Shown: in pieces, positions 1 through 64,000 of the stretch
Layout: each line of letters opens with the position of its first letter
How positions within the stretch are numbered: position 1 is the first letter of the stretch
NCBI GenBank assembly: GCA_947503715.1
Contig: CANNER010000003.1
Span: forward strand, 124,001-188,000
Length of the DNA: 64,000 nt
Direction: 5' to 3'
Source of the DNA: an uncultured Caulobacterales bacterium
GTDB lineage: Bacteria > Pseudomonadota > Alphaproteobacteria > Caulobacterales > Maricaulaceae
Notes under the pieces: generated by a model
Databases searched by the model: none
Told to the model about the DNA's origin: nothing
What the model saw: only the letters and a program-made list of their open reading frames with translations
Position numbers and translations under genes: made by a program

Positions 1-543
<543 letters not shown>

Positions 544-572
544 CTAGGATTGTTTTTCGTAGACCTCATAAG

Positions 573-602
573 AAAAAAGCCGCGCCCCTTTCGGAACGCG
601 GC
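573..602 (-). terminator. Rho-independent terminator after tsf
   Basis: On the minus strand GCCGCGTTCC, a GAAA loop and GGGGCGCGGC form a strong stem (two G-U pairs) followed directly by a T run. It begins 27 bases after the tsf stop codon and precedes pyrH. Confidence 0.85.
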
Positions 603-628
603 CTCTAAACTCTGAAATCGAAGAGGGC

Positions 629-1549
629 TTAGGAGCCGGCAACCGCGGCTGCGACTTCTGCGGCGAAGTCTTCTTCTTTTTTCTCAATGCCGTCGCCGAC
701 TTCCATGCGGACATAGCCCGTCATTTTGATGTCTGCGCCGAGGGATTTTGCTTCATTGGCGATGATTGTTTCAACATTGTGATCCGGGTCCATGACGAAC
801 ATCTGTGTCATCAGGACAGACTCTTTGAAGAACTTGACCATGCGGCCTTCGACCATTTTGTCGACAATCGCTTCCGGCTTACCGGATTCAATCGCTTCGT
901 CTTTCAAAGCTTTACGCTCTTTTGCGACGAGGTCTTGGTCCAGATCGTCAGTTGTCAGTGCGAGCGGCGATGTTGCAGCAATGTGCATGGCGATTTTCTT
1001 GGCCAATGCACCGAGTGCGGCTTGGTCACCAGTGGATTCCAGTGCAACCAACACACCGATCTTACCCATGCCTGGTGCAACCGAGTTATGGATATAACCA
1101 CTGACAACACCAGCAGACACGGACAGTTTCGCCATACGACGCAAGGACATGTTCTCGCCGATTTTGGCGACGAGCGATGTCAGGTAATCCGTGACAGTCT
1201 TACCTTCAACATGCGCTTCACGCAGCTCTTCAGTGTTGCTCACACCGAGAGCAGCCGTTGCGACTTTGGCAACTGCGGCTTGGAAGCCATCGTTACGGGC
1301 AACAAAGTCAGTCTCGGAGTTTACTTCTACGAGCACGCCTGATGTGGCATCTGTTTCAAATGCGACAAGACCTTCTGCCGCAACGCGACCGGCTTTCTTG
1401 TCCGCCTTCGCGATACCTTTCATACGCAACCAGTCGATTGCCTTTTCGATGTCGCCGTCATTTTCGCTGAGGGCTTTTTTGCAGTCCATCATGCCGGCAG
1501 ACGTTGCGTCGCGCAGCTCTTTCACGAGTTTAGCTGTGATAGCAGCCAT
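629..1549 (-). CDS. tsf: Elongation factor Ts
   Basis: Guanine-nucleotide exchange factor that regenerates EF-Tu-GTP during translation elongation. The 306 residues match the normal length. The N-terminal UBA-like domain (residues 1-55) contains LRDATSAGMMDCKKAL. The core domain includes the NSETDFVARND signature near residue 80, which contacts EF-Tu. The ATG is preceded by an AGGAGACCG-type ribosome site. It lies about 75 bases downstream of rpsB on the same strand, so the two are probably one transcript. Confidence 0.97.
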   Translation of the reverse strand: MAAITAKLVKELRDATSAGMMDCKKALSENDGDIEKAIDWLRMKGIAKADKKAGRVAAEGLVAFETDATSGVLVEVNSETDFVARNDGFQAAVAKVATAALGVSNTEELREAHVEGKTVTDYLTSLVAKIGENMSLRRMAKLSVSAGVVSGYIHNSVAPGMGKIGVLVALESTGDQAALGALAKKIAMHIAATSPLALTTDDLDQDLVAKERKALKDEAIESGKPEAIVDKMVEGRMVKFFKESVLMTQMFVMDPDHNVETIIANEAKSLGADIKMTGYVRMEVGDGIEKKEEDFAAEVAAAVAGS

Positions 1550-1624
1550 ATCGGTCTCCTATTCGGATTAGATTTATTTTGATTCCGCGCTCAGATAGGT
1601 ACCAGAGCGCGGGAATGTAAGAGC

Positions 1625-2728
1625 TTAGGCTTTAGCAGCCGCCGCTTGATCGGATTTCGCGCGAGGTGGCTTGCCGGAGACGATTTCTTTCGCCTGAACA
1701 ACCCACTCACCGGCCGCAAATTTACCCGAAAGGTCAGCCGCAGCTTCAATCTCGGCGATCTTCTCGTCAGAAAGTTCCGCCATGACTTGCAGTGATGTCA
1801 CACCAGCCGCTTCGAGAGCCGCTTTATATTTCGGGCCGATGCCGTCGATAAGCGCGATATCGGACAATGTCGGCGCAACAGCCGCTTCTTGTGCAGCCGA
1901 TGCAGGCGCAGCCGTTGTTGGTTCTGCCGCTGGTGAAGGCGCATCAGGTGCGATTTCCGCCATTGGTGTTTGCAACATAACTTCTTCAATGTGCTCAGCA
2001 GCGCCGAGGTCTTGGCCGATTGCAGCCTGTGCTTCTGTCATACCGTCGAGAACGGCGTCAGCCATCAATTCACAATAAAGCTGAATCGCGCGGGCCGCAT
2101 CATCATTACCCGGAATAGGCATGTCAGCGGAAGCCGGATCACAATTTGTGTCGAGGATCGCGACGACAGGGATACCCAAACGACGGGCTTCTTTAATCGC
2201 AATGCCTTCCTTGTTTGTGTCGATAACAAACATCAGGTCAGGCTTGCCGCCCATATCCTTGATACCGCCGAGCGCTTTTTCAAGCTTCTGCATTTCACGG
2301 TCAAGCTTCAGGTTCTCCTTCTTTGTGAGACCTGTATCAGCATCGGCACCTTGGTCACCCAAGAGCGCTTCCAGTTCTTTCAAACGGGCGATGGATTTTG
2401 TGACCGTCTGCCAGTTTGTGAGCATGCCGCCCAACCAACGATGATTGACGTAATATTGCGCACACCGCTTGGCCGCATTTGCGACGGGATCCGACGCGGC
2501 GCGTTTTGTACCGACGAACAGAACGCGTCCGCCTTTGGCAGCAACGTCACGTGTTTCTTTGAGGGCTTGGTGCAGCAGTGGAACTGTCTGGGACAGATCC
2601 ATAATGTGAATGCCGGACCGGGCGCCAAAGATGTAGGACGCCATTTTTGGGTTCCAGCGATGTGTCTGGTGACCAAAGTGAACGCCGGCTTCGAGTAGCT
2701 GACGCATAGAAAATTCAGGAAGAGCCAT
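1625..2728 (-). CDS. rpsB: 30S ribosomal protein S2 with C-terminal helix-hairpin-helix extension
   Basis: Ribosomal protein S2 of the small subunit. Residues 1 to about 230 are a normal S2: [20 protein letters not shown] at the start, then LGGMLTNW and [15 protein letters not shown]. After that comes an Ala/Pro-rich linker of roughly 60 residues. The last 75 residues carry [17 protein letters not shown], a helix-hairpin-helix motif as found in nucleic-acid-binding tails. The 367 residues compare with about 240-260 for typical S2. Related alphaproteobacteria are known to have longer S2 proteins. The function of the tail is inferred only as possible rRNA or protein contact. It heads the rpsB-tsf pair; the 185-base gap upstream should hold its promoter. 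Confidence 0.95.
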
Positions 2729-2913
2729 GGGATATCTCCGTACTTCCGGTTAACCTAAGCCTGCGGGGTGACGATTATTAAATCGACCGGAATTGATGAG
2801 AGCCTATATGGCAAACACCAGACCGCAGACGCGAATTGAGAGCGCGACATAGCGGGGTTGGTGCGGAATGCAAGCGGTTTGTGCGGTTTGCAACGGGTTT
2901 CAATCACGCCTCT

Positions 2914-4275
2914 CTATCTTACAAGACGAACACTCTCATCCGATCTTGGTTCGATGGGATTGATGTTGGCTGAAACGTGATCAACATCCACATGAACGCT
3001 GGCCCCGTCACCAATGCTGATCTGATACCCGATAAAAGATGTGGCGGGCGCTTGATTTTCAAGCAAGCTCCCGCCGCGGAAATGGATTTTCTGCCCCGGG
3101 AGGTAAACCACGCCCGTCACAGACATACTGGATCCCCGACTAATAATCGATTCCGTTAGAAGGCCGTCAAGTTCACGGCCTGACCGCGCCGCCTCATGAT
3201 AACCGTATCCGAATTGGAAATATTTTGGATCGCCATAGGTCGCGTAAGGATAAAATTCAGAGCTCCCCTTATAAGTTACGTCTTGAAAAAATGCCAAGTT
3301 CGCAAATTTACCTTTAACAGGCGCTCTTAACGATACTCGTGAGCCCTCATTTACGATTAGACGTGCACGATCACCTTGAAGAACAAAGGTGACATCATTG
3401 GCCGTAATGCGACTACCATTATCAAAAATCAGCGGACCGTCCTGTATGATATATGTCCCGGGTTCAAAATCGACTTTCTTGTTAAAGAAAACGAGACCGC
3501 CGCAATATGTACCGGGCGAAAGCTTAACGCCTCCCGCCTCTGATTGCCAAGACGTCAAACTTGCATTGACAATATCGCTGTCCATACACGCCCCTGATGT
3601 GGGAGGCATTATATCAATAAAGGGGTCTTCTACAGACCTACATTCAGTATTTACAAATGGCTCAAATTTGCCCTGTGCGCCACCCGTGACACAAAAATCC
3701 TTTGAGCGGGCCTCTCCCCCGTGATCAATGATAGCCGCTTTTTGATGGCTCGAATTCACTTGCACCGAACAATTTGGGGATGTGAGTCTCGCGCCGCCGG
3801 TCACCTCAAAACTACGCTCACCGTCAGGATCAAGTGCGAGCATACAAATGACATCACCCTCCGTCACCTCAGCAGAGGATGAGTCCTTTACGCGGGAGGT
3901 CTCTTTACCAACAAGGTGCATAAAACTTGTTTTCAAATCAGCCGTCGCTTCGAGTGTGACACGCTCGGCCGTGGATTCCATGACTTGAAAGTCTATCTTA
4001 TCGGCTTGAGACCCGATATTTTCTTGAAAATAGGTTCTGGCGGCCTCAGCCCGCGCTTGGTCCGTCAACGTCTGGTTGGCAATAGAAGCAAGAGCGGCAT
4101 TATCTAATGCACTCGACAAGCGCGCTTCCAAAGCGCTGTTTCTTTGGCTGTCGACAGCAACTGAGACCGTTACCAAGACCGGAATAGCCAGTAGCGCCAA
4201 GAATACCGCAACCTGACCGCTTTCTGATGACCGAAAGCCGTCCAGCGGTACAATTATTTTATTATTCGCAGACAT
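2914..4275 (-). CDS. TadG-like pilus-assembly protein with beta-rich C-terminal region
   Basis: The N-terminus (residues 20-45, SGQVAVFLALLAIPVLVTVS) is a single hydrophobic segment of the kind that starts TadE/TadG pseudopilin-like proteins of Flp/Tad pili. About 100 residues of DNAALAS-type TadG sequence follow. The C-terminal 250 residues have repeated PGTY/GGL and DGPL-type strands and several cysteines, suggesting an extracellular beta-helix-like domain. The ATG at 4275 was chosen over one at 4329 because a GAGGT site sits just before it. No other tad genes are in the window, so it is an orphan here. A role in surface adhesion is inference; it acts across the inner membrane or outside the cell. 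Confidence 0.7.
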   Translation of the reverse strand: MSANNKIIVPLDGFRSSESGQVAVFLALLAIPVLVTVSVAVDSQRNSALEARLSSALDNAALASIANQTLTDQARAEAARTYFQENIGSQADKIDFQVMESTAERVTLEATADLKTSFMHLVGKETSRVKDSSSAEVTEGDVICMLALDPDGERSFEVTGGARLTSPNCSVQVNSSHQKAAIIDHGGEARSKDFCVTGGAQGKFEPFVNTECRSVEDPFIDIMPPTSGACMDSDIVNASLTSWQSEAGGVKLSPGTYCGGLVFFNKKVDFEPGTYIIQDGPLIFDNGSRITANDVTFVLQGDRARLIVNEGSRVSLRAPVKGKFANLAFFQDVTYKGSSEFYPYATYGDPKYFQFGYGYHEAARSGRELDGLLTESIISRGSSMSVTGVVYLPGQKIHFRGGSLLENQAPATSFIGYQISIGDGASVHVDVDHVSANINPIEPRSDESVRLVR

Positions 4276-4426
4276 GCGTGACCTCATATTCTGCACCCAC
4301 AAGTGAGCGTTCAAATAAGTGTGAAACATGACTCAGTACTTCGGCACTATGGTTAACAAATTTGTTTCACATACCGCTGTTAAAACGTAGGTTAATTAAA
4401 TATGACGAGAAATGCTCGTTCCGGCT

Positions 4427-7400
4427 TTACGCGGCGATCTCTACTATTGTCTCTACCGCACTATTTGCCTTGATCGCCTTCCGGATAGCCGGATCAATCC
4501 CCCACTTGCCCTCTAATCGCCAAGCCGCCTCTCGCATCTCTCCAATCGGAGCGATAATTTCGATATAGCCGCTCATCTGGTAAGGCGAGTTTTGCAGGCC
4601 TTCTAATGTCCGTTGAAGCTCATCGAGCGTTTCGATACTCGCCTGACGCAGACGGATTTTCAGGCCTGCTGGTGCGACAGGCGCGGCTTCCCCTGCCCCG
4701 CCTTCAACGCCGTCCAGCATTTGCACGCCGTCACAGAACAGGCGCGTTTCACCGTCATTGCGTTCAGCCTTCACCTGCATGCGGATAATATTGCCCGCCG
4801 ACAGAATGTCACGATGCGGTGTCAGGATGTTCTCACTGACGAGGACTTCGTAGTCTCCCGTCGGGTCGGACAATTCGACAAAGGCAAAACGCTTGCCGCG
4901 TTTGGAGACGCGTTCCTGTTTCTTCCGCACGACACCGGCAACCGTGTAATTTCCCACGCCCGCATCTTCCAACCGCTCGGCCAGCATGAGCCCGGTCAGT
5001 TTATCCATATGCTCGTCCAGCGGATGACCGCCGAGATAGAACCCGACCGCGCCGAGTTCGTGTCCCAACTGGTCCATCTGCGACCAGGATTCCGCATAGT
5101 TCAGATCGGGGTCTTTGATCTCCACCGTGGCATCGCCAAACAGGCTGACCTGCGCACTCTCGCGTTCCTGCGCTGCGAGTGTGCCCATGCTCTGGATAAG
5201 ACCCGCATTGGCCAGCACCATGGCGCGGTTTGGTTCAATACAATCAAAGGCACCGGACCGGGCGAGATTTTCAATCGCGCGTTTATTCACCTGGCGCATA
5301 TCGACACGCCGCGCAAAGTCATAGAGCGAGACGAACGGACCGCCCTCCTCCCGTACGGCGACGAGATGTTTCATCGCTTCCAAGCCCACATTTTTCAGCG
5401 CGCCCAGCGCGTAGAGCACATCGCCGTCTTCAACATCGAAATCTGCCTGACTGCCATTGATACAGGGTGGTCGCACGGTGACATCCATCCGCTTGGCTTC
5501 CTGATAGAATTGCACCAGCTTTTCCACATTGGCGAGGTCGAGCGACATGATCGCAGCGAGAAATTCCGTCGTGTGCAACGCTTTCAGATAGGCCGTGCGG
5601 AAGGTAATCATTGCATAGGCGGCAGCGTGGGATTTATTGAATCCATAACCCGCAAATTCATTAACGAGATCGAAAATGCCGGACGCCTGATCCTTGTCCA
5701 CGCCGCGTTCGACGGCTCCGTCGATAAATTTGCCCTTTTGGCGGTTCATTTCCGCTTGGTCTTTCTTCCCCATCGCCCGGCGCAGCAAATCCGCGTCTGC
5801 CAAGGTAAAGCCGGACAGAACCCGTGCAATTTCCATCACCTGTTCCTGATAGATGATAATGCCGTAAGTTTCTTTCAGCGTGTCTTCCAGCTTCGGATGC
5901 GGATAAGTGATTTCCTGCCGGCCCCATTTGCGCTCGACATAATCGGGAATGTTCCGCATCGGCCCCGGACGATAGAGCGAGATCAGGGCGGTCAGTTCTT
6001 CCAGACTGGCAGGCGCGAGTTTGCGCAACACATCCCGCATGCCGGAACTTTCCAGCTGAAACACACCAGCAGAGAGACCTTCCGCCAAGGGCTTGTAAGC
6101 TTCGGGTACGGTGGTTTTGAGATGGTCGACATCAACCTCGATACCCTGTTTTTTAAGATAACCGACGCAGCGTTGGATGACGGTCAGCGTTTTCAGGCCC
6201 AGAAAATCGAACTTCACGAGGCCCGCTTTTTCCGCCCATTTCATCGTGAACTGCGTGGCGGGAATGTCCGCGCGTGGGTCCTGATAAAGCGGAACAATCT
6301 GCGTCAACGGACGATCCCCGATGACCACACCCGCCGCATGGGTCGAGGCGTTGCGGTAGAGCCCTTCCAGCTTCAGCGCCGTGTCGAGCAATCGCTTCAC
6401 AGCAGGTTCCGAATCCCGCGCGGCTTTCAAGGCAGGCTCCATGCTGATGGCCTGTTTCAGGGAGACCGGATTGGCTGGATTGGACGGCACAAGTTTCGCG
6501 AGGCGGTCCACCTGCCCCAGCGGCATTTGCATGACGCGGCCGACATCCCGCACGACGGCGCGGGCTTGCAACGTTCCAAAGGTGATAATCATCGCGACCT
6601 GCCCGTCACCATATTTGCGGCGGACATAGTCGATGACTTCGCCGCGACGTTCCTGACAGAAATCGATATCGAAGTCGGGCATGGACACCCGTTCGGGGTT
6701 CAGGAACCGCTCAAAGAGGAGGCCATATCTCAACGGGTCCAGATCGGTAATGGTCAACGCCCAAGCCACGACAGAGCCCGCACCGGAACCCCGCCCCGGT
6801 CCGACCGGAATATCGTGATCTTTCGCCCATTGGATGAAATCCGCAACGATCAGGAAATAACCCGGAAAACCCATATTCTTGATAATATTGAGTTCGAATT
6901 CCAAACGCTCAAAATAAGCCTCACGTGGCTCGGCGAGTTCAACTTCGCTCAGGCGTTTTTCCAAACCCTTTTTGGCTTGGCTATCCAGAATATCATCCTC
7001 GGAATAGGACCCGTCACCAAAACTCGGCAGGATGGGCGCATGTTTTGGCACGCGATAGGCACAGCGCTGCGCAATTTGTAATGTGTTTTCAATCGCTTCC
7101 GGGAGATCGCTAAACAGGTTGACCATCTCTTCTGACGATTTAAAATAGTGATGCAGGGAAAGTTTCCGGCGATCCTTTTCCAGCACATAGGTGCTCTCCG
7201 ACATGGCCAGCAAGACGTCATGTGCCTTGTGCATATCGGGGTCGAGGAAATAGGGCTCATTCGTAGCGACGAGTGGAAGGTTATGCTTATAGGCGAGGTC
7301 CAGCAGACCCGCTTCCGTGGCCGCACTTTCCTCCGGCGTGTGGCGCTGAATTTCGACATAGAGCCTGTCGGGGAAGAGCGTCATCAACCGCGAGAGCCAG

Positions 7401-7885
7401 CTTTCCGCCTCAGCCATACGGCCGTCTTTGATAAGTTTATTCAGGACCCCGTCCTGCCCGCCCGTCAGGGCAATCACGCCCTCCGTATTGCCGTCCAGAC
7501 GGGAGGCTTTCAGATGCGGATAATCCGTCGATTCAATTTCGAGATAGCAAGCCGAGGACAGATCCATCAGGTTACCATAGCCGGCCTCATCCTGCGCCAG
7601 TAAAACCAGCGTGCCATCGGGGTCTTTGTGAATCTGACCGGGTTGGCGCGGGCCTTCCAAATCCATGGTCAGCGTGACACCGATAATGGGCTGAACCCCC
7701 TCGCCCGCAACGGTTTCGCAAAACTCCAGCGCGCCGCAGAGATTATTTGTATCCGTAATGGCCAGGGCGGGTTGGCGATAGCGCACACAACGCTCGGCCG
7801 TTTCACGGATTTTCAGAGCTCCTTCCAGCATGGAATAGGGCGAGCGCATACGCAGGTGGACAAAATCACGGGCTATGCGGCTCAT
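4427..7885 (-). CDS. dnaE: DNA polymerase III subunit alpha
   Basis: Replicative DNA polymerase catalytic subunit, 1152 residues, normal for DnaE1. It has an N-terminal PHP domain (FVHLRMRSPYSMLEG). The polymerase core carries the catalytic aspartates in PDFDIDFCQ and in FDFLGLKTL. Helix-hairpin-helix motifs follow, then an internal beta-clamp-binding peptide, QVSLF, around residue 920. The C-terminal OB fold is YTVAGVVRKK..., ending in a tau-binding-type tail. The ATG at 7885 (MSRIARDF) is chosen over 7897 because GGGAG stands 5 bases before it. It lies 24 bases downstream of a LexA-boxed 31-codon gene on the same strand and may be partly co-transcribed with it. Confidence 0.97.
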   Translation of the reverse strand: MSRIARDFVHLRMRSPYSMLEGALKIRETAERCVRYRQPALAITDTNNLCGALEFCETVAGEGVQPIIGVTLTMDLEGPRQPGQIHKDPDGTLVLLAQDEAGYGNLMDLSSACYLEIESTDYPHLKASRLDGNTEGVIALTGGQDGVLNKLIKDGRMAEAESWLSRLMTLFPDRLYVEIQRHTPEESAATEAGLLDLAYKHNLPLVATNEPYFLDPDMHKAHDVLLAMSESTYVLEKDRRKLSLHHYFKSSEEMVNLFSDLPEAIENTLQIAQRCAYRVPKHAPILPSFGDGSYSEDDILDSQAKKGLEKRLSEVELAEPREAYFERLEFELNIIKNMGFPGYFLIVADFIQWAKDHDIPVGPGRGSGAGSVVAWALTITDLDPLRYGLLFERFLNPERVSMPDFDIDFCQERRGEVIDYVRRKYGDGQVAMIITFGTLQARAVVRDVGRVMQMPLGQVDRLAKLVPSNPANPVSLKQAISMEPALKAARDSEPAVKRLLDTALKLEGLYRNASTHAAGVVIGDRPLTQIVPLYQDPRADIPATQFTMKWAEKAGLVKFDFLGLKTLTVIQRCVGYLKKQGIEVDVDHLKTTVPEAYKPLAEGLSAGVFQLESSGMRDVLRKLAPASLEELTALISLYRPGPMRNIPDYVERKWGRQEITYPHPKLEDTLKETYGIIIYQEQVMEIARVLSGFTLADADLLRRAMGKKDQAEMNRQKGKFIDGAVERGVDKDQASGIFDLVNEFAGYGFNKSHAAAYAMITFRTAYLKALHTTEFLAAIMSLDLANVEKLVQFYQEAKRMDVTVRPPCINGSQADFDVEDGDVLYALGALKNVGLEAMKHLVAVREEGGPFVSLYDFARRVDMRQVNKRAIENLARSGAFDCIEPNRAMVLANAGLIQSMGTLAAQERESAQVSLFGDATVEIKDPDLNYAESWSQMDQLGHELGAVGFYLGGHPLDEHMDKLTGLMLAERLEDAGVGNYTVAGVVRKKQERVSKRGKRFAFVELSDPTGDYEVLVSENILTPHRDILSAGNIIRMQVKAERNDGETRLFCDGVQMLDGVEGGAGEAAPVAPAGLKIRLRQASIETLDELQRTLEGLQNSPYQMSGYIEIIAPIGEMREAAWRLEGKWGIDPAIRKAIKANSAVETIVEIAA

Positions 7886-7909
7886 GCGGACTCCCATCGG
7901 GGATTCGCG

Positions 7910-8005
7910 CTAGCCGCCAATCACCATCATCCACATTGTGACGACGGCAACGAAGCCTGCCAAGACGAGCGCGGAAGAAATGTCGTGGATGATTTGGCGT
8001 GTCAT
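7910..8005 (-). CDS. 31-residue membrane protein, SidA-like SOS cell-division inhibitor (candidate)
   Basis: An ATG-initiated frame of 31 codons. It has a short polar start (MTRQIIHDISS), then one continuous hydrophobic helix (ALVLAGFVAVV and TMWMMVI) ending GG. An AGGACAG ribosome site stands in front. A textbook alphaproteobacterial LexA box lies 21-35 bases before the start codon, and dnaE follows 24 bases downstream. In Caulobacter crescentus SidA is a 29-residue inner-membrane protein, LexA-controlled, that blocks division through FtsW/FtsN; as I recall, it lies close to dnaE. Size, topology, regulation and neighbourhood therefore agree. Identity is inferred from these, not from an alignment. 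Most gene callers would miss it because of its length. Confidence 0.72.
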   Translation of the reverse strand: MTRQIIHDISSALVLAGFVAVVTMWMMVIGG

Positions 8006-8025
8006 GGGTCTGTCCTGTTTCGTTT

Positions 8026-8055
8026 GTTCTATTTATGTTCTCTATTAATGAGAAC
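8026..8055 (-). promoter_or_regulatory. LexA operator (GTTC-N7-GTTC) overlapping a palindrome
   Basis: GTTC at 8026-8029 and 8037-8040, separated by exactly 7 bases, is the direct-repeat LexA site of alphaproteobacteria. The second GTTC also opens a perfect inverted repeat, GTTCTC-N7-GAGAAC (8037-8055). A TTGACG that could serve as a -35 box lies just upstream on the minus strand. The position is right for controlling the SidA-like gene, perhaps with dnaE. The divergent permease starts about 95 bases away. Confidence 0.85.
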
Positions 8056-8150
8056 AAAACGTCAACATCCTGTGAATGGACAGGCTGTGGATATTAAGAT
8101 TCACCCCACCAAACGTTGCCCTTAAAGGACGCTGACCTCATACCCACTCC

Positions 8151-9482
8151 ATGACTCGCACCACTTTCACGCCGCGCACGGCTATGGCCATCATCATTGC
8201 AAACATGGTTGGCGTGGGCGTCTTCACGGCGCTTGGCTATCAACTCGCGGACATTGACAGTCTGTTTGCCATCATCATGCTCTGGGTGATTGGCGGTTTG
8301 GCCGCTCTGTGCGGCGCACTCTCATATGCCGAACTGGGCGCGTCCCTGCCGCGCTCCGGCGGGGAATATACGTTTCTGGGCGAGGCTTATCATCCCGCGG
8401 CCGGGTTCATTTCCGGCTGGGTGAGTGCCACGATTGGCTTTGCCGCCCCAACCGCCGTCGTCGCGATTGCCTTTGCCGATTATACGGGCGCGATTTTGCC
8501 GGGCGGCGTGTCGCCCCTGATGCAGAAGATTATTGCCGTCGCGCTCGTCGTCATTCTTGCCGCCCTCCACGCCCGGTCGCGGCATGTGTCCGGCGCGACG
8601 CAGACGATATTTACAGCCGTGAAAATCGCGCTCATCACCGCCTTTATTCTCGCGGCCTTCCTTCTGACCGCAGAGCCGCAGGTCCTGGACCTCGCGCCCA
8701 AAGCGTCCGACCCCGGCGTCATGATGAGCGTCCCCTACGGCATCGCGCTGATCTATGTCTCCTACGCCTATACGGGGTGGAACGCGGCGACCTATGTGTC
8801 GGGCGAGATGTCTAACCCGCAAAAGGACCTGCCGCGCGTTCTGTTCCTCGGCACGGCGCTCGTGACCGTGCTCTACGTCCTCATCAATCTCGCCTTTCTC
8901 TATGCGGCCCCTGTCGAGGCGATGCAGGGCAAGGTCGAGATTGGCTATATCGCGGCGGAAGGCATTTTCGGCGAGACGGGCGGACGGCTGGTTGGCGGAA
9001 TGTTGGCACTGCTCCTCATCTCGACGGTCAGTGCCATGACCCTCGCTGGACCTCGCGCGCTGCAAGCGATTGGCGAGGACTATCACGCCATGCGCTGGCT
9101 CTCGAAAAGCACGGCGGAGGGCGTGCCCTGGCTGGCCATTTGTTTTCAGTCGGGGATCGCCATTTTCTTTATCCTGAGTTCGACCTTTGACGAGATCCTC
9201 GTCTTTGCGGGATCGATGCTGGCCTTTAACAGCCTGCTGGCCATTGTCGGCCTGTTCGTATTGCGGTGGCGTCAACCGGATCTGCCGCGTCCTTACAAGA
9301 CGTGGGGTTATCCGATTGTTCCGTTGATCTACCTGACGATTACGGCGGTCACCTTGGTCTTTGTGATACTGGACCGCCCGAAAGCCGCGCTAGGGGGATT
9401 GGCCCTTATCGCCGTCGGATTTCTCTTTTGGTTCTTAACCCGAAATCTGGGGCATAACAGGCGGAACCCACGGCACGACTAG
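8151..9482 (+). CDS. APC-family amino acid permease
   Basis: Inner-membrane amino acid/polyamine transporter of the APC superfamily, 443 residues with about 12 hydrophobic segments. TM1 carries the unwound-helix motif IIANMVGVGVFTALG, the substrate-binding GxGxF/T region. The LSYAELGASLPRSGGEYTFL stretch is typical of APC cytoplasmic loop 1. Substrate cannot be told. It runs opposite to all neighbours. Its 3' end overlaps the 3' end of lolD by 48 bases, and it uses GC-rich codons more heavily than dnaE or lolC. It interrupts the otherwise co-directional dnaE-lolD-lolC-proS block, which suggests an insertion. No clear ribosome site precedes the ATG. Confidence 0.87.
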   Translation: MTRTTFTPRTAMAIIIANMVGVGVFTALGYQLADIDSLFAIIMLWVIGGLAALCGALSYAELGASLPRSGGEYTFLGEAYHPAAGFISGWVSATIGFAAPTAVVAIAFADYTGAILPGGVSPLMQKIIAVALVVILAALHARSRHVSGATQTIFTAVKIALITAFILAAFLLTAEPQVLDLAPKASDPGVMMSVPYGIALIYVSYAYTGWNAATYVSGEMSNPQKDLPRVLFLGTALVTVLYVLINLAFLYAAPVEAMQGKVEIGYIAAEGIFGETGGRLVGGMLALLLISTVSAMTLAGPRALQAIGEDYHAMRWLSKSTAEGVPWLAICFQSGIAIFFILSSTFDEILVFAGSMLAFNSLLAIVGLFVLRWRQPDLPRPYKTWGYPIVPLIYLTITAVTLVFVILDRPKAALGGLALIAVGFLFWFLTRNLGHNRRNPRHD

Positions 9483-10145
9483 GCCGTCCTGTACCGTTAG
9501 GACGCGGTCAAAGAACGGGACGAGGTTCATATTATGCGTCGCGATCAGGGCGGCGACACCCTCTTGACGGGTCAGGTCGAACAGGCTGCGGAACACACGG
9601 TCCGATGTCGCGGGGTCGAGGTTCCCTGTCGGTTCATCCCCCAGCAGCATTTGCGGACGATTGGCGAGCGCGCGGGCAATGGCCACGCGTTGCTGCTCGC
9701 CACCGGACATCTCGCTGGGGCGATGGGTCAGGCGTCCGCCAAGGCCCATCCCCGTTAGCAGTCGCGCCGCTTCCGCTTCGGCCTTTTTCGCGGCCACGCC
9801 GGAGATCATTTGCGGGATGGCGACATTTTCCAGCGCGGTGAATTCCTTCTGCAGGTGATGGAATTGATAGACGACGCCGACACTCTCACGCCGGATGCGC
9901 GTGCGCTGATCATCGGGCAGTTTCAGGCACTCACGGCCATTGATATAGACTTCGCCCGCATTCGGTTTTTCGAGCAAGCCCGCAGCATGGAGCAGTGTCG
10001 ACTTCCCTGAGCCAGAAGGCCCGACAAGGCCGACCATTTCGCCGGGATAAATGTCAATATCCGCCCCCGCCATAACGGTCAGGGTTCCCCCACCCGACGG
10101 GTAGGAGCGGTGCAGATTGCGAACGGAGAGAATAGGACGCGCCAT
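9435..10145 (-). CDS. lolD: Lipoprotein-releasing ABC transporter ATPase LolD
   Basis: ATPase that powers release of outer-membrane lipoproteins from the inner membrane to LolA. Seen: Walker [10 protein letters not shown] (residue about 40), a Q loop, the signature [15 protein letters not shown], Walker [13 protein letters not shown] and the switch histidine in ATHN. The 236 residues are slightly longer than usual; the tail [13 protein letters not shown] lies in the stretch overlapping the convergent permease. The start directly abuts the lolC stop (shared base 10145), indicating translational coupling. Confidence 0.93.
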
Positions 10146-11446
10146 TATTCGTACCTCAGCGCATCTACAGGATCGATCCGGCTGGCTGACAACGCGGGCA
10201 CAAAAGTCGCCGCCGCGGAAATCATGAAGCCCCAGAAGGCGACACCGAAGACCTCAGCCCAGACGATTTTCACAGGGATACCGCCGGAGAGTTGATAGAC
10301 ATCTTCAGGGAAGAGCGGCTGTCCGGTAATCGCTTCGATCAGTGCCTGAATACCGCCAATATTCACACAGAAAAGGATGCCGATTATCAATCCGCCCAGT
10401 GTTCCGAGTATCCCGATCATTGCACCCGACATCAGGAAGATGCGCAGAATGCCGCCCTGCGTCACACCAATTGTTCGCAGGATAGCGATATCCTTGGATT
10501 TGTTCTTCACCAGCATAATCATCGACGCCAGCACGGGGAACGCGGCGATGATCACGACAATCATGAAGATAAACCGCATCGCAATCTGTTCGGTCCGCAG
10601 CGCCGTCGCCGTCGATGCATTGCGCGCACGCCAATTGGAGACAAATCCGGGCGCCTGTATCGCCTCGTAAACCGCGTCTTCAAGTTGGTCGACTTGGTCG
10701 GGGGCTTCCAACCTCAACTGTATTTGTCCGGTCAATTTCCCGCCCTCAAACAGGGCCGTCGCCTGATCGAAATCCATGTAGATATAGGAGAGATCCGTCG
10801 TAATAATCCCGACGGAGAAAATTGCGCCTACCGTATAATTCTTACGAATGGGCTGTGGTCCCGTGACTGTCGTACGGGTGCGCGGTGAGTAGACGGTGAT
10901 CTTATCCCCGACACTCAATCCCAAATTACGCGCCACACCGGAGCCAATCGCGATTTGATGGCTTGAACCAGCACCTTCCCCAAAAAATTCCAAAGAGCCC
11001 TGCGTCAGATTGCTGGAGATAATCTCAAACCCACGCAAGCGGTCGGGGCGCACGCCAATCACTTGCCCCAGCGAGAACTGTCCATTGGCCTGAACACCTG
11101 TGAAATCCTGCGTGAATTGGAAGGCCTCATTCACCCCATCAATCGCGGCGAGCCGTTGTTCCAGCGCCGCCATGTCCTCCGCCGTGACATTCGGCTCGGC
11201 GAGGTCGACATACATATGTCCCTCACTCCCAATCGTCAGGCGGATGACCTCGTCGCGGAAACCGTTCATGATCGACATGATGATTATCATCGCGGCAATG
11301 GCGAGCAGGATGCAGAAGAAGGAGATCGCGGCAATCAGGCCGACGCCGCCTTGGCTTTTTTTGGCACGCAAATACCGCGTCGCGATACGGCGCTCAATCA
11401 GACCGAACGCGCGGTTACGTCCCGTATTTCCGATCGGCGCTGACAC
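10145..11446 (-). CDS. lolC: Lipoprotein-releasing ABC transporter permease LolC/LolE
   Basis: Inner-membrane partner of LolD, 433 residues. It has one N-terminal membrane helix (GLIAAISFFCILLAIAAMI), a large periplasmic domain of about 230 residues, and three C-terminal helices forming the FtsX/MacB-like permease. The N-terminal IERRIATRYLRAKK motif is typical of LolC/E. Only one permease gene is present, so it may work as a homodimer (LolF-type) as in many alphaproteobacteria; this is inferred. The start is GTG, immediately after the proS TAA. Confidence 0.92.
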   Translation of the reverse strand: MSAPIGNTGRNRAFGLIERRIATRYLRAKKSQGGVGLIAAISFFCILLAIAAMIIIMSIMNGFRDEVIRLTIGSEGHMYVDLAEPNVTAEDMAALEQRLAAIDGVNEAFQFTQDFTGVQANGQFSLGQVIGVRPDRLRGFEIISSNLTQGSLEFFGEGAGSSHQIAIGSGVARNLGLSVGDKITVYSPRTRTTVTGPQPIRKNYTVGAIFSVGIITTDLSYIYMDFDQATALFEGGKLTGQIQLRLEAPDQVDQLEDAVYEAIQAPGFVSNWRARNASTATALRTEQIAMRFIFMIVVIIAAFPVLASMIMLVKNKSKDIAILRTIGVTQGGILRIFLMSGAMIGILGTLGGLIIGILFCVNIGGIQALIEAITGQPLFPEDVYQLSGGIPVKIVWAEVFGVAFWGFMISAAATFVPALSASRIDPVDALRYE

Positions 11447-12769
11447 TTACGCGAAAGCTTTCATGACAAAGGCGACGGCCTCTTCCGGCGACATATTCTG
11501 CTTTTCGCCCGTCGCGCGGTCTTTCACTTCCACGGAACCGTCTTTCAGGCCACGCGGGCCGACGGCGATTTGGAAGGGCAGTCCAATCAGATCCATCCGC
11601 GAGAATTTCACGCCGATGGAACCTTTCTCGTCATCCAGAAGTGGATCAACACCCGCTTCTACCAGCTTGTTATATATGGTTTCTGAAACCGCATCTGACT
11701 CCTCATGACCGGGTTTGAGGTTCAGGACCCCTGCCCCGAATGGCGCAACGGATTTCGGCCAGATAATCCCGTTCTCGTCATGGGAGGCTTCTATAATCCC
11801 GCCAACTAAGCGCGACACGCCTATGCCGTAACTACCCATCATGACGGTCTGCGGTTTGCCATTTGAGTCCATGACTTCGGCCTTCATCGGCGCGGAATAT
11901 TTATCACCGAAATAGAAGATATGACCGACCTCAATGCCCCGCGCGGAGAGCTGCTTCTCCGCCGGAATTTTTGCAAATTCGTCAGCATCATGCATCTCTT
12001 CCGTCGCGGCATAGAGCGAGGTGCGTTCCTCAAAAATGTGGCTGAGATCGCCCTCAAAATCGACATCGCCGGGCGGGGCCATTTCGACCAGATCCCGGTG
12101 ACAGAAAACTTCGCTCTCCCCGCTCTCGGCGAGGATGACAAATTCATGTGACAGGTCGCCGCCAATCGGGCCGGTATCGGCCTTCATCGGCACAGCTTTA
12201 ATGCCCAACCGCGCGAATGTGTTGAGATAGGCCGTGAACATCTTATTGTAAGACCGCACCGCATCTTCCTTGGTCAGGTCGAAACTATAGGTATCCTTCA
12301 TCAGGAATTCCCGCCCCCGCATGACGCCAAATCTTGGACGGCGTTCATCGCGGAATTTCCACTGAATGTGATAGAGCATTTTGGGCAGATCTTTATAGGA
12401 CCGCACGAAGGACCGGAACACATCCGTAATCATATCCTCATTGGTCGGACCATAGAGCATTTCCCGCTCATGCCTGTCCGTGATGCGGAGCATTTCCGGA
12501 CCATAGGCGTCATAGCGTCCCGTCTCGCGCCACAAATCCGCGCTCTGTATTGTCGGCATCAGCATTTCGACCGCGCCTGCTTTGTTCTGTTCCTCGCGGA
12601 CAATCTGCTCGATCTTCTTGAGAACCTTAAATCCGAGCGGCAACCACGTGTAAATCCCTGCGGAATTCTGGCGGATCATCCCCGCCCGCAACATATAGCG
12701 ATGCGAGGCAACCGTCGCGTCGGACGGCGTCTCCTTCAGGAGCGGCAGGAAGTAACGGGACAGGCGCAT
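11447..12769 (-). CDS. proS: Prolyl-tRNA synthetase, short type without editing insertion
   Basis: Charges tRNA-Pro. At 440 residues it is the compact class II ProS of alphaproteobacteria, lacking the roughly 180-residue INS editing domain. Class II motifs are visible: [20 protein letters not shown] (motif 1), [18 protein letters not shown] (motif 2 region) and [16 protein letters not shown] (motif 3). The C-terminal anticodon-binding domain ends at FVMKAFA. The start [13 protein letters not shown] at 12769 is chosen because this is where the family begins; the frame is open 16 codons further upstream. It is followed without a gap by lolC. Confidence 0.95.
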
Positions 12770-12828
12770 GAACGGTCTCTTTTTGCGTTGAAATTCCGCA
12801 TAACCGCACCCGTCCAATGCGACAAGAC

Positions 12829-13092
12829 CTAACGGTTAATATAGTTCCCAAAGGCATCCCAAGACACCCAACCCGAGAGGATGAGCGCACAGGTCAGCAC
12901 CCAGAGGATGGACGCAATGATCGTCGTCTGTTTGAACTTTTTCTTGATGTCCAATGTATGCGGTGCGCCGGGTTCTGACCCTTCGACAATATCATTCTCC
13001 TCCGCCTGCCCGCGAATTCCGATGGGCAGGATGATAAAGAGGACGAGCCACCAGATGATGAGCCAGACGACAAGTGCGGAGAACCAATTCAT
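12829..13092 (-). CDS. DUF1467 family small membrane protein
   Basis: The 87 residues have two membrane helices ([21 protein letters not shown] and [20 protein letters not shown]) joined by an acidic loop. The loop carries the GxRxQxE...GxxPGAP pattern that defines DUF1467, a family known from alphaproteobacteria and often found beside proS. Function unknown. It lies 59 bases upstream of proS on the same strand and may head the proS-lolC-lolD transcript. Confidence 0.85.
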
Positions 13093-13163
13093 GAAGGCTA
13101 TTTAGGCAATCAGGCGCAGAAGTCTAAGCCCCATTTACCGTGACGCGGTGAAATGAAGCAGGC

Positions 13164-14162
13164 TCACCAATTTCTCCAATGCGTCAGCTTCGCAATGTAA
13201 CCCCAAATCGACCAAATCGCGCCCATATAGAGAAGCGTCAGGAATGTGGAAACGGCCATTAAGAGGACCGCTGGAATCATAAATCCTGCGGAACTTACTG
13301 TATCCCACAGGGGCGACAGGTCCGGCATAGTCTCAGACTCCCAATCGATGACCATTAGAAAATCGACGACTCCACTGGAATGAATCAGGATACCGAAGGC
13401 TAGCAAAGTAAAAATGGCCAAGGCAAAATATCCAACCAATCCCACAATCACGACGGCTCCCAATGTCGGAAGGGCATAGGGCTTCATCATATTCCAAGCC
13501 GAAAAGGGGCTAAAACTTTCGTCCCGCACCGATATGGCCGCCGCCGGTATAAAGCGAATGGCAACATAAGCCATTCCAGCCAAGAGACCGAGAAATGCGA
13601 TAAAGAATATGAGCCCGCCTATCACTGCGACCACACCGGAGCTGGAAATCGCACTGCCGAGACCGAAAATAATGCCCAACAGGATCGCCATGGCAAAATA
13701 GACTCCCATGAATATCGCATAGAGGATCATACTAACGACGATCTTTGTGCCCAGAACACGCCATTCGTCATAGCCGAACCGCAAGGGAAACATACCACGG
13801 TCCTCACCGCGAATAATATTGCGGTAAAGTGCTGTCTCAACAGAAATATAAACGCCGACCTGCACAATATAGATCAGCATGAATAAGCCAAAACTCGCAA
13901 AGAATGGCCCGATGACAGCCCAGACTTCGGCCGGATCAGGCTCCCCGCCAGCACTCGCCGCATCCAGCTCAATGATGTTCTGGAACATAGAAATATAGGC
14001 TTTCGCAATCGGAATGCCTAAAAGTAAAAACGCGATCAGCAAAATGAACGTGCCCCACCCCAAGACGCGGAGCAGATAACCCTTCCCGCCGGGCAGGTTA
14101 AACACCTGACCCATCGCGGCTTTCATTTCGAATGGCGGCGTGTGTGTGGTCTCTACAGTCAT
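13164..14162 (-). CDS. Polytopic membrane protein, function unknown
   Basis: The 332 residues have about six to seven hydrophobic segments. It begins with a short cytoplasmic tail, then LGWGTFILLIAFLLLGIPIA. An FSPFSAWNMMKPYALPTLG stretch in the middle resembles amphipathic segments of multi-pass proteins of the glycerophosphodiesterase-membrane-domain/DUF4013 kind. I do not recognise it firmly. The ATG at 14162 was preferred over 14222 because AGGAG stands 8 bases before it. Its upstream region is the long non-coding repeat (copy A). Confidence 0.72.
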   Translation of the reverse strand: MTVETTHTPPFEMKAAMGQVFNLPGGKGYLLRVLGWGTFILLIAFLLLGIPIAKAYISMFQNIIELDAASAGGEPDPAEVWAVIGPFFASFGLFMLIYIVQVGVYISVETALYRNIIRGEDRGMFPLRFGYDEWRVLGTKIVVSMILYAIFMGVYFAMAILLGIIFGLGSAISSSGVVAVIGGLIFFIAFLGLLAGMAYVAIRFIPAAAISVRDESFSPFSAWNMMKPYALPTLGAVVIVGLVGYFALAIFTLLAFGILIHSSGVVDFLMVIDWESETMPDLSPLWDTVSSAGFMIPAVLLMAVSTFLTLLYMGAIWSIWGYIAKLTHWRNW

Positions 14163-14221
14163 GTTCGGGTCTCCTGCGGTCACGTTAGTCGTAGGGAGGT
14201 GCCGGGTCGAGGGAAATGCCA

Positions 14222-14870
14222 ATCCCCGTTTATGGGGAAGTTAATCCGCGCTTTTGCCGCTTTGATAACAGTCAAAACCATACGCCCCTGTCACCCCGCA
14301 CCAGCCTAAAAGGTGCAGATACGGGGCCTAACGTTTTCTGAGTCTTAGCTTGGGTTTGCTTGCGATAGGTCCCGCATCAAGTGCGAGATGACATTGAGTT
14401 TTGCGGCGCTGAGTGGTGGCCAATCCTCGTTTATAAAGAGAATGATCCCCACTTATAAAAGCTGTGTCATATTTATTCTCGTTCTTTCAGACACGGGACA
14501 GGCGAGGCCTCGCTTGCTGGTACTGAAAGACGGTGGGGTTGAGCATCCGGTTGTGAGAAGCCGGACTGCGCCGGACCTTTAGAAACGAGAGCCGACCGGT
14601 GGTTCCAAGTGGGCCAACTCCGGGGTTTATTCGACCGGCCGTTTCTTCAAAAACCGCTGCCGCGTGGCCGTGTTTGTGGTGTAAGCCGCATGCACATTGC
14701 GGAATTAATGCGGGTGTAAAACGCATTGATAGAAGGATTGAAGCGTAACGGTATCGCCGACACTTCGCACAGGTTCTTCAACCGCATGACCTTTTGCGTA
14801 AAAACTTTTTTCTCTCTGGTTTCCCCATCGCGGGAGGTCACCACGCGGACTGTCCCATTCATCATGGACC
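14222..14870 (+). repeat. Long non-coding dispersed repeat, copy A
   Basis: This gene-free stretch of about 790 bases matches, in inverted orientation, the stretch at 25895-26560. Shared blocks in the same order are 14224-14240 (CCCCGTTTA core), 14288-14332 (ACCCCGCACCAGCCT...), 14363-14394 (GGTCCCGCAT), 14478-14535 (CTCGTTCTTTC... to GACGGTG), 14743-14761 (GTAACGGT..TCGCCGAC) and 14797-14856 (GGTCACCACGCGGAC). Between the blocks the copies have diverged. Reading frames on both strands are short and have no family resemblance. It may be a decayed mobile element or a structured RNA. Confidence 0.75.
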
Positions 14871-14952
14871 TTCGCCTATCCCGCCGACCCCATGATGGGC
14901 GGTCGCAGCTTTCCCCTACCCGCAACACATTTACCGCATTGAACCCGCACAA

Positions 14953-15726
14953 ATGAAAGTACATCATCTCTTCATGACTGATCCCATTAAAGATTCCGGC
15001 CCCGTTCTCGTCGGGAAGATGAAAATTACAGATGGTGAGCGGGCCAAGCGTAAAGAATTAACGCGCGCGCCGAAGCCAAAACTGGCCTCGACCCTCGTCC
15101 TGACCTGTGGCACGGGGAAACATCAGAAAATCCTTATGGGGCAACGGTCCAAGCGGCATGATTTCATGCCGAGCGTTTATGTCTTCCCTGGCGGACGCGT
15201 GGACCGCGCGGACAGCTACGCGCCCTATGCGGGGGAGCTTTCCACGCGCACGGCGCGCATTCTCGAATCAGCCTACTCTCCGCGACGCGCGCGTGCCGTT
15301 GTTCTGGCGAGTGTCCGCGAAACGTGGGAAGAAACGGGCCTCATGTTGGGCGCCGAGGCCCGCATGACGCGCAACCTCAATAATGAGAGCTATGATGCCT
15401 TTCGTGAGGCGGGTTATCTGCCGGACCTCTCCGGCATTGAGGTCTTTGGCCGTGCCGTCACGCCGCCCCACCGGCATAAGCGGTTCGATGCGTGGTTCTT
15501 TGTCAAACATATGGGCGATATCGCACCGCCCGCGATTACGGATAGTCATGAACTGCTCAATGTCGGTTGGTTTACGTTTGATGAGATCGAAAAGCTGGAG
15601 ACGCAACGCGCCACGGATATGATGTTGCGCGTCCTGAAAGGCTATCTGAAAGCCAATAGCCCGCCTGAGACCATCTTCTATTCCCGTGCGGTCCGCGGAG
15701 AGTTTAAAATGTTGCAGTTTCCGTAA
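14953..15726 (+). CDS. NUDIX hydrolase
   Basis: The 257 residues carry a Nudix box: GGRVDRADS..., then after an insertion of about 40 residues the catalytic helix RETWEETGLMLG (REXXEEXG). The insertion between the GG and RE halves is like that of the CoA/NUDT7-19-type branch. It probably cleaves a nucleoside diphosphate linked to another group; the substrate is unknown. The start is uncertain: ATG at 14953 or at 14974 (MTDPIKDSG), neither with a good ribosome site. It stands alone, 3' of repeat copy A, with rpmG 88 bases downstream. Confidence 0.82.
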   Translation: MKVHHLFMTDPIKDSGPVLVGKMKITDGERAKRKELTRAPKPKLASTLVLTCGTGKHQKILMGQRSKRHDFMPSVYVFPGGRVDRADSYAPYAGELSTRTARILESAYSPRRARAVVLASVRETWEETGLMLGAEARMTRNLNNESYDAFREAGYLPDLSGIEVFGRAVTPPHRHKRFDAWFFVKHMGDIAPPAITDSHELLNVGWFTFDEIEKLETQRATDMMLRVLKGYLKANSPPETIFYSRAVRGEFKMLQFP

Positions 15727-15814
15727 AGGCTATTGCGAGTCTATCGGTTGACAGCCCCGCCCACAGCGCCTATCCGCGCGCAACTGTTTTACCTGTAAAT
15801 GAGGACTACCCGTC

Positions 15815-15982
15815 ATGGCGAAGCCCACCACTATCAAAATCCGCCTGAACTCAACAGCAGGCACTGGTTACTTCTACGTCACCAAAAAGAATTCCCGTAC
15901 GATGACCGAAAAAATGGTCAAGAAAAAGTATGACCCCGTCGTGCGTAAGCACGTCGATTTCAAAGAAGGCAAGATCAAGTAA
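15815..15982 (+). CDS. rpmG: 50S ribosomal protein L33
   Basis: The 55-residue basic protein [16 protein letters not shown]... with YFYVTKKN, a [11 protein letters not shown] centre and an EGKIK end is a typical L33 of the cysteine-free type. A GAGGAC site lies 9 bases before the ATG. It is followed by a bidirectional terminator. Confidence 0.95.
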
Positions 15983-16020
15983 CGATCTACTCGATTTGAG
16001 TTTGGGTGATTATCCCACGT

Positions 16021-16050
16021 AAAAAGCCGTCCCTCCCGGGGCGGCTTTTT
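16021..16050. terminator. Bidirectional terminator between rpmG and pleD
   Basis: AAAAAGCCG, a GC-rich loop and CGGCTTTTT form a symmetrical hairpin with an A run on one side and a T run on the other. It can serve rpmG from the left and pleD from the right. Confidence 0.8.
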
Positions 16051-16052
16051 CA

Positions 16053-17414
16053 TTAGGCCGCTTGACGAACTGCCGCTGGCAAAGCTTTGTTCCGGCCGGA
16101 TTGCTTCGCTTTATAGAGCGCATCATCTGCCCGTTTGAAGACGTCGCGCAAGCTCTCTCCAGGCTCCGCTTCCGCAACACCGACAGATGTTGTAACTTGT
16201 AGGGCTTCGCCATCCACGAAGATAGGTGTGCCCGCGATCAGCGCCCTCACCCGATCCGCGGCGACTAAGGCTTCACCAAGCTTCGTTTCCGGCATCGCGA
16301 TCATAAATTCCTCGCCGCCATACCGTGCAACAACATCTACGGCGCGCATATTCGTGACGAGCCGTGCTGCTGTTTCCTTTAAAATCTGATCTCCCATGTC
16401 ATGACCGAGGATATCGTTGACCCGTTTGAAATGGTCGATGTCGAACACCATGACGGAAAACGCTGTGTCGCGGGTTTCCAGCGCATCGAAAAGCGGTTCC
16501 ACAGCACGATCGAAATAGCGACGATTACCCAAACCTGTCAGCGGGTCAGCCACAACCATTTCGAGATTCTCGTTGAAGTTCTCGCGCAGGGAATCAGCGT
16601 AGAATTTCCGGCGCAGCAGAGTCTGCACCCGCGCATTCAATTCCTGCACCTCAATCGGACGCATGATCGTATCATTTATGCCGATATCATAGGCGCGGAC
16701 GAAACGTGTTTCATCTTCGGGATCACCGATGACGAGGATCGGGACATCTCGGCTTTCCTCGTTGAATTTCAGGGAGGCGCAGACGCGCAAACCATCGAAG
16801 CTGTCGGCCACCAAACTCACGATGACTGCATCTACACCTGTCTTTGCGAGACGGAGCGCTTTCACCGGATCACTCTCAATGACGATTTGATGTTTCTCCC
16901 GCAAGGGCGTGGAAATTTTCTCGGCATTGCGCTTATGGTCATCGACCAGAAGGATACGCCCGCGTTGTTTCTCAATTGTCTCCAGCAAGCTACGTGAATT
17001 GGAGAGCGTATGGCCCGTATGGCTCAGGAGTTGGTCCGTCACCATTTTCAGGCGCAGCAGTGAACGCACACGCGCCATCATATTGAAATCGTCAATCGGC
17101 TTTGTGATGAAATCATCCGCACCGGCTTCCAGCCCGCGAATCCGGTCCTTTGTCTCTTCGAGTGCCGTCACCATCACAATAGGGACGTGCCACGTATCAG
17201 GATTATTCTTGATGCGGCGGCAGGCTTCGAACCCGTTCATGCCAGGCATCATCGCATCCATCAGAATGAGATCGAGCCGCTCGGACTGCGCAACTTCCAA
17301 GGCTTCATAACCGCTGCGCGCGGTCAGGACGTCATAATACTCCGCCTGCAATTTGACCTGCAGCAGATGAATATTCGGGGCGAGATCGTCTACGACGAGA
17401 ATTCTTGCGGACAC
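16053..17414 (-). CDS. pleD: Response regulator diguanylate cyclase PleD
   Basis: Makes cyclic di-GMP on phosphorylation and is a polar cell-cycle regulator in Caulobacter. The 453 residues hold a REC domain with phospho-acceptor D53 in LILMDAMMPGMNG, a second adaptor REC domain, and a C-terminal GGDEF domain with active-site GGEEF. The inhibitory site RAVD lies five residues before GGEEF, so product inhibition is expected. The start is a GTG at 17414 (MSARILVVDD), placed 4 bases after the divK stop with an AAGG site overlapping that stop. Earlier in-frame codons lie inside divK. The divK-pleD operon order is that of Caulobacter. Confidence 0.96.
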   Translation of the reverse strand: MSARILVVDDLAPNIHLLQVKLQAEYYDVLTARSGYEALEVAQSERLDLILMDAMMPGMNGFEACRRIKNNPDTWHVPIVMVTALEETKDRIRGLEAGADDFITKPIDDFNMMARVRSLLRLKMVTDQLLSHTGHTLSNSRSLLETIEKQRGRILLVDDHKRNAEKISTPLREKHQIVIESDPVKALRLAKTGVDAVIVSLVADSFDGLRVCASLKFNEESRDVPILVIGDPEDETRFVRAYDIGINDTIMRPIEVQELNARVQTLLRRKFYADSLRENFNENLEMVVADPLTGLGNRRYFDRAVEPLFDALETRDTAFSVMVFDIDHFKRVNDILGHDMGDQILKETAARLVTNMRAVDVVARYGGEEFMIAMPETKLGEALVAADRVRALIAGTPIFVDGEALQVTTSVGVAEAEPGESLRDVFKRADDALYKAKQSGRNKALPAAVRQAA

Positions 17415-17418
17415 GACC

Positions 17419-17790
17419 TTATGCCGCTTCGGCGAATTTCCGCACTTTGGCGAGGAAGGACGACACAGTGATCGGCTTGGCGATGTAATCTTCGCAGCCC
17501 CCGTCACGGATGCGTTTCTCGTCACCCTTCATGGCAAAAGCCGTGACAGCAATCACCGGAATATCGGCCAGTGCCTTATCGTCCTTGATCCATTTGGTGA
17601 CTTCGAGTCCGGAGACTTCGGGAAGCTGGATATCCATGAGGATGAGATCAGGCTTGAAACTCCGCGCAATGGAAATCGCTTTCAGCCCCTCACGGGTCTG
17701 ACGTGTTTCATATCCATGCGCGTCGAGCAGATCGGTGAACAGTTTCATGTTCAACTCGTTATCTTCGACAATGAGGACTTTCTTCGGCAT
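17419..17790 (-). CDS. divK: Single-domain response regulator DivK
   Basis: Essential cell-cycle regulator that, when phosphorylated, acts on DivL/CckA and PleC/DivJ. The 123 residues are one REC domain with D53 in [12 protein letters not shown] and the conserved [19 protein letters not shown] segment almost as in Caulobacter. The start [10 protein letters not shown] at 17790 matches the family length. An ATG four codons upstream (17802) is also open. It is co-transcribed with pleD. Confidence 0.96.
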
Positions 17791-17958
17791 TTTTCTAAGC
17801 ATATCCCGTTTCACCAACTTGACGGTCACATCGTTCAGCCCGTGTGACCTGTTCTTGTTCTGATAACCGGACCCTGACAGAATATCCTTAAATCGGAGTG
17901 TACCTGCCGGTTACCTGTGGTTAACCACGAATCTTATCCGCAGGCCTTTCCACAGAAA

Positions 17959-17973
17959 GAACATTGAGTGAAC
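17959..17973 (+). promoter_or_regulatory. LexA operator of dinB
   Basis: GAAC-N7-GAAC (halves at 17959-17962 and 17970-17973) is the complement of the alphaproteobacterial GTTC-N7-GTTC box. It lies 26-40 bases before the dinB start codon, so dinB should be SOS-inducible. It is the same arrangement as the box at 8026. Confidence 0.82.
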
Positions 17974-17998
17974 ATTGTAAAGATTCTATAAAGAGGCC

Positions 17999-19342
17999 AT
18001 GCCCACCCCTGTCACAGATATATCCAGATTATGTCGCGATTGCGGTGCGGCTTTGCTTGCTGCTGAAACCTGCGCGAGCTGCGGCGGGTCGCGCTTTCTG
18101 GCACATCCTGAATTGGGACGGCTCTCCATCGCGCATGTGGATTGCGATGCATTTTATTGCTCGGTCGAAAAGCGGGATGATCCGTCGATTCGCGACAAGC
18201 CTGTGGTTGTCGGCGGCGGAAAACGCGGCGTCGTCTCGGCGGCTTGCTATCACGCGCGGATATATGGTGTGCGCTCCGCAATGCCGATGTTCCAAGCGCT
18301 CAAGCTCTGCCCTGACCTGACCGTCGTCAAAGGCAGTATGGATAAATACGCCTATGAAGGCGGGCGCATTCGGGAGATGATGCGGGCCCTGACGCCGCTC
18401 GTCGAACCGCTCTCGATTGACGAGGCGTTTCTGGATCTGACGGGCACGGAAAGATTGCATGGCCGCACACCCGCCCAGAGCCTGATCAAACTCCAGAATG
18501 ATGTGTTGCGAGAGATCGGTGTGACGGTTTCCATCGGCCTGTCCTACAATAAGTTCCTCGCCAAGACGGCGTCAGACCTCGACAAGCCGCATGGCTTTGC
18601 CGTGCTGGGGGAGGAGGATGCGCAGGCGTTTCTCGCCAAGCAATCGGTTGGGTTCATCTATGGCATTGGTCCCGCTTTCGCAGCGAAGCTGGAAAAAGCG
18701 GGATTGAAGACGATTGCCGATGTGCGGCGGAAAACGGATCGGCAGATGGCGGAACGGTTTGGCGATCACGGGCTGCGTCTCGCAAGGCTGTCGCGCGGAG
18801 AGGACTACCGCAAAGTCAATCCGACGAGTGACCGGAAATCCGTCTCGGCAGAAACAACATTCAACACAGATATTTCTGATCTGGAAAAGCTGAAGGACAA
18901 GCTCTGGCAGGTCTGTCTAAAAACGGCAGATCGGAGCAAAGCGAAAAATTTAGCTGGGCGGACCGTGACGCTGAAACTGAAATCCTCGTCGTTCAAATCC
19001 ATCACGCGGCGGCGGACGTTCCAGCATCCGCTCCAACTCGCGGATGCCATCTTTGCGGCCCTTGAACCACTGCTGGAAGCCGAGGCGGACGGATATAAAA
19101 AATACCGTCTGATCGGCGCGGGGATTTCGGGCCTGACGGAACCGCTGGGCGATGTAGCCGATATGCTGGACGAAAAAGCCGCCAAGCGCGGCGCGGCGGA
19201 ACGTGCCAGTGACATTGCCCGCGCGAAATTCGGAACGGACGCTGTGAAGACCGGACGCGGTCTGCGCTTGCAGAAAGACCGTGAGGAAGCGCGCGGCAGT
19301 CTCGCGGAAAGCCTGCCGAGCAAGCCTCGCGTCGATGATTAG
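17999..19342 (+). CDS. dinB: DNA polymerase IV with N-terminal zinc-ribbon
   Basis: Y-family translesion polymerase, 447 residues. A C12-x2-C15...C25-x2-C28 zinc-ribbon-like segment precedes the polymerase domain, a form common in alphaproteobacterial DinB. Catalytic acidic residues are in AHVDCDAFYCSVE and in LSIDEAFLDLTG. HhH (YGIGPAFAAKLEKAG) and little-finger domains follow, and the tail is basic. A LexA box stands upstream. Its last four bases overlap the convergent gene at 19339. Confidence 0.94.
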   Translation: MPTPVTDISRLCRDCGAALLAAETCASCGGSRFLAHPELGRLSIAHVDCDAFYCSVEKRDDPSIRDKPVVVGGGKRGVVSAACYHARIYGVRSAMPMFQALKLCPDLTVVKGSMDKYAYEGGRIREMMRALTPLVEPLSIDEAFLDLTGTERLHGRTPAQSLIKLQNDVLREIGVTVSIGLSYNKFLAKTASDLDKPHGFAVLGEEDAQAFLAKQSVGFIYGIGPAFAAKLEKAGLKTIADVRRKTDRQMAERFGDHGLRLARLSRGEDYRKVNPTSDRKSVSAETTFNTDISDLEKLKDKLWQVCLKTADRSKAKNLAGRTVTLKLKSSSFKSITRRRTFQHPLQLADAIFAALEPLLEAEADGYKKYRLIGAGISGLTEPLGDVADMLDEKAAKRGAAERASDIARAKFGTDAVKTGRGLRLQKDREEARGSLAESLPSKPRVDD

Positions 19343-20028
19343 AGCTTCGGCGTCCGCCCGCGTTCAATCCAAGCCACGGCAGTACAAAGTATCGTGTATG
19401 TGGTCAGCATGAGCACACCCAAGGTCACGCCTTGCGGGCCAGTCTTCGGGTCAAACGTACCCGCCTGGACCTCAAATCCCGGAATGAGAACAAATATAAT
19501 CTGGAGCAGAACCATAAAGGCGAAGAGCAGTCCCAATCCGACTTCAGTCTTCCGTGATCCAGTGGTCGCGCGCATCCAGAAAATAAACGCTGCCGTGAGG
19601 AGGCCAATTTCCATCGCAAAGGCGATGAGCGGCGCATTCCATAAACTAAAGCCAAGTTCAGTCGAACTCCCGGGCCATAATGGCAAATCAGGACGATGCA
19701 CAATCAAGTCCAGTACCCAATGCGAGAAGACGAGCCCAAAGATAACCCAAAATCCCTTCGCCCCTGATTTCTGGCGATAGAGTTTGAACAAAACGCCGCC
19801 CAATGCAGCCCACCCAAGTGACGTCAGAAAACTGTGCGAGTAAGGAATGGTAAAAAGCGGCGCGCCCTCGACCATCCGTGTTTCGCCCTCGAGGCCCAGA
19901 ATAACGAGGATCGCAAAGACCACATCGATGAACTGTACAGCCAGAAACCCAACCCATAGCGGAACGAGCGGTGTGCCCTTGCCGCGCTGCGTGTCCCAGA
20001 CCGCAGGACCGTAATGCCCCATAAACAT
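19339..20028 (-). CDS. Membrane-bound metal-dependent hydrolase-like protein (YdjM/DUF457-like)
   Basis: The 229 residues have about six to seven hydrophobic segments. Conserved-looking polar residues sit near or in membranes: GHYGPAV at the start, YSHSF near residue 65, and SHWVLDLIVHRPD near residue 105. This H..H/HxxxDxxxH pattern resembles the YdjM-type inner-membrane family. The assignment is tentative and the substrate unknown. It follows the thioredoxin-like gene by two bases, so the two form an operon. ATGs at codons 1 and 3 are both possible. Confidence 0.6.
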   Translation of the reverse strand: MFMGHYGPAVWDTQRGKGTPLVPLWVGFLAVQFIDVVFAILVILGLEGETRMVEGAPLFTIPYSHSFLTSLGWAALGGVLFKLYRQKSGAKGFWVIFGLVFSHWVLDLIVHRPDLPLWPGSSTELGFSLWNAPLIAFAMEIGLLTAAFIFWMRATTGSRKTEVGLGLLFAFMVLLQIIFVLIPGFEVQAGTFDPKTGPQGVTLGVLMLTTYTILCTAVAWIERGRTPKL

Positions 20029-20030
20029 CG

Positions 20031-20522
20031 CTAGAAAAGCGCCACAGTTTCGAGTTCCAGAATGATATCATCTTTGGATCGGCTGGCACTATTGCGCCAA
20101 TCGACAGCTGTGACCTTATTTAGAACCGTACCGTCATAATCGACCATAATCATGGTCGGTGTGCCAACAATTTTTTCAATGCCAAACCGTTGTGCGATAT
20201 CGATATTCCGATCTTTCTGTCCAACATCGACATAGGTCACGACGAAATTCCGGTCTAGCAAGCCCATAATATCTTCGTCCTGCGTGAACCATCCGGCCAG
20301 TGCGCGGCTGTCATGGCACCAGTTTGCGCCCATCACAACGAGCGTAATTTTGCTTTCGTCTATGCCCTGCGCTAGCGCCGCATCGACGTCAGCGGAGGCG
20401 TCACGGGTCTCATCAAAGAGTCGGGCTTCCGGGTGTTCTGCGGCAGACGCAATCGTCGTCGCGGCGAAGGATGTGCAGCCAACAGCGAGGACGGCAATGA
20501 GGAGTAGGGATAGGAGTTTCAT
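20031..20522 (-). CDS. Thioredoxin-fold lipoprotein
   Basis: The 163 residues start with a lipoprotein signal (LLIAVLAVGC, cysteine at about 16), followed by a thioredoxin fold. The active-site region is VVMGANWCHDSRALAGWF, with only one cysteine (WCHD rather than CxxC). A TPTMIMVDYDG cis-proline loop follows. Lack of the second cysteine argues against a classical disulfide oxidoreductase. It is probably periplasmic and membrane-anchored. It is co-transcribed with the membrane protein downstream. Confidence 0.75.
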   Translation of the reverse strand: MKLLSLLLIAVLAVGCTSFAATTIASAAEHPEARLFDETRDASADVDAALAQGIDESKITLVVMGANWCHDSRALAGWFTQDEDIMGLLDRNFVVTYVDVGQKDRNIDIAQRFGIEKIVGTPTMIMVDYDGTVLNKVTAVDWRNSASRSKDDIILELETVALF

Positions 20523-20580
20523 AGCGACAAGCTAACCCGATTTTAGTTGCGCGCAAGGGCAATGCGCGGTCTAAATCCCC

Positions 20581-21246
20581 ATGTCATTCTTTCGCTTCTT
20601 CCGTCGACCTCAGAAAACCGAGCCAATCACGCGTCCCAAAATCGTACCTGTTCCGACACCTCCGGTTTTAGAGGAGAGAATACGGCCTGAATTGCGACAG
20701 CCATCTTCCGATGCAGGATTGGATATCCGTCGCTATTTTCACAATCAGCAGCATTTCCAATGCTACACGTCTTGGTTCGGGCATTGGGGCGGCTGGATCA
20801 GTGCGGGACATTGCGTGACCGAGGCGCAAGACCACCTGCCGGATTTCGCATCGGGTCAGTTCATTAAATGGCCCGATGGGCTGGATGCGGCGCTAGTAGA
20901 TTGCAACCTACCTGAAATTCGCCCCACAGACCCTGTGATTGGACAAAACGTTATCATGAAGGGCTTTCCGGCAGGCAGCCGCACGATGGAGAGCCGGACA
21001 GGCCGCGTCTACCACCAACGGATGCCAGGCCAATATATTGCGCATATTTTCGAGCCGGATGAACCCGTCGTCACAGGCATGAGCGGCGGTCCCGTTCTGG
21101 ACGCCAAGACAGGTCAACCCATCGGCATCATCATCACGCGGAATAGTCCAGCAGACCTCAATAATGATCGCGACCCCGATGAGAGTGCGGATTTCGTTGC
21201 GCTCTCATCCGTATGGGATGCCGTTAAGGCTGCGGGAACTTCCTGA
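20581..21246 (+). CDS. Trypsin-like serine peptidase
   Basis: The 221 residues show the chymotrypsin-fold triad: His in ISAGHCVTEA (near residue 79), Asp in DGLDAALVDC (near 102), and Ser in VTGMSGGPVLD (near 165). A further GIIITRNSP strand follows. There is no recognisable signal peptide; the first 40 residues are basic and proline-rich. It is either cytoplasmic or exported in an unusual way. The 3' end overlaps the convergent DUF1330 gene by 23 bases. No clear ribosome site precedes the ATG. Confidence 0.75.
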   Translation: MSFFRFFRRPQKTEPITRPKIVPVPTPPVLEERIRPELRQPSSDAGLDIRRYFHNQQHFQCYTSWFGHWGGWISAGHCVTEAQDHLPDFASGQFIKWPDGLDAALVDCNLPEIRPTDPVIGQNVIMKGFPAGSRTMESRTGRVYHQRMPGQYIAHIFEPDEPVVTGMSGGPVLDAKTGQPIGIIITRNSPADLNNDRDPDESADFVALSSVWDAVKAAGTS

Positions 21247-21514
21247 ATGTGGCGGTCCTCATAACTGCACCCGCATCGCGGTGCTTTGCGGCGGCCTGAT
21301 AATCCGGTAGCGCGAAGAAGTGCTTGAGATGATCCATGTCGCGAAATTCCAGTAATACGGCTTTGTCACCTGGCATATCCGAGAACCGGCCAGCCTCATC
21401 ATTACCAAGGACTTTCACACCTTCGCGCATGAAAATCGGCGTCGAGAGCTCAACATAGCGATTATACTCAGCCTTATCAGTATATTCGGCAGACGCAAAA
21501 ACGAAGATAGACAT
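21224..21514 (-). CDS. DUF1330 family protein
   Basis: The 96 residues form a small ferredoxin-like alpha/beta fold. It has the DUF1330 features of a Y..Y..(S/T)P.F..EGVKVLG opening, then VLLEFRDMDHLKHFF and a YQAAAKHRDAGA end. Function is unknown, though the family resembles dimeric alpha/beta-barrel enzymes. An AGGAG site lies before the ATG. It sits 8 bases downstream of the MAPEG gene. Confidence 0.82.
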   Translation of the reverse strand: MSIFVFASAEYTDKAEYNRYVELSTPIFMREGVKVLGNDEAGRFSDMPGDKAVLLEFRDMDHLKHFFALPDYQAAAKHRDAGAVMRTATFRKFPQP

Positions 21515-21522
21515 AACGTCTC

Positions 21523-21939
21523 CTAGATGATGACCAATACGACCATGGCAAAGAACACGAGGGTCGAGAGAGAAAAGAGCGAGAAGCGGAGCATCACCTT
21601 ACCCGCGCTGACCTGCACAAAACTATGCAGGACGCGTAACGCGACATAGGCCCAAGCGGCATAATGCAGATGATAGGAAATCTGCCCCGCAAATGTGGCA
21701 TAGAACATCAGAGCATAGAAAATCGTCGGCTGCTCAAGGAGGTGATTATAGTTATGAGCGGAGGCCTGCACCGAGAGCGGCAGATCTTGTTTCCAAGACC
21801 CATCCGGTGATTTCGCGGTCTCAGGTGCAATTTTGGCTTTCTGCATCGCCGGTATCCGACGGGCATACATCAGCACCCAAATGAGCAACGTCCAGATAAT
21901 GAGCGCCAGAACCGGTGCGAGAAAAGCTTTATCGGTCAT
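21523..21939 (-). CDS. MAPEG family membrane protein
   Basis: The 138 residues have four membrane helices. The HNYNHLLEQPTIFYAL segment and RVLHSFVQV are the signature of the bacterial MAPEG branch, glutathione/eicosanoid-type membrane enzymes. The substrate is unknown. A GGGGAG site stands before the ATG. It forms a pair with the DUF1330 gene downstream. Confidence 0.85.
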   Translation of the reverse strand: MTDKAFLAPVLALIIWTLLIWVLMYARRIPAMQKAKIAPETAKSPDGSWKQDLPLSVQASAHNYNHLLEQPTIFYALMFYATFAGQISYHLHYAAWAYVALRVLHSFVQVSAGKVMLRFSLFSLSTLVFFAMVVLVII

Positions 21940-21977
21940 ATCAATCTCCCCAAATTTCGGCTTAGCTTAGCCCAATA

Positions 21978-22011
21978 AAAAAAGGCCTGCACGGTAAAAC
22001 CGTGCAGGCCC
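21978..22011 (-). terminator. Terminator of the cold-shock gene
   Basis: GGCCTGCACGG and CCGTGCAGGCC form a perfect 11-bp stem, followed on the minus strand by a T run of seven. It lies 24 bases past the cold-shock gene stop. Confidence 0.9.
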
Positions 22012-22035
22012 GTCAAACAGTAAAAGGCGTTAGCC

Positions 22036-22257
22036 TTATGCCATGTTGATATTTTCAACGGCTGTTTTGCCGGTGCGCTGATTAACAGCTGTATCAAACA
22101 TAACTTTATCGCCTTCGTTCAGGCCTTGAAGACCGGACTTTTGAAGCGCTGTGATATGAACAAACACGTCACCACTTCCGTCTTCGGGCTGAACAAAGCC
22201 GAAGCCTTTTGTTGTATTGAAGAATTTGACCGTACCGGCCTGCATTGCGTCGGACAT
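22036..22257 (-). CDS. Cold-shock domain protein (CspA family)
   Basis: The 73 residues form a single cold-shock domain with RNP1 (KGFGFVQP) and RNP2 (VFVHIT), preceded by GTVKFFNTT. It is a single-stranded nucleic-acid-binding RNA chaperone. An AAGGA site lies before the ATG. The 213 bases upstream contain no gene and should hold the promoter and a leader. A strong terminator follows, so it is monocistronic. Confidence 0.94.
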   Translation of the reverse strand: MSDAMQAGTVKFFNTTKGFGFVQPEDGSGDVFVHITALQKSGLQGLNEGDKVMFDTAVNQRTGKTAVENINMA

Positions 22258-22470
22258 GTAATTTTCCTTTCACGTCATATTGTGCGCGACCAACTGGGCC
22301 ACGCGGTAGTCGAAAAAGGGAAATCAAATCTCACTCAGTTCGGTGCGGACGAAGCCTCACCTAGGCTGGCCGGGTCGTCAGGCCTATTCTCGATATTGGC
22401 CATATGGGCGTGATGCCATCGAAACACAAGACAAGTTTATGTGACAGTCACAGCCACGCCCATCCTGAGC

Positions 22471-23238
22471 CTAAAACTTCACCCGTGTTCCAACCGTGAG
22501 TGTCAATCCATCCGGATCATCATCCAGGTCTGCATTAAATCCATCATTTCCATTGGCAATAAAACGGCGCTCTGCGTCAATACCGTATGTTTTGAAGTAG
22601 CGACCCTCAACGAAGACATCGAATTTCTCAGTCGCATTCAGCGTTACACCTGCAGCTGAAACCGTTGCAAAGCCTGTATCCTGCCCTTGAGCGGCAAAAG
22701 TTGGCGCAGTTGCGACGCCGTTATTCGGGAAATACTGAATGTCGGAGTCAACCACGCCCAAGCCGATACCGCCGCCAATATAAGGCACAACGCGCTGATT
22801 ATCTTTCCAACGAATGTCATTGTAAGAGTTGATGAGATAGAAAGTCTGAGATTGCTGACCAGAGAAGGTCTGATTTCCACCATTGAAGTTCCCGCCATCA
22901 ACGTCCGACTCGAAATGGCTTATTTCCAGTTCTAAACGAGGTTGGAAGACATTCAGAAATTTAAACGGTAAGCGCCCGCCGACTGCTGCACCGTAATAAA
23001 CATCTGAATCAAGATTAGCGCCAACATCGGCATTTGCACCCGCTGCACCGGGTACGCCCGCCGCAGGCTGCTGCGTACCCTCAAAATCGGCATCAAACGG
23101 AAAAGCTCCCCCAACAAAGCCGGACACATAGACGCCCGATCCATCAGCGGGTGTTTTATCGAAAATACCGGCCTGTGCGCCGGACGCGAAACTAAGAAGG
23201 GCTGCCGTGAAAATGGCAGTTTTGAAGGTGGAACGCAT
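22471..23238 (-). CDS. Outer-membrane beta-barrel protein
   Basis: The 255 residues carry a cleavable signal peptide (AALLSFASGAQA). Repeated amphipathic strands with aromatic girdles follow (GVYVSGFVGGAFP, FYLINSYNDIRW, YIGGGIGLGV). The C-terminal strand ends TVGTRVKF, with terminal Phe as the BAM signal. It is an OmpA/Omp25-like small porin of unknown ligand. It is monocistronic. Confidence 0.8.
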   Translation of the reverse strand: MRSTFKTAIFTAALLSFASGAQAGIFDKTPADGSGVYVSGFVGGAFPFDADFEGTQQPAAGVPGAAGANADVGANLDSDVYYGAAVGGRLPFKFLNVFQPRLELEISHFESDVDGGNFNGGNQTFSGQQSQTFYLINSYNDIRWKDNQRVVPYIGGGIGLGVVDSDIQYFPNNGVATAPTFAAQGQDTGFATVSAAGVTLNATEKFDVFVEGRYFKTYGIDAERRFIANGNDGFNADLDDDPDGLTLTVGTRVKF

Positions 23239-23361
23239 GATGTCTCTCTCTAATTAATGACGTTGGATGCGAGCGTGCGGTTAGGCCCATCCGATCAGAA
23301 AAACATGTCACGTCCTTTCAACTGGCCGTGAAAGAGATGTGAAAGCAATGTGAGGTGCAAT

Positions 23362-24480
23362 TTAGAACAACTCACCCTGGCCGCTCACATGGCTTGGCAC
23401 GCGGAAAAGACTGCGGTTCAATGGTTGACGGTCTTCTCGCGAGATGATGTCGTATTTCCGTTGTGCCATGCGATAGCGTTGCGTGATGAGTTGCGCGAAT
23501 GGCGTACGCGGTTCGGCAACCCTCACCCAAGATGGGTCATAGTCACGACCGTTATTCATGACATGGATATGATGCAAAATGCGGCGTGCGCGGTTGGGTG
23601 CGTAAGTCTCCAGCCACTCTTTGAAAATCGGCGCGACTTCCTGCGGCAGGCGGAGGATTGTGAAAGCCGAGAACGTCGCCCCGTTATCCGCCGCCCGCGC
23701 CATGATGCCTTCCAGCTCGCTATCGTTCAGACCCGGGATCATAGGGCCGAGCATGATACCCGTCTGAATTCCGGCCTCTGACAGCTGGCGGATGGCGTCA
23801 AAACGCTTATCCGGCGTCGAAGTCCGGGGCTCCATCGCGCGGGCGAGGTGTCGATCCTGCGTTGTGATAGACATCATGACCCGCGTGATATTCTTTGCGC
23901 CCATCGGCGTCAGGAGATCGAGATCGCGCAGGACCAGCGCATTTTTCGTTAGGATGGAGACCGGATGATTGAAATCATGCAGGACCTGCACAATCCCGCG
24001 CATGATGCGCTGTTCCCGTTCGACGGGCTGGTAGGCGTCGGTATTCGTCCCGATCTGGATCGGGATGACCTTATATCTTGGGCGCGATAATTCCGCCGTC
24101 AGCAGTTCCGCCGCGCCAGGCTTGGCAAAGAGCTTCGTCTCGAAATCCAACCCCGGCGAGAGGCCGTGATAGGCGTGGGTGGGCCGCGCAAAACAATAAG
24201 AGCAACCATGTTCGCAGCCGCGATAAGGATTGATCGACCGCGTCATAGCGACGTAGGGCGAGCGGATTTTATTGATGATCGTCTTTGGGAATTCCGGCGT
24301 GACCGTTGTGCGGCGGCGTGTCCGGTCCTCCTCCGGCAAGGCGTCCCAATCCTCATCCGTTTGCTCGCGACTTTCCGGCTCATACCGGCCCGAAGCGTTC
24401 CAGCGCGTGCCCCGCCCCTTTTCTCGCAGAGCGATATCACGGGATTGCGGTTTGAATGACAGAATATGCGGTTGGGCCAT
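23362..24480 (-). CDS. PA0069-family radical SAM protein
   Basis: The 372 residues include the radical SAM cluster motif CEHGCSYC in INPYRGCEHGCSYCFARPTH, preceded by the family's KSRD-like basic region and SPYVAMTRSINPY. It is related to spore photoproduct lyase-like Rv2578c/PA0069 proteins. The substrate is unknown; a nucleic-acid or cofactor repair role is only a guess. The start at 24480 (MAQPHILSF) has GGAG 8 bases upstream. The much longer open frame beyond it shows no homology and overlaps the divergent SemiSWEET promoter region. Confidence 0.87.
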   Translation of the reverse strand: MAQPHILSFKPQSRDIALREKGRGTRWNASGRYEPESREQTDEDWDALPEEDRTRRRTTVTPEFPKTIINKIRSPYVAMTRSINPYRGCEHGCSYCFARPTHAYHGLSPGLDFETKLFAKPGAAELLTAELSRPRYKVIPIQIGTNTDAYQPVEREQRIMRGIVQVLHDFNHPVSILTKNALVLRDLDLLTPMGAKNITRVMMSITTQDRHLARAMEPRTSTPDKRFDAIRQLSEAGIQTGIMLGPMIPGLNDSELEGIMARAADNGATFSAFTILRLPQEVAPIFKEWLETYAPNRARRILHHIHVMNNGRDYDPSWVRVAEPRTPFAQLITQRYRMAQRKYDIISREDRQPLNRSLFRVPSHVSGQGELF

Positions 24481-24733
24481 GGCGGGACTCCGAAAAGAGA
24501 GATATGATCCGCAAAGGCCCAAGAGGATCAATTGAGACAGATATAGGATTTTATTCCTTGTTCGTAAAGCCGGATTTCGACGCGGCTGTGGGTAAGTCGT
24601 TTTGAGTTGCACCGATTGCCAGCAAATCGGATGCCCCCCTGTGCGCACGACAAAATCATCGTCCCATTTTTGCATAGCTTGGCTTCCCGAAGCTGTGTTC
24701 TCGAACCCGCGCGGCATCCTTACCTTCCGACAC

Positions 24734-25024
24734 ATGACACATATTGAACTCTTCGGCTTTGCCGCCGCGATCCTGACATCGCTCTCCTTCTTCCCCCAGG
24801 CCCTGCTCATCCTGCGCACGGGTGAGACGGCGGGAATCAGCCTCGTCATGTATTCCATGCTAACGACGGGGAAGGTCTGCTGGTTGACCTATGGCCTTCT
24901 CGTCACGAGTTGGCCACTGATCTGCGCCAATGTCGTGACGCTCTCCCTCGCCTCTCTCATTCTGACGATGACGGCGCGGGGTAGATTGTCTAAGCGGTCC
25001 CAAACCCACCCGGCGACAGCCTGA
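24734..25024 (+). CDS. SemiSWEET-type PQ-loop transporter, copy 1
   Basis: The 96 residues have three membrane helices, half of a SWEET sugar transporter. The PQ motif is in LSFFPQALLILRTGETAGIS, followed by MYSMLTTGKVCWLTYGL and ANVVTLSLASLILTM. It works as a dimer. It begins at ATG 24734 where homology with copy 2 starts. Copy 2 follows 15 bases later. Confidence 0.85.
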   Translation: MTHIELFGFAAAILTSLSFFPQALLILRTGETAGISLVMYSMLTTGKVCWLTYGLLVTSWPLICANVVTLSLASLILTMTARGRLSKRSQTHPATA

Positions 25025-25039
25025 CGAGGACCCGCATTC

Positions 25040-25318
25040 ATGGATCACATCACATTGCTCGGCTATATCGCCGCCATTTTGACATCCCTGTCCTTCATTC
25101 CACAGGCTTGGCTCGTCATTCGTACGGGTCGCACGGACGGAATCAGCTTGCTGATGTATGCCGCCTTTACACTCGGTGTCGCGTGCTGGCTCATCTACGG
25201 CCTGTTCATTCAGGCCTTTCCAGTCGTCGCGGCCAATGCTGTCACCCTGACGCTGGCCGTCATCATCTTCACGGTCACGGCGCGAGAGCGCTGGGCGTCC
25301 CGCAACGCAATTCGCTAG
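25040..25318 (+). CDS. SemiSWEET-type PQ-loop transporter, copy 2
   Basis: The 92 residues align along their whole length with the preceding gene (AAILTSLSF.PQA, the RTG.T.GIS loop, ANAVTLTLA). A tandem duplication followed by divergence is the simplest reading. Together the two could make a heterodimer. A GAGGAC site precedes the ATG. Its last bases overlap the convergent BLUF-like gene by 4 bases. Confidence 0.85.
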   Translation: MDHITLLGYIAAILTSLSFIPQAWLVIRTGRTDGISLLMYAAFTLGVACWLIYGLFIQAFPVVAANAVTLTLAVIIFTVTARERWASRNAIR

Positions 25319-25746
25319 CCCGCAATCAGCATATCATCATCCAGATAGGCCTCGGCCATAATCCGCAATCGCGGTGAAGGATTATCCGGCAGGGCAAGAT
25401 GCACTGTGCCGGGCGACAGTTTCCGCACCTTCTCCCCAAATTCAAATCCGATGCCGAGGTTTAGCCAGACGGAGTAATCCTCAAATTCGCGCGCCTCGAC
25501 CGGACGGTCCACATGAAGAAGGATGGTCTGGACAAGCGGGTCGGATTTCACCGCCTGAAAATATTTATAGACGATATCCGTTGGCCCCTCCGTAATGGCC
25601 AGCGCCTGTTGCCGATTGGCAAAGACGCGACCCGTAATCTGCAACTGCTCACAAATCGAGACGCTCTGGCTCGAAACCTGATAGGCCATTTTCGGCGTCA
25701 TCTCGTCCGCACAGGTCGAGGTATAGATATATTGAGAAATTGACAC
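25315..25746 (-). CDS. BLUF-fold protein lacking the photoactive glutamine (degenerate BLUF)
   Basis: The 143 residues follow the BLUF pattern: YIYTSTC start, LQITGRVFA, ITEGPTDIVYKYFQAV, and REFEDYSVWLNLG. The Gln that hydrogen-bonds the flavin in BLUF domains (LQxLEG, present in the intact copy at 31861) is replaced here: ALAITEG. The asparagine before ITG is also a Gln. The fold is therefore recognised but photochemistry is doubtful. The start is a GTG at 25746 and the ribosome site is weak. No output domain is present. Confidence 0.6.
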   Translation of the reverse strand: MSISQYIYTSTCADEMTPKMAYQVSSQSVSICEQLQITGRVFANRQQALAITEGPTDIVYKYFQAVKSDPLVQTILLHVDRPVEAREFEDYSVWLNLGIGFEFGEKVRKLSPGTVHLALPDNPSPRLRIMAEAYLDDDMLIAG

Positions 25747-25894
25747 ACCGTTACTTTAACGCCGCCCTGTTTCAAAGATGTGGGGAAATAGGGTTACTCA
25801 AATATTAATCCGGCTTTCGATAAATTGCGAGCCTTCAGAACAAGCGCCATCCCCCGCTGCCCCGGTTGAAATTTTGATTTCAACGTGGGTGACA

Positions 25895-26560
25895 GCCAAA
25901 GATATAAAAGCGGGACGTCCGCGTGGTGACCTCCATGATGGAGACCAAAGATAGAGATGTTTTACACGAAGGCCAAGCGCGCGAGATAAGGGGAGAGGTC
26001 GGCGAAACCGTTACATCTTCCAAATCTCAGGTCATCGCTGGTTGTAAGGCAACGATAGCCCTTACGCTTCGTGCATTTGGCTTGCGCCAATTACACTGCC
26101 ACGCGGCGGTGCGGCTCCAACGGCGGCCTTACTGGATTGCGGGTGTCGAAACCCGTCAGGCGCTCGCGGCTGGGCTCCTCCACATCCCCGTTACAAGATG
26201 TTTCTAAGCACACCGTCCTTCGGTACCAGAAAGCCAACGATCACTTGCCTGTCCCATGTCCGAAAGAACGAGTTTGAATATAGGGCCAAATGGGAAAGCG
26301 GGAATCATGTTTTTTATAAATGCGGATTGGTCACCAAAATTTACGTCAACTCACACTTGTCATCCCGCACGCAACGCAGTGGAGATGCGGGACCTATCGC
26401 CTATGAATCCGGGCCAACGCTCTGTAATCGTTAGGCCCCGCATCTGCGCCTTTCAGGCTGGTGCGGGGTGACAGGGGGGGGTGATTTCGAGAGCAGTGGT
26501 TTTTTACAAACCGAGAATACAGTTTTCCGTAAACGGGGATTAAGTTTTGAGCGGGGCTAG
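25895..26560 (-). repeat. Long non-coding dispersed repeat, copy B (inverted relative to copy A)
   Basis: It fills most of a gene-free stretch (25747-26668). It shares ordered blocks with 14222-14870 on the opposite strand: 26531-26550, 26429-26475, 26358-26401, 26211-26272, 25998-26014 and 25912-25968. This copy contains several perfect hairpins: CGGGT/ACCCG (26140-26155), TTGGC/GCCAA around a four-base loop that reads GCAA on the minus strand (26077-26090), and GTAAGG/CCTTAC (26044-26065). Reading frames are short and unlike known families. The bases from 25747 to 25894 show nothing recognisable. Confidence 0.75.
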
Positions 26561-26586
26561 CCCTTCCCACAGTCCCTTCCTCAACC

Positions 26587-26615
26587 GTCATCCTCGGGCT
26601 TGACCCGAGGATCCA
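26587..26615. repeat. Palindromic intergenic repeat
   Basis: CCTCGGGCTTGACCCGAGG with flanking GTCAT/ATCCA is an inverted repeat. It belongs to the same family as the two copies at 27098-27171. It is a common class of short dispersed palindrome in alphaproteobacterial intergenic DNA. Confidence 0.75.
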
Positions 26616-26668
26616 TCTCACAATGGGAAATAAACCTAAATAATCACGCCCAACACGCCAAACGCCCC

Positions 26669-26976
26669 TCAATCATGGTTATAAATAAATTCGCCCGTAT
26701 TCGGGTCAACCGGATGCCAGTGCGGATTTGTTGTCTCAATCAGCGCAATCTTCCAAGCCCGATACCAGTGCTTCATCGTCTTCTCACGCTGAATGGCCTC
26801 GACCATCGTCTCGTAAGTCTCAAACCAAACGAGCCGCCGCGCATCATAGCGCACCGTAAAACTCTTCGGGTCAGCCCGCCGCCAATGCGCCCATTCACGC
26901 GAGGGCAAATCAGACGTCACACCAATATGATCGTGCCGTGGCGGTGTGACGCCATAATGTAGACGCAAGGCTGCAT
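26669..26976 (-). pseudogene. GIY-YIG endonuclease-like gene with frameshift
   Basis: The long frame reads IGVTSDLPSREWAHW...RLVWFETYETMVEAIQREK...WYRAWKIALIE, the conserved body of short GIY-YIG (YhbQ/UPF0213-like) proteins of about 100 residues. The N-terminal strand expected before IGVTSDL is present only in the next frame, starting at ATG 26976 (MQPCVYIMASHRHGT). Loss of one base near 26926-26934, where ATCTAT... would be expected, explains the break. The frame that is open further upstream to 27022 does not restore the GIY strand. It is probably non-functional, unless the break is a sequencing error. Confidence 0.75.
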
Positions 26977-27026
26977 GGGAGAAATGTGGACGGATAGGCC
27001 GGAAGGTCAAGATTAAATTCATGTGA

Positions 27027-27070
27027 ACGCTAGACTTTAATTAACGCTAGACTTTCTGGACGCTAGACTT
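27027..27070. repeat. Three short direct repeats
   Basis: ACGCTAGACTT occurs at 27027, 27044 and 27060, with spacing of 17 and 16 bases, next to the degraded GIY-YIG gene and the palindromic repeats. Confidence 0.6.
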
Positions 27071-27097
27071 GCGTGATTTACGCAACCCACCCCAACC

Positions 27098-27171
27098 GTC
27101 ACCCTCGGGCTCGACCCGAGGGTCCATCACCGCACCGAGACATGGATCCTCGGGTCAAGCCCGAGGATGAC
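27098..27171. repeat. Two head-to-head palindromic repeats
   Basis: Two copies of the 29-base palindrome family seen at 26587 (cores CCTCGGGCTCGACCCGAGG and CCTCGGGTCAAGCCCGAGG) lie in opposite orientation, 16 bases apart. They can pair with each other as one large hairpin. Confidence 0.75.
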
Positions 27172-27198
27172 GGGGTTATTATAGCGATTACACAGTTC

Positions 27199-27981
27199 TC
27201 AATTTCTATTGGCTCTACGACTAATTGACCATGCATTGAGAGCAACAACGTCAGCAGAGTCAAATCCGACCAATGTTTCCTCTGCAATTTGTCTTACTGA
27301 GCCTTCCAAAGGCGACATAATTACCTTTATCTGTCCATTTGAAATAGATTTCAAAGATCCATCCTGTTCAACACTCTCAGCATCAATGCCCATGTAAGCG
27401 GACGAGTTTAGCTCATCCATGAGTATCGGGTACTCGTTTTCTGTATGAGCGCCAAGTTTTTGTCGCACCATTGTAATGAGGTTTAGGCGTGTAATTTTCT
27501 TGCGCTTTCTGTAAGGAACTTGATCTTCAATCTTCAAGGGTATCATTCGAGGATCAGAGCCCGGCTTAGCTGGCCCAGCTCTGTAAATCACATCGGAAGT
27601 CCACCACTCTTGAAAAGGTAAAATATCGTTTTTTAATAGATCACTTTTATCATCACCCATCATAAACTTCGGTAAAAACTTGGCACACAAAGGATTTCCA
27701 GCAAGTTCAAGTCCAATAAGTGGTGCATAAGGCATCATGTTATTTTCGGGACTGTCCCAACGCGAGGTGGGGAAAGTAATTTTCCGCCGAATTTTTGTCG
27801 CCATACCCTCACAAAGAATCTTATGCACTTGCAAAGCAATTAAACCTGAAAAAGATACTTTTCCTTGATCAAATGAATCACATAGAGATCTCAAGTTCTC
27901 AATATTAGTAAAAAGTATTTCTATAGCTTCTGCGGCCTCAATAGGTCGCGTTTCACCAAACACATTTTTATTTCTAGCCAT
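27199..27981 (-). CDS. Hypothetical protein, AT-rich accessory gene
   Basis: I do not recognise this 260-residue protein. It is soluble, with no signal or membrane helix. A helical N-terminal third (FTNIENLRSLCDSFDQGKVS) is followed by a mixed region rich in Lys/Arg (YRKRKKITRLNLITMVRQKLGAH) and a C-terminus with SPLEGSVRQIAEETLVGFDS. Base composition is clearly richer in A and T than the flanking genes. It sits in a repeat-rich, rearranged stretch beside a thiC fragment, so horizontal gain is likely. The start at 27981 (MARNKN) has a GGGTG site; an ATG at 28017 is also open but lies inside the thiC fragment. Confidence 0.62.
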   Translation of the reverse strand: MARNKNVFGETRPIEAAEAIEILFTNIENLRSLCDSFDQGKVSFSGLIALQVHKILCEGMATKIRRKITFPTSRWDSPENNMMPYAPLIGLELAGNPLCAKFLPKFMMGDDKSDLLKNDILPFQEWWTSDVIYRAGPAKPGSDPRMIPLKIEDQVPYRKRKKITRLNLITMVRQKLGAHTENEYPILMDELNSSAYMGIDAESVEQDGSLKSISNGQIKVIMSPLEGSVRQIAEETLVGFDSADVVALNAWSISRRANRN

Positions 27982-28013
27982 CAGACACCCATATTTAGAA
28001 GATGATAGTCTCA

Positions 28014-28085
28014 TCAACCGTCCGTCTCCAAATAAATCTCCTCGCCAAGTTCCTTAAACTTCGTAGACAGCACATCCATGCCACC
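28014..28085 (-). pseudogene. 3'-terminal fragment of a thiC-like gene
   Basis: The minus strand encodes GMDVLSTKFKELGEEIYLETDG then stop, split here as GMDVLSTKFKELG and EEIYLETDG. The end of the intact ThiC reads [22 protein letters not shown]. The two are alike in DNA too, so this is a diverged second copy of the last codons of thiC, separated from the real gene by one small open frame. Confidence 0.7.
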
Positions 28086-28089
28086 TGCA

Positions 28090-28293
28090 TCACCCTCGAA
28101 AATGCAAATAAAACCCGGCAAGCGCGAATAAGAATGGCATCAAAGTGTAGCGGAATACATGCGATAATTCCCAAAACTTATCATCTTGGACTTTTCTAAA
28201 AACCCAACGCCATTTAAATATTCGCCCTGCCAAAGACAGGATAAAAATAAAGCTCGCGAAGATCGCGAACCAAATTGTAAGTTTTAATTCCAA
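28090..28293 (-). CDS. Small two-helix membrane protein
   Basis: The 67 residues are MELKLTIWFAIFASFIFILSL, then a basic middle (FKWRWVFRKVQDDKFW), then a second hydrophobic helix (TLMPFLFALAGFY). Unknown family. It begins 3 bases after the thiC stop and ends against the thiC fragment, so it appears to have arrived between the two thiC ends. AT-rich. No strong ribosome site, so expression could depend on read-through from thiC. Confidence 0.5.
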   Translation of the reverse strand: MELKLTIWFAIFASFIFILSLAGRIFKWRWVFRKVQDDKFWELSHVFRYTLMPFLFALAGFYLHFRG

Positions 28294-28296
28294 TGT

Positions 28297-30793
<2,497 letters not shown>

Positions 30794-30794
30794 G

Positions 30795-31304
30795 TCAGCC
30801 CCCAAACCGCATCAACTTACTCGTCACATCGCCATTCGCGTCCACAACCACGCGGTAAAGCCGGTCATATTCCGTGGCCTCAACAATCGGCGCTCCGCCA
30901 TCTCCGCCGAGTAATTCCGTCAGTTGTGGCGTCGTGTTGCTGTGGCCGACGACGAGATGTGTGCCGCCTTCGGCCTGGAGTTGCACGGCGAGTGTTGGGA
31001 GATCGCGGGGGTCGTAGAGTTCGACATCCAGCCCCAACCGCTTCGCCAGCGGCGCTGCGGTATCGCGGGTGCGGACATAATCGCTGGAATGTATGCGGTC
31101 GATGCCCGCATCGGTCAGTTTTTCGGCCAACAGCTCCGCCCTCGCCTTTCCAGCCTCGGTCAGGCCGGGGTCGGTCTGTTCCGTCGTCTTCTCCGCATGG
31201 CGGACCAAATAGACTTCCAGCGCGGGATCAGCGGCAATATCGGAGCACGCAGCCAGCACGGCGACACAGAGCAACGCAAATAAACGTATCAGTAGCTTTA
31301 ACAT
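30795..31304 (-). CDS. Histidine phosphatase family lipoprotein
   Basis: The 169 residues start with a lipoprotein signal (LLCVAVLAAC). A phosphoglycerate-mutase-like fold follows: catalytic YLVRHAEKT (RHA), SSDYVRTRDTAAPLA and HLVVGHSNT with the second histidine. The substrate is unknown. Location is the periplasmic face or outer membrane. It heads the oxidoreductase-thiC transcript; the 190 bases upstream show no gene and no THI box. Confidence 0.85.
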   Translation of the reverse strand: MLKLLIRLFALLCVAVLAACSDIAADPALEVYLVRHAEKTTEQTDPGLTEAGKARAELLAEKLTDAGIDRIHSSDYVRTRDTAAPLAKRLGLDVELYDPRDLPTLAVQLQAEGGTHLVVGHSNTTPQLTELLGGDGGAPIVEATEYDRLYRVVVDANGDVTSKLMRFGG

Positions 31305-31495
31305 GGCGCGTCAATCCTCTTATCTGGAGGATGCCCGCACAAGACCCTCTTGTGGAAAGACACCGTCCTTACGTCCGTCGCCTGTTAGAGCTTCCGGCAT
31401 CAAGTTCAAAGGGTACGTCTCGGCCCGACTCAAATCTGGTCAGGCGCCCCTCGGTCAATCATGTTCGTGACAGAAGTTCCGCGGATGCGCAAGGT

Positions 31496-31708
31496 TCAGC
31501 TGCGCTTATCGCAATGCCGCAACCAGAGAAAAAGCGCGCCCATGGCTGCGAAACCCAAGGTAAAACCCGGCGCAAGGGCCAAGAGTTCAATCCGTAACTC
31601 AGTGGTCAATTGAAGAAGGCTCATGGCTATGATCAAACATGTCAGACCGATGACAGCAGAATAGAGGACGAGAAAGAGGGCCGCCAGAAATGAGTTTTGT
31701 CCGTTCAC
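31496..31708 (-). CDS. Small membrane protein, function unknown
   Basis: Two hydrophobic helices (SFLAALFLVLYSAVIGLTCL and ALAPGFTLGFAAMGALFLWL) separated by a short charged loop, then HCDKRS. A GTG at 31708 with AAAGG before it removes an unlikely Cys-rich leader; an ATG at 31798 is also open. It has no partner gene. Confidence is limited by its small size. Confidence 0.45.
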   Translation of the reverse strand: MNGQNSFLAALFLVLYSAVIGLTCLIIAMSLLQLTTELRIELLALAPGFTLGFAAMGALFLWLRHCDKRS

Positions 31709-31860
31709 ACCTTTGATTGGAGCACACAAACCGGTGTCGCAACCCCGAAAACAATCATTTATCGCAATCGAATTCGGTGTTCGTAACCGAACATTCACAT
31801 CTAGTTGCTAGACGGGTTCTCCGGTGTGGGACCGACCTATAATTTTGAAAGATCTCATAC

Positions 31861-32280
31861 GTGATTTTCCAACTGATCTATACTTGCGCACTCCAAAGCA
31901 CTGTCTCCTGTCAGGATTTGGCAGAGATCGCTAAAAAATCTGCCGTCGCAAACGAAGCCCGTAACATTACAGGCATGCTGCTCTGTAAAGACGGTTCAGT
32001 CCTGCAAGTTCTTGAAGGTCAAAAGGAAGACGTGGAAGTTCTGTATGACAAAATCCAAAAGGATAATCGCGTGACCAATCTCATTGTCCTCCTTCAACGC
32101 ATGGCGGAAAAACGGGAATTTCCGGAATGGTCAATGGGATATCGCAACGCCAGTGACGGGGGAGAGGCCTTTGACCTTTCGGCCATATCCATGCCCGAGG
32201 CTTTGCCCACTGAACCCAGCGAAGAATTAAGAACTATCAGCCGGACATTTGCACGGGTGAACGGGATTTCCGCCGCCTGA
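31861..32280 (+). CDS. BLUF-domain blue-light sensor
   Basis: The 139-residue FAD-binding photosensor keeps all key residues: Tyr in QLIYTC (residue 7), Asn in ARNITGML, Gln in VLQVLEG and Trp in FPEWSMGY. A helical C-terminal tail of about 45 residues serves as the only output region, as in short BLUF proteins. The start is a GTG at 31861. Its last 44 bases overlap the convergent acyltransferase. It is the functional-looking counterpart of the degenerate copy at 25315. Confidence 0.88.
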   Translation: MIFQLIYTCALQSTVSCQDLAEIAKKSAVANEARNITGMLLCKDGSVLQVLEGQKEDVEVLYDKIQKDNRVTNLIVLLQRMAEKREFPEWSMGYRNASDGGEAFDLSAISMPEALPTEPSEELRTISRTFARVNGISAA

Positions 32281-33376
32281 ACCACCGAATTAACGGGCGT
32301 TCGACAAGGGTGTGTAAGACACCCGACGCGATCAAGCTGAACGCGATTGCGGCAAGGCTGAAAATAATAATCGCGAGACCGCCGCCTCCGAGCATGTTAC
32401 TCAACCCAAGCTCTTCCAAGCCCCGCTTCATCGCGATCAACACGATATAATGAATGAGATAAAGTGCGTAAGACCAATCGCCTAACTGGATCAGCCATTT
32501 CGGGACGGAAACGCCTCCTGACAAAGCCAGTACCGTACTGCCCCAGACTAAGAAAATCATGGCAGGACCATATATAACCGTCCGGATGAGATGATGATCT
32601 TCTGCGGCAAAGCGGATGTTAAAAACCATAGCCAATGTGAGCCAAGCCAAACCGACCAAGAAGATCGCACGTCCCATGTGTTGGGAAACGGGCGGACGGT
32701 TCAGCAGCATCCAAGCAACAATAGCGCCGCCTATGAATTCCAAGTTTAGGGGACTGGTGATCAGTTTACGAACCGCTTGCTCCGCCTCAATAGCGCCTGA
32801 GAAAGCGTAATGAATCATTGTTGCAAACGCCCAAAGAAGAAGCGCCGGGATTAAATATTTCTTGGGCAACACTAAAATCACAGTGAAGACCAAATAGAAC
32901 CACATTTCGTGGATGAGGGTCCAACCCAATCCCAAAAGGGGCGGATTTTCTTGGGGAAACAGGGCGAAAGATTTCAACGCATAGGCCCAAGCCTCTCCGG
33001 GTCCGGACACCCGGTCGGGCGCGGCAGGCATATTGTAAGCCAGCATGAAATAAACCAGCATAATACCGGCACATATCCACCAGAGCGGATAAATGCGGGT
33101 CACACGACGCCAGAGAAAATCCGCTGAGGACCTGATGGACGGTGCAATATCACGCGTCGTCCACACCATAATGAAGCCGGAAACAACAAAGAACAAGTCA
33201 ACGCCTGCCCAGCCCTGATCCCAGGGACCTGCCGGAAAGCCGGACTGTCCAGTGAAAATGCCGTCCCGGGTGAACAGCGCGAGGTGGTAGAATAAAACGG
33301 ACAGTGCCGCGACACCGCGCAGGGCTTGAATATTGTCCAATCGCCGCGGCAATTGAGGTGACGTTTCAATACTCAT
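32237..33376 (-). CDS. Acyltransferase 3 family membrane protein
   Basis: The 379 residues have about ten membrane helices of the OatA/NodX-type acyltransferase-3 family: LDNIQALRGVAALSVLFYHLALF with the catalytic-type His near residue 30, and GVDLFFVVSGFIM. It probably acylates a sugar of a surface polysaccharide or lipid. A GGAGG site stands 5 bases before the ATG. Confidence 0.88.
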   Translation of the reverse strand: MSIETSPQLPRRLDNIQALRGVAALSVLFYHLALFTRDGIFTGQSGFPAGPWDQGWAGVDLFFVVSGFIMVWTTRDIAPSIRSSADFLWRRVTRIYPLWWICAGIMLVYFMLAYNMPAAPDRVSGPGEAWAYALKSFALFPQENPPLLGLGWTLIHEMWFYLVFTVILVLPKKYLIPALLLWAFATMIHYAFSGAIEAEQAVRKLITSPLNLEFIGGAIVAWMLLNRPPVSQHMGRAIFLVGLAWLTLAMVFNIRFAAEDHHLIRTVIYGPAMIFLVWGSTVLALSGGVSVPKWLIQLGDWSYALYLIHYIVLIAMKRGLEELGLSNMLGGGGLAIIIFSLAAIAFSLIASGVLHTLVERPLIRWFRRRKSRSPVQMSG

Positions 33377-33457
33377 GTCACCCTCCGATCTGTCGTAACA
33401 TGAGGAGGGTCTTAGCGTTACGCGCAGCGCAATACTATATGTGGCGCGGTGAAAGCC

Positions 33458-34084
33458 TTACTCGAAATAATAACCCGCATCTTCGCCCGCATCAGAACGA
33501 CGATAGACACGCGTTCCCGCCATCAAGTCATGCAGGGCCTGCTTATGCTTTGTGTGATGGGTTATGATATAGGGAATATAGAATGGCACGATGCCGGATA
33601 AAATTTTGCCGAGGCCCCGCAGAGCCGCTTTGCCCAGCCCCAATGGCTCACCATAATTATCTGTGACAATCAGGCCCGTCGCTTTTTTCCCAACAGTTCC
33701 CTGCCAAGACGAGCTTTCCAGGATGATGCCGTAACCAACCCATAAGAGGATCAACATCAGCGTTAGGAGACCGCCTTGCTCAACACGTGGCGTTTGCCCT
33801 GACATCATTTCATGCGCGAACATCAAAACAAATGTCAGAATGACAAGGATCGTGAAATCAATTATCGCCGAGATATATCGCATCCAAACAGCCGGGCGCA
33901 CGCGAGCTACATTCACAGTCATGTCACCACGCGAACTCGTAGACGGTGCCGTCTGTGTCGTAATATTTTGTGGATTATACCCTGCATAGCCTGAGCTTGC
34001 GCCATGACTATAGGCCGAGGCCGTCGCAGTCGTCATATTCGGATTTGCAGGCGCCAATCCAGATTGACGTTTTCCAAATGACAT
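33458..34084 (-). CDS. RDD family membrane protein
   Basis: The 208 residues have an N-terminal 60-residue Ser/Ala/Tyr/Gly-rich tail, then an RDD domain (RPAVWMRYISAIIDF), with two or three membrane helices and GTVGKKATGLIVTD..GEPLGLGKAALR. Function is unknown; some RDD proteins are Na+(K+)/H+ antiporters. GAGGGAG precedes the ATG. Confidence 0.82.
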   Translation of the reverse strand: MSFGKRQSGLAPANPNMTTATASAYSHGASSGYAGYNPQNITTQTAPSTSSRGDMTVNVARVRPAVWMRYISAIIDFTILVILTFVLMFAHEMMSGQTPRVEQGGLLTLMLILLWVGYGIILESSSWQGTVGKKATGLIVTDNYGEPLGLGKAALRGLGKILSGIVPFYIPYIITHHTKHKQALHDLMAGTRVYRRSDAGEDAGYYFE

Positions 34085-34162
34085 GACTAAGCTCCCTCAA
34101 CTAGGGTCAAGAGTAATCGTTTAAGATTTAAAAACAGTGGCAAGAGAGGGTTAATCAACCTC

Positions 34163-34951
34163 TTAAATTAAAATCGTGCCCCGAAGATAGGTCACGGCAG
34201 GCCCTGCAATTTCGACGCGGTCGGCTTTAACACTGACCTTTAAATCACCCCCACGGGGGCTGGCTTGGCGGGCGAGCATTTTGCGCTTGCCCAAAATATT
34301 CCCCCAATACGGGCCCAGTGCTGCGTGTGCCGACCCCGTAACGGCGTCCTCATCAATGCCTTCTGCAGGCACAAAGAAACGGGAGGTGAAATCATAATCA
34401 CCCTGCCCTGCGGCGGTCAGGCCCACACCGTGATTTGAAAGCGGCAGGATAGCGGAAAAATCAGGTTTGAAGTTGACGATATCGGCGACTGTCTCTGCCA
34501 CCACATATAAGTTTGGTCCCGCCTCAAATGCCGCCGAGAGCGGCATGGGGAATGCCTGACGCATGGCAACCGATAGCTCCACCTCTTTGGCTTCGGCAAT
34601 CGGGGCTTCCAACACATAATCCGGATCGTCCACCCTAACCCTGAGCCGCCCAATTTTCGCGTGGAACACAAACGGGTCGGAGAGATTCAATGCGTCTTTC
34701 AACACATGCGCGGTCGCAATTGTCGCGTGGCCGCAAAAGTCGATTTCCACGCTTGGGGTGAACCAACGCAGGTCGTATTCTCCGTCTTCGCGCAGGACGC
34801 AAAAGGCTGTTTCAGCTAGATTGTTTTCAGCGCCAATCGACTGCATTACCGAATCATCTAGGAATCTATCTAAGACAATAACGGCAGCAGGGTTGCCTTC
34901 GAACACTTGCGTGGCGAAAGCGTCAACCTGATAAAGTGAGAGTTCCGTCAC
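34163..34951 (-). CDS. PhzF family epimerase/isomerase
   Basis: The 262 residues have the diaminopimelate-epimerase-like fold. They include QVDAFATQVFEGNPAAVI, the catalytic Glu in NNLAETAFC, FCGHATIATAHVL and DEDAVTGSAHAALGPYW. The biological substrate is unknown. Its ATG overlaps the upstream esterase stop by 4 bases, so the two are coupled. Confidence 0.9.
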   Translation of the reverse strand: MTELSLYQVDAFATQVFEGNPAAVIVLDRFLDDSVMQSIGAENNLAETAFCVLREDGEYDLRWFTPSVEIDFCGHATIATAHVLKDALNLSDPFVFHAKIGRLRVRVDDPDYVLEAPIAEAKEVELSVAMRQAFPMPLSAAFEAGPNLYVVAETVADIVNFKPDFSAILPLSNHGVGLTAAGQGDYDFTSRFFVPAEGIDEDAVTGSAHAALGPYWGNILGKRKMLARQASPRGGDLKVSVKADRVEIAGPAVTYLRGTILI

Positions 34952-35805
34952 TTACAATGATTGCGGTCAGAGGATGGCAGGCTATCAATAAATTTTACGA
35001 TGTCCGATTTCAAATTTGTATCACCATCAAAATGGCGAGAGAGGACTTTGACGACATCTGTATGGCTTTGGCCCGGATAGACTTCGACGACGGCCTCACC
35101 GCCTCTTGCTATGACTTTTTCTGCGAGCGCCTGCGAATTTTTGGGATAGACGGTCGTATCAGACTCGCCGTGGCCCAGAAAAAGTGGTGGCGTCGGGCTC
35201 GTCACATTATTTAGCGCAGCGTCCTCACCTGTAAAACGGTCCGGGAAAATCTCTATCAGGCGTTCGCTTTCTAGCGGAACAATTCCGGTTGGCGCAGCTA
35301 AAGCGACAACGCCCGCGACAGTCTCGCATAGCTTTACTTCGGCATTCCTCAAATACTCATCCCGCAGGGCCAACATGAGGACGTTATACGCCCCCGCAGA
35401 GTGACCCATCAGAACGATTTTCCGGTCCGGAAACGTCTTCGCAGTCTCGGCGACAGCACGCGCATTATCATTCAGGAAGTTCGGAAATTTCGCCTCGGGG
35501 TAAAGCGTGTAATTCGGAACAACGATATCATACCCAGATTTGGTGAAACCCTCCGCGAGGAACTTATAAATGTCCTTCGATCCGCTATCCCAAGATCCGC
35601 CATGCACGAACATGAGGACAGGTGCATCCGCCTTTGGTTCATCCGCGCGGTAAATGTCCATAACATCACGTTCGCCCGTGCCAAAGGACACATTCTTTGT
35701 CCGATCAAAGGTCGAAGCCGGCGTAATTCCATTGAGGATAGCCACAGGTGCACAGGCGGCCAGCGCAAAGGCAGATGCCAGGACTAGGGATAATTTCGTT
35801 TTCAT
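34948..35805 (-). CDS. Alpha/beta hydrolase (carboxylesterase-like) lipoprotein
   Basis: The 285 residues carry a lipoprotein signal (LASAFALAAC). The fold resembles hormone-sensitive lipase/kynurenine formamidase: oxyanion FVHGGSW, nucleophile in LMGHSAGAYN, Asp in GESDTTV and His in GQSHTDV. It probably acts in the periplasm on a small ester. It forms an operon with the PhzF gene. Confidence 0.87.
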   Translation of the reverse strand: MKTKLSLVLASAFALAACAPVAILNGITPASTFDRTKNVSFGTGERDVMDIYRADEPKADAPVLMFVHGGSWDSGSKDIYKFLAEGFTKSGYDIVVPNYTLYPEAKFPNFLNDNARAVAETAKTFPDRKIVLMGHSAGAYNVLMLALRDEYLRNAEVKLCETVAGVVALAAPTGIVPLESERLIEIFPDRFTGEDAALNNVTSPTPPLFLGHGESDTTVYPKNSQALAEKVIARGGEAVVEVYPGQSHTDVVKVLSRHFDGDTNLKSDIVKFIDSLPSSDRNHCK

Positions 35806-35947
35806 CAGTCTCTTTCCAGAGGTTTGTTTTGCTTCTGCCTAACTACGCCCCAATCTAAAAGGACGTTTCACCAAAACACATATTTTCTGATCTTAGAGAA
35901 CGTGTGAGTCAGGATCATACGCAGGTCAAATGACAGGGCTGTAATTA

Positions 35948-38050
35948 TTAACTGTCCACCTGCGGTTTGCGGAAGATCAGGCGTAGCATAAAAGCCAAAA
36001 TTGCCAATAAAAGGATTGAAATAGCGCCTTTAAGAGATTGCGGGATTTCCCAGTCACCACTGATTGATGCATTATCAGCGTTGGGGTTCAAACTTGTATA
36101 AACCGTCATACCCATCCGGTCGCGGGCCTTATTGATCGCGGCCATATCTGTTTTGACATCGGCGAGATTGATGTGATCTTTTTTGGTGCGGTAACTATAG
36201 GTTTCCCGGTAAATCGTATTCCCGTCTTTATTCCACTCATTCAGTTCAAGATAGGAAAAGGCCTCTCCCTCAAACTCATATTTATCATCATCAAAATCAT
36301 AGTCATCATTGGCAAGATATTCGACCGTATGACGAGTTCTTACGGGATATTCGAGGGCGAAATCAGTGACCCGGTCTGCCCCGTTAAATTTAGGAAAATC
36401 GGCTCTAAGCTCATAGGGTGATGCGCGAAATGTCTTCCGGTTCTCTTCCGCATTTTCGGTCCAGGCTTCGGGAATTTTGAAACCTGTTTTCAGGGTCGCA
36501 ATCGCCTTTTCCTCGTCCGTGATCAACTGCATCTCCTCGGCCACTTCAATGGTCGGGTAAATATCGCGGTAATAATCAAGCAGCGCCTTCTCAACTGCAG
36601 CCATACCGTCACCATTGACCCAATCCACGGTACTATCGGCCTGTTCGCCAACATATTTCAGAACATTTGTGAAGGTGATGGTGTCAGGATCAGAAATCAG
36701 ATCAAAACTATCGGTAAAATCTTTCGTCCACTCCGGCAGACTGTCCGGCAGGTCAATCACCGCTGAATTATCCTCACGCAGGAGAAGTCCTCTTCCGTAT
36801 GCATCCTGCGCATAATGGTCGATATCGCCCAATTGTGGTGAGCGTGTTGGGTCCATGACATAGAATTGATCCGCAATATTTGCCAAAACCACAACGTGAT
36901 CAAACGCGGCATGATTGGGAAGCGCATCAAAAACACCCCCCAATTCATCTGTAGACACAAGCATAGGGTCTGCAGAAACCCCAAGTTCCTGAAGGAGTGA
37001 GAGGAGTAAAAGCGTGACGTCCTTACAGTCTCCAAATTTTCTGTCTAACACCAGATCAGGCGCACGCGGTTTGTAACCGCTCTGCCCCATCTCTAACCCC
37101 AAATATCGAATATTGCGTTGGACATAATCCAGCGCCGCACGGGCTTGTGCGCCCGCATCCGCTGTCTCGGCCCGAATATCGGCGGCAATTCTTTTGATCT
37201 CATCCGATTGACTGCGGATGTAATAGGGCGCAAAAACATTGCCGACATCAGACCAGTTATCATAGCTGGAGATTTCTTGAATGGGATAACTATAGCTCCA
37301 CTTGGGAACATCGTCATCTGCAACAAAAGCAGGCACATCATCGCGAATATAGCTGACAATCGTGACGCCATTATCTTGCCGGGTGATCCGTGGCTCAACC
37401 GCGCCTAGATGCAATTTCGTATAGACAGGCAGCCCATCCTCCACCCGTAATATTGAATGAATACGTTGTTCGGGTGACGCATATTCTTGGATTTGACTTT
37501 GAAAAAACCCCTCCCCCAAGCCCGGGTTTTTACCTGACACCGTGTAAGAATAATCCAACTTATCCCCGGCCCGAAGATCGGTTAAACTCAAACTCAATGT
37601 CAGACGACCATTATAAATGAGTTTATCTCTATCCGTCTCAGTCCGAAAAATTTCGAAATCATCAAAATCAAGACGATCACTCACGATACCATCGCGCACA
37701 ACGTGGATATGGTGGAAAATTATGGATTGATAGCCCGGATCGAAACCGATTGAAATGGTCCCATTATCCTCAACCGCCCCCGTCGTCAGCAGGTCCATAA
37801 TAAAGTGACGATACCTCTCCTGCTCCGTCTTTCCAACGCGCTTCTGAAAGCTCGTCAGGCGGTAAGCAATTTTCAAACGGGAGGCCGCCTCGAATTCACC
37901 GGGTGGACTGTCTTGAAGTTCCACCCAATCTGGCGGCGGCGCAATTTTGGCATGATCCGTTACGGACTGCGCTTGGCCTATGTTTGCAGATAATATGCAA
38001 AATAAAAATAACGCCAAATAGATGACGCCGCGTTTCAGTCCCTGTCCCAT
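35948..38050 (-). CDS. DUF3857 and transglutaminase-like domain protein
   Basis: The 700 residues have a signal peptide (YLALFLFCILSANIGQAQS). A DUF3857 beta domain spans about 60-230. A transglutaminase-like domain carries the triad Cys in KFGDCKDVT, His in NHAAFDHVVV and Asp in VMDPTRSP. A C-terminal beta region ends in one membrane helix (GAISILLLAILAFML) with a short basic tail. It is periplasmic and anchored at its C-terminus. The substrate is unknown. It stands alone. Confidence 0.85.
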   Translation of the reverse strand: MGQGLKRGVIYLALFLFCILSANIGQAQSVTDHAKIAPPPDWVELQDSPPGEFEAASRLKIAYRLTSFQKRVGKTEQERYRHFIMDLLTTGAVEDNGTISIGFDPGYQSIIFHHIHVVRDGIVSDRLDFDDFEIFRTETDRDKLIYNGRLTLSLSLTDLRAGDKLDYSYTVSGKNPGLGEGFFQSQIQEYASPEQRIHSILRVEDGLPVYTKLHLGAVEPRITRQDNGVTIVSYIRDDVPAFVADDDVPKWSYSYPIQEISSYDNWSDVGNVFAPYYIRSQSDEIKRIAADIRAETADAGAQARAALDYVQRNIRYLGLEMGQSGYKPRAPDLVLDRKFGDCKDVTLLLLSLLQELGVSADPMLVSTDELGGVFDALPNHAAFDHVVVLANIADQFYVMDPTRSPQLGDIDHYAQDAYGRGLLLREDNSAVIDLPDSLPEWTKDFTDSFDLISDPDTITFTNVLKYVGEQADSTVDWVNGDGMAAVEKALLDYYRDIYPTIEVAEEMQLITDEEKAIATLKTGFKIPEAWTENAEENRKTFRASPYELRADFPKFNGADRVTDFALEYPVRTRHTVEYLANDDYDFDDDKYEFEGEAFSYLELNEWNKDGNTIYRETYSYRTKKDHINLADVKTDMAAINKARDRMGMTVYTSLNPNADNASISGDWEIPQSLKGAISILLLAILAFMLRLIFRKPQVDS

Positions 38051-38142
38051 AAACAGGGTTTAAACGGATAGACGAAGACGACAAGCTTGGAACCTGTAAA
38101 AATAAGGGTGTATTTCTAGCTATCTCGGGTTAGCTGTACCAC

Positions 38143-38799
38143 ATGTCCGAAATCAAAAACCTGACCCTTCATCATTATCCCCTTTCCCGTTCCGCGCGGG
38201 TGAAATGGCTCTTGCATGAAATGCGGGGCGAAGATTTCGATGTTCATCGCGTAGCCCTGCGGCAGGGGGGACAATATACGTCGGAATATCTGGCGAAGAA
38301 CCCGAACCACGCCGTGCCTGTCCTCGAAGTGACCTATGCCGATGGATCAGAACAGGTCATTTTCGAATCCATGGCAATCCTGACTTGGCTGGCAGATTTG
38401 GACGACAGATTTGCGCCGAAACCAAGCGATCTGAAAGCCCGTGCAGACTATCTGCAAATCTTGGCACTGGGCGGATCGTGGATGGACCAGATGCTTTGGA
38501 ATATCCGCCTGCATGAAAACATCCTACCCAAAGCCGCCCGTAATGCGGCCTTCGCGCAATTCAATCGGGATAAAATCGAGAATGAAATCACGCCGCAACT
38601 CGTCGCACGTCTTTCTGAGAATGCGTTTATTTGCGGCGAGACATTTACCGCCGCAGATTGCCTGACGGGGCAGAATTTGAATTGGGCGCGGGCTTATGGT
38701 CTCTGCGCCAATCCCGTCTTGAAAGACTATATGAAACGCATGAAATCGCGCCCCGCCTTCCAACTGGCATTCGCTGACGCAAAGGATTTTGAAGGATGA
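38143..38799 (+). CDS. Glutathione S-transferase family protein
   Basis: The 218 residues have an N-terminal thioredoxin fold (HYPLSRSARVKWLLHE, NPNHAVPVLEV, FESMAILTWLAD) and a helical C-terminal domain. The serine/tyrosine region SRSAR points to a Beta/Zeta-like class. It is the first gene of a four-gene operon; its stop overlaps the next start (ATGA). No strong ribosome site is visible. Confidence 0.85.
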   Translation: MSEIKNLTLHHYPLSRSARVKWLLHEMRGEDFDVHRVALRQGGQYTSEYLAKNPNHAVPVLEVTYADGSEQVIFESMAILTWLADLDDRFAPKPSDLKARADYLQILALGGSWMDQMLWNIRLHENILPKAARNAAFAQFNRDKIENEITPQLVARLSENAFICGETFTAADCLTGQNLNWARAYGLCANPVLKDYMKRMKSRPAFQLAFADAKDFEG

Positions 38800-39662
38800 A
38801 GCTGGGACAGACGGATATCACCATTGGCAAGATTGCCTTCGGCTGTTGGCGTTTTGCCGAACATGATGTGAAGACCGCGGACGGCCTCATCAGGGCGGCG
38901 CTGGATAATGGCATGACCCTCATCGACACGGCTGATATTTACGGCTTTGGTGAACCGCGCGGCTTTGGCGGAGCGGAAGAATTGCTGGGCGAAGTCTTGT
39001 CGGCGTCACCAAAACTACGAGGGCAAATGGTCCTCACGACGAAGGGCGGTATTGACGCCGTTCGACCCTATGACAGTTCCTATCGCTATATCATGGACGC
39101 GATGGACGCGTCGCTGACGCGTTTGAAAACGGATTTTGTCGACCTCTACCAAATCCATCGTCCCGACCTGTCCACACCCTTTGCGGAAACTGCGCGGGCC
39201 TTGAACGAAATCGTCGCCTCGGGCAAGGCGCGGTCCATCGGGGTGTCCAACTTTACCGTCGCCCAGACCCGCGCCCTCCAAGCCCATCTGGAAACGCCCA
39301 TCGCGACATTGCAGCCCGAATTTTCGGCCCTGCAACAGGACCCGATCACGGACGGGACATTGGATTACGCAATGGAAACGGGCGCGACTGTGCTGGGCTG
39401 GTCCCCGCTTGGGGGCGGAAAAATTCCGACCGAAGAGGGCCCCGTCCAAACGGCACTCGATAAAATCGCCACCGCCTACGGCGTCTCGCGCAGCGTCACC
39501 GCCCTCGCCTTTACCCGTGCACATGGCGCAAATGTCGTTCCCATTATCGGCACGCAAAAAGTCGAACGCATCGCGGAGTCCGCCTATGCCGCGCAGATCA
39601 ATCTAATGGGCCGCGAATTTTACGATGTGATTGAGGCCTATCGCGGCGAAGGCATGCCCTGA
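38796..39662 (+). CDS. Aldo/keto reductase
   Basis: The 288-residue (alpha/beta)8 NADPH enzyme has the catalytic Tyr in DTADIYGFGEP, Lys in LTTKGGID and His in LYQIHRPD, and the NADP region IIGTQKVERI. It resembles the YdhF/oxidoreductase branch. The substrate is unknown. Start and stop overlap both neighbours, indicating translational coupling. Confidence 0.88.
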   Translation: MKLGQTDITIGKIAFGCWRFAEHDVKTADGLIRAALDNGMTLIDTADIYGFGEPRGFGGAEELLGEVLSASPKLRGQMVLTTKGGIDAVRPYDSSYRYIMDAMDASLTRLKTDFVDLYQIHRPDLSTPFAETARALNEIVASGKARSIGVSNFTVAQTRALQAHLETPIATLQPEFSALQQDPITDGTLDYAMETGATVLGWSPLGGGKIPTEEGPVQTALDKIATAYGVSRSVTALAFTRAHGANVVPIIGTQKVERIAESAYAAQINLMGREFYDVIEAYRGEGMP

Positions 39663-40708
39663 TGACAACTTACGCCATTATCGGCGCCGGCATGATGGGA
39701 CGGGAACATATCGCCAATCTGGCGCTCGTGCCCTGTGCGGAACTCATCGCCCTCGCAGATCCAGATGCAGGCTCCCGCAAATGGTCGGGTCATGACGCCG
39801 GAGAAGACGTTCAAGTCTTTGAGGATTACATGACAATGATGCGCGAGGTTCAGCCCGACGCCGTCATCATCGCCGCGCCGAACTTCCGCCACTTTGAGAT
39901 CATCAATGACATCGCGGAATTCGGGGCCGCCCTTCTAATTGAAAAACCACTGGCGACGACGGTTGAGGATGCGCAACAGCTCGCCGCTCTCGCAGACACC
40001 TACCCCAACCTGTTCTGGGTGGGCCTCGAATATCGTTATATGCCGCCTATCACGGCTTTTATTGAGCAAGTTCATTCAGGTCTCACAGGACCGGTAAAAA
40101 TGCTGACCTTTCGCGAACATCGTTTTCCGTTCTTGCCAAAGGTCGGGAATTGGAACCGATTTTCGGAAAATACGGGCGGAACATTGGTTGAGAAATGTTG
40201 TCACTTTTTCGACCTTATGCGTGTGATTTTACAGAGTGACCCGATCCGCGTTTATGCGAGTGGCGGGATGGATGTGAACCATCTGGACGAGCGCTATGAG
40301 GGACGGAGACCAGATATTCTCGACAATGCCTATGTTATGCTAGATTTTGAAAACGGGGCGCGGGCAGTCCTCGAACTCTGCATGTTTGCAAACTTAACCC
40401 ATCAGGAAGAACGGTTACATGTCGTTGGACCGGAAGGACGACTGTCTGTCTCCATTCCGGAAGCCATATTGGAGTGGTCTCCTCTTCGCGGTGAAGGGTA
40501 TTCGCGTGAAATTGAAACGCCCGCAGAAGCCCTCTCTGCAGGCGATCATCACGGCGCGACCTATTTCCAATTACTGGATTTCCACCGCGCTTTGACTGAA
40601 AAAGGCAAAGCAACGGTCACGGCAGAAGACGGACTCTGGTCGGTCAAAATCGGCGGCGCCGCGCATCAATCAATTGAAACGGGATTGCCCGTCCATATAG
40701 GCGAATGA
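39662..40708 (+). CDS. Gfo/Idh/MocA family oxidoreductase
   Basis: The 348 residues open with a Rossmann fold (IIGAGMMGREHIANL), then the EKPLATT motif with the conserved Lys and a C-terminal alpha/beta domain containing GTLVEKCCHFFDLMR. It probably oxidises a sugar or cyclitol hydroxyl. The start overlaps the previous TGA by one base (TGATG), and its end overlaps the TauD gene (ATGA). Confidence 0.9.
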   Translation: MTTYAIIGAGMMGREHIANLALVPCAELIALADPDAGSRKWSGHDAGEDVQVFEDYMTMMREVQPDAVIIAAPNFRHFEIINDIAEFGAALLIEKPLATTVEDAQQLAALADTYPNLFWVGLEYRYMPPITAFIEQVHSGLTGPVKMLTFREHRFPFLPKVGNWNRFSENTGGTLVEKCCHFFDLMRVILQSDPIRVYASGGMDVNHLDERYEGRRPDILDNAYVMLDFENGARAVLELCMFANLTHQEERLHVVGPEGRLSVSIPEAILEWSPLRGEGYSREIETPAEALSAGDHHGATYFQLLDFHRALTEKGKATVTAEDGLWSVKIGGAAHQSIETGLPVHIGE

Positions 40709-41643
40709 GATTGGATATGACGCAAACTTATAACGGGATCGACTTTCCCCGTATCATTCATGGCAAGGGTGATCTTTCAAAATGGATTGCGACGCATAAG
40801 GCAGAGGTAGACACTAGACTCGCCGAGACCGGAACCGTTCTCTTTCGCGGCTTTAATATCACCTCCCCCGAAGATTTTCATGACGCTGTGGAAGGTTACG
40901 GCGAACTTGGTTTCACTTATGCGGACAGCCTGTCCAATGCCGTTCGGGTGAACCTGACATCCCGCGTTTTCACCGCCAATGAAGCCCCAGCGGATGTGTC
41001 CATCTATCTCCATCACGAAATGGCGCAGACGCCTTATTATCCCGGCAAGCTGTTCTTTTCCTGCATGATTGCGCCGGAAACGGGCGGCGCCACACCGATT
41101 TGTCGCTCTGATATTGTATTTGAGCAGCTCACAAAAGCCGAGCCAGACCTCGTCGCCGCGCTACGCTTACAGGGTGTGCGCTATAGCAACACGATGCCGG
41201 CGACAGATGATCCAAATTCCGGACAGGGCCGCTCTTGGCGCTCGACGCTTAGCCGGGATACGAAAGCCGCCGCCGAAGCACGATTGGATGAATTGGGATA
41301 TAACTATGTCTGGAATGCGGATGAAACACTCCGCGTCACGAGTCCGGCTCTGCCCGCCATTCGCGAATTACCGGACGGGTCAGAGAGTTTCTTCAATCAA
41401 TTAATTGCGGCATTTCGCGGGTGGAAAGACAGTCGAAATGACCCGTCAAAATCCGTGACGCTGGGCAATGGTGATCCATTGGATATTCGCGCGCTTCAAA
41501 CCGCGATCCGTATCGCCGATGAGGTCAGCTATGACCTAAACTGGCAAGCGGGCGATGTCGCCCTGCTGGATAATTACCGCGTCATGCACGGTCGCCGTCC
41601 CTTTACGGGGAAACGGCGGGTTCTAGCCGCGCTGGTAGCTTAA
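40705..41643 (+). CDS. TauD/TfdA family Fe(II)/2-oxoglutarate dioxygenase
   Basis: The 312 residues carry the facial triad: His and acidic residue in YLHHEMAQT and the distal His in DNYRVMHGRRPF, followed by the 2-oxoglutarate-binding Arg (RRPFTGKRR). It is closest to the SyrP/clavaminate-like branch by the LFRGF and GGATPICRS segments. Last gene of the operon. Its stop overlaps the convergent outer-membrane gene by 4 bases. ATGs at 40705 and 40717 are both possible; the former is coupled by overlap. Confidence 0.88.
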   Translation: MRLDMTQTYNGIDFPRIIHGKGDLSKWIATHKAEVDTRLAETGTVLFRGFNITSPEDFHDAVEGYGELGFTYADSLSNAVRVNLTSRVFTANEAPADVSIYLHHEMAQTPYYPGKLFFSCMIAPETGGATPICRSDIVFEQLTKAEPDLVAALRLQGVRYSNTMPATDDPNSGQGRSWRSTLSRDTKAAAEARLDELGYNYVWNADETLRVTSPALPAIRELPDGSESFFNQLIAAFRGWKDSRNDPSKSVTLGNGDPLDIRALQTAIRIADEVSYDLNWQAGDVALLDNYRVMHGRRPFTGKRRVLAALVA

Positions 41644-42344
41644 AAACGGCGGGTCAGACCAACTGTGACGACTGGATAATAGCGGTAATCCTCGGCGTCA
41701 TCTTCAATGGCACTCACCTCTGCATCCAATTCAGCACGAAGGCGTGGATCACTTGAAAGCGTACCATTCGCTGAGACGAGTTCTGCTTTCGGGGCGCCTG
41801 TAAACATAATGCCTGCACGCGCATTAAAGGACCAATTTGTGGAGCTTGAGATAAAGCTGTCATACCCAATACCGGCATAGGGCGCGAAGTTGCGAAGCTC
41901 TGCCTGTCCGTTCAAAGTGCCGACCTCTTCGGGTGTGAATAAAGTGTCGCCAATTTCAACATTGGTTGTCGGCGTTGCATCCAAGTTCAGTGTCTTGTCA
42001 CCGATATAAGCCCCACCGGAAACGATGAAACCGTTATGAAAGGGCGCAATATCAACAAATCCCGCAACTGTGTTCGCTTTGAAATCGCCATCATAATCAA
42101 TGTCATCGAATTCTTCGTCCATGGAGAAATCGAGATAGTTATAGCTGCCGCGTAACATAACGGTCTCGGACGGTGCATATTTGGCCTCGACCGTTGCGCC
42201 CGTTGTGCCGACACCCAGCCCAACCCCGAATTTGCCGGGATTATTATAGGCCGGTGCTTGATAGGATTGATAACCCTGATGGGATGAACAGGCTGTAATA
42301 GCAGCGGCACAAACGCTCAGCACGATAAGTTTTTTAAACGTCAT
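41640..42344 (-). CDS. Outer-membrane beta-barrel lipoprotein
   Basis: The 234 residues start with a lipobox (VCAAAITAC). A Tyr/Gln/Pro linker follows, then amphipathic strands (KFGVGLGVGTTGATVEAKY, VMLRGSYNYLDF, FAPYAGIGYDSF) and a C-terminal TVGLTRRF with terminal Phe. This suggests a small barrel with a lipidated N-terminus, an uncommon combination. Function unknown. Confidence 0.7.
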   Translation of the reverse strand: MTFKKLIVLSVCAAAITACSSHQGYQSYQAPAYNNPGKFGVGLGVGTTGATVEAKYAPSETVMLRGSYNYLDFSMDEEFDDIDYDGDFKANTVAGFVDIAPFHNGFIVSGGAYIGDKTLNLDATPTTNVEIGDTLFTPEEVGTLNGQAELRNFAPYAGIGYDSFISSSTNWSFNARAGIMFTGAPKAELVSANGTLSSDPRLRAELDAEVSAIEDDAEDYRYYPVVTVGLTRRF

Positions 42345-42434
42345 GAAAAAGCCCTACCCAAGTTAATTGAGAAGGGCCTTATTCAATAAGGTTTAACGCG
42401 CAATTGACCCGCAAGTTTAACGAGAGGTTAGCCT

Positions 42435-43283
42435 CTAAAGCAGGCCATCAAAATCGGACGCATCATGGCGCTCTTTCAGGCCTTTATCGTCCCAATAGCG
42501 ATTGACGAGCTGTCCCCGCCGGAAGGCAGGACGTGCCGCGAGTTGTTTGGTCCAGCGCTGTAAATGCTTATAACTCTGAACCTGCAAAAACTCGCCGCCC
42601 TCATAGAGGAGCCCGCGCGCCATCGCGCCGTACCATGGGTAAATCGCCATATCTGCGATCGTCAGCTCATCGCCGACGATAAATTCTGACTGCGCCAAAC
42701 GTTGGTCCAGCACGTCCAGTTGACGTTTCGTCTCCATTGAAAAACGGTCGATGCAATATTGGATTTTCATCGGGGCATAGGCGTAGAAATGGCCGAATCC
42801 GCCACCGAGATAAGGGGCGGAGCCGACTTGCCAGAACAGCCAGGACAGACACTCTGTGCGCGCCTGCCCGTCCTCCGGCAGGAACATACCGAATTTTTCG
42901 GCGAGGTGCATGAGAATAGAACCGGATTCGAAAATACGGCGCGGTTCATCGCCGGAGCGGTCCATCATGGCAGGAATTTTTGAATTCGGGTTCACGTCAA
43001 CAAAGCCCGATCCGAACTGGTCGCCCTCGCCGATATTTATCAGCCAAGCGTCATATTCCGCGTCCTCCACGCCAGCGGCCAAAAGTTCTTCCAGCATGAT
43101 CGTGACTTTGACGCCATTAGGCGTGCCCAGGGAGTAAAGTTGGAACGGGTGCTTCCCAACAGGCAGCTCTTTCTCATGCGTTTTTCCCGCCGTTGGGCGG
43201 TTAATATTTGCAAATTTCCCGCCCGATGACGTGTTTTCCCAGACCTTTGGCGGGGTCCAGTCGGATAATGTTTGGTCGCTCAT
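42435..43283 (-). CDS. yghU: Glutathione-dependent disulfide-bond oxidoreductase (YghU-like)
   Basis: The 282-residue GST-fold protein has the Nu-class features: an N-terminal extension (WTPPKVWENTS), LYSLGTPNGVKVTIMLEE with the Thr-Pro-Asn active site, NPNSKIPAMMD and FESGSILMHLAEKFG. It reduces disulfides or peroxides using glutathione. The start at 43283 has GGAG directly upstream; 43295 is an alternative. Confidence 0.9.
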   Translation of the reverse strand: MSDQTLSDWTPPKVWENTSSGGKFANINRPTAGKTHEKELPVGKHPFQLYSLGTPNGVKVTIMLEELLAAGVEDAEYDAWLINIGEGDQFGSGFVDVNPNSKIPAMMDRSGDEPRRIFESGSILMHLAEKFGMFLPEDGQARTECLSWLFWQVGSAPYLGGGFGHFYAYAPMKIQYCIDRFSMETKRQLDVLDQRLAQSEFIVGDELTIADMAIYPWYGAMARGLLYEGGEFLQVQSYKHLQRWTKQLAARPAFRRGQLVNRYWDDKGLKERHDASDFDGLL

Positions 43284-43352
43284 CTCTCTCTCCATAATTT
43301 GAGAGAGGATTAGAGGAATGGAAGCCGCAGGGGAAGTGACGGGTTTGTGAAC

Positions 43353-43865
43353 CTAGCGGATGGTTTCTTCCGCTTCCATGACGCGTACGCCGTTCACGAC
43401 TTCGCCTGTGGACTTCACCGCACGGTTACGCATAGCCGGGGTGACATCGCCAATTTCCAGTTTCACGCTAAATGCACGGGGCTGGCCGTCCGCTTCAACG
43501 AAAACATTGAGGAAATAGATGCCGTCCTCTGCAGCGGACACATCAATGTCCCAAACGTGCTCACGACCCGCGCCCATATCGAATGATTTACGGTCCATCC
43601 CGCCAAAGAGGGATAATCCTTTGGATGTTGTTAAGGAGATGGACAGAGCGTTCTCCGGATAGGACTCGGCAAACTTCAATTTAACAGTTTGATATTGGCC
43701 CGCCACCATCGATTTTGGAACTTCGCTGGAGAACTCAACCGCCGCGCCAGGTTTTGGCGTATACGCCTTTTCCACCTTGTTTTCAGGCTGCTGCGTCGAT
43801 GGCGCGGCGCAAGCCATCAAAATTGAGGCACCAAGGACAAAAAGGCCTGTTTTATAAATCGACAT
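43353..43865 (-). CDS. Hypothetical lipoprotein with beta-sandwich
   Basis: The 170 residues start with a lipobox (GASILMAC). An immunoglobulin-like set of strands follows (GQYQTVKLKF, YFLNVFVEADG), with a loop LSLFGGMDRKSF. I do not recognise the family. It is 9 bases downstream of the metalloprotease gene and has a GAGGT site, so the two are likely co-expressed. The ATG at 43865 is preferred over a TTG at 43871. Confidence 0.7.
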   Translation of the reverse strand: MSIYKTGLFVLGASILMACAAPSTQQPENKVEKAYTPKPGAAVEFSSEVPKSMVAGQYQTVKLKFAESYPENALSISLTTSKGLSLFGGMDRKSFDMGAGREHVWDIDVSAAEDGIYFLNVFVEADGQPRAFSVKLEIGDVTPAMRNRAVKSTGEVVNGVRVMEAEETIR

Positions 43866-43874
43866 GTTCAACCT

Positions 43875-45539
43875 CTATTGAATTGTGAAATTGTGGCAAA
43901 CGCCACCAACGGAACCGCGATCATCGTAAGCGTCAATAACGTAAGTTCCGGGTTGAAGCGAGGCAGATGCCGTTTCGCGGCCAAGCGTGGCGGAAAAACC
44001 GGTGAGAACAGGCTGGCCCTCAAGGAAGACGATGAAATCAGGGTCCGTTCTTCCACCGGATGGGGTCACGCGCATCTCAAAGTTAAAAGTGCCGGCTGTT
44101 GCGACGTCGAATTTCAGAAAACGGCGATTACCCAATTTATTAAATTCGCCAAATCTGTCGGTCGTGCAGACCTGTGACGGGGTACCATCCGTAGCGACCT
44201 CCAAATAAACGGGAAGCGCATCGTCAAAGCCGTCATCATTTGTTTCACCTTCTCCGAATATACCTACCCCATTAATGCCACGACGTCGCGCGAGTTCCGT
44301 AACCGCATCGGCATCGACACCCGCTTGCTGTTTATAGGCATCAAGATAGGAAAAAATCGTCGTGAAGGCTTCCGTATTCGTATAATCGGCCTCCCTGAAA
44401 GTTCGGTAAAACGGCTCCAATCCAAATGTAACATTGTCAGAAGATTCATTATTCACATCAAATAAATCATATAACATTTGATAGACTGTCAGTTCAGAAT
44501 ACCAGCCAATAAACGACCTGAAAACAGGCGTGCCATTTTCGGTAAAACTATCCGCCTCCGCATTGATTTCAAAGCCGCCCGATTGCCGTGACCCGAAACT
44601 GTCGCGATATGTAGGATCATCTTCAATAATAATCGCAGCCAAAGCATTTCCAAACCCTTCGCCAAAAGCCACGCGCGGGTCCAATCGATCTGCGCTGGAA
44701 TGAGGGCCACCGATAGAGTCAGCACGACTTAAACGGTTTTCGAAATAATGGCCAAATTCATGTGTCACGACATGGCGGTCAAATTCATCCGTATCTGTAT
44801 TTTCCGCGCCGAGAATGACAACGGTCGGCAGACCACCGATTATAGAATAGAACGATGTTGTGACCTCTCCGTCCGAAATACTCCCCGCGATGGGCCGATT
44901 ATTCTCGCTCCAGAAAACCTGAAGTGGCGGAAAATCGACATCGGCATCAACATCTTTAAACTGCTCCATGACCTCAAACATCGTATCCAGGATCGCGAAT
45001 GGTCCGGCAGCGCGCGCGCCTGTGTAGGATGTCCCGCCCCATCCTGAGCCAGCATTCAGATCTCTGATCTGGTTAGAGCGCGGCATCGCAGAAAGACTGC
45101 CATCCAAGGCATAAAGCGAATTTCCGGATGTGTTATCGAGAACTCGTAAGTCGATTTCGCTTTGTCCCAAGCGCTCAATTTCGGCTTTCACGCGGACACG
45201 AACATCCTGTCCGGAGTCCAGTGTAAAACTATATGAACCGTCATCACCGGAAACAGTTTCTTGCAGGATAGAGCCCGCATTGTTCAGAAGCTCAACCGTT
45301 GCCGCCCGGATTGGTTGCTGGAATGTACCGTCAAAATTTAATCCATTTGTTGTTTGGTTCAGTGGAACGCGGTCATAACTGACTGTCCCGGACAGGGTTA
45401 CGGAAACGGGGGGTTGTGGAGGCGTTGTGGTGACGGGCCTTGGTGTTTCTGTTGAGCTACCGCCCCCACCGCTACAGGCGGATATGATGACAGCACAACT
45501 TGCTGTCGCCAGAACATGAACCGGGGAAAAGAATTTCAT
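43875..45539 (-). CDS. Zinc metallopeptidase-like lipoprotein
   Basis: The 554 residues have a lipobox (SCAVIISAC) and a Gly/Ser/Thr/Pro linker. A carboxypeptidase-regulatory-like beta domain (ATVELLNNAGSILQETVSG) is followed by a catalytic region with HEFGHYFENRL (HExxH) and, about 35 residues later, GEGFGNALA, giving the possible third ligand Glu. A C-terminal PPC-like beta domain ends GVCHNFTIQ. It is probably an outer-membrane-anchored protease. Substrate and exact family are unknown. It is paired with the lipoprotein downstream. Confidence 0.75.
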   Translation of the reverse strand: MKFFSPVHVLATASCAVIISACSGGGGSSTETPRPVTTTPPQPPVSVTLSGTVSYDRVPLNQTTNGLNFDGTFQQPIRAATVELLNNAGSILQETVSGDDGSYSFTLDSGQDVRVRVKAEIERLGQSEIDLRVLDNTSGNSLYALDGSLSAMPRSNQIRDLNAGSGWGGTSYTGARAAGPFAILDTMFEVMEQFKDVDADVDFPPLQVFWSENNRPIAGSISDGEVTTSFYSIIGGLPTVVILGAENTDTDEFDRHVVTHEFGHYFENRLSRADSIGGPHSSADRLDPRVAFGEGFGNALAAIIIEDDPTYRDSFGSRQSGGFEINAEADSFTENGTPVFRSFIGWYSELTVYQMLYDLFDVNNESSDNVTFGLEPFYRTFREADYTNTEAFTTIFSYLDAYKQQAGVDADAVTELARRRGINGVGIFGEGETNDDGFDDALPVYLEVATDGTPSQVCTTDRFGEFNKLGNRRFLKFDVATAGTFNFEMRVTPSGGRTDPDFIVFLEGQPVLTGFSATLGRETASASLQPGTYVIDAYDDRGSVGGVCHNFTIQ

Positions 45540-45721
45540 CTATACTTGTCCTTCAAACTGTCCCCTCATCTCTTTGTTTGACAATCCACCATTTGGGAAG
45601 AGCTGAACTGCCGTAATCCTTCATTTTCATAATCATATTTTAGTGAGCCTGAACGGAGAATGAGGCGGAAATGCGTTTATCGTGCCTACCGACTTGACGA
45701 CTCGCCCTCTTCGCGACTATG

Positions 45722-45788
45722 CGCCGCGTGGGCCCCGCCTCCCCACTGAGGCGAAACTCTAGCGGTGTATAAAAACGCACCACAGGAG
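45722..45788 (+). promoter_or_regulatory. serC leader RNA motif (candidate)
   Basis: The segment just before serC contains a hairpin CGCCTC/GAGGCG (45736-45753), then GAAACTCTAGCGG, then GGTG/CACC (45764-45781) next to the AGGAG ribosome site. It agrees with the alphaproteobacterial serC leader motif as I remember it. It probably senses a metabolite or controls translation by placing the second stem near the ribosome site; the ligand is unknown. Confidence 0.6.
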
Positions 45789-45793
45789 ACATT

Positions 45794-46957
45794 GTGACTA
45801 ATCTATCCAAACCGGACATCCGTCCGGCCGATCCCCGTTTTTCTGCGGGACCAACACGTAAGCGCCCCGGCTGGTCGCTGGATGCGCTATCTGATGCCGC
45901 ACTCGGACGCTCTCACCGTTCAGCTCTTGGTAAAGCCAAGCTCAAAGAGGTCATCGACCTCACCCGTGAAGTTCTACAAGTTCCAGATGATTATCGGATT
46001 GGTATCGTCCCCGCCTCGGATACGGGCGCGGTTGAAATGGCCATGTGGTCCATGCTCGGTGAACGCGGTGTCGATGTCGCGGCTTGGGAGAATTTTGGAC
46101 AGGCTTGGGTGACCGATGCGGATAAGCAACTCCCCCTCAAGGACCTCCGCCTTCTGACAGCGGATTACGGGCAACTCCCGGAACTTCATAAATATACGGG
46201 CGACCGCGACCTCGTCTTTACGGCCAATGGTACAACATCCGGTGTGAAAGTCGTCGATTACAGTTTCATCCCCGATGACCGCGAAGGGGTCACAATTTGT
46301 GATGCGACCTCCGCCGTCTTCGCGCAGAATTTGCCGTGGGAAAAGCTCGATGTCGTGACTTACTCTTGGCAGAAAGTCATGGGCGGGGAAGCCGCACATG
46401 GTATGCTCATCCTGTCGCCTCACGCTGTCGAACGACTGGAAAGCTATAACCCGCCTTGGCCCCTGCCGAAGATTTTCCGCCTGACAAAGGGCGGCAAATT
46501 AATTGAAGGCATTTTTCAGGGCGCGACAATTAACACACCGTCCCTGCTCTGTGCCGAAGACCACCTCGATGGTCTGAAATGGGCGAAAGCCAATGGCGGG
46601 TTGCAAGGCATGCATGAACGCGCCGATGCCAATGCGCAGGTGATTTGGGATTGGATCGAAAAACGCGACTGGATTGCAAATCTTGCGGAGAATGAAGCTG
46701 AACGCTCGAACACGGGCGTCTGCCTGAAAATCGTCGACCCTCGCGTGACATCATTGCCCAAAGACGAACAGGCCGCTTTCGCCAAATCCATCGTGGCGCT
46801 TCTAGGCGAAGAAAATGTCGCGCTCGATTTCGGCGCATATCGCACCGCGCCTCCGGGTTTTCGCCTTTGGGTGTCCGGCCTGACACCGATTGAAGATGTG
46901 CACGCTGTCCTGCCTTGGTTGGACTGGGCGTTTGAAACAAAAGCTGCGGAGTTATAA
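45794..46957 (+). CDS. serC: Phosphoserine aminotransferase
   Basis: PLP enzyme of serine synthesis (3-phosphohydroxypyruvate to phosphoserine); it can also act in pyridoxal phosphate synthesis. The 387 residues are the alphaproteobacterial SerC type: [15 protein letters not shown], the PLP lysine in [18 protein letters not shown], and a C-terminal GFRLWVSG. The start is a GTG with a GGAG site 6 bases away. serA follows by 2 bases. Confidence 0.94.
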
Positions 46958-46959
46958 TC

Positions 46960-48534
46960 ATGCCTAAAGTTCTCATTTCCGATAAAATGTCGCCTGCTGC
47001 GACACAGGTTTTCAAAAACCGCGGCGTCGATGTTGATGTCATCACGGGTCTGTCCAAGGAAGAAATTCTGGAGATCATCCATGAGTATGACGGCCTTGCC
47101 GTTCGCTCCTCCACACGACCTGACGCAGAGATTATCGCCGCTGCCACGAACCTGAAAGTCATTGGCCGTGCCGGTATCGGTGTCGACAATATCGACATCA
47201 AAGCCGCCACAGACCGTGGTGTGGTCGTCATGAATACGCCGTTCGGAAACGCCATCACGACAGCTGAACATGCGATTGCCATGCTCTTCTCTGCCGCCCG
47301 CCAGATCCCTGCTGCGTCCGCTCGCACACAAAACGGCGAATGGCCGAAATCTGATTTTAAAGGCGTGGAGTTGTTTAATAAGACGCTCGGCATTGTCGGG
47401 TGCGGGAATATCGGCGCACTGGTTGCGGAACGCGCGCTTGGCTTAAAGATGAAAGTTATAGCTTTCGACCCTTACCTCACCGAGGAACGCGCCGTGAAAT
47501 TGGGTGTCGAAAAAGTCGAATTGGACGCCCTGTTCCAACGCGCGGATGCGATTACGCTTCACACACCGCTCGTCGAGAGCACGAAGGGCATTGTCTCCCG
47601 CGAACGCCTCGGCATGACCAAAAAAGGCATCATCATTGTCAATTGCGCCCGCGGCGGATTGGTCGATGAGGAAGCGTTGAAAGACGCGCTGGAAGCCGGA
47701 CATGTCCGCGCCGCTGCGCTCGACGTCTTTGCGGTTGAACCCGCGAAGCAGCACCCCCTCTTTGGCACGCCAAACTTCATCGCAACACCGCATCTCGGTG
47801 CCTCCACGCTGGAAGCGCAGGAAAATGTCGCCGTGCAGGTTGCCGAACAAATGGCGGATTATCTCCTGACGGGTGCCGTATCCAACGCGCTGAATACGCC
47901 GTCAATTTCGGCGGAAGAAGCCCCGCGTCTCAAGCCATTCGTTGATCTGGCGGATAAGCTCGGCACGATGACCGGGCAACTCCTCCATTCCCCAGTGAAA
48001 TCAGTTGAGTTTACTTACAAAGGCGCGGTCACAGAATTGAATACCAACCCGATGACGGCTGCGGCCCTCGCCGGACTTCTCAAAGCCGCCATGCCGGAAG
48101 TCAATATGGTCTCCGCCCCCGGCCTCGCGAAAGAACGCGGAATCGAGATCAAAGAGAGCTATGTCGAGGAAGCCGAACGCGCCGAGTCCCTCATCCGCGT
48201 AACCGTTGAGACGACGGAACGTAAATATGCTGTTGTCGGTACAATCTATCGCGGCGAGCCGCGCATTGTGCGTCTCTTCGGCGTGCCGATGGATGCCGCT
48301 TTCTCTGAGCATATGATCTATGTCCGGAATGAGGACAAACCCGGTTTCATCGGTGAATTGGGTCGCGTGCTGGGTGACAATAAAGTCAACATCGCGACCT
48401 TCTCTCTGGGACGCATGAAGAAAGGCAAGGAAGCCGTTTGCCTTGTGAGTGTTGACGGCGCAGTCTCAGATAAAGTTGCTGACGAAATCGCGAACATTGA
48501 TCAGGTCAAAATCGTGGATGTCGTTTCGATTTAG
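46960..48534 (+). CDS. serA: D-3-phosphoglycerate dehydrogenase
   Basis: First step of serine synthesis. The 524 residues are the long form. It has a catalytic and NAD domain with IVGCGNIGALVAERAL, NCARGGLVDEEAL (catalytic Arg) and PHLGAST (His). An intervening allosteric domain and a C-terminal ACT domain (YVRNEDKPGFIGELGRVLG) that binds serine in feedback control follow. It is co-transcribed with serC. Confidence 0.95.
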   Translation: MPKVLISDKMSPAATQVFKNRGVDVDVITGLSKEEILEIIHEYDGLAVRSSTRPDAEIIAAATNLKVIGRAGIGVDNIDIKAATDRGVVVMNTPFGNAITTAEHAIAMLFSAARQIPAASARTQNGEWPKSDFKGVELFNKTLGIVGCGNIGALVAERALGLKMKVIAFDPYLTEERAVKLGVEKVELDALFQRADAITLHTPLVESTKGIVSRERLGMTKKGIIIVNCARGGLVDEEALKDALEAGHVRAAALDVFAVEPAKQHPLFGTPNFIATPHLGASTLEAQENVAVQVAEQMADYLLTGAVSNALNTPSISAEEAPRLKPFVDLADKLGTMTGQLLHSPVKSVEFTYKGAVTELNTNPMTAAALAGLLKAAMPEVNMVSAPGLAKERGIEIKESYVEEAERAESLIRVTVETTERKYAVVGTIYRGEPRIVRLFGVPMDAAFSEHMIYVRNEDKPGFIGELGRVLGDNKVNIATFSLGRMKKGKEAVCLVSVDGAVSDKVADEIANIDQVKIVDVVSI

Positions 48535-48554
48535 CAATCTCTTATTCCAACCGG

Positions 48555-48581
48555 TCGTCACCTGACCTAGTCGGGTGATGA
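48555..48581 (+). terminator. Possible terminator after serA
   Basis: TCGTCACC and GGTGATGA (one G-U pair) form an 8-bp stem 21 bases after the serA stop. Only a short T run follows, so the call is tentative. Confidence 0.4.
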
Positions 48582-48646
48582 CAATTTTGCGCTTGATGAT
48601 TATGCAAACAGACTTATCACGGGAGCATAATTTTTAGGGTGCTATC

Positions 48647-49303
48647 ATGAAGTCTATTTTATTCGCCGCCACGCTCGGTCTCTCCACGCTGTTCGCAAGC
48701 ACAGCTTTTGCACAAGTCTCAGAAGTCCGTTTGGGCATTAATATACATGATATCGACTGGACGGGTTTTGGTTCGGGCGCAGACAAAGAACGCTCAGTTG
48801 CACTGAACGGCGAAATCATTTTCGAAGAGCCTGAGTTTCTGAAATGGGCGCTCTCCCCCCAACCCTATATTGGTGGGTCTCTCAATCTTGAGGGTGAAAC
48901 CTCACATGGCGGCGCGGGCCTCCTATGGCGTCAGACCTTTGCGGAAAAGTTCTACTTTGATTTCAGCTTTGGCCTCGCCGCACATGACGGTACGATTGAA
49001 GCCATGCCGTCCGATCTCGTGCAACGCGTAGCCGATGATCCGAGCATTGCGCCCGGCCTATCCGCCGCTGAAGTCGCGCAATTTCAAGTCGATATTGCAG
49101 AGTTCCAGAACCGTCAAAACACCGAAATCGACTTTGGTAGCCGCATCCTGTTCCGCCAGCAAATTTCGCTCGGTTATCGCTGGAATGACGATTGGTCGGC
49201 GCATATTTTCGCCGAACATCTGTCTAATGGTAAAATTCTTGTTCAGAACCGCCCGAATGAGGGTGTCGACACGGTCGGCTTCCGACTGGCCCGTCACTTC
49301 TAG
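48647..49303 (+). CDS. pagL: Lipid A 3-O-deacylase (PagL-like)
   Basis: The 218-residue outer-membrane barrel has a signal peptide (FASTAFAQV). The PagL active-site pattern is present: His-x-Ser in FAEHLSNGK and the downstream Glu in NRPNEGVDTVGF. It ends in FRLARHF with terminal Phe. It removes an acyl chain from lipid A at the outer leaflet. An inserted segment of about 25 residues (SDLVQRVADDPSIAPGLS) is longer than in PagL of Pseudomonas, as I recall that family. It ends back-to-back with blh. Confidence 0.8.
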   Translation: MKSILFAATLGLSTLFASTAFAQVSEVRLGINIHDIDWTGFGSGADKERSVALNGEIIFEEPEFLKWALSPQPYIGGSLNLEGETSHGGAGLLWRQTFAEKFYFDFSFGLAAHDGTIEAMPSDLVQRVADDPSIAPGLSAAEVAQFQVDIAEFQNRQNTEIDFGSRILFRQQISLGYRWNDDWSAHIFAEHLSNGKILVQNRPNEGVDTVGFRLARHF

Positions 49304-50155
49304 TTAAGCGCGATCAAGTTCCAGCAGTTTCTCCACAGGAAGCATGTGAGGAATGATGAAGGCGACGCCCAAGCCTGCCGCCAGATAAATCGGTACATAT
49401 CCGGCTTGCACGGCCCAGATGATAATGCCTGCCCCAATCAGGGCGGGAATTGAAGCGGGTGCGTAAAGTTTCGAAATTGATTTGAGGTCCAGATAACCTT
49501 GATGCCGGGACAGGCCTTCCAACGTTTTGCGCATTTCGCACAAGCTGTGAAAGCAGAAGAAGTAGAGCGCAACGGCTGTCACGGGCGGCAGAAAAATAAA
49601 AATCGTCAGTAATGCTATCACACGAAACAGGTCGACAGATTGCCGCCGCAACAATCGAATAGCCGTTTCGCCTAAAACGATAAGAGCACAGATAATCGAA
49701 AAGTAACGACCTGTCTCCACAGCCAGCGCAACGCTCAGGTCGGACCGGGTGAGGAATGAAAATATCTCCAATGTCTCTACTGGGTAATTTAGAAAAGACC
49801 CGAGTGTAACCCAAGCCCCAAGCGAGAGAGTATGCGGTTCAGACAGACCAAAATGAATTGCGGATAATGTCAGGAAGACAACCAAGGTTCCAACGGGCGA
49901 AATCAGCCAACTGGAATAGACCAGAATACCAAAAACAATATATAAGGCGGTATAGGCCAAGGTTGGCATCATAACACGACGTTGATGGGGGAGGCGTTCA
50001 ACCGCGCCGTGCGGGACACCCAAGATAAAAAAGAAGATCGCGAGCCAGAAGGCTGCGACTGGCGAAACGGATTGAACCGCATAAAACCCCAGAGCGGATA
50101 GACATGTAAAAGCAATCCAAACGGACCGCTTGGAAAGTGATGCGGGCCAAGACAT
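49304..50155 (-). CDS. blh: Beta-carotene 15,15'-dioxygenase Blh
   Basis: Cleaves beta-carotene to retinal, the rhodopsin chromophore. The 283 residues have about eight membrane helices. The histidines expected for the iron site of Brp/Blh are in GVPHGAVE, SAIHFGLSE, FCFHSLCEM and IIPHMLPVE. The ATG at 50155 (MSWPASL) was chosen because the open frame upstream runs through the terminator after the rhodopsin gene. The ribosome site is weak. Same strand and directly downstream of the rhodopsin. Confidence 0.92.
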   Translation of the reverse strand: MSWPASLSKRSVWIAFTCLSALGFYAVQSVSPVAAFWLAIFFFILGVPHGAVERLPHQRRVMMPTLAYTALYIVFGILVYSSWLISPVGTLVVFLTLSAIHFGLSEPHTLSLGAWVTLGSFLNYPVETLEIFSFLTRSDLSVALAVETGRYFSIICALIVLGETAIRLLRRQSVDLFRVIALLTIFIFLPPVTAVALYFFCFHSLCEMRKTLEGLSRHQGYLDLKSISKLYAPASIPALIGAGIIIWAVQAGYVPIYLAAGLGVAFIIPHMLPVEKLLELDRA

Positions 50156-50206
50156 AGGTTTCTGGTAAGTTGTTACCGATTGAAAAGCGATGTCTTTCCC
50201 TTTCAC

Positions 50207-50234
50207 AAAAAGGCGACCCCACACTGGGATCGCC
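50207..50234 (-). terminator. Terminator/attenuator between rhodopsin and blh
   Basis: On the minus strand GGCGATCCCA, loop GTG and TGGGGTCGCC form a 10-bp stem with one G-U pair, followed by five T. It lies 22 bases after the rhodopsin stop and 52 before the blh start. It should cut most rhodopsin transcripts before blh. Confidence 0.85.
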
Positions 50235-50255
50235 CGATTATACTAAGTCGTTGAA

Positions 50256-50978
50256 TTACTTCATTGACGCTGGTTCAGCATGGTTCTCTGATGTCGCTGC
50301 TGCCCAGATCACAACACCGAATGCGATTTTGTTCACAAAATCAGCGAGGTTGTAGACGAGGTTCAGGATGGCATCATTCGCACCCGGCTCACCGATATAG
50401 CCAACGATGTAACCAATTGGGTAAATCGCCCAGCCAACAGTCACGATCCAACGCAAGGCATTAAACGCTTTCTTGGATGCGACGGTACCAAACTCATTGC
50501 TGAGCTTGCTGGCTTCACCCGCAAAGATTTCATAGATGATGTATAACCACGCGAGCGTACCCACGATAAACATCGGCCATAATAGCGAGCCTTGATAGAC
50601 TTCGCCCAGATAACCCGTGATCAACATTACCAATGATGCAATCAACAGTTTCCAGAACAGGCTCGTCCGGACGAGTGTGATTGCGGATAGAATCAAGAAG
50701 AACTCAACAATCTGCAATGGCACTGTGAGTAGCCAGTCCACATAGCGGAAGACCGTTGGGCTCTCGCCCGTCATCGCCCACACGCCGCGCATGTAGAAAT
50801 AATGCAGGGCAGCAATACCCGTTACCATTGCTGCGACGGTTAGGGATGTTTTCCACTTCCCAACCGCACGGTCACGTTCGACCCAGAAAAAGAACGTCGC
50901 AGCCAGCATAGCGGCTGAGATGATCCAAAAAGAGACTCCGACAAGATCTGTCGGGTCCAACATACCTGTTTTTTCCAT
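50256..50978 (-). CDS. Proteorhodopsin, blue-absorbing type proton pump
   Basis: Light-driven outward proton pump in the inner membrane, 240 residues, seven helices. In RYVDWLLTVPLQIVEF the proton acceptor is Asp81, with Thr85 and Glu92 (DTE motif of proton pumps, numbered 97, 101 and 108 in the reference protein). The tuning position is Gln89 (reference 105), which marks the blue form. His59 (HYFYMRGVW) pairs with the acceptor, and Lys217 (NLADFVNKI) binds retinal. The start at 50978 has GGAGG; there is no signal peptide, unlike the reference protein. Divergent from purA. Confidence 0.95.
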   Translation of the reverse strand: MEKTGMLDPTDLVGVSFWIISAAMLAATFFFWVERDRAVGKWKTSLTVAAMVTGIAALHYFYMRGVWAMTGESPTVFRYVDWLLTVPLQIVEFFLILSAITLVRTSLFWKLLIASLVMLITGYLGEVYQGSLLWPMFIVGTLAWLYIIYEIFAGEASKLSNEFGTVASKKAFNALRWIVTVGWAIYPIGYIVGYIGEPGANDAILNLVYNLADFVNKIAFGVVIWAAATSENHAEPASMK

Positions 50979-51224
50979 ATTTCCCTCCAAAGGTGGATTC
51001 CCAACAATATAGTTGGTTATGAAAACGTTACGGATTGGAAAGGCGGTTTGGTTTGTGATTTTGTTAACCTGCGTCAATTCGGAACAATTTGGATTAAGTC
51101 CAGAATTGGCACCATACCTGCGAAGAAACTGATTTTCGGCAACAAATAAGTTTTCGGGGTATAAATCGCGCCTGCATCTGGAAACCTGCCCTCGGTTCAG
51201 TTATGCGCTAAACGAAGTCATCCT

Positions 51225-51259
51225 AACGCGGCGAGCTTCACAGCTCTGTCGCGTTTTTT
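51225..51259 (+). terminator. Terminator-like hairpin in the purA leader
   Basis: AACGCG and CGCGTT enclose GAGCT/AGCTC with small internal loops, followed by a T run. It stands 16 bases before the purA start, so it could act as an attenuator or end a short upstream transcript. The rest of the 297 bases between rhodopsin and purA shows no gene. Confidence 0.6.
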
Positions 51260-51275
51260 CGTTTTAAGGTTCATC

Positions 51276-52568
51276 ATGGCAAATGTCGTCGTTGTCGGTT
51301 CCCAGTGGGGAGACGAAGGTAAAGGTAAGATTGTCGATTGGTTATCCAGCCGCGCTGACGTTGTCGCCCGGTTCCAAGGAGGACATAATGCGGGTCATAC
51401 TCTGGTGGTGGACGGCACGACCTATAAACTCTCTCTACTCCCTTCTGGTATAGTACGCGGCGGCAAACTCTCCGTCATTGGCAATGGCGTGGTCCTCGAC
51501 CCATGGGCGTTCCTCGATGAAGTCAAACGGATCAAGGCCCAGGGCGTGACGATTAATGCCGAGAGTTTGCAAATCTCAGAGTCCGCCGCCCTGATCTTAC
51601 CTATCCATTCCGAGTTGGACGGTATTCGCGAGAACCGCGTGGACGGCGTCAAAATCGGCACAACAAAGCGCGGCATTGGTCCGGCCTATGAAGACAAAGT
51701 CGCCCGCCGCGCCATTCGCGTTTGCGACCTCGCCGATGCGGAACATCTTCAGGCACGGATTGAAAACTTGCTCCATCATCATAATGCCCTGCGTCGGGGT
51801 CTGGGCCAACCGGAGAGCGATGCAACGGAATTGACGCAGAAGCTACTCGATATTGCCCCGCAAATCCTTCCTTACATGGCCCCCGTTTGGCATACGTTGG
51901 AAGAAGCAAAAAAAGCCGAAAAGCGAATTCTGTTTGAAGGCGCACAAGGCGCAATGCTCGATATCGATCACGGCACTTACCCATTTGTGACAAGTTCTAA
52001 TACGATCGCCGGACAGGCAGCCGCGGGAACCGGCATGGGTCCCGGTTCGCTCAACTATGTTTTGGGCATCACAAAAGCCTACACAACCCGTGTCGGTGAA
52101 GGTCCCTTCCCCACGGAACTCTTTGACGATGTCGGGCAGCGGCTAGGTGAACGCGGCCATGAATTCGGGACTGTTACAGGACGTCAGCGTCGCTGCGGCT
52201 GGTTTGATGCTGTCATGGTCAAACAAGCGATCATCACGGGCGGCATTACGGGCATCGCCCTCACAAAACTGGACGTGTTAGACGGATCTCCTGAATTGAA
52301 AATCTGCGTCGGATATCGCTTAGACGGTAAAATCATCAAACGGCTCCCCGCCGGGGCGGCAAACCAAGCCGCTGTCGAGCCCATCTATGAGACAATGCCG
52401 GGTTGGCAGGGCAGCACACGCGGTGCCCGCAGCTGGGCCGACCTTCCGGCTGAGGCTGTGAAATATGTTCGCCATATCGAAGAACTCATCGGCTGCCCCG
52501 TCAGCATGGTCAGCACATCCCCCGAACGCGAAGACGTCATCCTGATGCGGGATCCGTTCAAGGCTTGA
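51276..52568 (+). CDS. purA: Adenylosuccinate synthetase
   Basis: Joins IMP and aspartate using GTP, the first step to AMP. The 430 residues match the family. Seen: [16 protein letters not shown] (P-loop and catalytic Asp), GGHNAGHT (catalytic His), the [22 protein letters not shown] signature, and [14 protein letters not shown] stands before the ATG. It is monocistronic, with a possible attenuator just upstream. Confidence 0.96.
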
Positions 52569-52664
52569 TTCAAGTTTCATTAAGCGTGATTGCAAATTTC
52601 AAAATGCGATTTACGTTTAAATAGAAACTCTCAGTCTATTTCCAATCCAAAGTTGGAGGGTGAG

Positions 52665-53135
52665 ATGGACTTAAAAGAAGCGGGTATCTGCGGCGTCGTC
52701 GTTATTGGTGGCGCGATTTACGGGATCAGTGAATATGGTCTGTCAGACGTTTTAACCGACGACCTGAAATCCGTATATGATGTCCCTATGACGGAACGTC
52801 ATGCCTATATGACATCCGTTGTCGACCAATTCACAGAATTTTATTCCGGCGCGATTTATGGCACGGACACCTATGATTTTGTCGGCCAGTTGGAATATGA
52901 AATCGAACCTGCCCGCGCGACATTTGTTGAAGTCGTCGAGTCAGACATCAAAATCTCTCTGGAGGAAGTCAAAAATATTCGGGAATATAATACGGCAGAC
53001 TGGATGTGTGACCACGAAGATTCGCGTCTTTTTACCGATAAAGGCTGGACCTATGTAACGGAGCTTAGGAATAAGGGTGGTCTATTGATGGTGACTGTGA
53101 CCTGTTCGCCGCCCCCTAATTTGCTACGCAGCTAG
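52665..53135 (+). CDS. Hypothetical protein with single N-terminal membrane segment
   Basis: The 156 residues open with a hydrophobic helix (ICGVVVIGGAIYGI), followed by a soluble acidic region with EFYSGAIYGTDTYDF, VESDIKISLEEVKNI and a Cys pair (MCDHED and VTCSPPP). I do not recognise it. The start at 52665 has GGAGG five bases upstream; the frame is open 25 codons earlier without a site. Confidence 0.6.
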   Translation: MDLKEAGICGVVVIGGAIYGISEYGLSDVLTDDLKSVYDVPMTERHAYMTSVVDQFTEFYSGAIYGTDTYDFVGQLEYEIEPARATFVEVVESDIKISLEEVKNIREYNTADWMCDHEDSRLFTDKGWTYVTELRNKGGLLMVTVTCSPPPNLLRS

Positions 53136-53213
53136 CTCTCTGTCTCTTTGGGCGTTTAAAAATCCATATAAGCTTTGACCCAGCGATAAAGACTCTCGAA
53201 TGTCTTCTAGAAT

Positions 53214-53864
53214 ATGAATGACACTCACCCGACATCAACCTCTCCCATCTGGCGTCTCTCTGAATGGATCGGCATTGCGCTCTATGGCTTGCTCGTGTTC
53301 CAGTATTTTACGCTTTGGAAGGATCCGGGACCGCAGGACGGCGCGCGGATTGCGACCCTGACCACTTTGGTGATTTTTGAATTTGTGCTCGCCCATTCAG
53401 CCATTTTCATGGCCGCTTTTCCGCGCAAGATTGCGCTATTTGTTTTCGTGCCCTTTTACGGGCTCTTCGCCTGGGCGATGAATGCCTCGGTGCCTGGTAA
53501 CACAATCGCGCTGCTTTATGCTGGTGTTGTCCTCATACGGATGCGGTTTATTTTTTCCGACCCGTCTGAGAGTGCAAAAATGCGCGCCCTTGGAATGTCC
53601 CTGATTTCTATGGCCTTATTCATGGTTTGTATCATCGCATTTTCAGCCAATGCGGAACGATTACCGAACTGGGGCCTGACAGACGCTTATCTAACGGCTA
53701 TTAATTTTCGCGACATCACGGGCACCTCCGGAGACTTCGTCGACAATCCACATGCGGCGATGGCGATGGGCGCGACCTATTTCACCCTCATGGCTTTGGC
53801 AGAGATCTGGGTCTATGGATTGTTGCGGAAGCGAAAGACCCAAGGCCTATCGGCTAACGCCTAA
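53214..53864 (+). CDS. Polytopic membrane protein, function unknown
   Basis: The 216 residues have about five to six hydrophobic segments (WIGIALYGLLVFQYFTLW, LTTLVIFEFVLAHSAIFMAAF, LGMSLISMALFMVCIIAF) and an RLPNWGLTDAYL loop. No catalytic motif is seen. It sits between the preceding hypothetical and a DMT exporter, and the gaps suggest separate transcripts. Confidence 0.65.
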   Translation: MNDTHPTSTSPIWRLSEWIGIALYGLLVFQYFTLWKDPGPQDGARIATLTTLVIFEFVLAHSAIFMAAFPRKIALFVFVPFYGLFAWAMNASVPGNTIALLYAGVVLIRMRFIFSDPSESAKMRALGMSLISMALFMVCIIAFSANAERLPNWGLTDAYLTAINFRDITGTSGDFVDNPHAAMAMGATYFTLMALAEIWVYGLLRKRKTQGLSANA

Positions 53865-53989
53865 TTGGCCCTAACTCCTTTAAGATTTGAGTATGATGTG
53901 AACGCAGCTTTCGCATCACGACCTGTATAAACCTGAAGGCGCGTCACAAAATAGATTGCAAGATCGTGTCACCGCCTTAGGTGTCGCGC

Positions 53990-54913
53990 ATGAGCGAACA
54001 ACACGACATCGCACCTAGCCAAAATAATACGTTGCGGACCGGGATAGAGACACCTGTTCTCCTCACGGCTGCCTTATTTCTGGTATTGGTCTGGGGCAGC
54101 GCCTTCACATTGATCGGCGTGGCAGTCAGGACAATCTCTCCGGAATGGCTCGTCGCCTATCGGATGACATTTGGCGCAGGGTTGGTGCTCGCCTATTGTC
54201 TGATGAAGGGATACCGCCTCCCCCCGATAAAAGACGGACGCTGGGCTTGGTATCTCTCCATGGGTCTGACGGGTGCGAGTTTGCCTTTCGTCCTCATTGC
54301 GGTCGGGCAGAAAACTGTCGATAGCGGTTTGACCGCTATTTTGGTCGGTACAATGCCGCTTATGACGGTTGTTTTGGCGCATATTTTTACCGACGAAAAA
54401 CTCAATTTTTGGAAGTCTCTGGGTTTTGTGCTGGGCTTTTTCGGGATCATTATCCTGTTTTTACCAACAGAGATTTCGCTGGATCTCGTCTCAGATTGGA
54501 AGGCCCAACTTTTGATTTTGGGGGCGGCCTTTTGCTATGCCAGCACGACCATTATTGCGGCGCGCGCACCTGAGACACCTTCCGCCGTCGGCGCCGCCAT
54601 GATGTTACTGGCCGGGGCTGCGATGTCTATGATTTGGGCGATTGGAACGGCGGGGCCAGCTCCCATTCCGGACCTCACCGTTATCATCTGCATCTTGGTT
54701 TTGGGGATTGGCTCGACAGGTATTGCGACGGTCACCTATCTCTGGCTCATCGATGAAGTCGGGCCGAGCGTGATTGCAAAGATTAACTATCTCGTGCCGA
54801 TCTGCTCCGTGGTACTGGGTGTGACATTTCTCTCAGAACCTCTGGACTGGCGCATTTTCGTCTCACTCGCCGTGATTATACTCGGTCTGATGATTGCGAG
54901 GAAAGGTCGTTAA
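53990..54913 (+). CDS. EamA/DMT family transporter
   Basis: The 307 residues have ten helices in two EamA repeats: LVWGSAFTLIGVAVRTISPEWLVAYR (first) and LGIGSTGIATVTYLWLIDEVGPSVIAKINYL...LSEPLDW (second). Probably an exporter of amino acids or metabolites. The ATG at 53990 with an AGGTG site is preferred over a GTG at 53981. Confidence 0.9.
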   Translation: MSEQHDIAPSQNNTLRTGIETPVLLTAALFLVLVWGSAFTLIGVAVRTISPEWLVAYRMTFGAGLVLAYCLMKGYRLPPIKDGRWAWYLSMGLTGASLPFVLIAVGQKTVDSGLTAILVGTMPLMTVVLAHIFTDEKLNFWKSLGFVLGFFGIIILFLPTEISLDLVSDWKAQLLILGAAFCYASTTIIAARAPETPSAVGAAMMLLAGAAMSMIWAIGTAGPAPIPDLTVIICILVLGIGSTGIATVTYLWLIDEVGPSVIAKINYLVPICSVVLGVTFLSEPLDWRIFVSLAVIILGLMIARKGR

Positions 54914-54925
54914 AAGACCGCAGAT

Positions 54926-55792
54926 TTAAGTCGTAAGCCCTTTTAACGCAGCGAAGGGGTTTTTGCCCGCAGGCGTTTCAGCCTCCTCTTCCTCCATCAG
55001 CGCCAAACCGTGATTGAGCGGACCATGCCCTTTGGTGGATCCAAAACCGGGCGCAGAGCGAATGGCCTCAAAGACAAATTCCCGCGCCCTCATGACGGCT
55101 TCGTCGAGGTCGAGGCCCAGCGCCATATTTGCGGCGACCGCGCTGGCTAATGTGCAGCCAGTCCCATGTGTGTGGCGCGTATGCAGACGCGGGCCGGACA
55201 TGATATTCGCGCCCTCTTCACTGACGAGGACATCAACGACGGACTTACCGGACAAATGCCCACCCTTCATCAGCGCCGCATAAACGCCCTTCTCTAGCAG
55301 CACATCGCCAGCTTTCGTCAGGTCGTCCACGTCTTCAATGTTGAGACCTGTCAGGAGTTCCGCCTCGGGAACATTCGGTGTCACGAGGTCAGCAAGCGGC
55401 AATAGCTTGTCGCGCAAAACCTCCAACGCATCCTCATCCAACAGCGCATCACCCGAAGTCGCAACCGCGACAGGATCGAGAATAACGAATGCATCTAATT
55501 CATCCACGGCTTCCGCCACGACCTCGATGATCTCTTTCGTCCCCAACATGCCGATCTTCACGACATCGGCACCAATATCAGAGAGGCAAGATTCGATTTG
55601 TTGTTTCACGAGGGTCGCCGGCATCATCTCTACCGCTTGCACACCGACCGTATTCTGCGCCGTGACGGCCGTAATCGCGGTCATGGTATAAGCGCCGAAA
55701 GCGGCGCAGGTCTTGATATCCGCCTGAATACCTGCCCCGCCGGAAGAGTCGGAACCCGCAATGATGAGAACGCGGCCTTGGGAGTCAGTCAT
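54926..55792 (-). CDS. thiD: Hydroxymethylpyrimidine (phosphate) kinase ThiD
   Basis: Phosphorylates HMP and HMP-P to HMP-PP for thiamine synthesis. The 288 residues have the ribokinase-like fold: LIIAGSDSSGGAGIQADIKT at the start, and the anion hole HGTGCTLASAVAANMA. The C-terminal extension (EEEEAETPAGKNPFAAL) is beyond the usual end. The start overlaps the preceding gene's stop (ATGA). Confidence 0.93.
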   Translation of the reverse strand: MTDSQGRVLIIAGSDSSGGAGIQADIKTCAAFGAYTMTAITAVTAQNTVGVQAVEMMPATLVKQQIESCLSDIGADVVKIGMLGTKEIIEVVAEAVDELDAFVILDPVAVATSGDALLDEDALEVLRDKLLPLADLVTPNVPEAELLTGLNIEDVDDLTKAGDVLLEKGVYAALMKGGHLSGKSVVDVLVSEEGANIMSGPRLHTRHTHGTGCTLASAVAANMALGLDLDEAVMRAREFVFEAIRSAPGFGSTKGHGPLNHGLALMEEEEAETPAGKNPFAALKGLTT

Positions 55793-56367
55793 TTTATAAA
55801 TCCAAAATCGTAAGAAAGAGAAAGAACCAACATAGGAGAGACTATCGCAAATAAGAAAAGCAAAATACCTATTACTGATATCACTCTTGCTAAAATGAGA
55901 TAGATGTTTCCATGTTTCTCATCGGAATTAGCTTCTACAATCTTTTCATTAATCGAGGCTTTTACAGCAGGCATCAATTCTAACAATTGCTGGTAAGTAC
56001 TACTCTGAATTTTGTTGGAGTTAGCAACCAACTTGTCTCTATAATTGTGGAACTGACGAACAGCATTACCTCGCACCGTATACTCATTTGCATAAGCCAT
56101 ACTTGTAGCTACGTAAAACCCTCCAGCTATGAACATTGACATCAAACTGATTATAAACAACCATCCAGAGGGGAGTATTATTTCTAAAACTCGATTTGAA
56201 GGATTGCTCAATATTGCTGCGCCAATCGCAAGAGCACCTGCGCCAGCTCCGTAGAATGGCGCTATGGTTAATTTGCGCTCATAAAACACTCTTTCAGAAC
56301 ACCAATAATCTATTTCACTTTCATATATTGGCACATAACGATTCGTATCTTTGAAATCTTCATCCAT
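55789..56367 (-). CDS. AT-rich membrane protein between folP and thiD (possibly SLATT-like)
   Basis: The 192 residues have a soluble N-terminus (YWCSERVFYERKLTIAPFY), two close helices (GAGALAIGAAIL and PSGWLFIISLMSMFIAGGFYVA), a central helical region (FHNYRDKLVANSNKIQ), and a third C-terminal helix. The layout resembles SLATT-domain proteins, but I cannot confirm it. Base composition is much richer in A and T than folP and thiD, with which it is tightly packed (16-base gap and 4-base overlap). It looks like a recently acquired gene in an old operon. The start at 56367 has an AAGAG site. Confidence 0.6.
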   Translation of the reverse strand: MDEDFKDTNRYVPIYESEIDYWCSERVFYERKLTIAPFYGAGAGALAIGAAILSNPSNRVLEIILPSGWLFIISLMSMFIAGGFYVATSMAYANEYTVRGNAVRQFHNYRDKLVANSNKIQSSTYQQLLELMPAVKASINEKIVEANSDEKHGNIYLILARVISVIGILLFLFAIVSPMLVLSLSYDFGFIK

Positions 56368-56383
56368 TAACTCTTCATGAAAG

Positions 56384-57199
56384 TTATACACTAGCCATCG
56401 CCTTCCAAACCCGCACGGCCTGCACAGTCTCCGCCACATCATGCACCCTTAACATATCCGCGCCCCTCTGCGCGGACCAGAGGGCGGCGGCGAGACTTCC
56501 GCCTAAGCGGTCATCCGCGTTAGAACCGTCAATGCGACCGATAAAGCTCTTGCGGCTCGCGCCCATCAGGATGGGGAAACCCAATGCTTTAATGTCGTCC
56601 AAACGTTTAAAAATCGCGAGATTATCCTCCAGCCGTTTACCGAACCCGATACCCGGGTCGAGGATGATGTTCTCCCGCTCAACACCTGCCGCGATGACCG
56701 CTTCGACCCGCTCTGATAGCCACGCTTTAATTTCCGCCACAGGGTCCGCATATTCCGGATTATCCTGCATCGTTTCGGGCGAACCCTGCGCGTGCATCAG
56801 AATGACGGGACAGCCCAATTCAGCCGCGAGCGCAGGTGAGCGCGGGTCAAATCCGAGCGCCGAGACATCATTCCAGATATCTGCTCCGGAGAGGATTGCG
56901 GCTTCGGCCAAATCGGGCTTTCGCGTATCAATCGAAATCAGCGGGTCCGAGTCGAAATCACGCGTGGCCTCACGAATGGCGCGAATGACCGGGATGGTAC
57001 GTTTAATCTCTTCCTCGATAGAGACTTCCGTCGCGCCGGGACGCGTGCTCTCCCCGCCAATATCGAGAATATCGGCACCTTCTTCTAACAGACGCAAGGC
57101 CTGCCTCGTGGCACGTTCCAGCGTGTCATGCCGACCGCCATCGGAAAAACTGTCCGGCGTGACATTGAGGACACCCATGATTTTGGGACGTTTGAACAT
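56384..57199 (-). CDS. folP: Dihydropteroate synthase
   Basis: Condenses pABA with the pterin diphosphate in folate synthesis. The 271-residue TIM barrel has IMGVLNVTPDSFSDGGRH, DILDIGGESTRPGA, DPGIGFGK and GASRKSFIG, all four being family signatures. The 5' end lies just past the ftsH terminator on the same strand. Confidence 0.95.
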   Translation of the reverse strand: MFKRPKIMGVLNVTPDSFSDGGRHDTLERATRQALRLLEEGADILDIGGESTRPGATEVSIEEEIKRTIPVIRAIREATRDFDSDPLISIDTRKPDLAEAAILSGADIWNDVSALGFDPRSPALAAELGCPVILMHAQGSPETMQDNPEYADPVAEIKAWLSERVEAVIAAGVERENIILDPGIGFGKRLEDNLAIFKRLDDIKALGFPILMGASRKSFIGRIDGSNADDRLGGSLAAALWSAQRGADMLRVHDVAETVQAVRVWKAMASV

Positions 57200-57235
57200 G
57201 TGCAGACTTTAAAGGCTGGAACCATGAGGATAAAG

Positions 57236-57262
57236 AAAAACCCCGACTTCAAAAAGTCGGGG
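57236..57262 (-). terminator. Terminator of ftsH
   Basis: CCCCGACTT and AAGTCGGGG form a perfect 9-bp stem with a T run on the minus strand. It lies 7 bases past the ftsH stop and separates it from folP. Confidence 0.9.
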
Positions 57263-57268
57263 CCTATT

Positions 57269-59203
57269 TTATTCGTCAATATCCTTGGCGGTGGACGTCC
57301 CACCGATGGGTTTGGGTTTTGGCTTGCGCGTTGTCGGCACAGCCGCGACGGCAGGTTTTCCGCCACCTGACCCATCATTGCGCTTGGGCGGCGTTCCGTC
57401 TTCAAGCAGCGTCTTGATCTCCTCGCCTGAGAGCGTTTCAAACTCGAGGAGAGCTTCGGCGAGCGCAACCCAATCCTTCTTTTTCTTCTTCAGGATTTCG
57501 AGGGCTTTCTCATGCGCCTCAGTAATAAAGCGTTTGATTTCGTCCTCAATCAGGCGCGCCGTATCCGGTGAAATCGCAGAGCCACGCCCAATACCGGGCA
57601 CGAAGGAGCCATTATCCTGTTGCTTATAGGCAATCGGACCGATTTTATCCGACAGGCCCCATTCCGTGACCATGGCCGTCGCGATACGCGTGACCTGCTC
57701 AATATCGGAACTCGCACCAGAGGTGACGCGGTCATAGCCGAAGTGGAGTTCTTCCGCCGCACGACCCCCCATGGCCATCGCCATACGCGCAATCATTTCC
57801 TGACGGGATTGCGAAATCTGATCGCGCTCCGGCAGATATTGGACCATGCCCAGGGCACGCCCGCGCGGGATAATCGTTGCCTTGTGGATCGGCAAACTAC
57901 CTTCCATATTCAGGCCGACAATCGCGTGACCCGCTTCGTGATAGGCTGTATTCTCGCGTTCCTCATCCGTCATGGAGAGTGTCCGACGCTCTGCACCCAT
58001 CAGAACCTTGTCCCGGGCATCATCAAATTCACGTTGCGTGATTTTGAGCTTATTGCGGCGCGCGGACAGAAGCGCTGCCTCATTGACGAGGTTCATCAAG
58101 TCAGCACCGGAAAACCCGGGCGTACCACGCGCAATATATTTCGTTTCAACATCTGCCGCGATGGGCTTGCCCTTCATGTGGACTTCGAGAATTTTCTCGC
58201 GGCCCTGAATATCGGGATACGGGACTTCGATCTGACGGTCAAAACGACCCGGACGCAGGAGCGCTTTATCGAGCACGTCAGGACGGTTCGTTGCGGCAAT
58301 AATAATAATGCCTTCATCCCCCTCAAATCCGTCCATTTCGACAAGAAGCTGGTTTAGGGTCTGCTCGCGCTCTTCGTGGCCACCTGATGTCCCGACACCC
58401 CGATGACGACCGACGGCATCGATCTCGTCAATAAAGATGATACACGGCGCTTGTTTCCGTGCATCGGCGAACATTTCCCGCACGCGGGACGCACCCACAC
58501 CAACAAACATTTCGACAAAGTCGGAACCGGAGATGGTGAAGAATGGGACACCCGCCTCTCCTGCGACGGCGCGCGCGAGAAGTGTCTTACCGGTACCCGG
58601 AGGTCCCACGAGCAAGGCACCTGTCGGGATACGGGCACCCAAACGCGTAAACCGTGTGGGGTCTTGCAGAAATTCCACAACTTCTTGAAGATCTTCTTTC
58701 GCGGCTTCGACACCGGCCACATCGTCAAATGTTTTCTTCTGCGTGTTTTCGGTCAGCAATTTCGCTTTAGACTTACCGAAGTTCATCGCCCCGCCACGAC
58801 CGCCACCCTGCATGTTCCGGAAGAAGAGCAGAAAAAGCGCACCAATGATGAGGAGCGGCAGGAGGCCCATGAGGAGCGAGCCAAACATGCTCTGCTGTTT
58901 GCGCTCTTCGAACTTATAAGGAATATCCGTGCCTTCGAAGATTTCGTCAGCGTTGAGATTTATCGCACCAATATTGGTTTTGTATTTTTCACCGCCCGTC
59001 AGTGTTCCGGTGATCACGCCGCCCTCTGTGTCGATCAGCGCGGATTCGACTTGGCCGGATTCCACACGTTCTTGTAATTGGGAATAGGTCAGTTCATCAC
59101 TCGGCCCGCCCTGAACATCGGAACTGGCCGCTGTTATCATAGCGAGGAGCAGAGCAATCACGATGCCCCAGACAATGAAATTACGGGTATTTACATTTTT
59201 CAT
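57269..59203 (-). CDS. ftsH: ATP-dependent zinc metalloprotease FtsH
   Basis: Membrane AAA+ protease, 644 residues. It has two N-terminal membrane helices ([18 protein letters not shown] and [19 protein letters not shown]) with a periplasmic domain between. The AAA domain has Walker A GPPGTGKT, Walker [10 protein letters not shown], the pore loop near FVEMFVG and the second region of homology. The peptidase domain has zinc motif HEAGH, and the C-terminus is basic with a Lys/Pro-rich tail. It degrades membrane and regulatory proteins. Downstream of tilS. Confidence 0.97.
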
Positions 59204-59320
59204 TCTGATCGGACCTTTAGGTTCGGGTTATACCAGTCACTTTTACGTCTTTAACATATGGGAGGCCACACGCCAAAAGAAAGCGCCTCAGCTGTCGTAA
59301 ATTTGATAAGCAAGGTTAAC

Positions 59321-60559
59321 TTATACAGTTTGGGGCGGAAATAAGCTCTGCAAGCGCCGCGCCGCAGTGGCGCGAGAAATAAGTTTATCGGTGCTACATG
59401 CGCCCAATCCTAAAGCTTCAGACCCCATTGTAAAAAGTGGTAGACTGGGTCTGACCTGTTCCGGGCAACCTAAAAACTTATCTTTTTCAATTGATTGTCG
59501 GATATTGTAACCGTTACCGAATGCGGGTTCGATCCATACGCCTTTGGATTTCATCTGAATGATAAATCGTCCATCCCAGATGGCGGTTTCGTGTTGCGAC
59601 ACGTATCTTTCCCCTAATGCGGAATGTGTGTCCCTGCCCGAGACTGCGACCTTATCGCGCGTGAATAGAAATCCGTTAGGGCGTTTTACGACCCAAGCCC
59701 CCGCCAGAGTCGCCGCCTGAAAATCGCGATGGGTGAGTCGCTTGGCAAGATTGACGCGTCTCGCCCGGTCAATCGGGCCGCCTGTCCCTGCCACGCTTCT
59801 CAGAATATGGAGTAAGACTTCCGGCTCCGGAACAGCATTTATTTCGACATAGTTCTGGTCACTTATGACGGCATGTTGAGATAACCAAGCCGCATGTCGG
59901 GCGCGTTCTTCCAACAATCGCCGCCGTTCATGTTTTTGCGTCTGCAGGAGGTCCTTTCGAAGATCATTATCCGCGGAAAGCGCCTGCCGCACTTTGATAC
60001 GCGTGAAATCTGAATTTTCATTGGACGGGTCGTCGACGAAATCGAGCCTCTGTTCTCGATTGTAATCTCGAATATCTGCGCGGGACACACTCAACCATGG
60101 CCGGTGTAGCGTGACATCCGCAAGTGCGGGCCAGAGCGCGCCATAAGACCGGTCAGGCATGCCCGCCAATCCCCGCCATCCCGTCTGACGGTCCAGCCTC
60201 ATCAGAAGCGTTTCCGCTTGGTCATCGGCCGTATGGGCCGTGATCAGATTTTCCAATCCCGCCGCGCGGCACATTTCTCCGAGAGCTTTGTAGCGATACG
60301 CCCTCGCCTTGACCTGAATACCCGTTTTCGGACCGTCATTTTGCCAACGGTCAATCTGCACCTCATAGCCGAGTGAGCGGGCAAAAAGGGCGGCCTCCGC
60401 TGCTTCTTCCGCGCTCCCGTCACGAAGCGCGTGATCAATGATAAAAGCATGGGTGACTTTCGGATGATTGCGAAACGCATAAATCATCGCCGTTGAGTCT
60501 CCACCGCCCGAGAAGGCAATGGCAGCAGGGCCGGAGAGTTTAGGCGCAGGAATCGTCAC
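59321..60559 (-). CDS. tilS: tRNA(Ile)-lysidine synthetase
   Basis: Modifies the CAU anticodon of tRNA-Ile with lysidine. The 412 residues have the N-terminal PP-loop ATPase motif SGGGDSTA, HALRDGSAEEA, TAHTADDQAETLLMRL and GLAGMPDRS, then less conserved C-terminal domains. The start is a GTG, 20 bases after cpoB, in the usual alphaproteobacterial pal-cpoB-tilS-ftsH order. Confidence 0.93.
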   Translation of the reverse strand: MTIPAPKLSGPAAIAFSGGGDSTAMIYAFRNHPKVTHAFIIDHALRDGSAEEAAEAALFARSLGYEVQIDRWQNDGPKTGIQVKARAYRYKALGEMCRAAGLENLITAHTADDQAETLLMRLDRQTGWRGLAGMPDRSYGALWPALADVTLHRPWLSVSRADIRDYNREQRLDFVDDPSNENSDFTRIKVRQALSADNDLRKDLLQTQKHERRRLLEERARHAAWLSQHAVISDQNYVEINAVPEPEVLLHILRSVAGTGGPIDRARRVNLAKRLTHRDFQAATLAGAWVVKRPNGFLFTRDKVAVSGRDTHSALGERYVSQHETAIWDGRFIIQMKSKGVWIEPAFGNGYNIRQSIEKDKFLGCPEQVRPSLPLFTMGSEALGLGACSTDKLISRATAARRLQSLFPPQTV

Positions 60560-60579
60560 GTCATCGCCCTATTGAAGGG

Positions 60580-61515
60580 CTAGCAACTCGCGCGGGCCGC
60601 CTCGACTCTCGCTTTTTCCTTCACCGCCTCACTCGCGCGGGGATATTGCGACGGGAAACTGGCCAGCGTAGCGCAGGCATCGGCAGGTTTGCCGAGCTGA
60701 CGCAGGGCTCCTGCCAAACGGACCATTGCGTCCGGCGCTTTTTCGCCGCGCGGGTCGCGTTTCATACTTGTGATATACGCATCCGCCGCGTCCGCAAATC
60801 CGCCGCGCACATAATAGCTCTCGCCCAGCCAATATTGCATTTCACCAACATCCGCCGCGTCGGGATTAAACTGGAGATATTGGCTGAGAGCGATCTGCGC
60901 CCCGCCAAAATCACCTTCTGTGAGAAGGCGCTTACCTTTTTGACCAAGCTCCGCAACATCATTTGGAACATCGGATGTCAGAGATCTGTCTTTTAAGGAC
61001 GGCTGGGCAAGAATTGGAGGCTGCCCAAGGGTCGGGGCCTGTCCTATCACGAGAGGCTGTTCGCTAAATTCCGGTGCCCCGCCTAAGGGGTCGAGCGGTG
61101 TCGTCGGGCCGAGTTGTACGGGGCCCGTGCGACGTTGAATGGGACGCGTTTGTTCCTGTGCAATTAGATCAACCGCATCCAGATGGACCTTCATCCGGCC
61201 GGCCATATCTTGGATAATTTGCAATTCTGTGCGCAATTGCGAGACTTCGCCTTTCAGGCCATCCCGCTCAAATGTAACGCGCTCTAATTCACCGCGCAGC
61301 GCCCGTTGGGCCCCTTCCAGCGCGTCAATCCGTGCCATTAGGCGTTCCGCTGCCGGATCGCCCGTCAACATACGCGATTCCAGTCGCGTCAAACGTTCGG
61401 CGAGCGCAGCGTTCTGCGCCGCAAGTTCTTTCTTCGATTGCGCCTGCGCAGGTGTCGCAAATGACAAGCTCAAAAGCATCAATGTCGCGAATGCGGTTTT
61501 CAGGATGGCGGACAT
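60580..61515 (-). CDS. cpoB: Tol-Pal coordinator CpoB (YbgF)
   Basis: Periplasmic protein linking Tol-Pal with PBP1b during constriction. The 311 residues have a signal peptide (FATPAQAQS), an N-terminal trimeric coiled coil (residues 28-110, ERLTRLESRM...), a Gln/Pro-rich linker (APTLGQPPILAQPS), and three TPR repeats (MQYWLGESYYVRGGFADAADAY). Between pal and tilS. Confidence 0.93.
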   Translation of the reverse strand: MSAILKTAFATLMLLSLSFATPAQAQSKKELAAQNAALAERLTRLESRMLTGDPAAERLMARIDALEGAQRALRGELERVTFERDGLKGEVSQLRTELQIIQDMAGRMKVHLDAVDLIAQEQTRPIQRRTGPVQLGPTTPLDPLGGAPEFSEQPLVIGQAPTLGQPPILAQPSLKDRSLTSDVPNDVAELGQKGKRLLTEGDFGGAQIALSQYLQFNPDAADVGEMQYWLGESYYVRGGFADAADAYITSMKRDPRGEKAPDAMVRLAGALRQLGKPADACATLASFPSQYPRASEAVKEKARVEAARASC

Positions 61516-61615
61516 GTTTGTCTCCGTCTCAATAGGTTACGCCGCCAGCATAGCTGACGGCGTTGAATTTTGGCACTTAATTCGCAGTCAGGGTCATAAA
61601 CACCCGGTTAATGGA

Positions 61616-62188
61616 TTATCCAATCCCACCGAGACGAAGATTGGTATGACCGTTCCGGTTTCTGGACCACCCGGCTTCATTAGCACGCGGGTCGATCGGA
61701 CGTTCTTTTCCGTAGGAAATCGTACGCAGACGATTTGGCGCGACGCCCTGACTGACGAGAAACGCTTTAACACTATCCGCCCGGCGCGCGCCAAGGGCGA
61801 GGTTATATTCCCGCGTACCGCGCTCATCCGCATGGCCTTCGATTGTGGCGGTCGCATCTTGATAGATATTCAACCAATTGGCCTGACGGCGTAAAACATC
61901 CTGCGCTTCGGGGGATAAATTAAACTGATCATACCCAAAGAATACGCGCGGCTCACCACCCGATTGAAAGGCGAAATCATCCTCTGACCCCGGAATGGGG
62001 AGGTTTGGATCCACGAACGGTTCTACCACGGGCGGCAGTGGTTGCGCTTCCGGAATGGGCTCCGGCTCGATGATTTGCGGCTGAACTTCTACAACCGGTT
62101 CCGGCTCCGGCATGAGTTCGGGCTCTGGTTGTGTGGCACAGGCGGACAGAACTAAAAGGGCTGCGCCTGCCATTAGATATTTTTTCAT
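61616..62188 (-). CDS. pal: Peptidoglycan-associated lipoprotein Pal
   Basis: The 190 residues have a lipobox (ALLVLSAC), then a Pro/Glu/Val-rich linker of about 50 residues, longer and more acidic than usual. The OmpA-like domain has FGYDQFNLSPEAQDVL, ATIEGHADERGTREYNLALGARRA. It anchors the outer membrane to peptidoglycan and binds TolB. The last strand reads RNRNGHTNLRL where most Pal end in NRRAV-type residues. ATG 62188 (MKKYLMAG) is chosen for the signal peptide. Confidence 0.94.
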   Translation of the reverse strand: MKKYLMAGAALLVLSACATQPEPELMPEPEPVVEVQPQIIEPEPIPEAQPLPPVVEPFVDPNLPIPGSEDDFAFQSGGEPRVFFGYDQFNLSPEAQDVLRRQANWLNIYQDATATIEGHADERGTREYNLALGARRADSVKAFLVSQGVAPNRLRTISYGKERPIDPRANEAGWSRNRNGHTNLRLGGIG

Positions 62189-62318
62189 TAGTCTCTCCTC
62201 AATCTCTCGAATATTTAAACGCAGGCTTTGGGGCGCAATCAAGGCAAAAAATGGTCAAATCCCGTCAACGGGCTAACAATTTGGAAAGATTGCGTCTTTT
62301 TTCGCTAAAATCACAAAT

Positions 62319-63641
62319 CTAAGGCAGAAGTGGTGACCACGCCGGATCAGACGCCATACCCGGTGTTTCCACCTTACGAAGGTTCTGTCCCGTCAAATCA
62401 ACCGACCAAATTTCCGTTGTGCCGGCGCGGTCCTGTTTCGCGCGGGAGAATATGATGACGCGACCATTCGGGCTCCAGGTCGGGCTTTCATCCAGATAGC
62501 TATTCGTCAGAATACGCTCATTCTTGCCGTCCACATCCATGACGCCAATGCCGAACTTTCCGCCACCGGAGCGCACAAAGGCGATCTTATCTCCGCGCGG
62601 TGACCAAACGGGCGCGCTGTAGCGGCCCTTCCCGAAACTGATCCGTTTCACATTTTTACCGTCCGCATCCATGACATAGAGCTGAGGACTATTCCCACGA
62701 TCAGAGTTAAACACGACCTTACGGCCATCAGGTGAGAAGCTGCCGGATACATCAATGGCCGGGTCCGTTGTCAGCCGTTGGGTCGAACGTGATTTCAGGT
62801 CCATCACATAAATATCGGAATTACCGCGACGTTCCATCGACATGATGAGACGGTCCCCATTCGGTGAAAATTGCGGCGCAAAGGTCATACCCGGGAAATC
62901 ACCCAGAAGTTCACGGCGACCGGTCTCAATATCGAGCAGATAGACCTGCGGGCGGTCATTCTCGTAGCTCATATAAGTGATGGTCTGCGAACTCGGCGAG
63001 AAACGCGGTGTCAGAACGAGGTCAGACCCCCCGAGCAGGTAGATCGGATTTTCACCGTCCTGATCCATAATGGCGAGGCGTTTTTGCTTGTTAATCTTCG
63101 GCCCGCGCTCGTCGATAAAGACGATGCGCGTATCAAAATATCCGGTTTCCCCTGTCAGAGCTTCATAGATCGCGTCCGACGCCTTATGCGCCGTCCGCCG
63201 CCAGTTTTCAGGCGTTGTCGCGAACCTCACACCTTTTAACTGCTCCCCTGCAAAAATATCCCAAAGGCGGAACTCAACGAGGATGCGGCTTGGACTCTCC
63301 TGACGAATTCGACCTGAAACAAGGGCGTCCGCTTTGATCACGCGCCAGTCGGCAAAGGCGGGCTTATAGTCAATATTCGTCTGTGTTTCGAGAAAACTGG
63401 CCGGATCGAGCGAGCGGAAAAGACCGGAGCGTTCGAGGTCCGCACGGATAACTTCCGCGATCTTCTTCCCGAAATCCCGCTCCGCAGAACTATCCGCAAT
63501 AAAGTCCGGAACCGCAATTGGTGTCGGATCGAGATTGCCTTTTGTAATATCAATTTCGAGTTGGGCCGAAGCCGTGCTGCCCAATAATAGGGCGAAGCAT
63601 AACCCGACCAGAAACAGAAAAATTCGCTTGAGAGTTGTCAT
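62319..63641 (-). CDS. tolB: Tol-Pal system protein TolB
   Basis: The 440-residue periplasmic protein has a signal peptide ([10 protein letters not shown]), an N-terminal alpha/beta domain with the TolA-box segment near the mature start, and a six-bladed propeller with repeats of the type [34 protein letters not shown]. It works with Pal and TolA in outer-membrane constriction. Confidence 0.95.
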
Positions 63642-63652
63642 AAGGCCAGTCT

Positions 63653-64000
63653 TTACAATTCCGGGCGTAAGTTCAAGACGAGTTCGCGCCAAACACCGTA
63701 ACGTTCATCCGGCAGGAAATCATAGGGCGCACATTTATGGACAGCGGCAATGGCTTCGCGTTCCGCCTGTGGCCAGAAGGGATTGCCGGGCGAGAGTTTG
63801 CGCGAGGCCGCTTGGTCGATGAGCTCGACATTTTCGACATGGCCACCGAGGATGAAATTCACCTTCAAACGCACCCGCAAATTCTCCGCATCCGTTGCGG
63901 CCGCCGGCATGCGCCAGCATTTTTGCATGGCCGAAACGAGCAAATCGGTTTCCGTTCCTGTCATGCCGCTCCCCTCGCCCGTCGCGGCGCGGGCTGCGTC
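63653..64000 (-). CDS. tolA: TolA C-terminal part, cut by window edge
   Basis: The 115 visible residues up to the stop contain the C-terminal TonB-like domain of TolA ([50 protein letters not shown]). The upstream part, with the membrane helix and helical stalk, lies outside. The residues [11 protein letters not shown] at the cut edge belong to the stalk end. It precedes tolB by 11 bases, as expected in the tol operon. Confidence 0.88.

Follow-up and report, generated by a model that had tools for sequence, protein, structure and literature searches.

The window analysed here, a 64,000-nucleotide stretch of DNA from an uncultured Caulobacterales bacterium, contains a 31-codon frame placed directly before dnaE. 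The original prediction had described at this place a short frame with a ribosome site, one membrane helix and an exact LexA box, and all of these features are found in the sequence, the membrane helix being a predicted one. The features of the locus are listed in Table 1. An AGGA motif lies about 9 nt 5' of the ATG of the small gene, and the product of the downstream gene matches the NF004226 model ('DNA polymerase III subunit alpha') with 1377.6 bits at a cut-off of 1002. The stop codon of the small gene is separated by 12 nt from the first possible start of dnaE and by 24 nt from the second one (7885), which is preceded by GGGAG and is better supported.

Table 1. Features of the dnaE-upstream locus, in coordinates of the window.
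Feature	Position	Strand	Evidence or remark
sidA-like gene, 31 aa, MTRQIIHDISSALVLAGFVAVVTMWMMVIGG, ATG start	7910..8005 (stop included)	-	frame, relatives, selection, helix model
LexA operator GAACATAAATAGAAC, 20 nt 5' of the sidA-like ATG	8026..8040	-	pattern scan
Third half-site, GTTC, 11 nt 5' of the first GAAC	8052..8055	-	sequence, alignment; common to close relatives
Ribosome-binding region AACAGGACAGACCC before the sidA-like ATG	8009..8018 (extent approximate)	-	18 nt 5' of the ATG
dnaE, replicative DNA polymerase III alpha	4427..7897; likely start 7885 (MSRIARDF)	-	NF004226
lolD	9435..10145	-	in many relatives usually located next to the small gene, on its 5' side
Amino-acid permease gene, separating the small gene from lolD here	8151..9482	+	open reading frame, profile match

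The gap between the small gene and dnaE varies from 5 to 210 nt in the family to which the window genome belongs (median 56.5 nt) and from 23 to 260 nt in Caulobacteraceae. The short distance points to a single message encoding both the inhibitor and the replicative polymerase, and the two genes are probably co-transcribed. A sigma-70 scan returned a single weak site, located within the sidA-like gene, and did not reveal the position of the promoter. The stretch TTAATATCCACA (8086-8097, minus strand), 5' of the LexA box, is conserved in the close relatives. Of the 88 family loci, 12 have a perfect TTWTCCACA, the form of a DnaA box, in their upstream region (0.4 expected), and a DnaA input to sidA-dnaE is possible.

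SOS Operators of the Genome

The bare GAACN7GAAC pattern is weak evidence by itself: the window contains five sites (2.3 expected), and the whole genome contains 72, the same number as for the reversed control pattern. Within the window, the GAACAWANNNNGAAC form is unique to the operator at 8026-8040, and the box before the small gene is kept in relatives. The genome encodes LexA (TIGR00498) and RecA (TIGR02012), and GAACN7GAAC is also located 5' of recA, 5' of lexA, between uvrA and ssb and before two DNA polymerase IV-type (dinB) genes. Since the same operator is found at all these sites, the small gene carries the genome's own SOS operator.

The window includes a second SOS gene, encoding DNA polymerase IV (17959-19342; NF002751, 612 bits), with GAACATTGAGTGAAC about 25 nt upstream. 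A radical-SAM gene of the same genome, matched as 'putative DNA modification/repair' (TIGR03916; L141 1455-2795, G000 C4), features a LexA-type box and is likely another SOS gene.

Relation of the Small Protein to SidA

The single-sequence AlphaFold2 model of the peptide is a helix comprising residues 2-30, with a mean pLDDT of 93.8; the model indicates a helix and not a membrane location, which was assigned from hydrophobicity. According to the topology deduced, the charged N-terminus is probably in the cytoplasm. With its 31 residues and one predicted membrane helix, the peptide has the size and topology of SidA of Caulobacter crescentus/vibrioides (29 residues, one membrane helix), which is likewise LexA-controlled and located directly before dnaE. 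In both proteins, position 7/8 is occupied by an acidic residue and the helix contains a GF motif; they differ in the C-terminal half, which contains WMMVIGG in the window peptide and CSVAQLVA in Caulobacter SidA. The hosts differ as well, the window genome being that of a marine relative near Algimonas/Hellea.

In the family f3, taken as Caulobacteraceae because its genera fit, a 29-residue peptide occupies the same place upstream of dnaE. Two of these peptides score 72.4 and 59.7 bits with the NF033228 model 'cell division inhibitor SidA' (cut-off 35), and in a search of whole f3 genomes the matches to this model fall at the dnaE-upstream locus. The Caulobacteraceae peptide at this place is therefore SidA, and the linkage of sidA to dnaE given in the original prediction proved correct. 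The order of LexA box, small gene and dnaE is the same in the window as in Caulobacteraceae. Three genomes of one Caulobacteraceae genus (g21) yielded 31.1, 24.1 and 18.1 bits at the same locus, all under the cut-off, so the range of NF033228 is narrow. One of 14 control genomes, presumably Caulobacter vibrioides, passed the cut-off. The window peptide did not match NF033228, and Pfam returned no match for either the window peptide or SidA. Missed by the current NCBIfam model and smaller than gene callers usually report, the sidA-like gene falls into an annotation gap.

The relation becomes apparent at the level of profiles. With the profile of non-Caulobacteraceae dnaE-upstream peptides, 19 of 20 SidA sequences outscored every one of 6200 shuffled decoys of the same composition (SidA median 18.9, decoy maximum 13.7). 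A comparison of the family profile with the Caulobacteraceae profile gave a probability of 95% and a score of 31.8, against no more than 21.6 for column shuffles. The signal of the window subtype alone is weak, with a score of 17.6 to the SidA profile, and shuffles of the membrane segment reach 21.4. The profile built from Caulobacteraceae SidA only gives the window peptide -2.7 bits and fails to place the window family above shuffled decoys, and HMMER iterations started from Caulobacteraceae SidA alone never recruited this family. A profile combining the other subtype of the family with SidA gives the window peptide 37 bits. In view of this score and of the missing direct match, the window subtype is tied to SidA by sequence only through intermediates; the SidA relation originally predicted stands for the groups, which profiles link, and not for the single peptide set against the SidA model. 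Position, operator, size, topology and profile relation together indicate that the window gene is very probably a SidA orthologue.

A Caulobacter-type genome contains a second SidA-like frame, MTRLIRETLAFAAAATFVWAVCVGALVV... (28.5 bits), which is not at the dnaE locus (G113:C3:315102-315185; L152 ~1100-1190, minus strand).

The same features of the peptide suit another kind of protein. DinQ and TisB of E. coli act on the membrane itself, and they are not known from a dnaE locus. Both are small SOS-induced membrane peptides (for DinQ, see PMC3567139), of the same size class, with one hydrophobic helix and under LexA control, and the window peptide, which has no direct match to SidA, might depolarise the membrane and slow metabolism in a similar way, with no divisome block. 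This is unlikely, however, given that authentic SidA is encoded at this same place, that the profiles relate the peptide to SidA and that certain residues recur (the acidic one at position 7/8, GF and often W).

Conservation and Selection

DnaE was located in 91 of the 99 genomes of the window family, and the upstream DNA was read at 90 loci. A peptide of 30-34 residues under a LexA-type box is present at 88 of them, in agreement with the expectation that relatives would keep a frame of 25-35 codons at this place. The exact GAACN7GAAC lies within 120 nt in 69 of these 88 loci, where shuffles predict 0.5, a count that is partly circular in that the peptides had been selected using a looser box. 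Ranking the frames by hydrophobicity, with the box unused, recovers essentially the same peptides. The close relatives named among the matches are Algimonas arctica, Hellea balneolensis and Robiginitomaculum (Robiginitomaculaceae, Maricaulales according to NCBI).

Comparisons of the window gene with its three closest relatives gave pN values of 0.014-0.029 and pS values of 0.25-0.41; across all six pairs of these four genes, pS rises up to 0.57. The median non-synonymous/synonymous ratio over 169 wider pairs is 0.20. The 31-codon frame is a real gene under protein-level purifying selection.

This selection bears on the reading in which the small frame couples or tunes the translation of dnaE and the peptide itself is of little role. 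The short gap in the family (median 56.5 nt, minimum 5 nt) speaks for such coupling, and in genome G002 (L080) the peptide is absent and dnaE is immediately preceded by a LexA box, a hint that SOS regulation of dnaE may be important in its own right. Nevertheless, selection acts on the protein, its membrane-helix character is conserved and Caulobacter SidA, encoded at the same place, has a demonstrated protein function (PMC4211646). Moreover, genome G097, whose dnaE locus is without the peptide, apparently retains a copy at another site (G097:C73:76317-76406, profile match 1.1e-5), possibly a relocation. Translational coupling as the main role is thus improbable, slightly more so than a direct action on the membrane. 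The notion of a chance frame beside a chance operator, which could appeal to the frequency of GAACN7GAAC alone, is refuted by the conservation at 88 of 90 loci, by the exact box at 69 of 88 (0.5 expected; partly circular) and by the selection on the protein.

Distribution among Alphaproteobacteria

In other families of the order, the peptide was found at the dnaE locus in all five genomes of f5 and in two of the seven of f4. None of the eight f2 genomes (G100, G104, G108, G112, G116, G120, G180 and G188) has a box-linked peptide at this locus; if this family has an SOS division inhibitor, it is encoded elsewhere.

A mixed profile was run against 115 genomes sampled across the class, almost every one from a family of its own. 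Matches were obtained in G214 (3.5e-7), G229 (4.1e-5) and G220 (0.0078), each with GAACN7GAAC just before the peptide. The gene order in G214 and G220 is lolD, box, peptide, dnaE. In G229, lolD, box and peptide are seen, the contig stops right after the peptide and the start of dnaE is on another contig. A further match, in G281 (3.5e-4), is part of a long frame lacking a box and was taken as chance.

Apart from this search, 89 dnaE loci were read. Seven genomes (G215, G220, G252, G268, G280, G292 and G301) have the exact box no more than 600 nt from dnaE, and in all seven a membrane-type small frame follows the box. Controls for these 89 loci, using the opposite strand and five rounds of shuffling, produced no case of a box with a small frame, and a looser operator (GAACN7GAAT/A) added no case class-wide. 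Of about 90 families sampled, eight outside the order thereby show the arrangement of lolD, LexA box, small membrane peptide and dnaE, with G229 as a probable ninth; for most of the peptides, the divergence is too great for descent to be proven from the sequence alone, and the cases L210 and L214 are assigned by position and operator only. The original suggestion that the SidA checkpoint extends beyond the stalked model species is supported and was too narrow, as the arrangement reaches past Caulobacterales.

We lean, by a small margin over even odds, towards SidA as an old alphaproteobacterial checkpoint. The ancestor of many families would have possessed a LexA-controlled membrane micro-protein between lolD and dnaE, which would later have been lost in some families (f2) and kept unannotated in others, and one damage-controlled message would have joined the division block to the replicative polymerase.

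Proposed Function

SidA of Caulobacter is a 29-residue inner-membrane protein induced in the SOS response. It binds both FtsW and FtsN, and its proposed action is to hold the FtsW/I/N complex inactive (PMC4211646). An AlphaFold 3 model places SidA on TM7 of FtsW with low confidence (PMC13396833). The window genome encodes an FtsW homologue scoring 330.8 bits, close to the 333 bits of a Caulobacter-type genome, and both values are just below the cut-off of 337.5.

By analogy, we consider the window gene to be a sidA orthologue that would halt septation via FtsW/FtsN after DNA damage, with a probability of roughly 80%. DNA damage would lead to RecA filaments and to the self-cleavage of LexA. The operator at 8026-8040 would be freed, and the level of the sidA-dnaE message would presumably rise. 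The 31-residue protein would then enter the inner membrane as one helix and may dock on FtsW and possibly on FtsN. The FtsW/FtsI/FtsN complex would be kept inactive, and septation would wait for repair.

Several known inhibitors resemble the putative SidA of the window. DidA of Caulobacter, compared by description only, is also a small damage-induced membrane inhibitor of FtsW/I/N (PMC4211646); unlike SidA, it is SOS-independent (DriD) and acts through FtsN. YneA of Bacillus, SosA of Staphylococcus and ChiZ of Mycobacterium are SOS-induced single-pass membrane division inhibitors thought to target FtsW (PMC13396833), but they are larger, contain extra parts (a LysM domain in YneA and ChiZ) and have other loci and operators.

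Significance for Alphaproteobacteria

As a kind of protein, SidA is known, and the novelty, modest in kind, is a range wider than the SidA model covers. SOS division inhibitors have been presented as specific to particular lineages, SidA being known from Caulobacter. With a likely SidA orthologue in a second family, and with look-alikes occupying this locus in unrelated families of Alphaproteobacteria, the evolution of a checkpoint directed at FtsW can be put to a direct test. The binding face could be mapped by aligning the natural variants of this 30-residue inhibitor with FtsW from their own genomes.

Follow-up and report, generated by a model that had tools for sequence, protein, structure and literature searches.

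The membranes of plants and algae contain an abundant sulfur sugar, sulfoquinovose (SQ). In the closest described systems, the sulfo-SDO and sulfo-ASDO pathways, the dioxygenase SqoD releases sulfite from SQ to leave 6-dehydroglucose, which an oxidoreductase then converts to glucose (PMC12890257 and PMC13372026, in their available sections); in Marinobacterium aestuarii, SqoD and the NAD(P)H oxidoreductase SquF are encoded together. Sulfo-SDO clusters have been recognized where BLAST to reference enzymes finds an SQ dioxygenase and an oxidoreductase within 10 ORFs (available text of PMC13372026), and the accessible part of the study by Kaur et al. (PMC10755693) reports GH188 genes in such clusters. 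The sulfo-SMO and sulfo-ASMO pathways (SmoC/SquD and SmoB/SquF) achieve the same net chemistry.

Here we describe a four-gene operon in the window (the whole 64,000-nt stretch of DNA that was analysed) that very probably degrades SQ by the described sulfo-SDO/sulfo-ASDO route, its substrates and reactions being read from protein families and gene context and uptake being presumed. The initial annotation had found no known pathway to match these genes; three of the four in fact fit the published one, and its further proposal that the set could degrade one small molecule is supported. At the level of protein families, the adjacent genes at 38796-41643 place a candidate dioxygenase and an oxidoreductase within the published 10-ORF distance, with a GH188 sulfoquinovosidase gene in the operon, as in the clusters of Kaur et al. 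However, the host is alphaproteobacterial, whereas the available sections of PMC12890257 and PMC13372026 assign the dioxygenase route to Gammaproteobacteria, and the operon differs from the described systems in its SmoB-type reductase, in having a glutathione S-transferase (GST) gene in first position and in the absence of a linked transporter. By likeness, the reductase is of the same type as that of the sulfo-SMO/ASMO pathways but, unlike those systems, the genome of the window has no SmoC-like monooxygenase at E 1e-30. The operon is most likely a further occurrence of a known pathway and not a new one.

The operon consists of four co-directional ORFs (Table 1) with successive junctions that overlap by 4, 1 and 4 bases in the ORF list and in the sequence at the junctions, as first annotated, and Pfam recovered all four of the families originally assigned (GST, aldo/keto reductase, Gfo/Idh and TauD). 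None of the four proteins scored above the curated cut-off of a specific NCBIfam family. The last gene, in turn, shares 4 bases with its convergent neighbour (41640-42344, reverse strand). We infer that the four genes are co-transcribed. No sigma-70-like promoter was found upstream of the operon on the forward strand; the whole window holds two such sites, both on the reverse strand, against 2.9 expected by chance. The same four genes stand in the same order in two genomes of the same genus, Litorimonas cladophorae KCTC 23968 (G013, also locus L055) and G005, with 75-79% protein identity per gene, and the arrangement is therefore not one of chance. The short overlaps are not conserved, as small gaps separate the four genes in L. 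cladophorae. The exact order was found in 3 of 60 genomes (a set that includes the window's own), all of this genus, and in two of the best 80 of 522 TauD loci, both among those three genomes.

Table 1. Coordinates of the operon and of its presumed promoter region in the window.
Feature	Coordinates	Strand	Basis
Presumed operon promoter region, intergenic between divergent genes	38051..38142	.	Sole gap, from ORF 35948-38050 (-) to the GST start
GST-family protein, 218 aa	38143..38799	+	Pfam GST_N/GST_C
Aldo/keto reductase, SmoB type, candidate 6-dehydroglucose reductase, 288 aa	38796..39662	+	Pfam Aldo_ket_red 2e-54
Predicted GH188 NAD+-dependent sulfoquinovosidase (SqgA), 348 aa	39662..40708	+	Pfam GFO_IDH_MocA + C-terminal domain
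TauD-family Fe(II)/2-oxoglutarate dioxygenase, candidate SqoD, 312 aa	40705..41643	+	Pfam TauD 2.2e-32

We propose that the host, a marine alphaproteobacterium of the same genus as L. cladophorae, would use SQ glycosides as a carbon source, a likely example being sulfoquinovosyl glycerol from algal sulfolipid. The GH188 enzyme would release SQ from the glycoside by oxidizing C3 transiently with NAD+. With Fe(II), O2 and 2-oxoglutarate, the TauD-family enzyme would then hydroxylate C6, next to the sulfonate, whereupon the C-S bond would break to yield 6-dehydroglucose and sulfite. Finally, the aldo/keto reductase would use NAD(P)H to convert 6-dehydroglucose to glucose for central metabolism, and the GST may be a passenger or an accessory on the same transcript.

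The protein first annotated as a sugar- or cyclitol-type dehydrogenase is more plausibly a glycosidase with NAD+ as its catalytic cofactor. Over its full length it resembles the solved structures 8qc2 (E 6e-101) and 8qc3 (E 4e-99), which are FlSqgA and ArSqgA, NAD+-dependent sulfoquinovosidases of GH188 (available text of Kaur et al., PMC10755693). Eight residues of ArSqgA are listed there as contacting SQ (K107, Y136, R166, the L170 backbone, K172, E189, H193 and H321), and all eight are kept in the window's protein as K95, Y124, R154, L158, K160, E177, H181 and H296, when mapped by eye from the sequence alignment and from the residue spacing given in the accessible part of that paper. All eight are invariant in nine aligned GH188 rows, the window's own included. 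In the alignment, the protein is 13 residues shorter than the solved SqgA enzyme between the H181 and H296 positions. Thus, judged by its sequence, the Gfo/Idh protein of the operon is a predicted GH188 NAD+-dependent sulfoquinovosidase. Assignment as an inositol or other sugar dehydrogenase was ruled out, as the best annotated inositol dehydrogenase, 4hkt, matched at just E 1e-17.

In the TauD-family protein, H103, E105, H295 and R304 are invariant in 33 aligned family rows; we take the first three to be the Fe(II) triad (His-x-Asp/Glu...His) and R304 to be the distal arginine of the family. Its predicted model (mean pLDDT 90.2) is closest to 1y0z, Arabidopsis At3g21360 (Z 40.8, 40% identity), with E. 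coli TauD far behind at Z 20.5; the lower matches, at Z about 20, include taurine dioxygenase and alkylsulfatases (AtsK). We infer that this protein is a candidate SQ dioxygenase, SqoD. In a search of plasmid records for a closer, named SqoD, 100 records matched, all below 60% identity, and the 15 listed fall at 31-34%. Assignment as VioC, GntD or trimethyllysine dioxygenase was ruled out, the NCBIfam matches being weak and partial. As a side observation, 9yut is the second-ranked sequence match of the protein and is absent among the structure matches listed.

The aldo/keto reductase has its best sequence match among solved structures in 7bby/7bbz, an Agrobacterium aldo/keto reductase (E 1e-42), and its predicted model, of middling confidence (mean pLDDT 80.0), matches 7bc1, a complex with NADPH and glucose (Z 32.1, 35% identity), with 7twz and 1og6 scoring equally well. 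The Agrobacterium enzyme (7bby/7bbz/7bc1) is presumably SmoB. Four residues, D44, Y49, K83 and H121, are invariant in eight aligned reductase rows, and we take these to be the catalytic Asp, Tyr, Lys and His of aldo/keto reductases. Furthermore, in genome G045 a 49% identical reductase gene lies about 9 bases from a gene for a SmoC-like monooxygenase and adjoins GH188.

To see which genes accompany the dioxygenase elsewhere, an alignment of six relatives of the TauD protein was used to scan genome contigs; 522 relatives were confirmed and the best 80 examined. Their hosts include Erythrobacter, Sphingorhabdus, Hellea, Henriciella, Litorimonas, several Gammaproteobacteria and planctomycete records. 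Neighbours within 5 kb were counted by tblastn because ORF calling had dropped or renamed some genes (for example, the reductase of L056 and the TauD genes of L117 and L124). A GH188 gene lies within this distance in 76 of these best 80 of 522 loci, the exceptions being L081, L100, L129 and L134, in the first two of which TauD is close to the contig start. The initial annotation held that its proposal would fall if the genes were not neighbours in any other genome, and this condition does not refute it: GH188 and TauD are neighbours in these 76 loci, although among the 60 genomes and the best 80 of 522 loci the exact four-gene order was found in this genus alone. The linkage, which spans Alphaproteobacteria, Gammaproteobacteria and a planctomycete record, also bears on whether the TauD protein might act on a sulfate ester or on a sulfonate other than SQ, either a different sugar or a taurine-like compound, with GH188 incidental. 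The diversity of TauD-family substrates and the taurine dioxygenase and alkylsulfatase structures among the lower matches are consistent with such an activity, but it is highly improbable given this linkage and a first structure match that stands far above TauD and AtsK.

The same loci contain two types of aldo/keto reductase. In the best 80 of 522, a second type lies within 5 kb of TauD in 61 loci and the window type in eight; one or the other is present in 69, and in none are both found. This suggests that the two types fill a single slot, in counts that are uncorrected for kinship. In the Erythrobacter and Sphingorhabdus clusters, arranged as GH188, reductase, TauD and symporter, GH188 and TauD are mostly 55-65% identical to those of the window but, unlike the window, the second-type reductase (about 318 aa) sits between them and the cluster usually includes a sodium:solute symporter. 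Such a symporter was found within 5 kb of TauD in 49 of the best 80 of 522 loci; one symporter and one second-type reductase among the TauD neighbours were checked against Pfam. No transporter for SQ or its glycosides is linked to the window's operon. The one symporter relative in its own genome (37% identity) was dropped as a candidate importer because its neighbours read as galactose or galactoside genes (alpha-galactosidase, GalT and GalK, labels taken from a reading of the translations).

These comparisons indicate that the dioxygenase route occurs widely in the Alphaproteobacteria, including Erythrobacter, Sphingorhabdus, Hellea, Litorimonas and others, and suggest that aldo/keto reductases of two distinct types carry out its reductase step. 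Four vaguely annotated genes of a marine lineage can now be tested as a pathway for SQ, which ranks among the most abundant organosulfur compounds. The SmoB-type reductase is one of the less usual features here, as most of the clusters fetched (best 80 of 522) carry the other type; the leading GST is another. In a literature search that left most subscription journals outside its reach, nothing was found that joined Litorimonas with sulfoquinovose, or Erythrobacter with the names of the dioxygenase pathway.

Among the 60 genomes, full-length TauD relatives occur in six and SmoC-like monooxygenases in eight, with no genome common to both groups; three members of the window's genus (G001, G009 and G014) carry the SmoC-like route instead. 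With an identity cut-off chosen by us at a gap in the list (at least 46%), the reductase is present in 23 of the 60 genomes. It accompanies 12 of the 14 that have a SqoD-type or SmoC-like enzyme, including all six of the SqoD type, against 11 of the 46 that have neither (Fisher p 5e-5, ignoring kinship). In the two exceptions, G001 and G014, the SmoC-like gene has a more distantly related SmoB-like reductase next to it. In G009, a genome 65% complete, the SmoC-like gene is found together with GH188 in a stretch that, as far as it was read, contains no reductase gene. The GST-reductase pair is elsewhere in that genome, and this reductase could serve the SmoC-like route in trans.

The two halves of the operon are separable. 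In seven genomes (G002, G007, G008, G009, G010, G011 and G018, the last 100% complete), GST and reductase are adjacent and full-length GH188 and TauD are absent from the site; a second GST lies beyond the reductase in all seven, as does serC where the stretch reaches that far. In G008, directly behind the intact reductase, about 25 codons that match the beginning of GH188 and include a stop are followed by about 29 codons that match the TauD end. Against L. cladophorae, these remnants align with scores of 60 and 63, where the maxima from 500 shuffles each are 38 and 32. The remnant is a deletion scar: the SQ-specific half has gone and the GST-reductase half remains. In Hellea balneolensis (G028) the first GST is missing, and the reductase, GH188 and TauD adjoin the second GST and serC. 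Trees of the flanking second GST, the reductase and the GST each require three changes in the presence of SqoD, which clusters hardly more than shuffled labels do. We take this distribution to reflect patchy loss or gain, with loss shown by the scar in G008 only. Together, these data suggest that the SQ-specific half has been lost or kept separately from GST and reductase.

As GST and reductase are kept without GH188 and TauD, the pair has a use apart from the pathway, at least in those relatives. Similarly, 11 of the 46 genomes that have no SQ desulfonating enzyme carry the reductase, and it survives in G008 after the loss of GH188 and TauD, so it is not restricted to the pathway. It might then be argued that only GH188 and TauD act on SQ, that reductase and GST form a separate, older module, for example in aldehyde detoxification, and that another enzyme reduces 6-dehydroglucose; the intact pair in the complete genome G018 and the scar in G008 both fit such a module. 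We nevertheless consider it rather unlikely, since the reductase is present in every SqoD-type genome of the 60, is linked to TauD in eight of the best 80 of 522 loci and never together with the other type (kinship uncorrected), and also adjoins the SmoC-like gene in G045.

The role of the GST is a further question. Its nearest solved relatives are of the YfcG type (E 6e-13), and at the identity cut-off that we chose at the gap in its list (at least 49%) it is present in 15 of the 60 genomes. A working part in the pathway, such as a glutathione-dependent handling of the reactive 6-aldehyde or of released sulfite, would agree with its first position in the operon in three genomes of the genus, with its association with SqoD among the 60 genomes (Fisher p 0.03, uncorrected), and with two Robiginitomaculum MAGs, L060, where a 51% identical relative is convergent beside TauD, and L061, which also has a GST near TauD. 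Such a part is improbable, however, because GST is found within 5 kb of TauD in just four of the best 80 of 522 loci, so that linkage is not regular, and because the H. balneolensis cluster, otherwise the same and at the same site, lacks it. Moreover, when all desulfonating enzymes are considered, GST occurs in six of the 14 genomes that have one and in nine of the 46 that do not (Fisher p 0.08, ignoring kinship). A combination of the two ideas, in which GST and the SmoB-type reductase are a conserved pair that GH188 and TauD have joined, making a glutathione-assisted SQ route with GST handling 6-dehydroglucose or sulfite, is more doubtful still. The GST is probably no dedicated enzyme of the pathway, but rather a protein of general function whose partnership with the reductase is older; the reductase is present in 12 of the 15 GST-bearing genomes (co-occurrence p 2e-4, ignoring kinship).

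In relatives of the same genus or family (L049, L050, L051 and L052), the GH188 gene adjoins one for a SmoC-like, luciferase-family monooxygenase rather than one for the dioxygenase. Among the 60 genomes compared, none carried both the SmoC-like monooxygenase and the TauD-family dioxygenase. In the relative G008, a deletion scar lies 3' of the intact reductase gene (L035, about 9466-9668); it retains the first part of GH188 together with the last part of TauD. The second GST gene is conserved at the operon flank, with or without GH188 and TauD. In two planctomycete records from the best 80 of 522 TauD relatives (L129 and L134), TauD adjoins a reductase gene and no GH188 was found within 5 kb of TauD; in L129, a different Gfo/Idh-like ORF is located upstream.

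The nearest solved structure of named source for the TauD-family protein is Arabidopsis At3g21360. Kaur et al. (PMC10755693) report that GH188 also occurs in plants, and a related pair may exist there. At least one paper mentions At3g21360 as well as sulfoquinovose.

Elsewhere in the window, a bacteriorhodopsin-like gene adjoins a beta-carotene 15,15'-dioxygenase gene on the same strand, and the two probably encode a proteorhodopsin and the enzyme that makes its retinal. The bacteriorhodopsin-like protein contains the motif LLTVPLQ, in which Gln occupies the blue-tuning position.

Features in the window discussed here
Feature	Position	Strand	Remark
TauD-family protein	40705-41643	+	
Second GST-family protein	42435-43295	-	kept next to operon
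Beta-carotene 15,15'-dioxygenase	49304-50224	-	PF15461, 9e-27
Bacteriorhodopsin-like protein	50256-51077	-	PF01036, 6e-48
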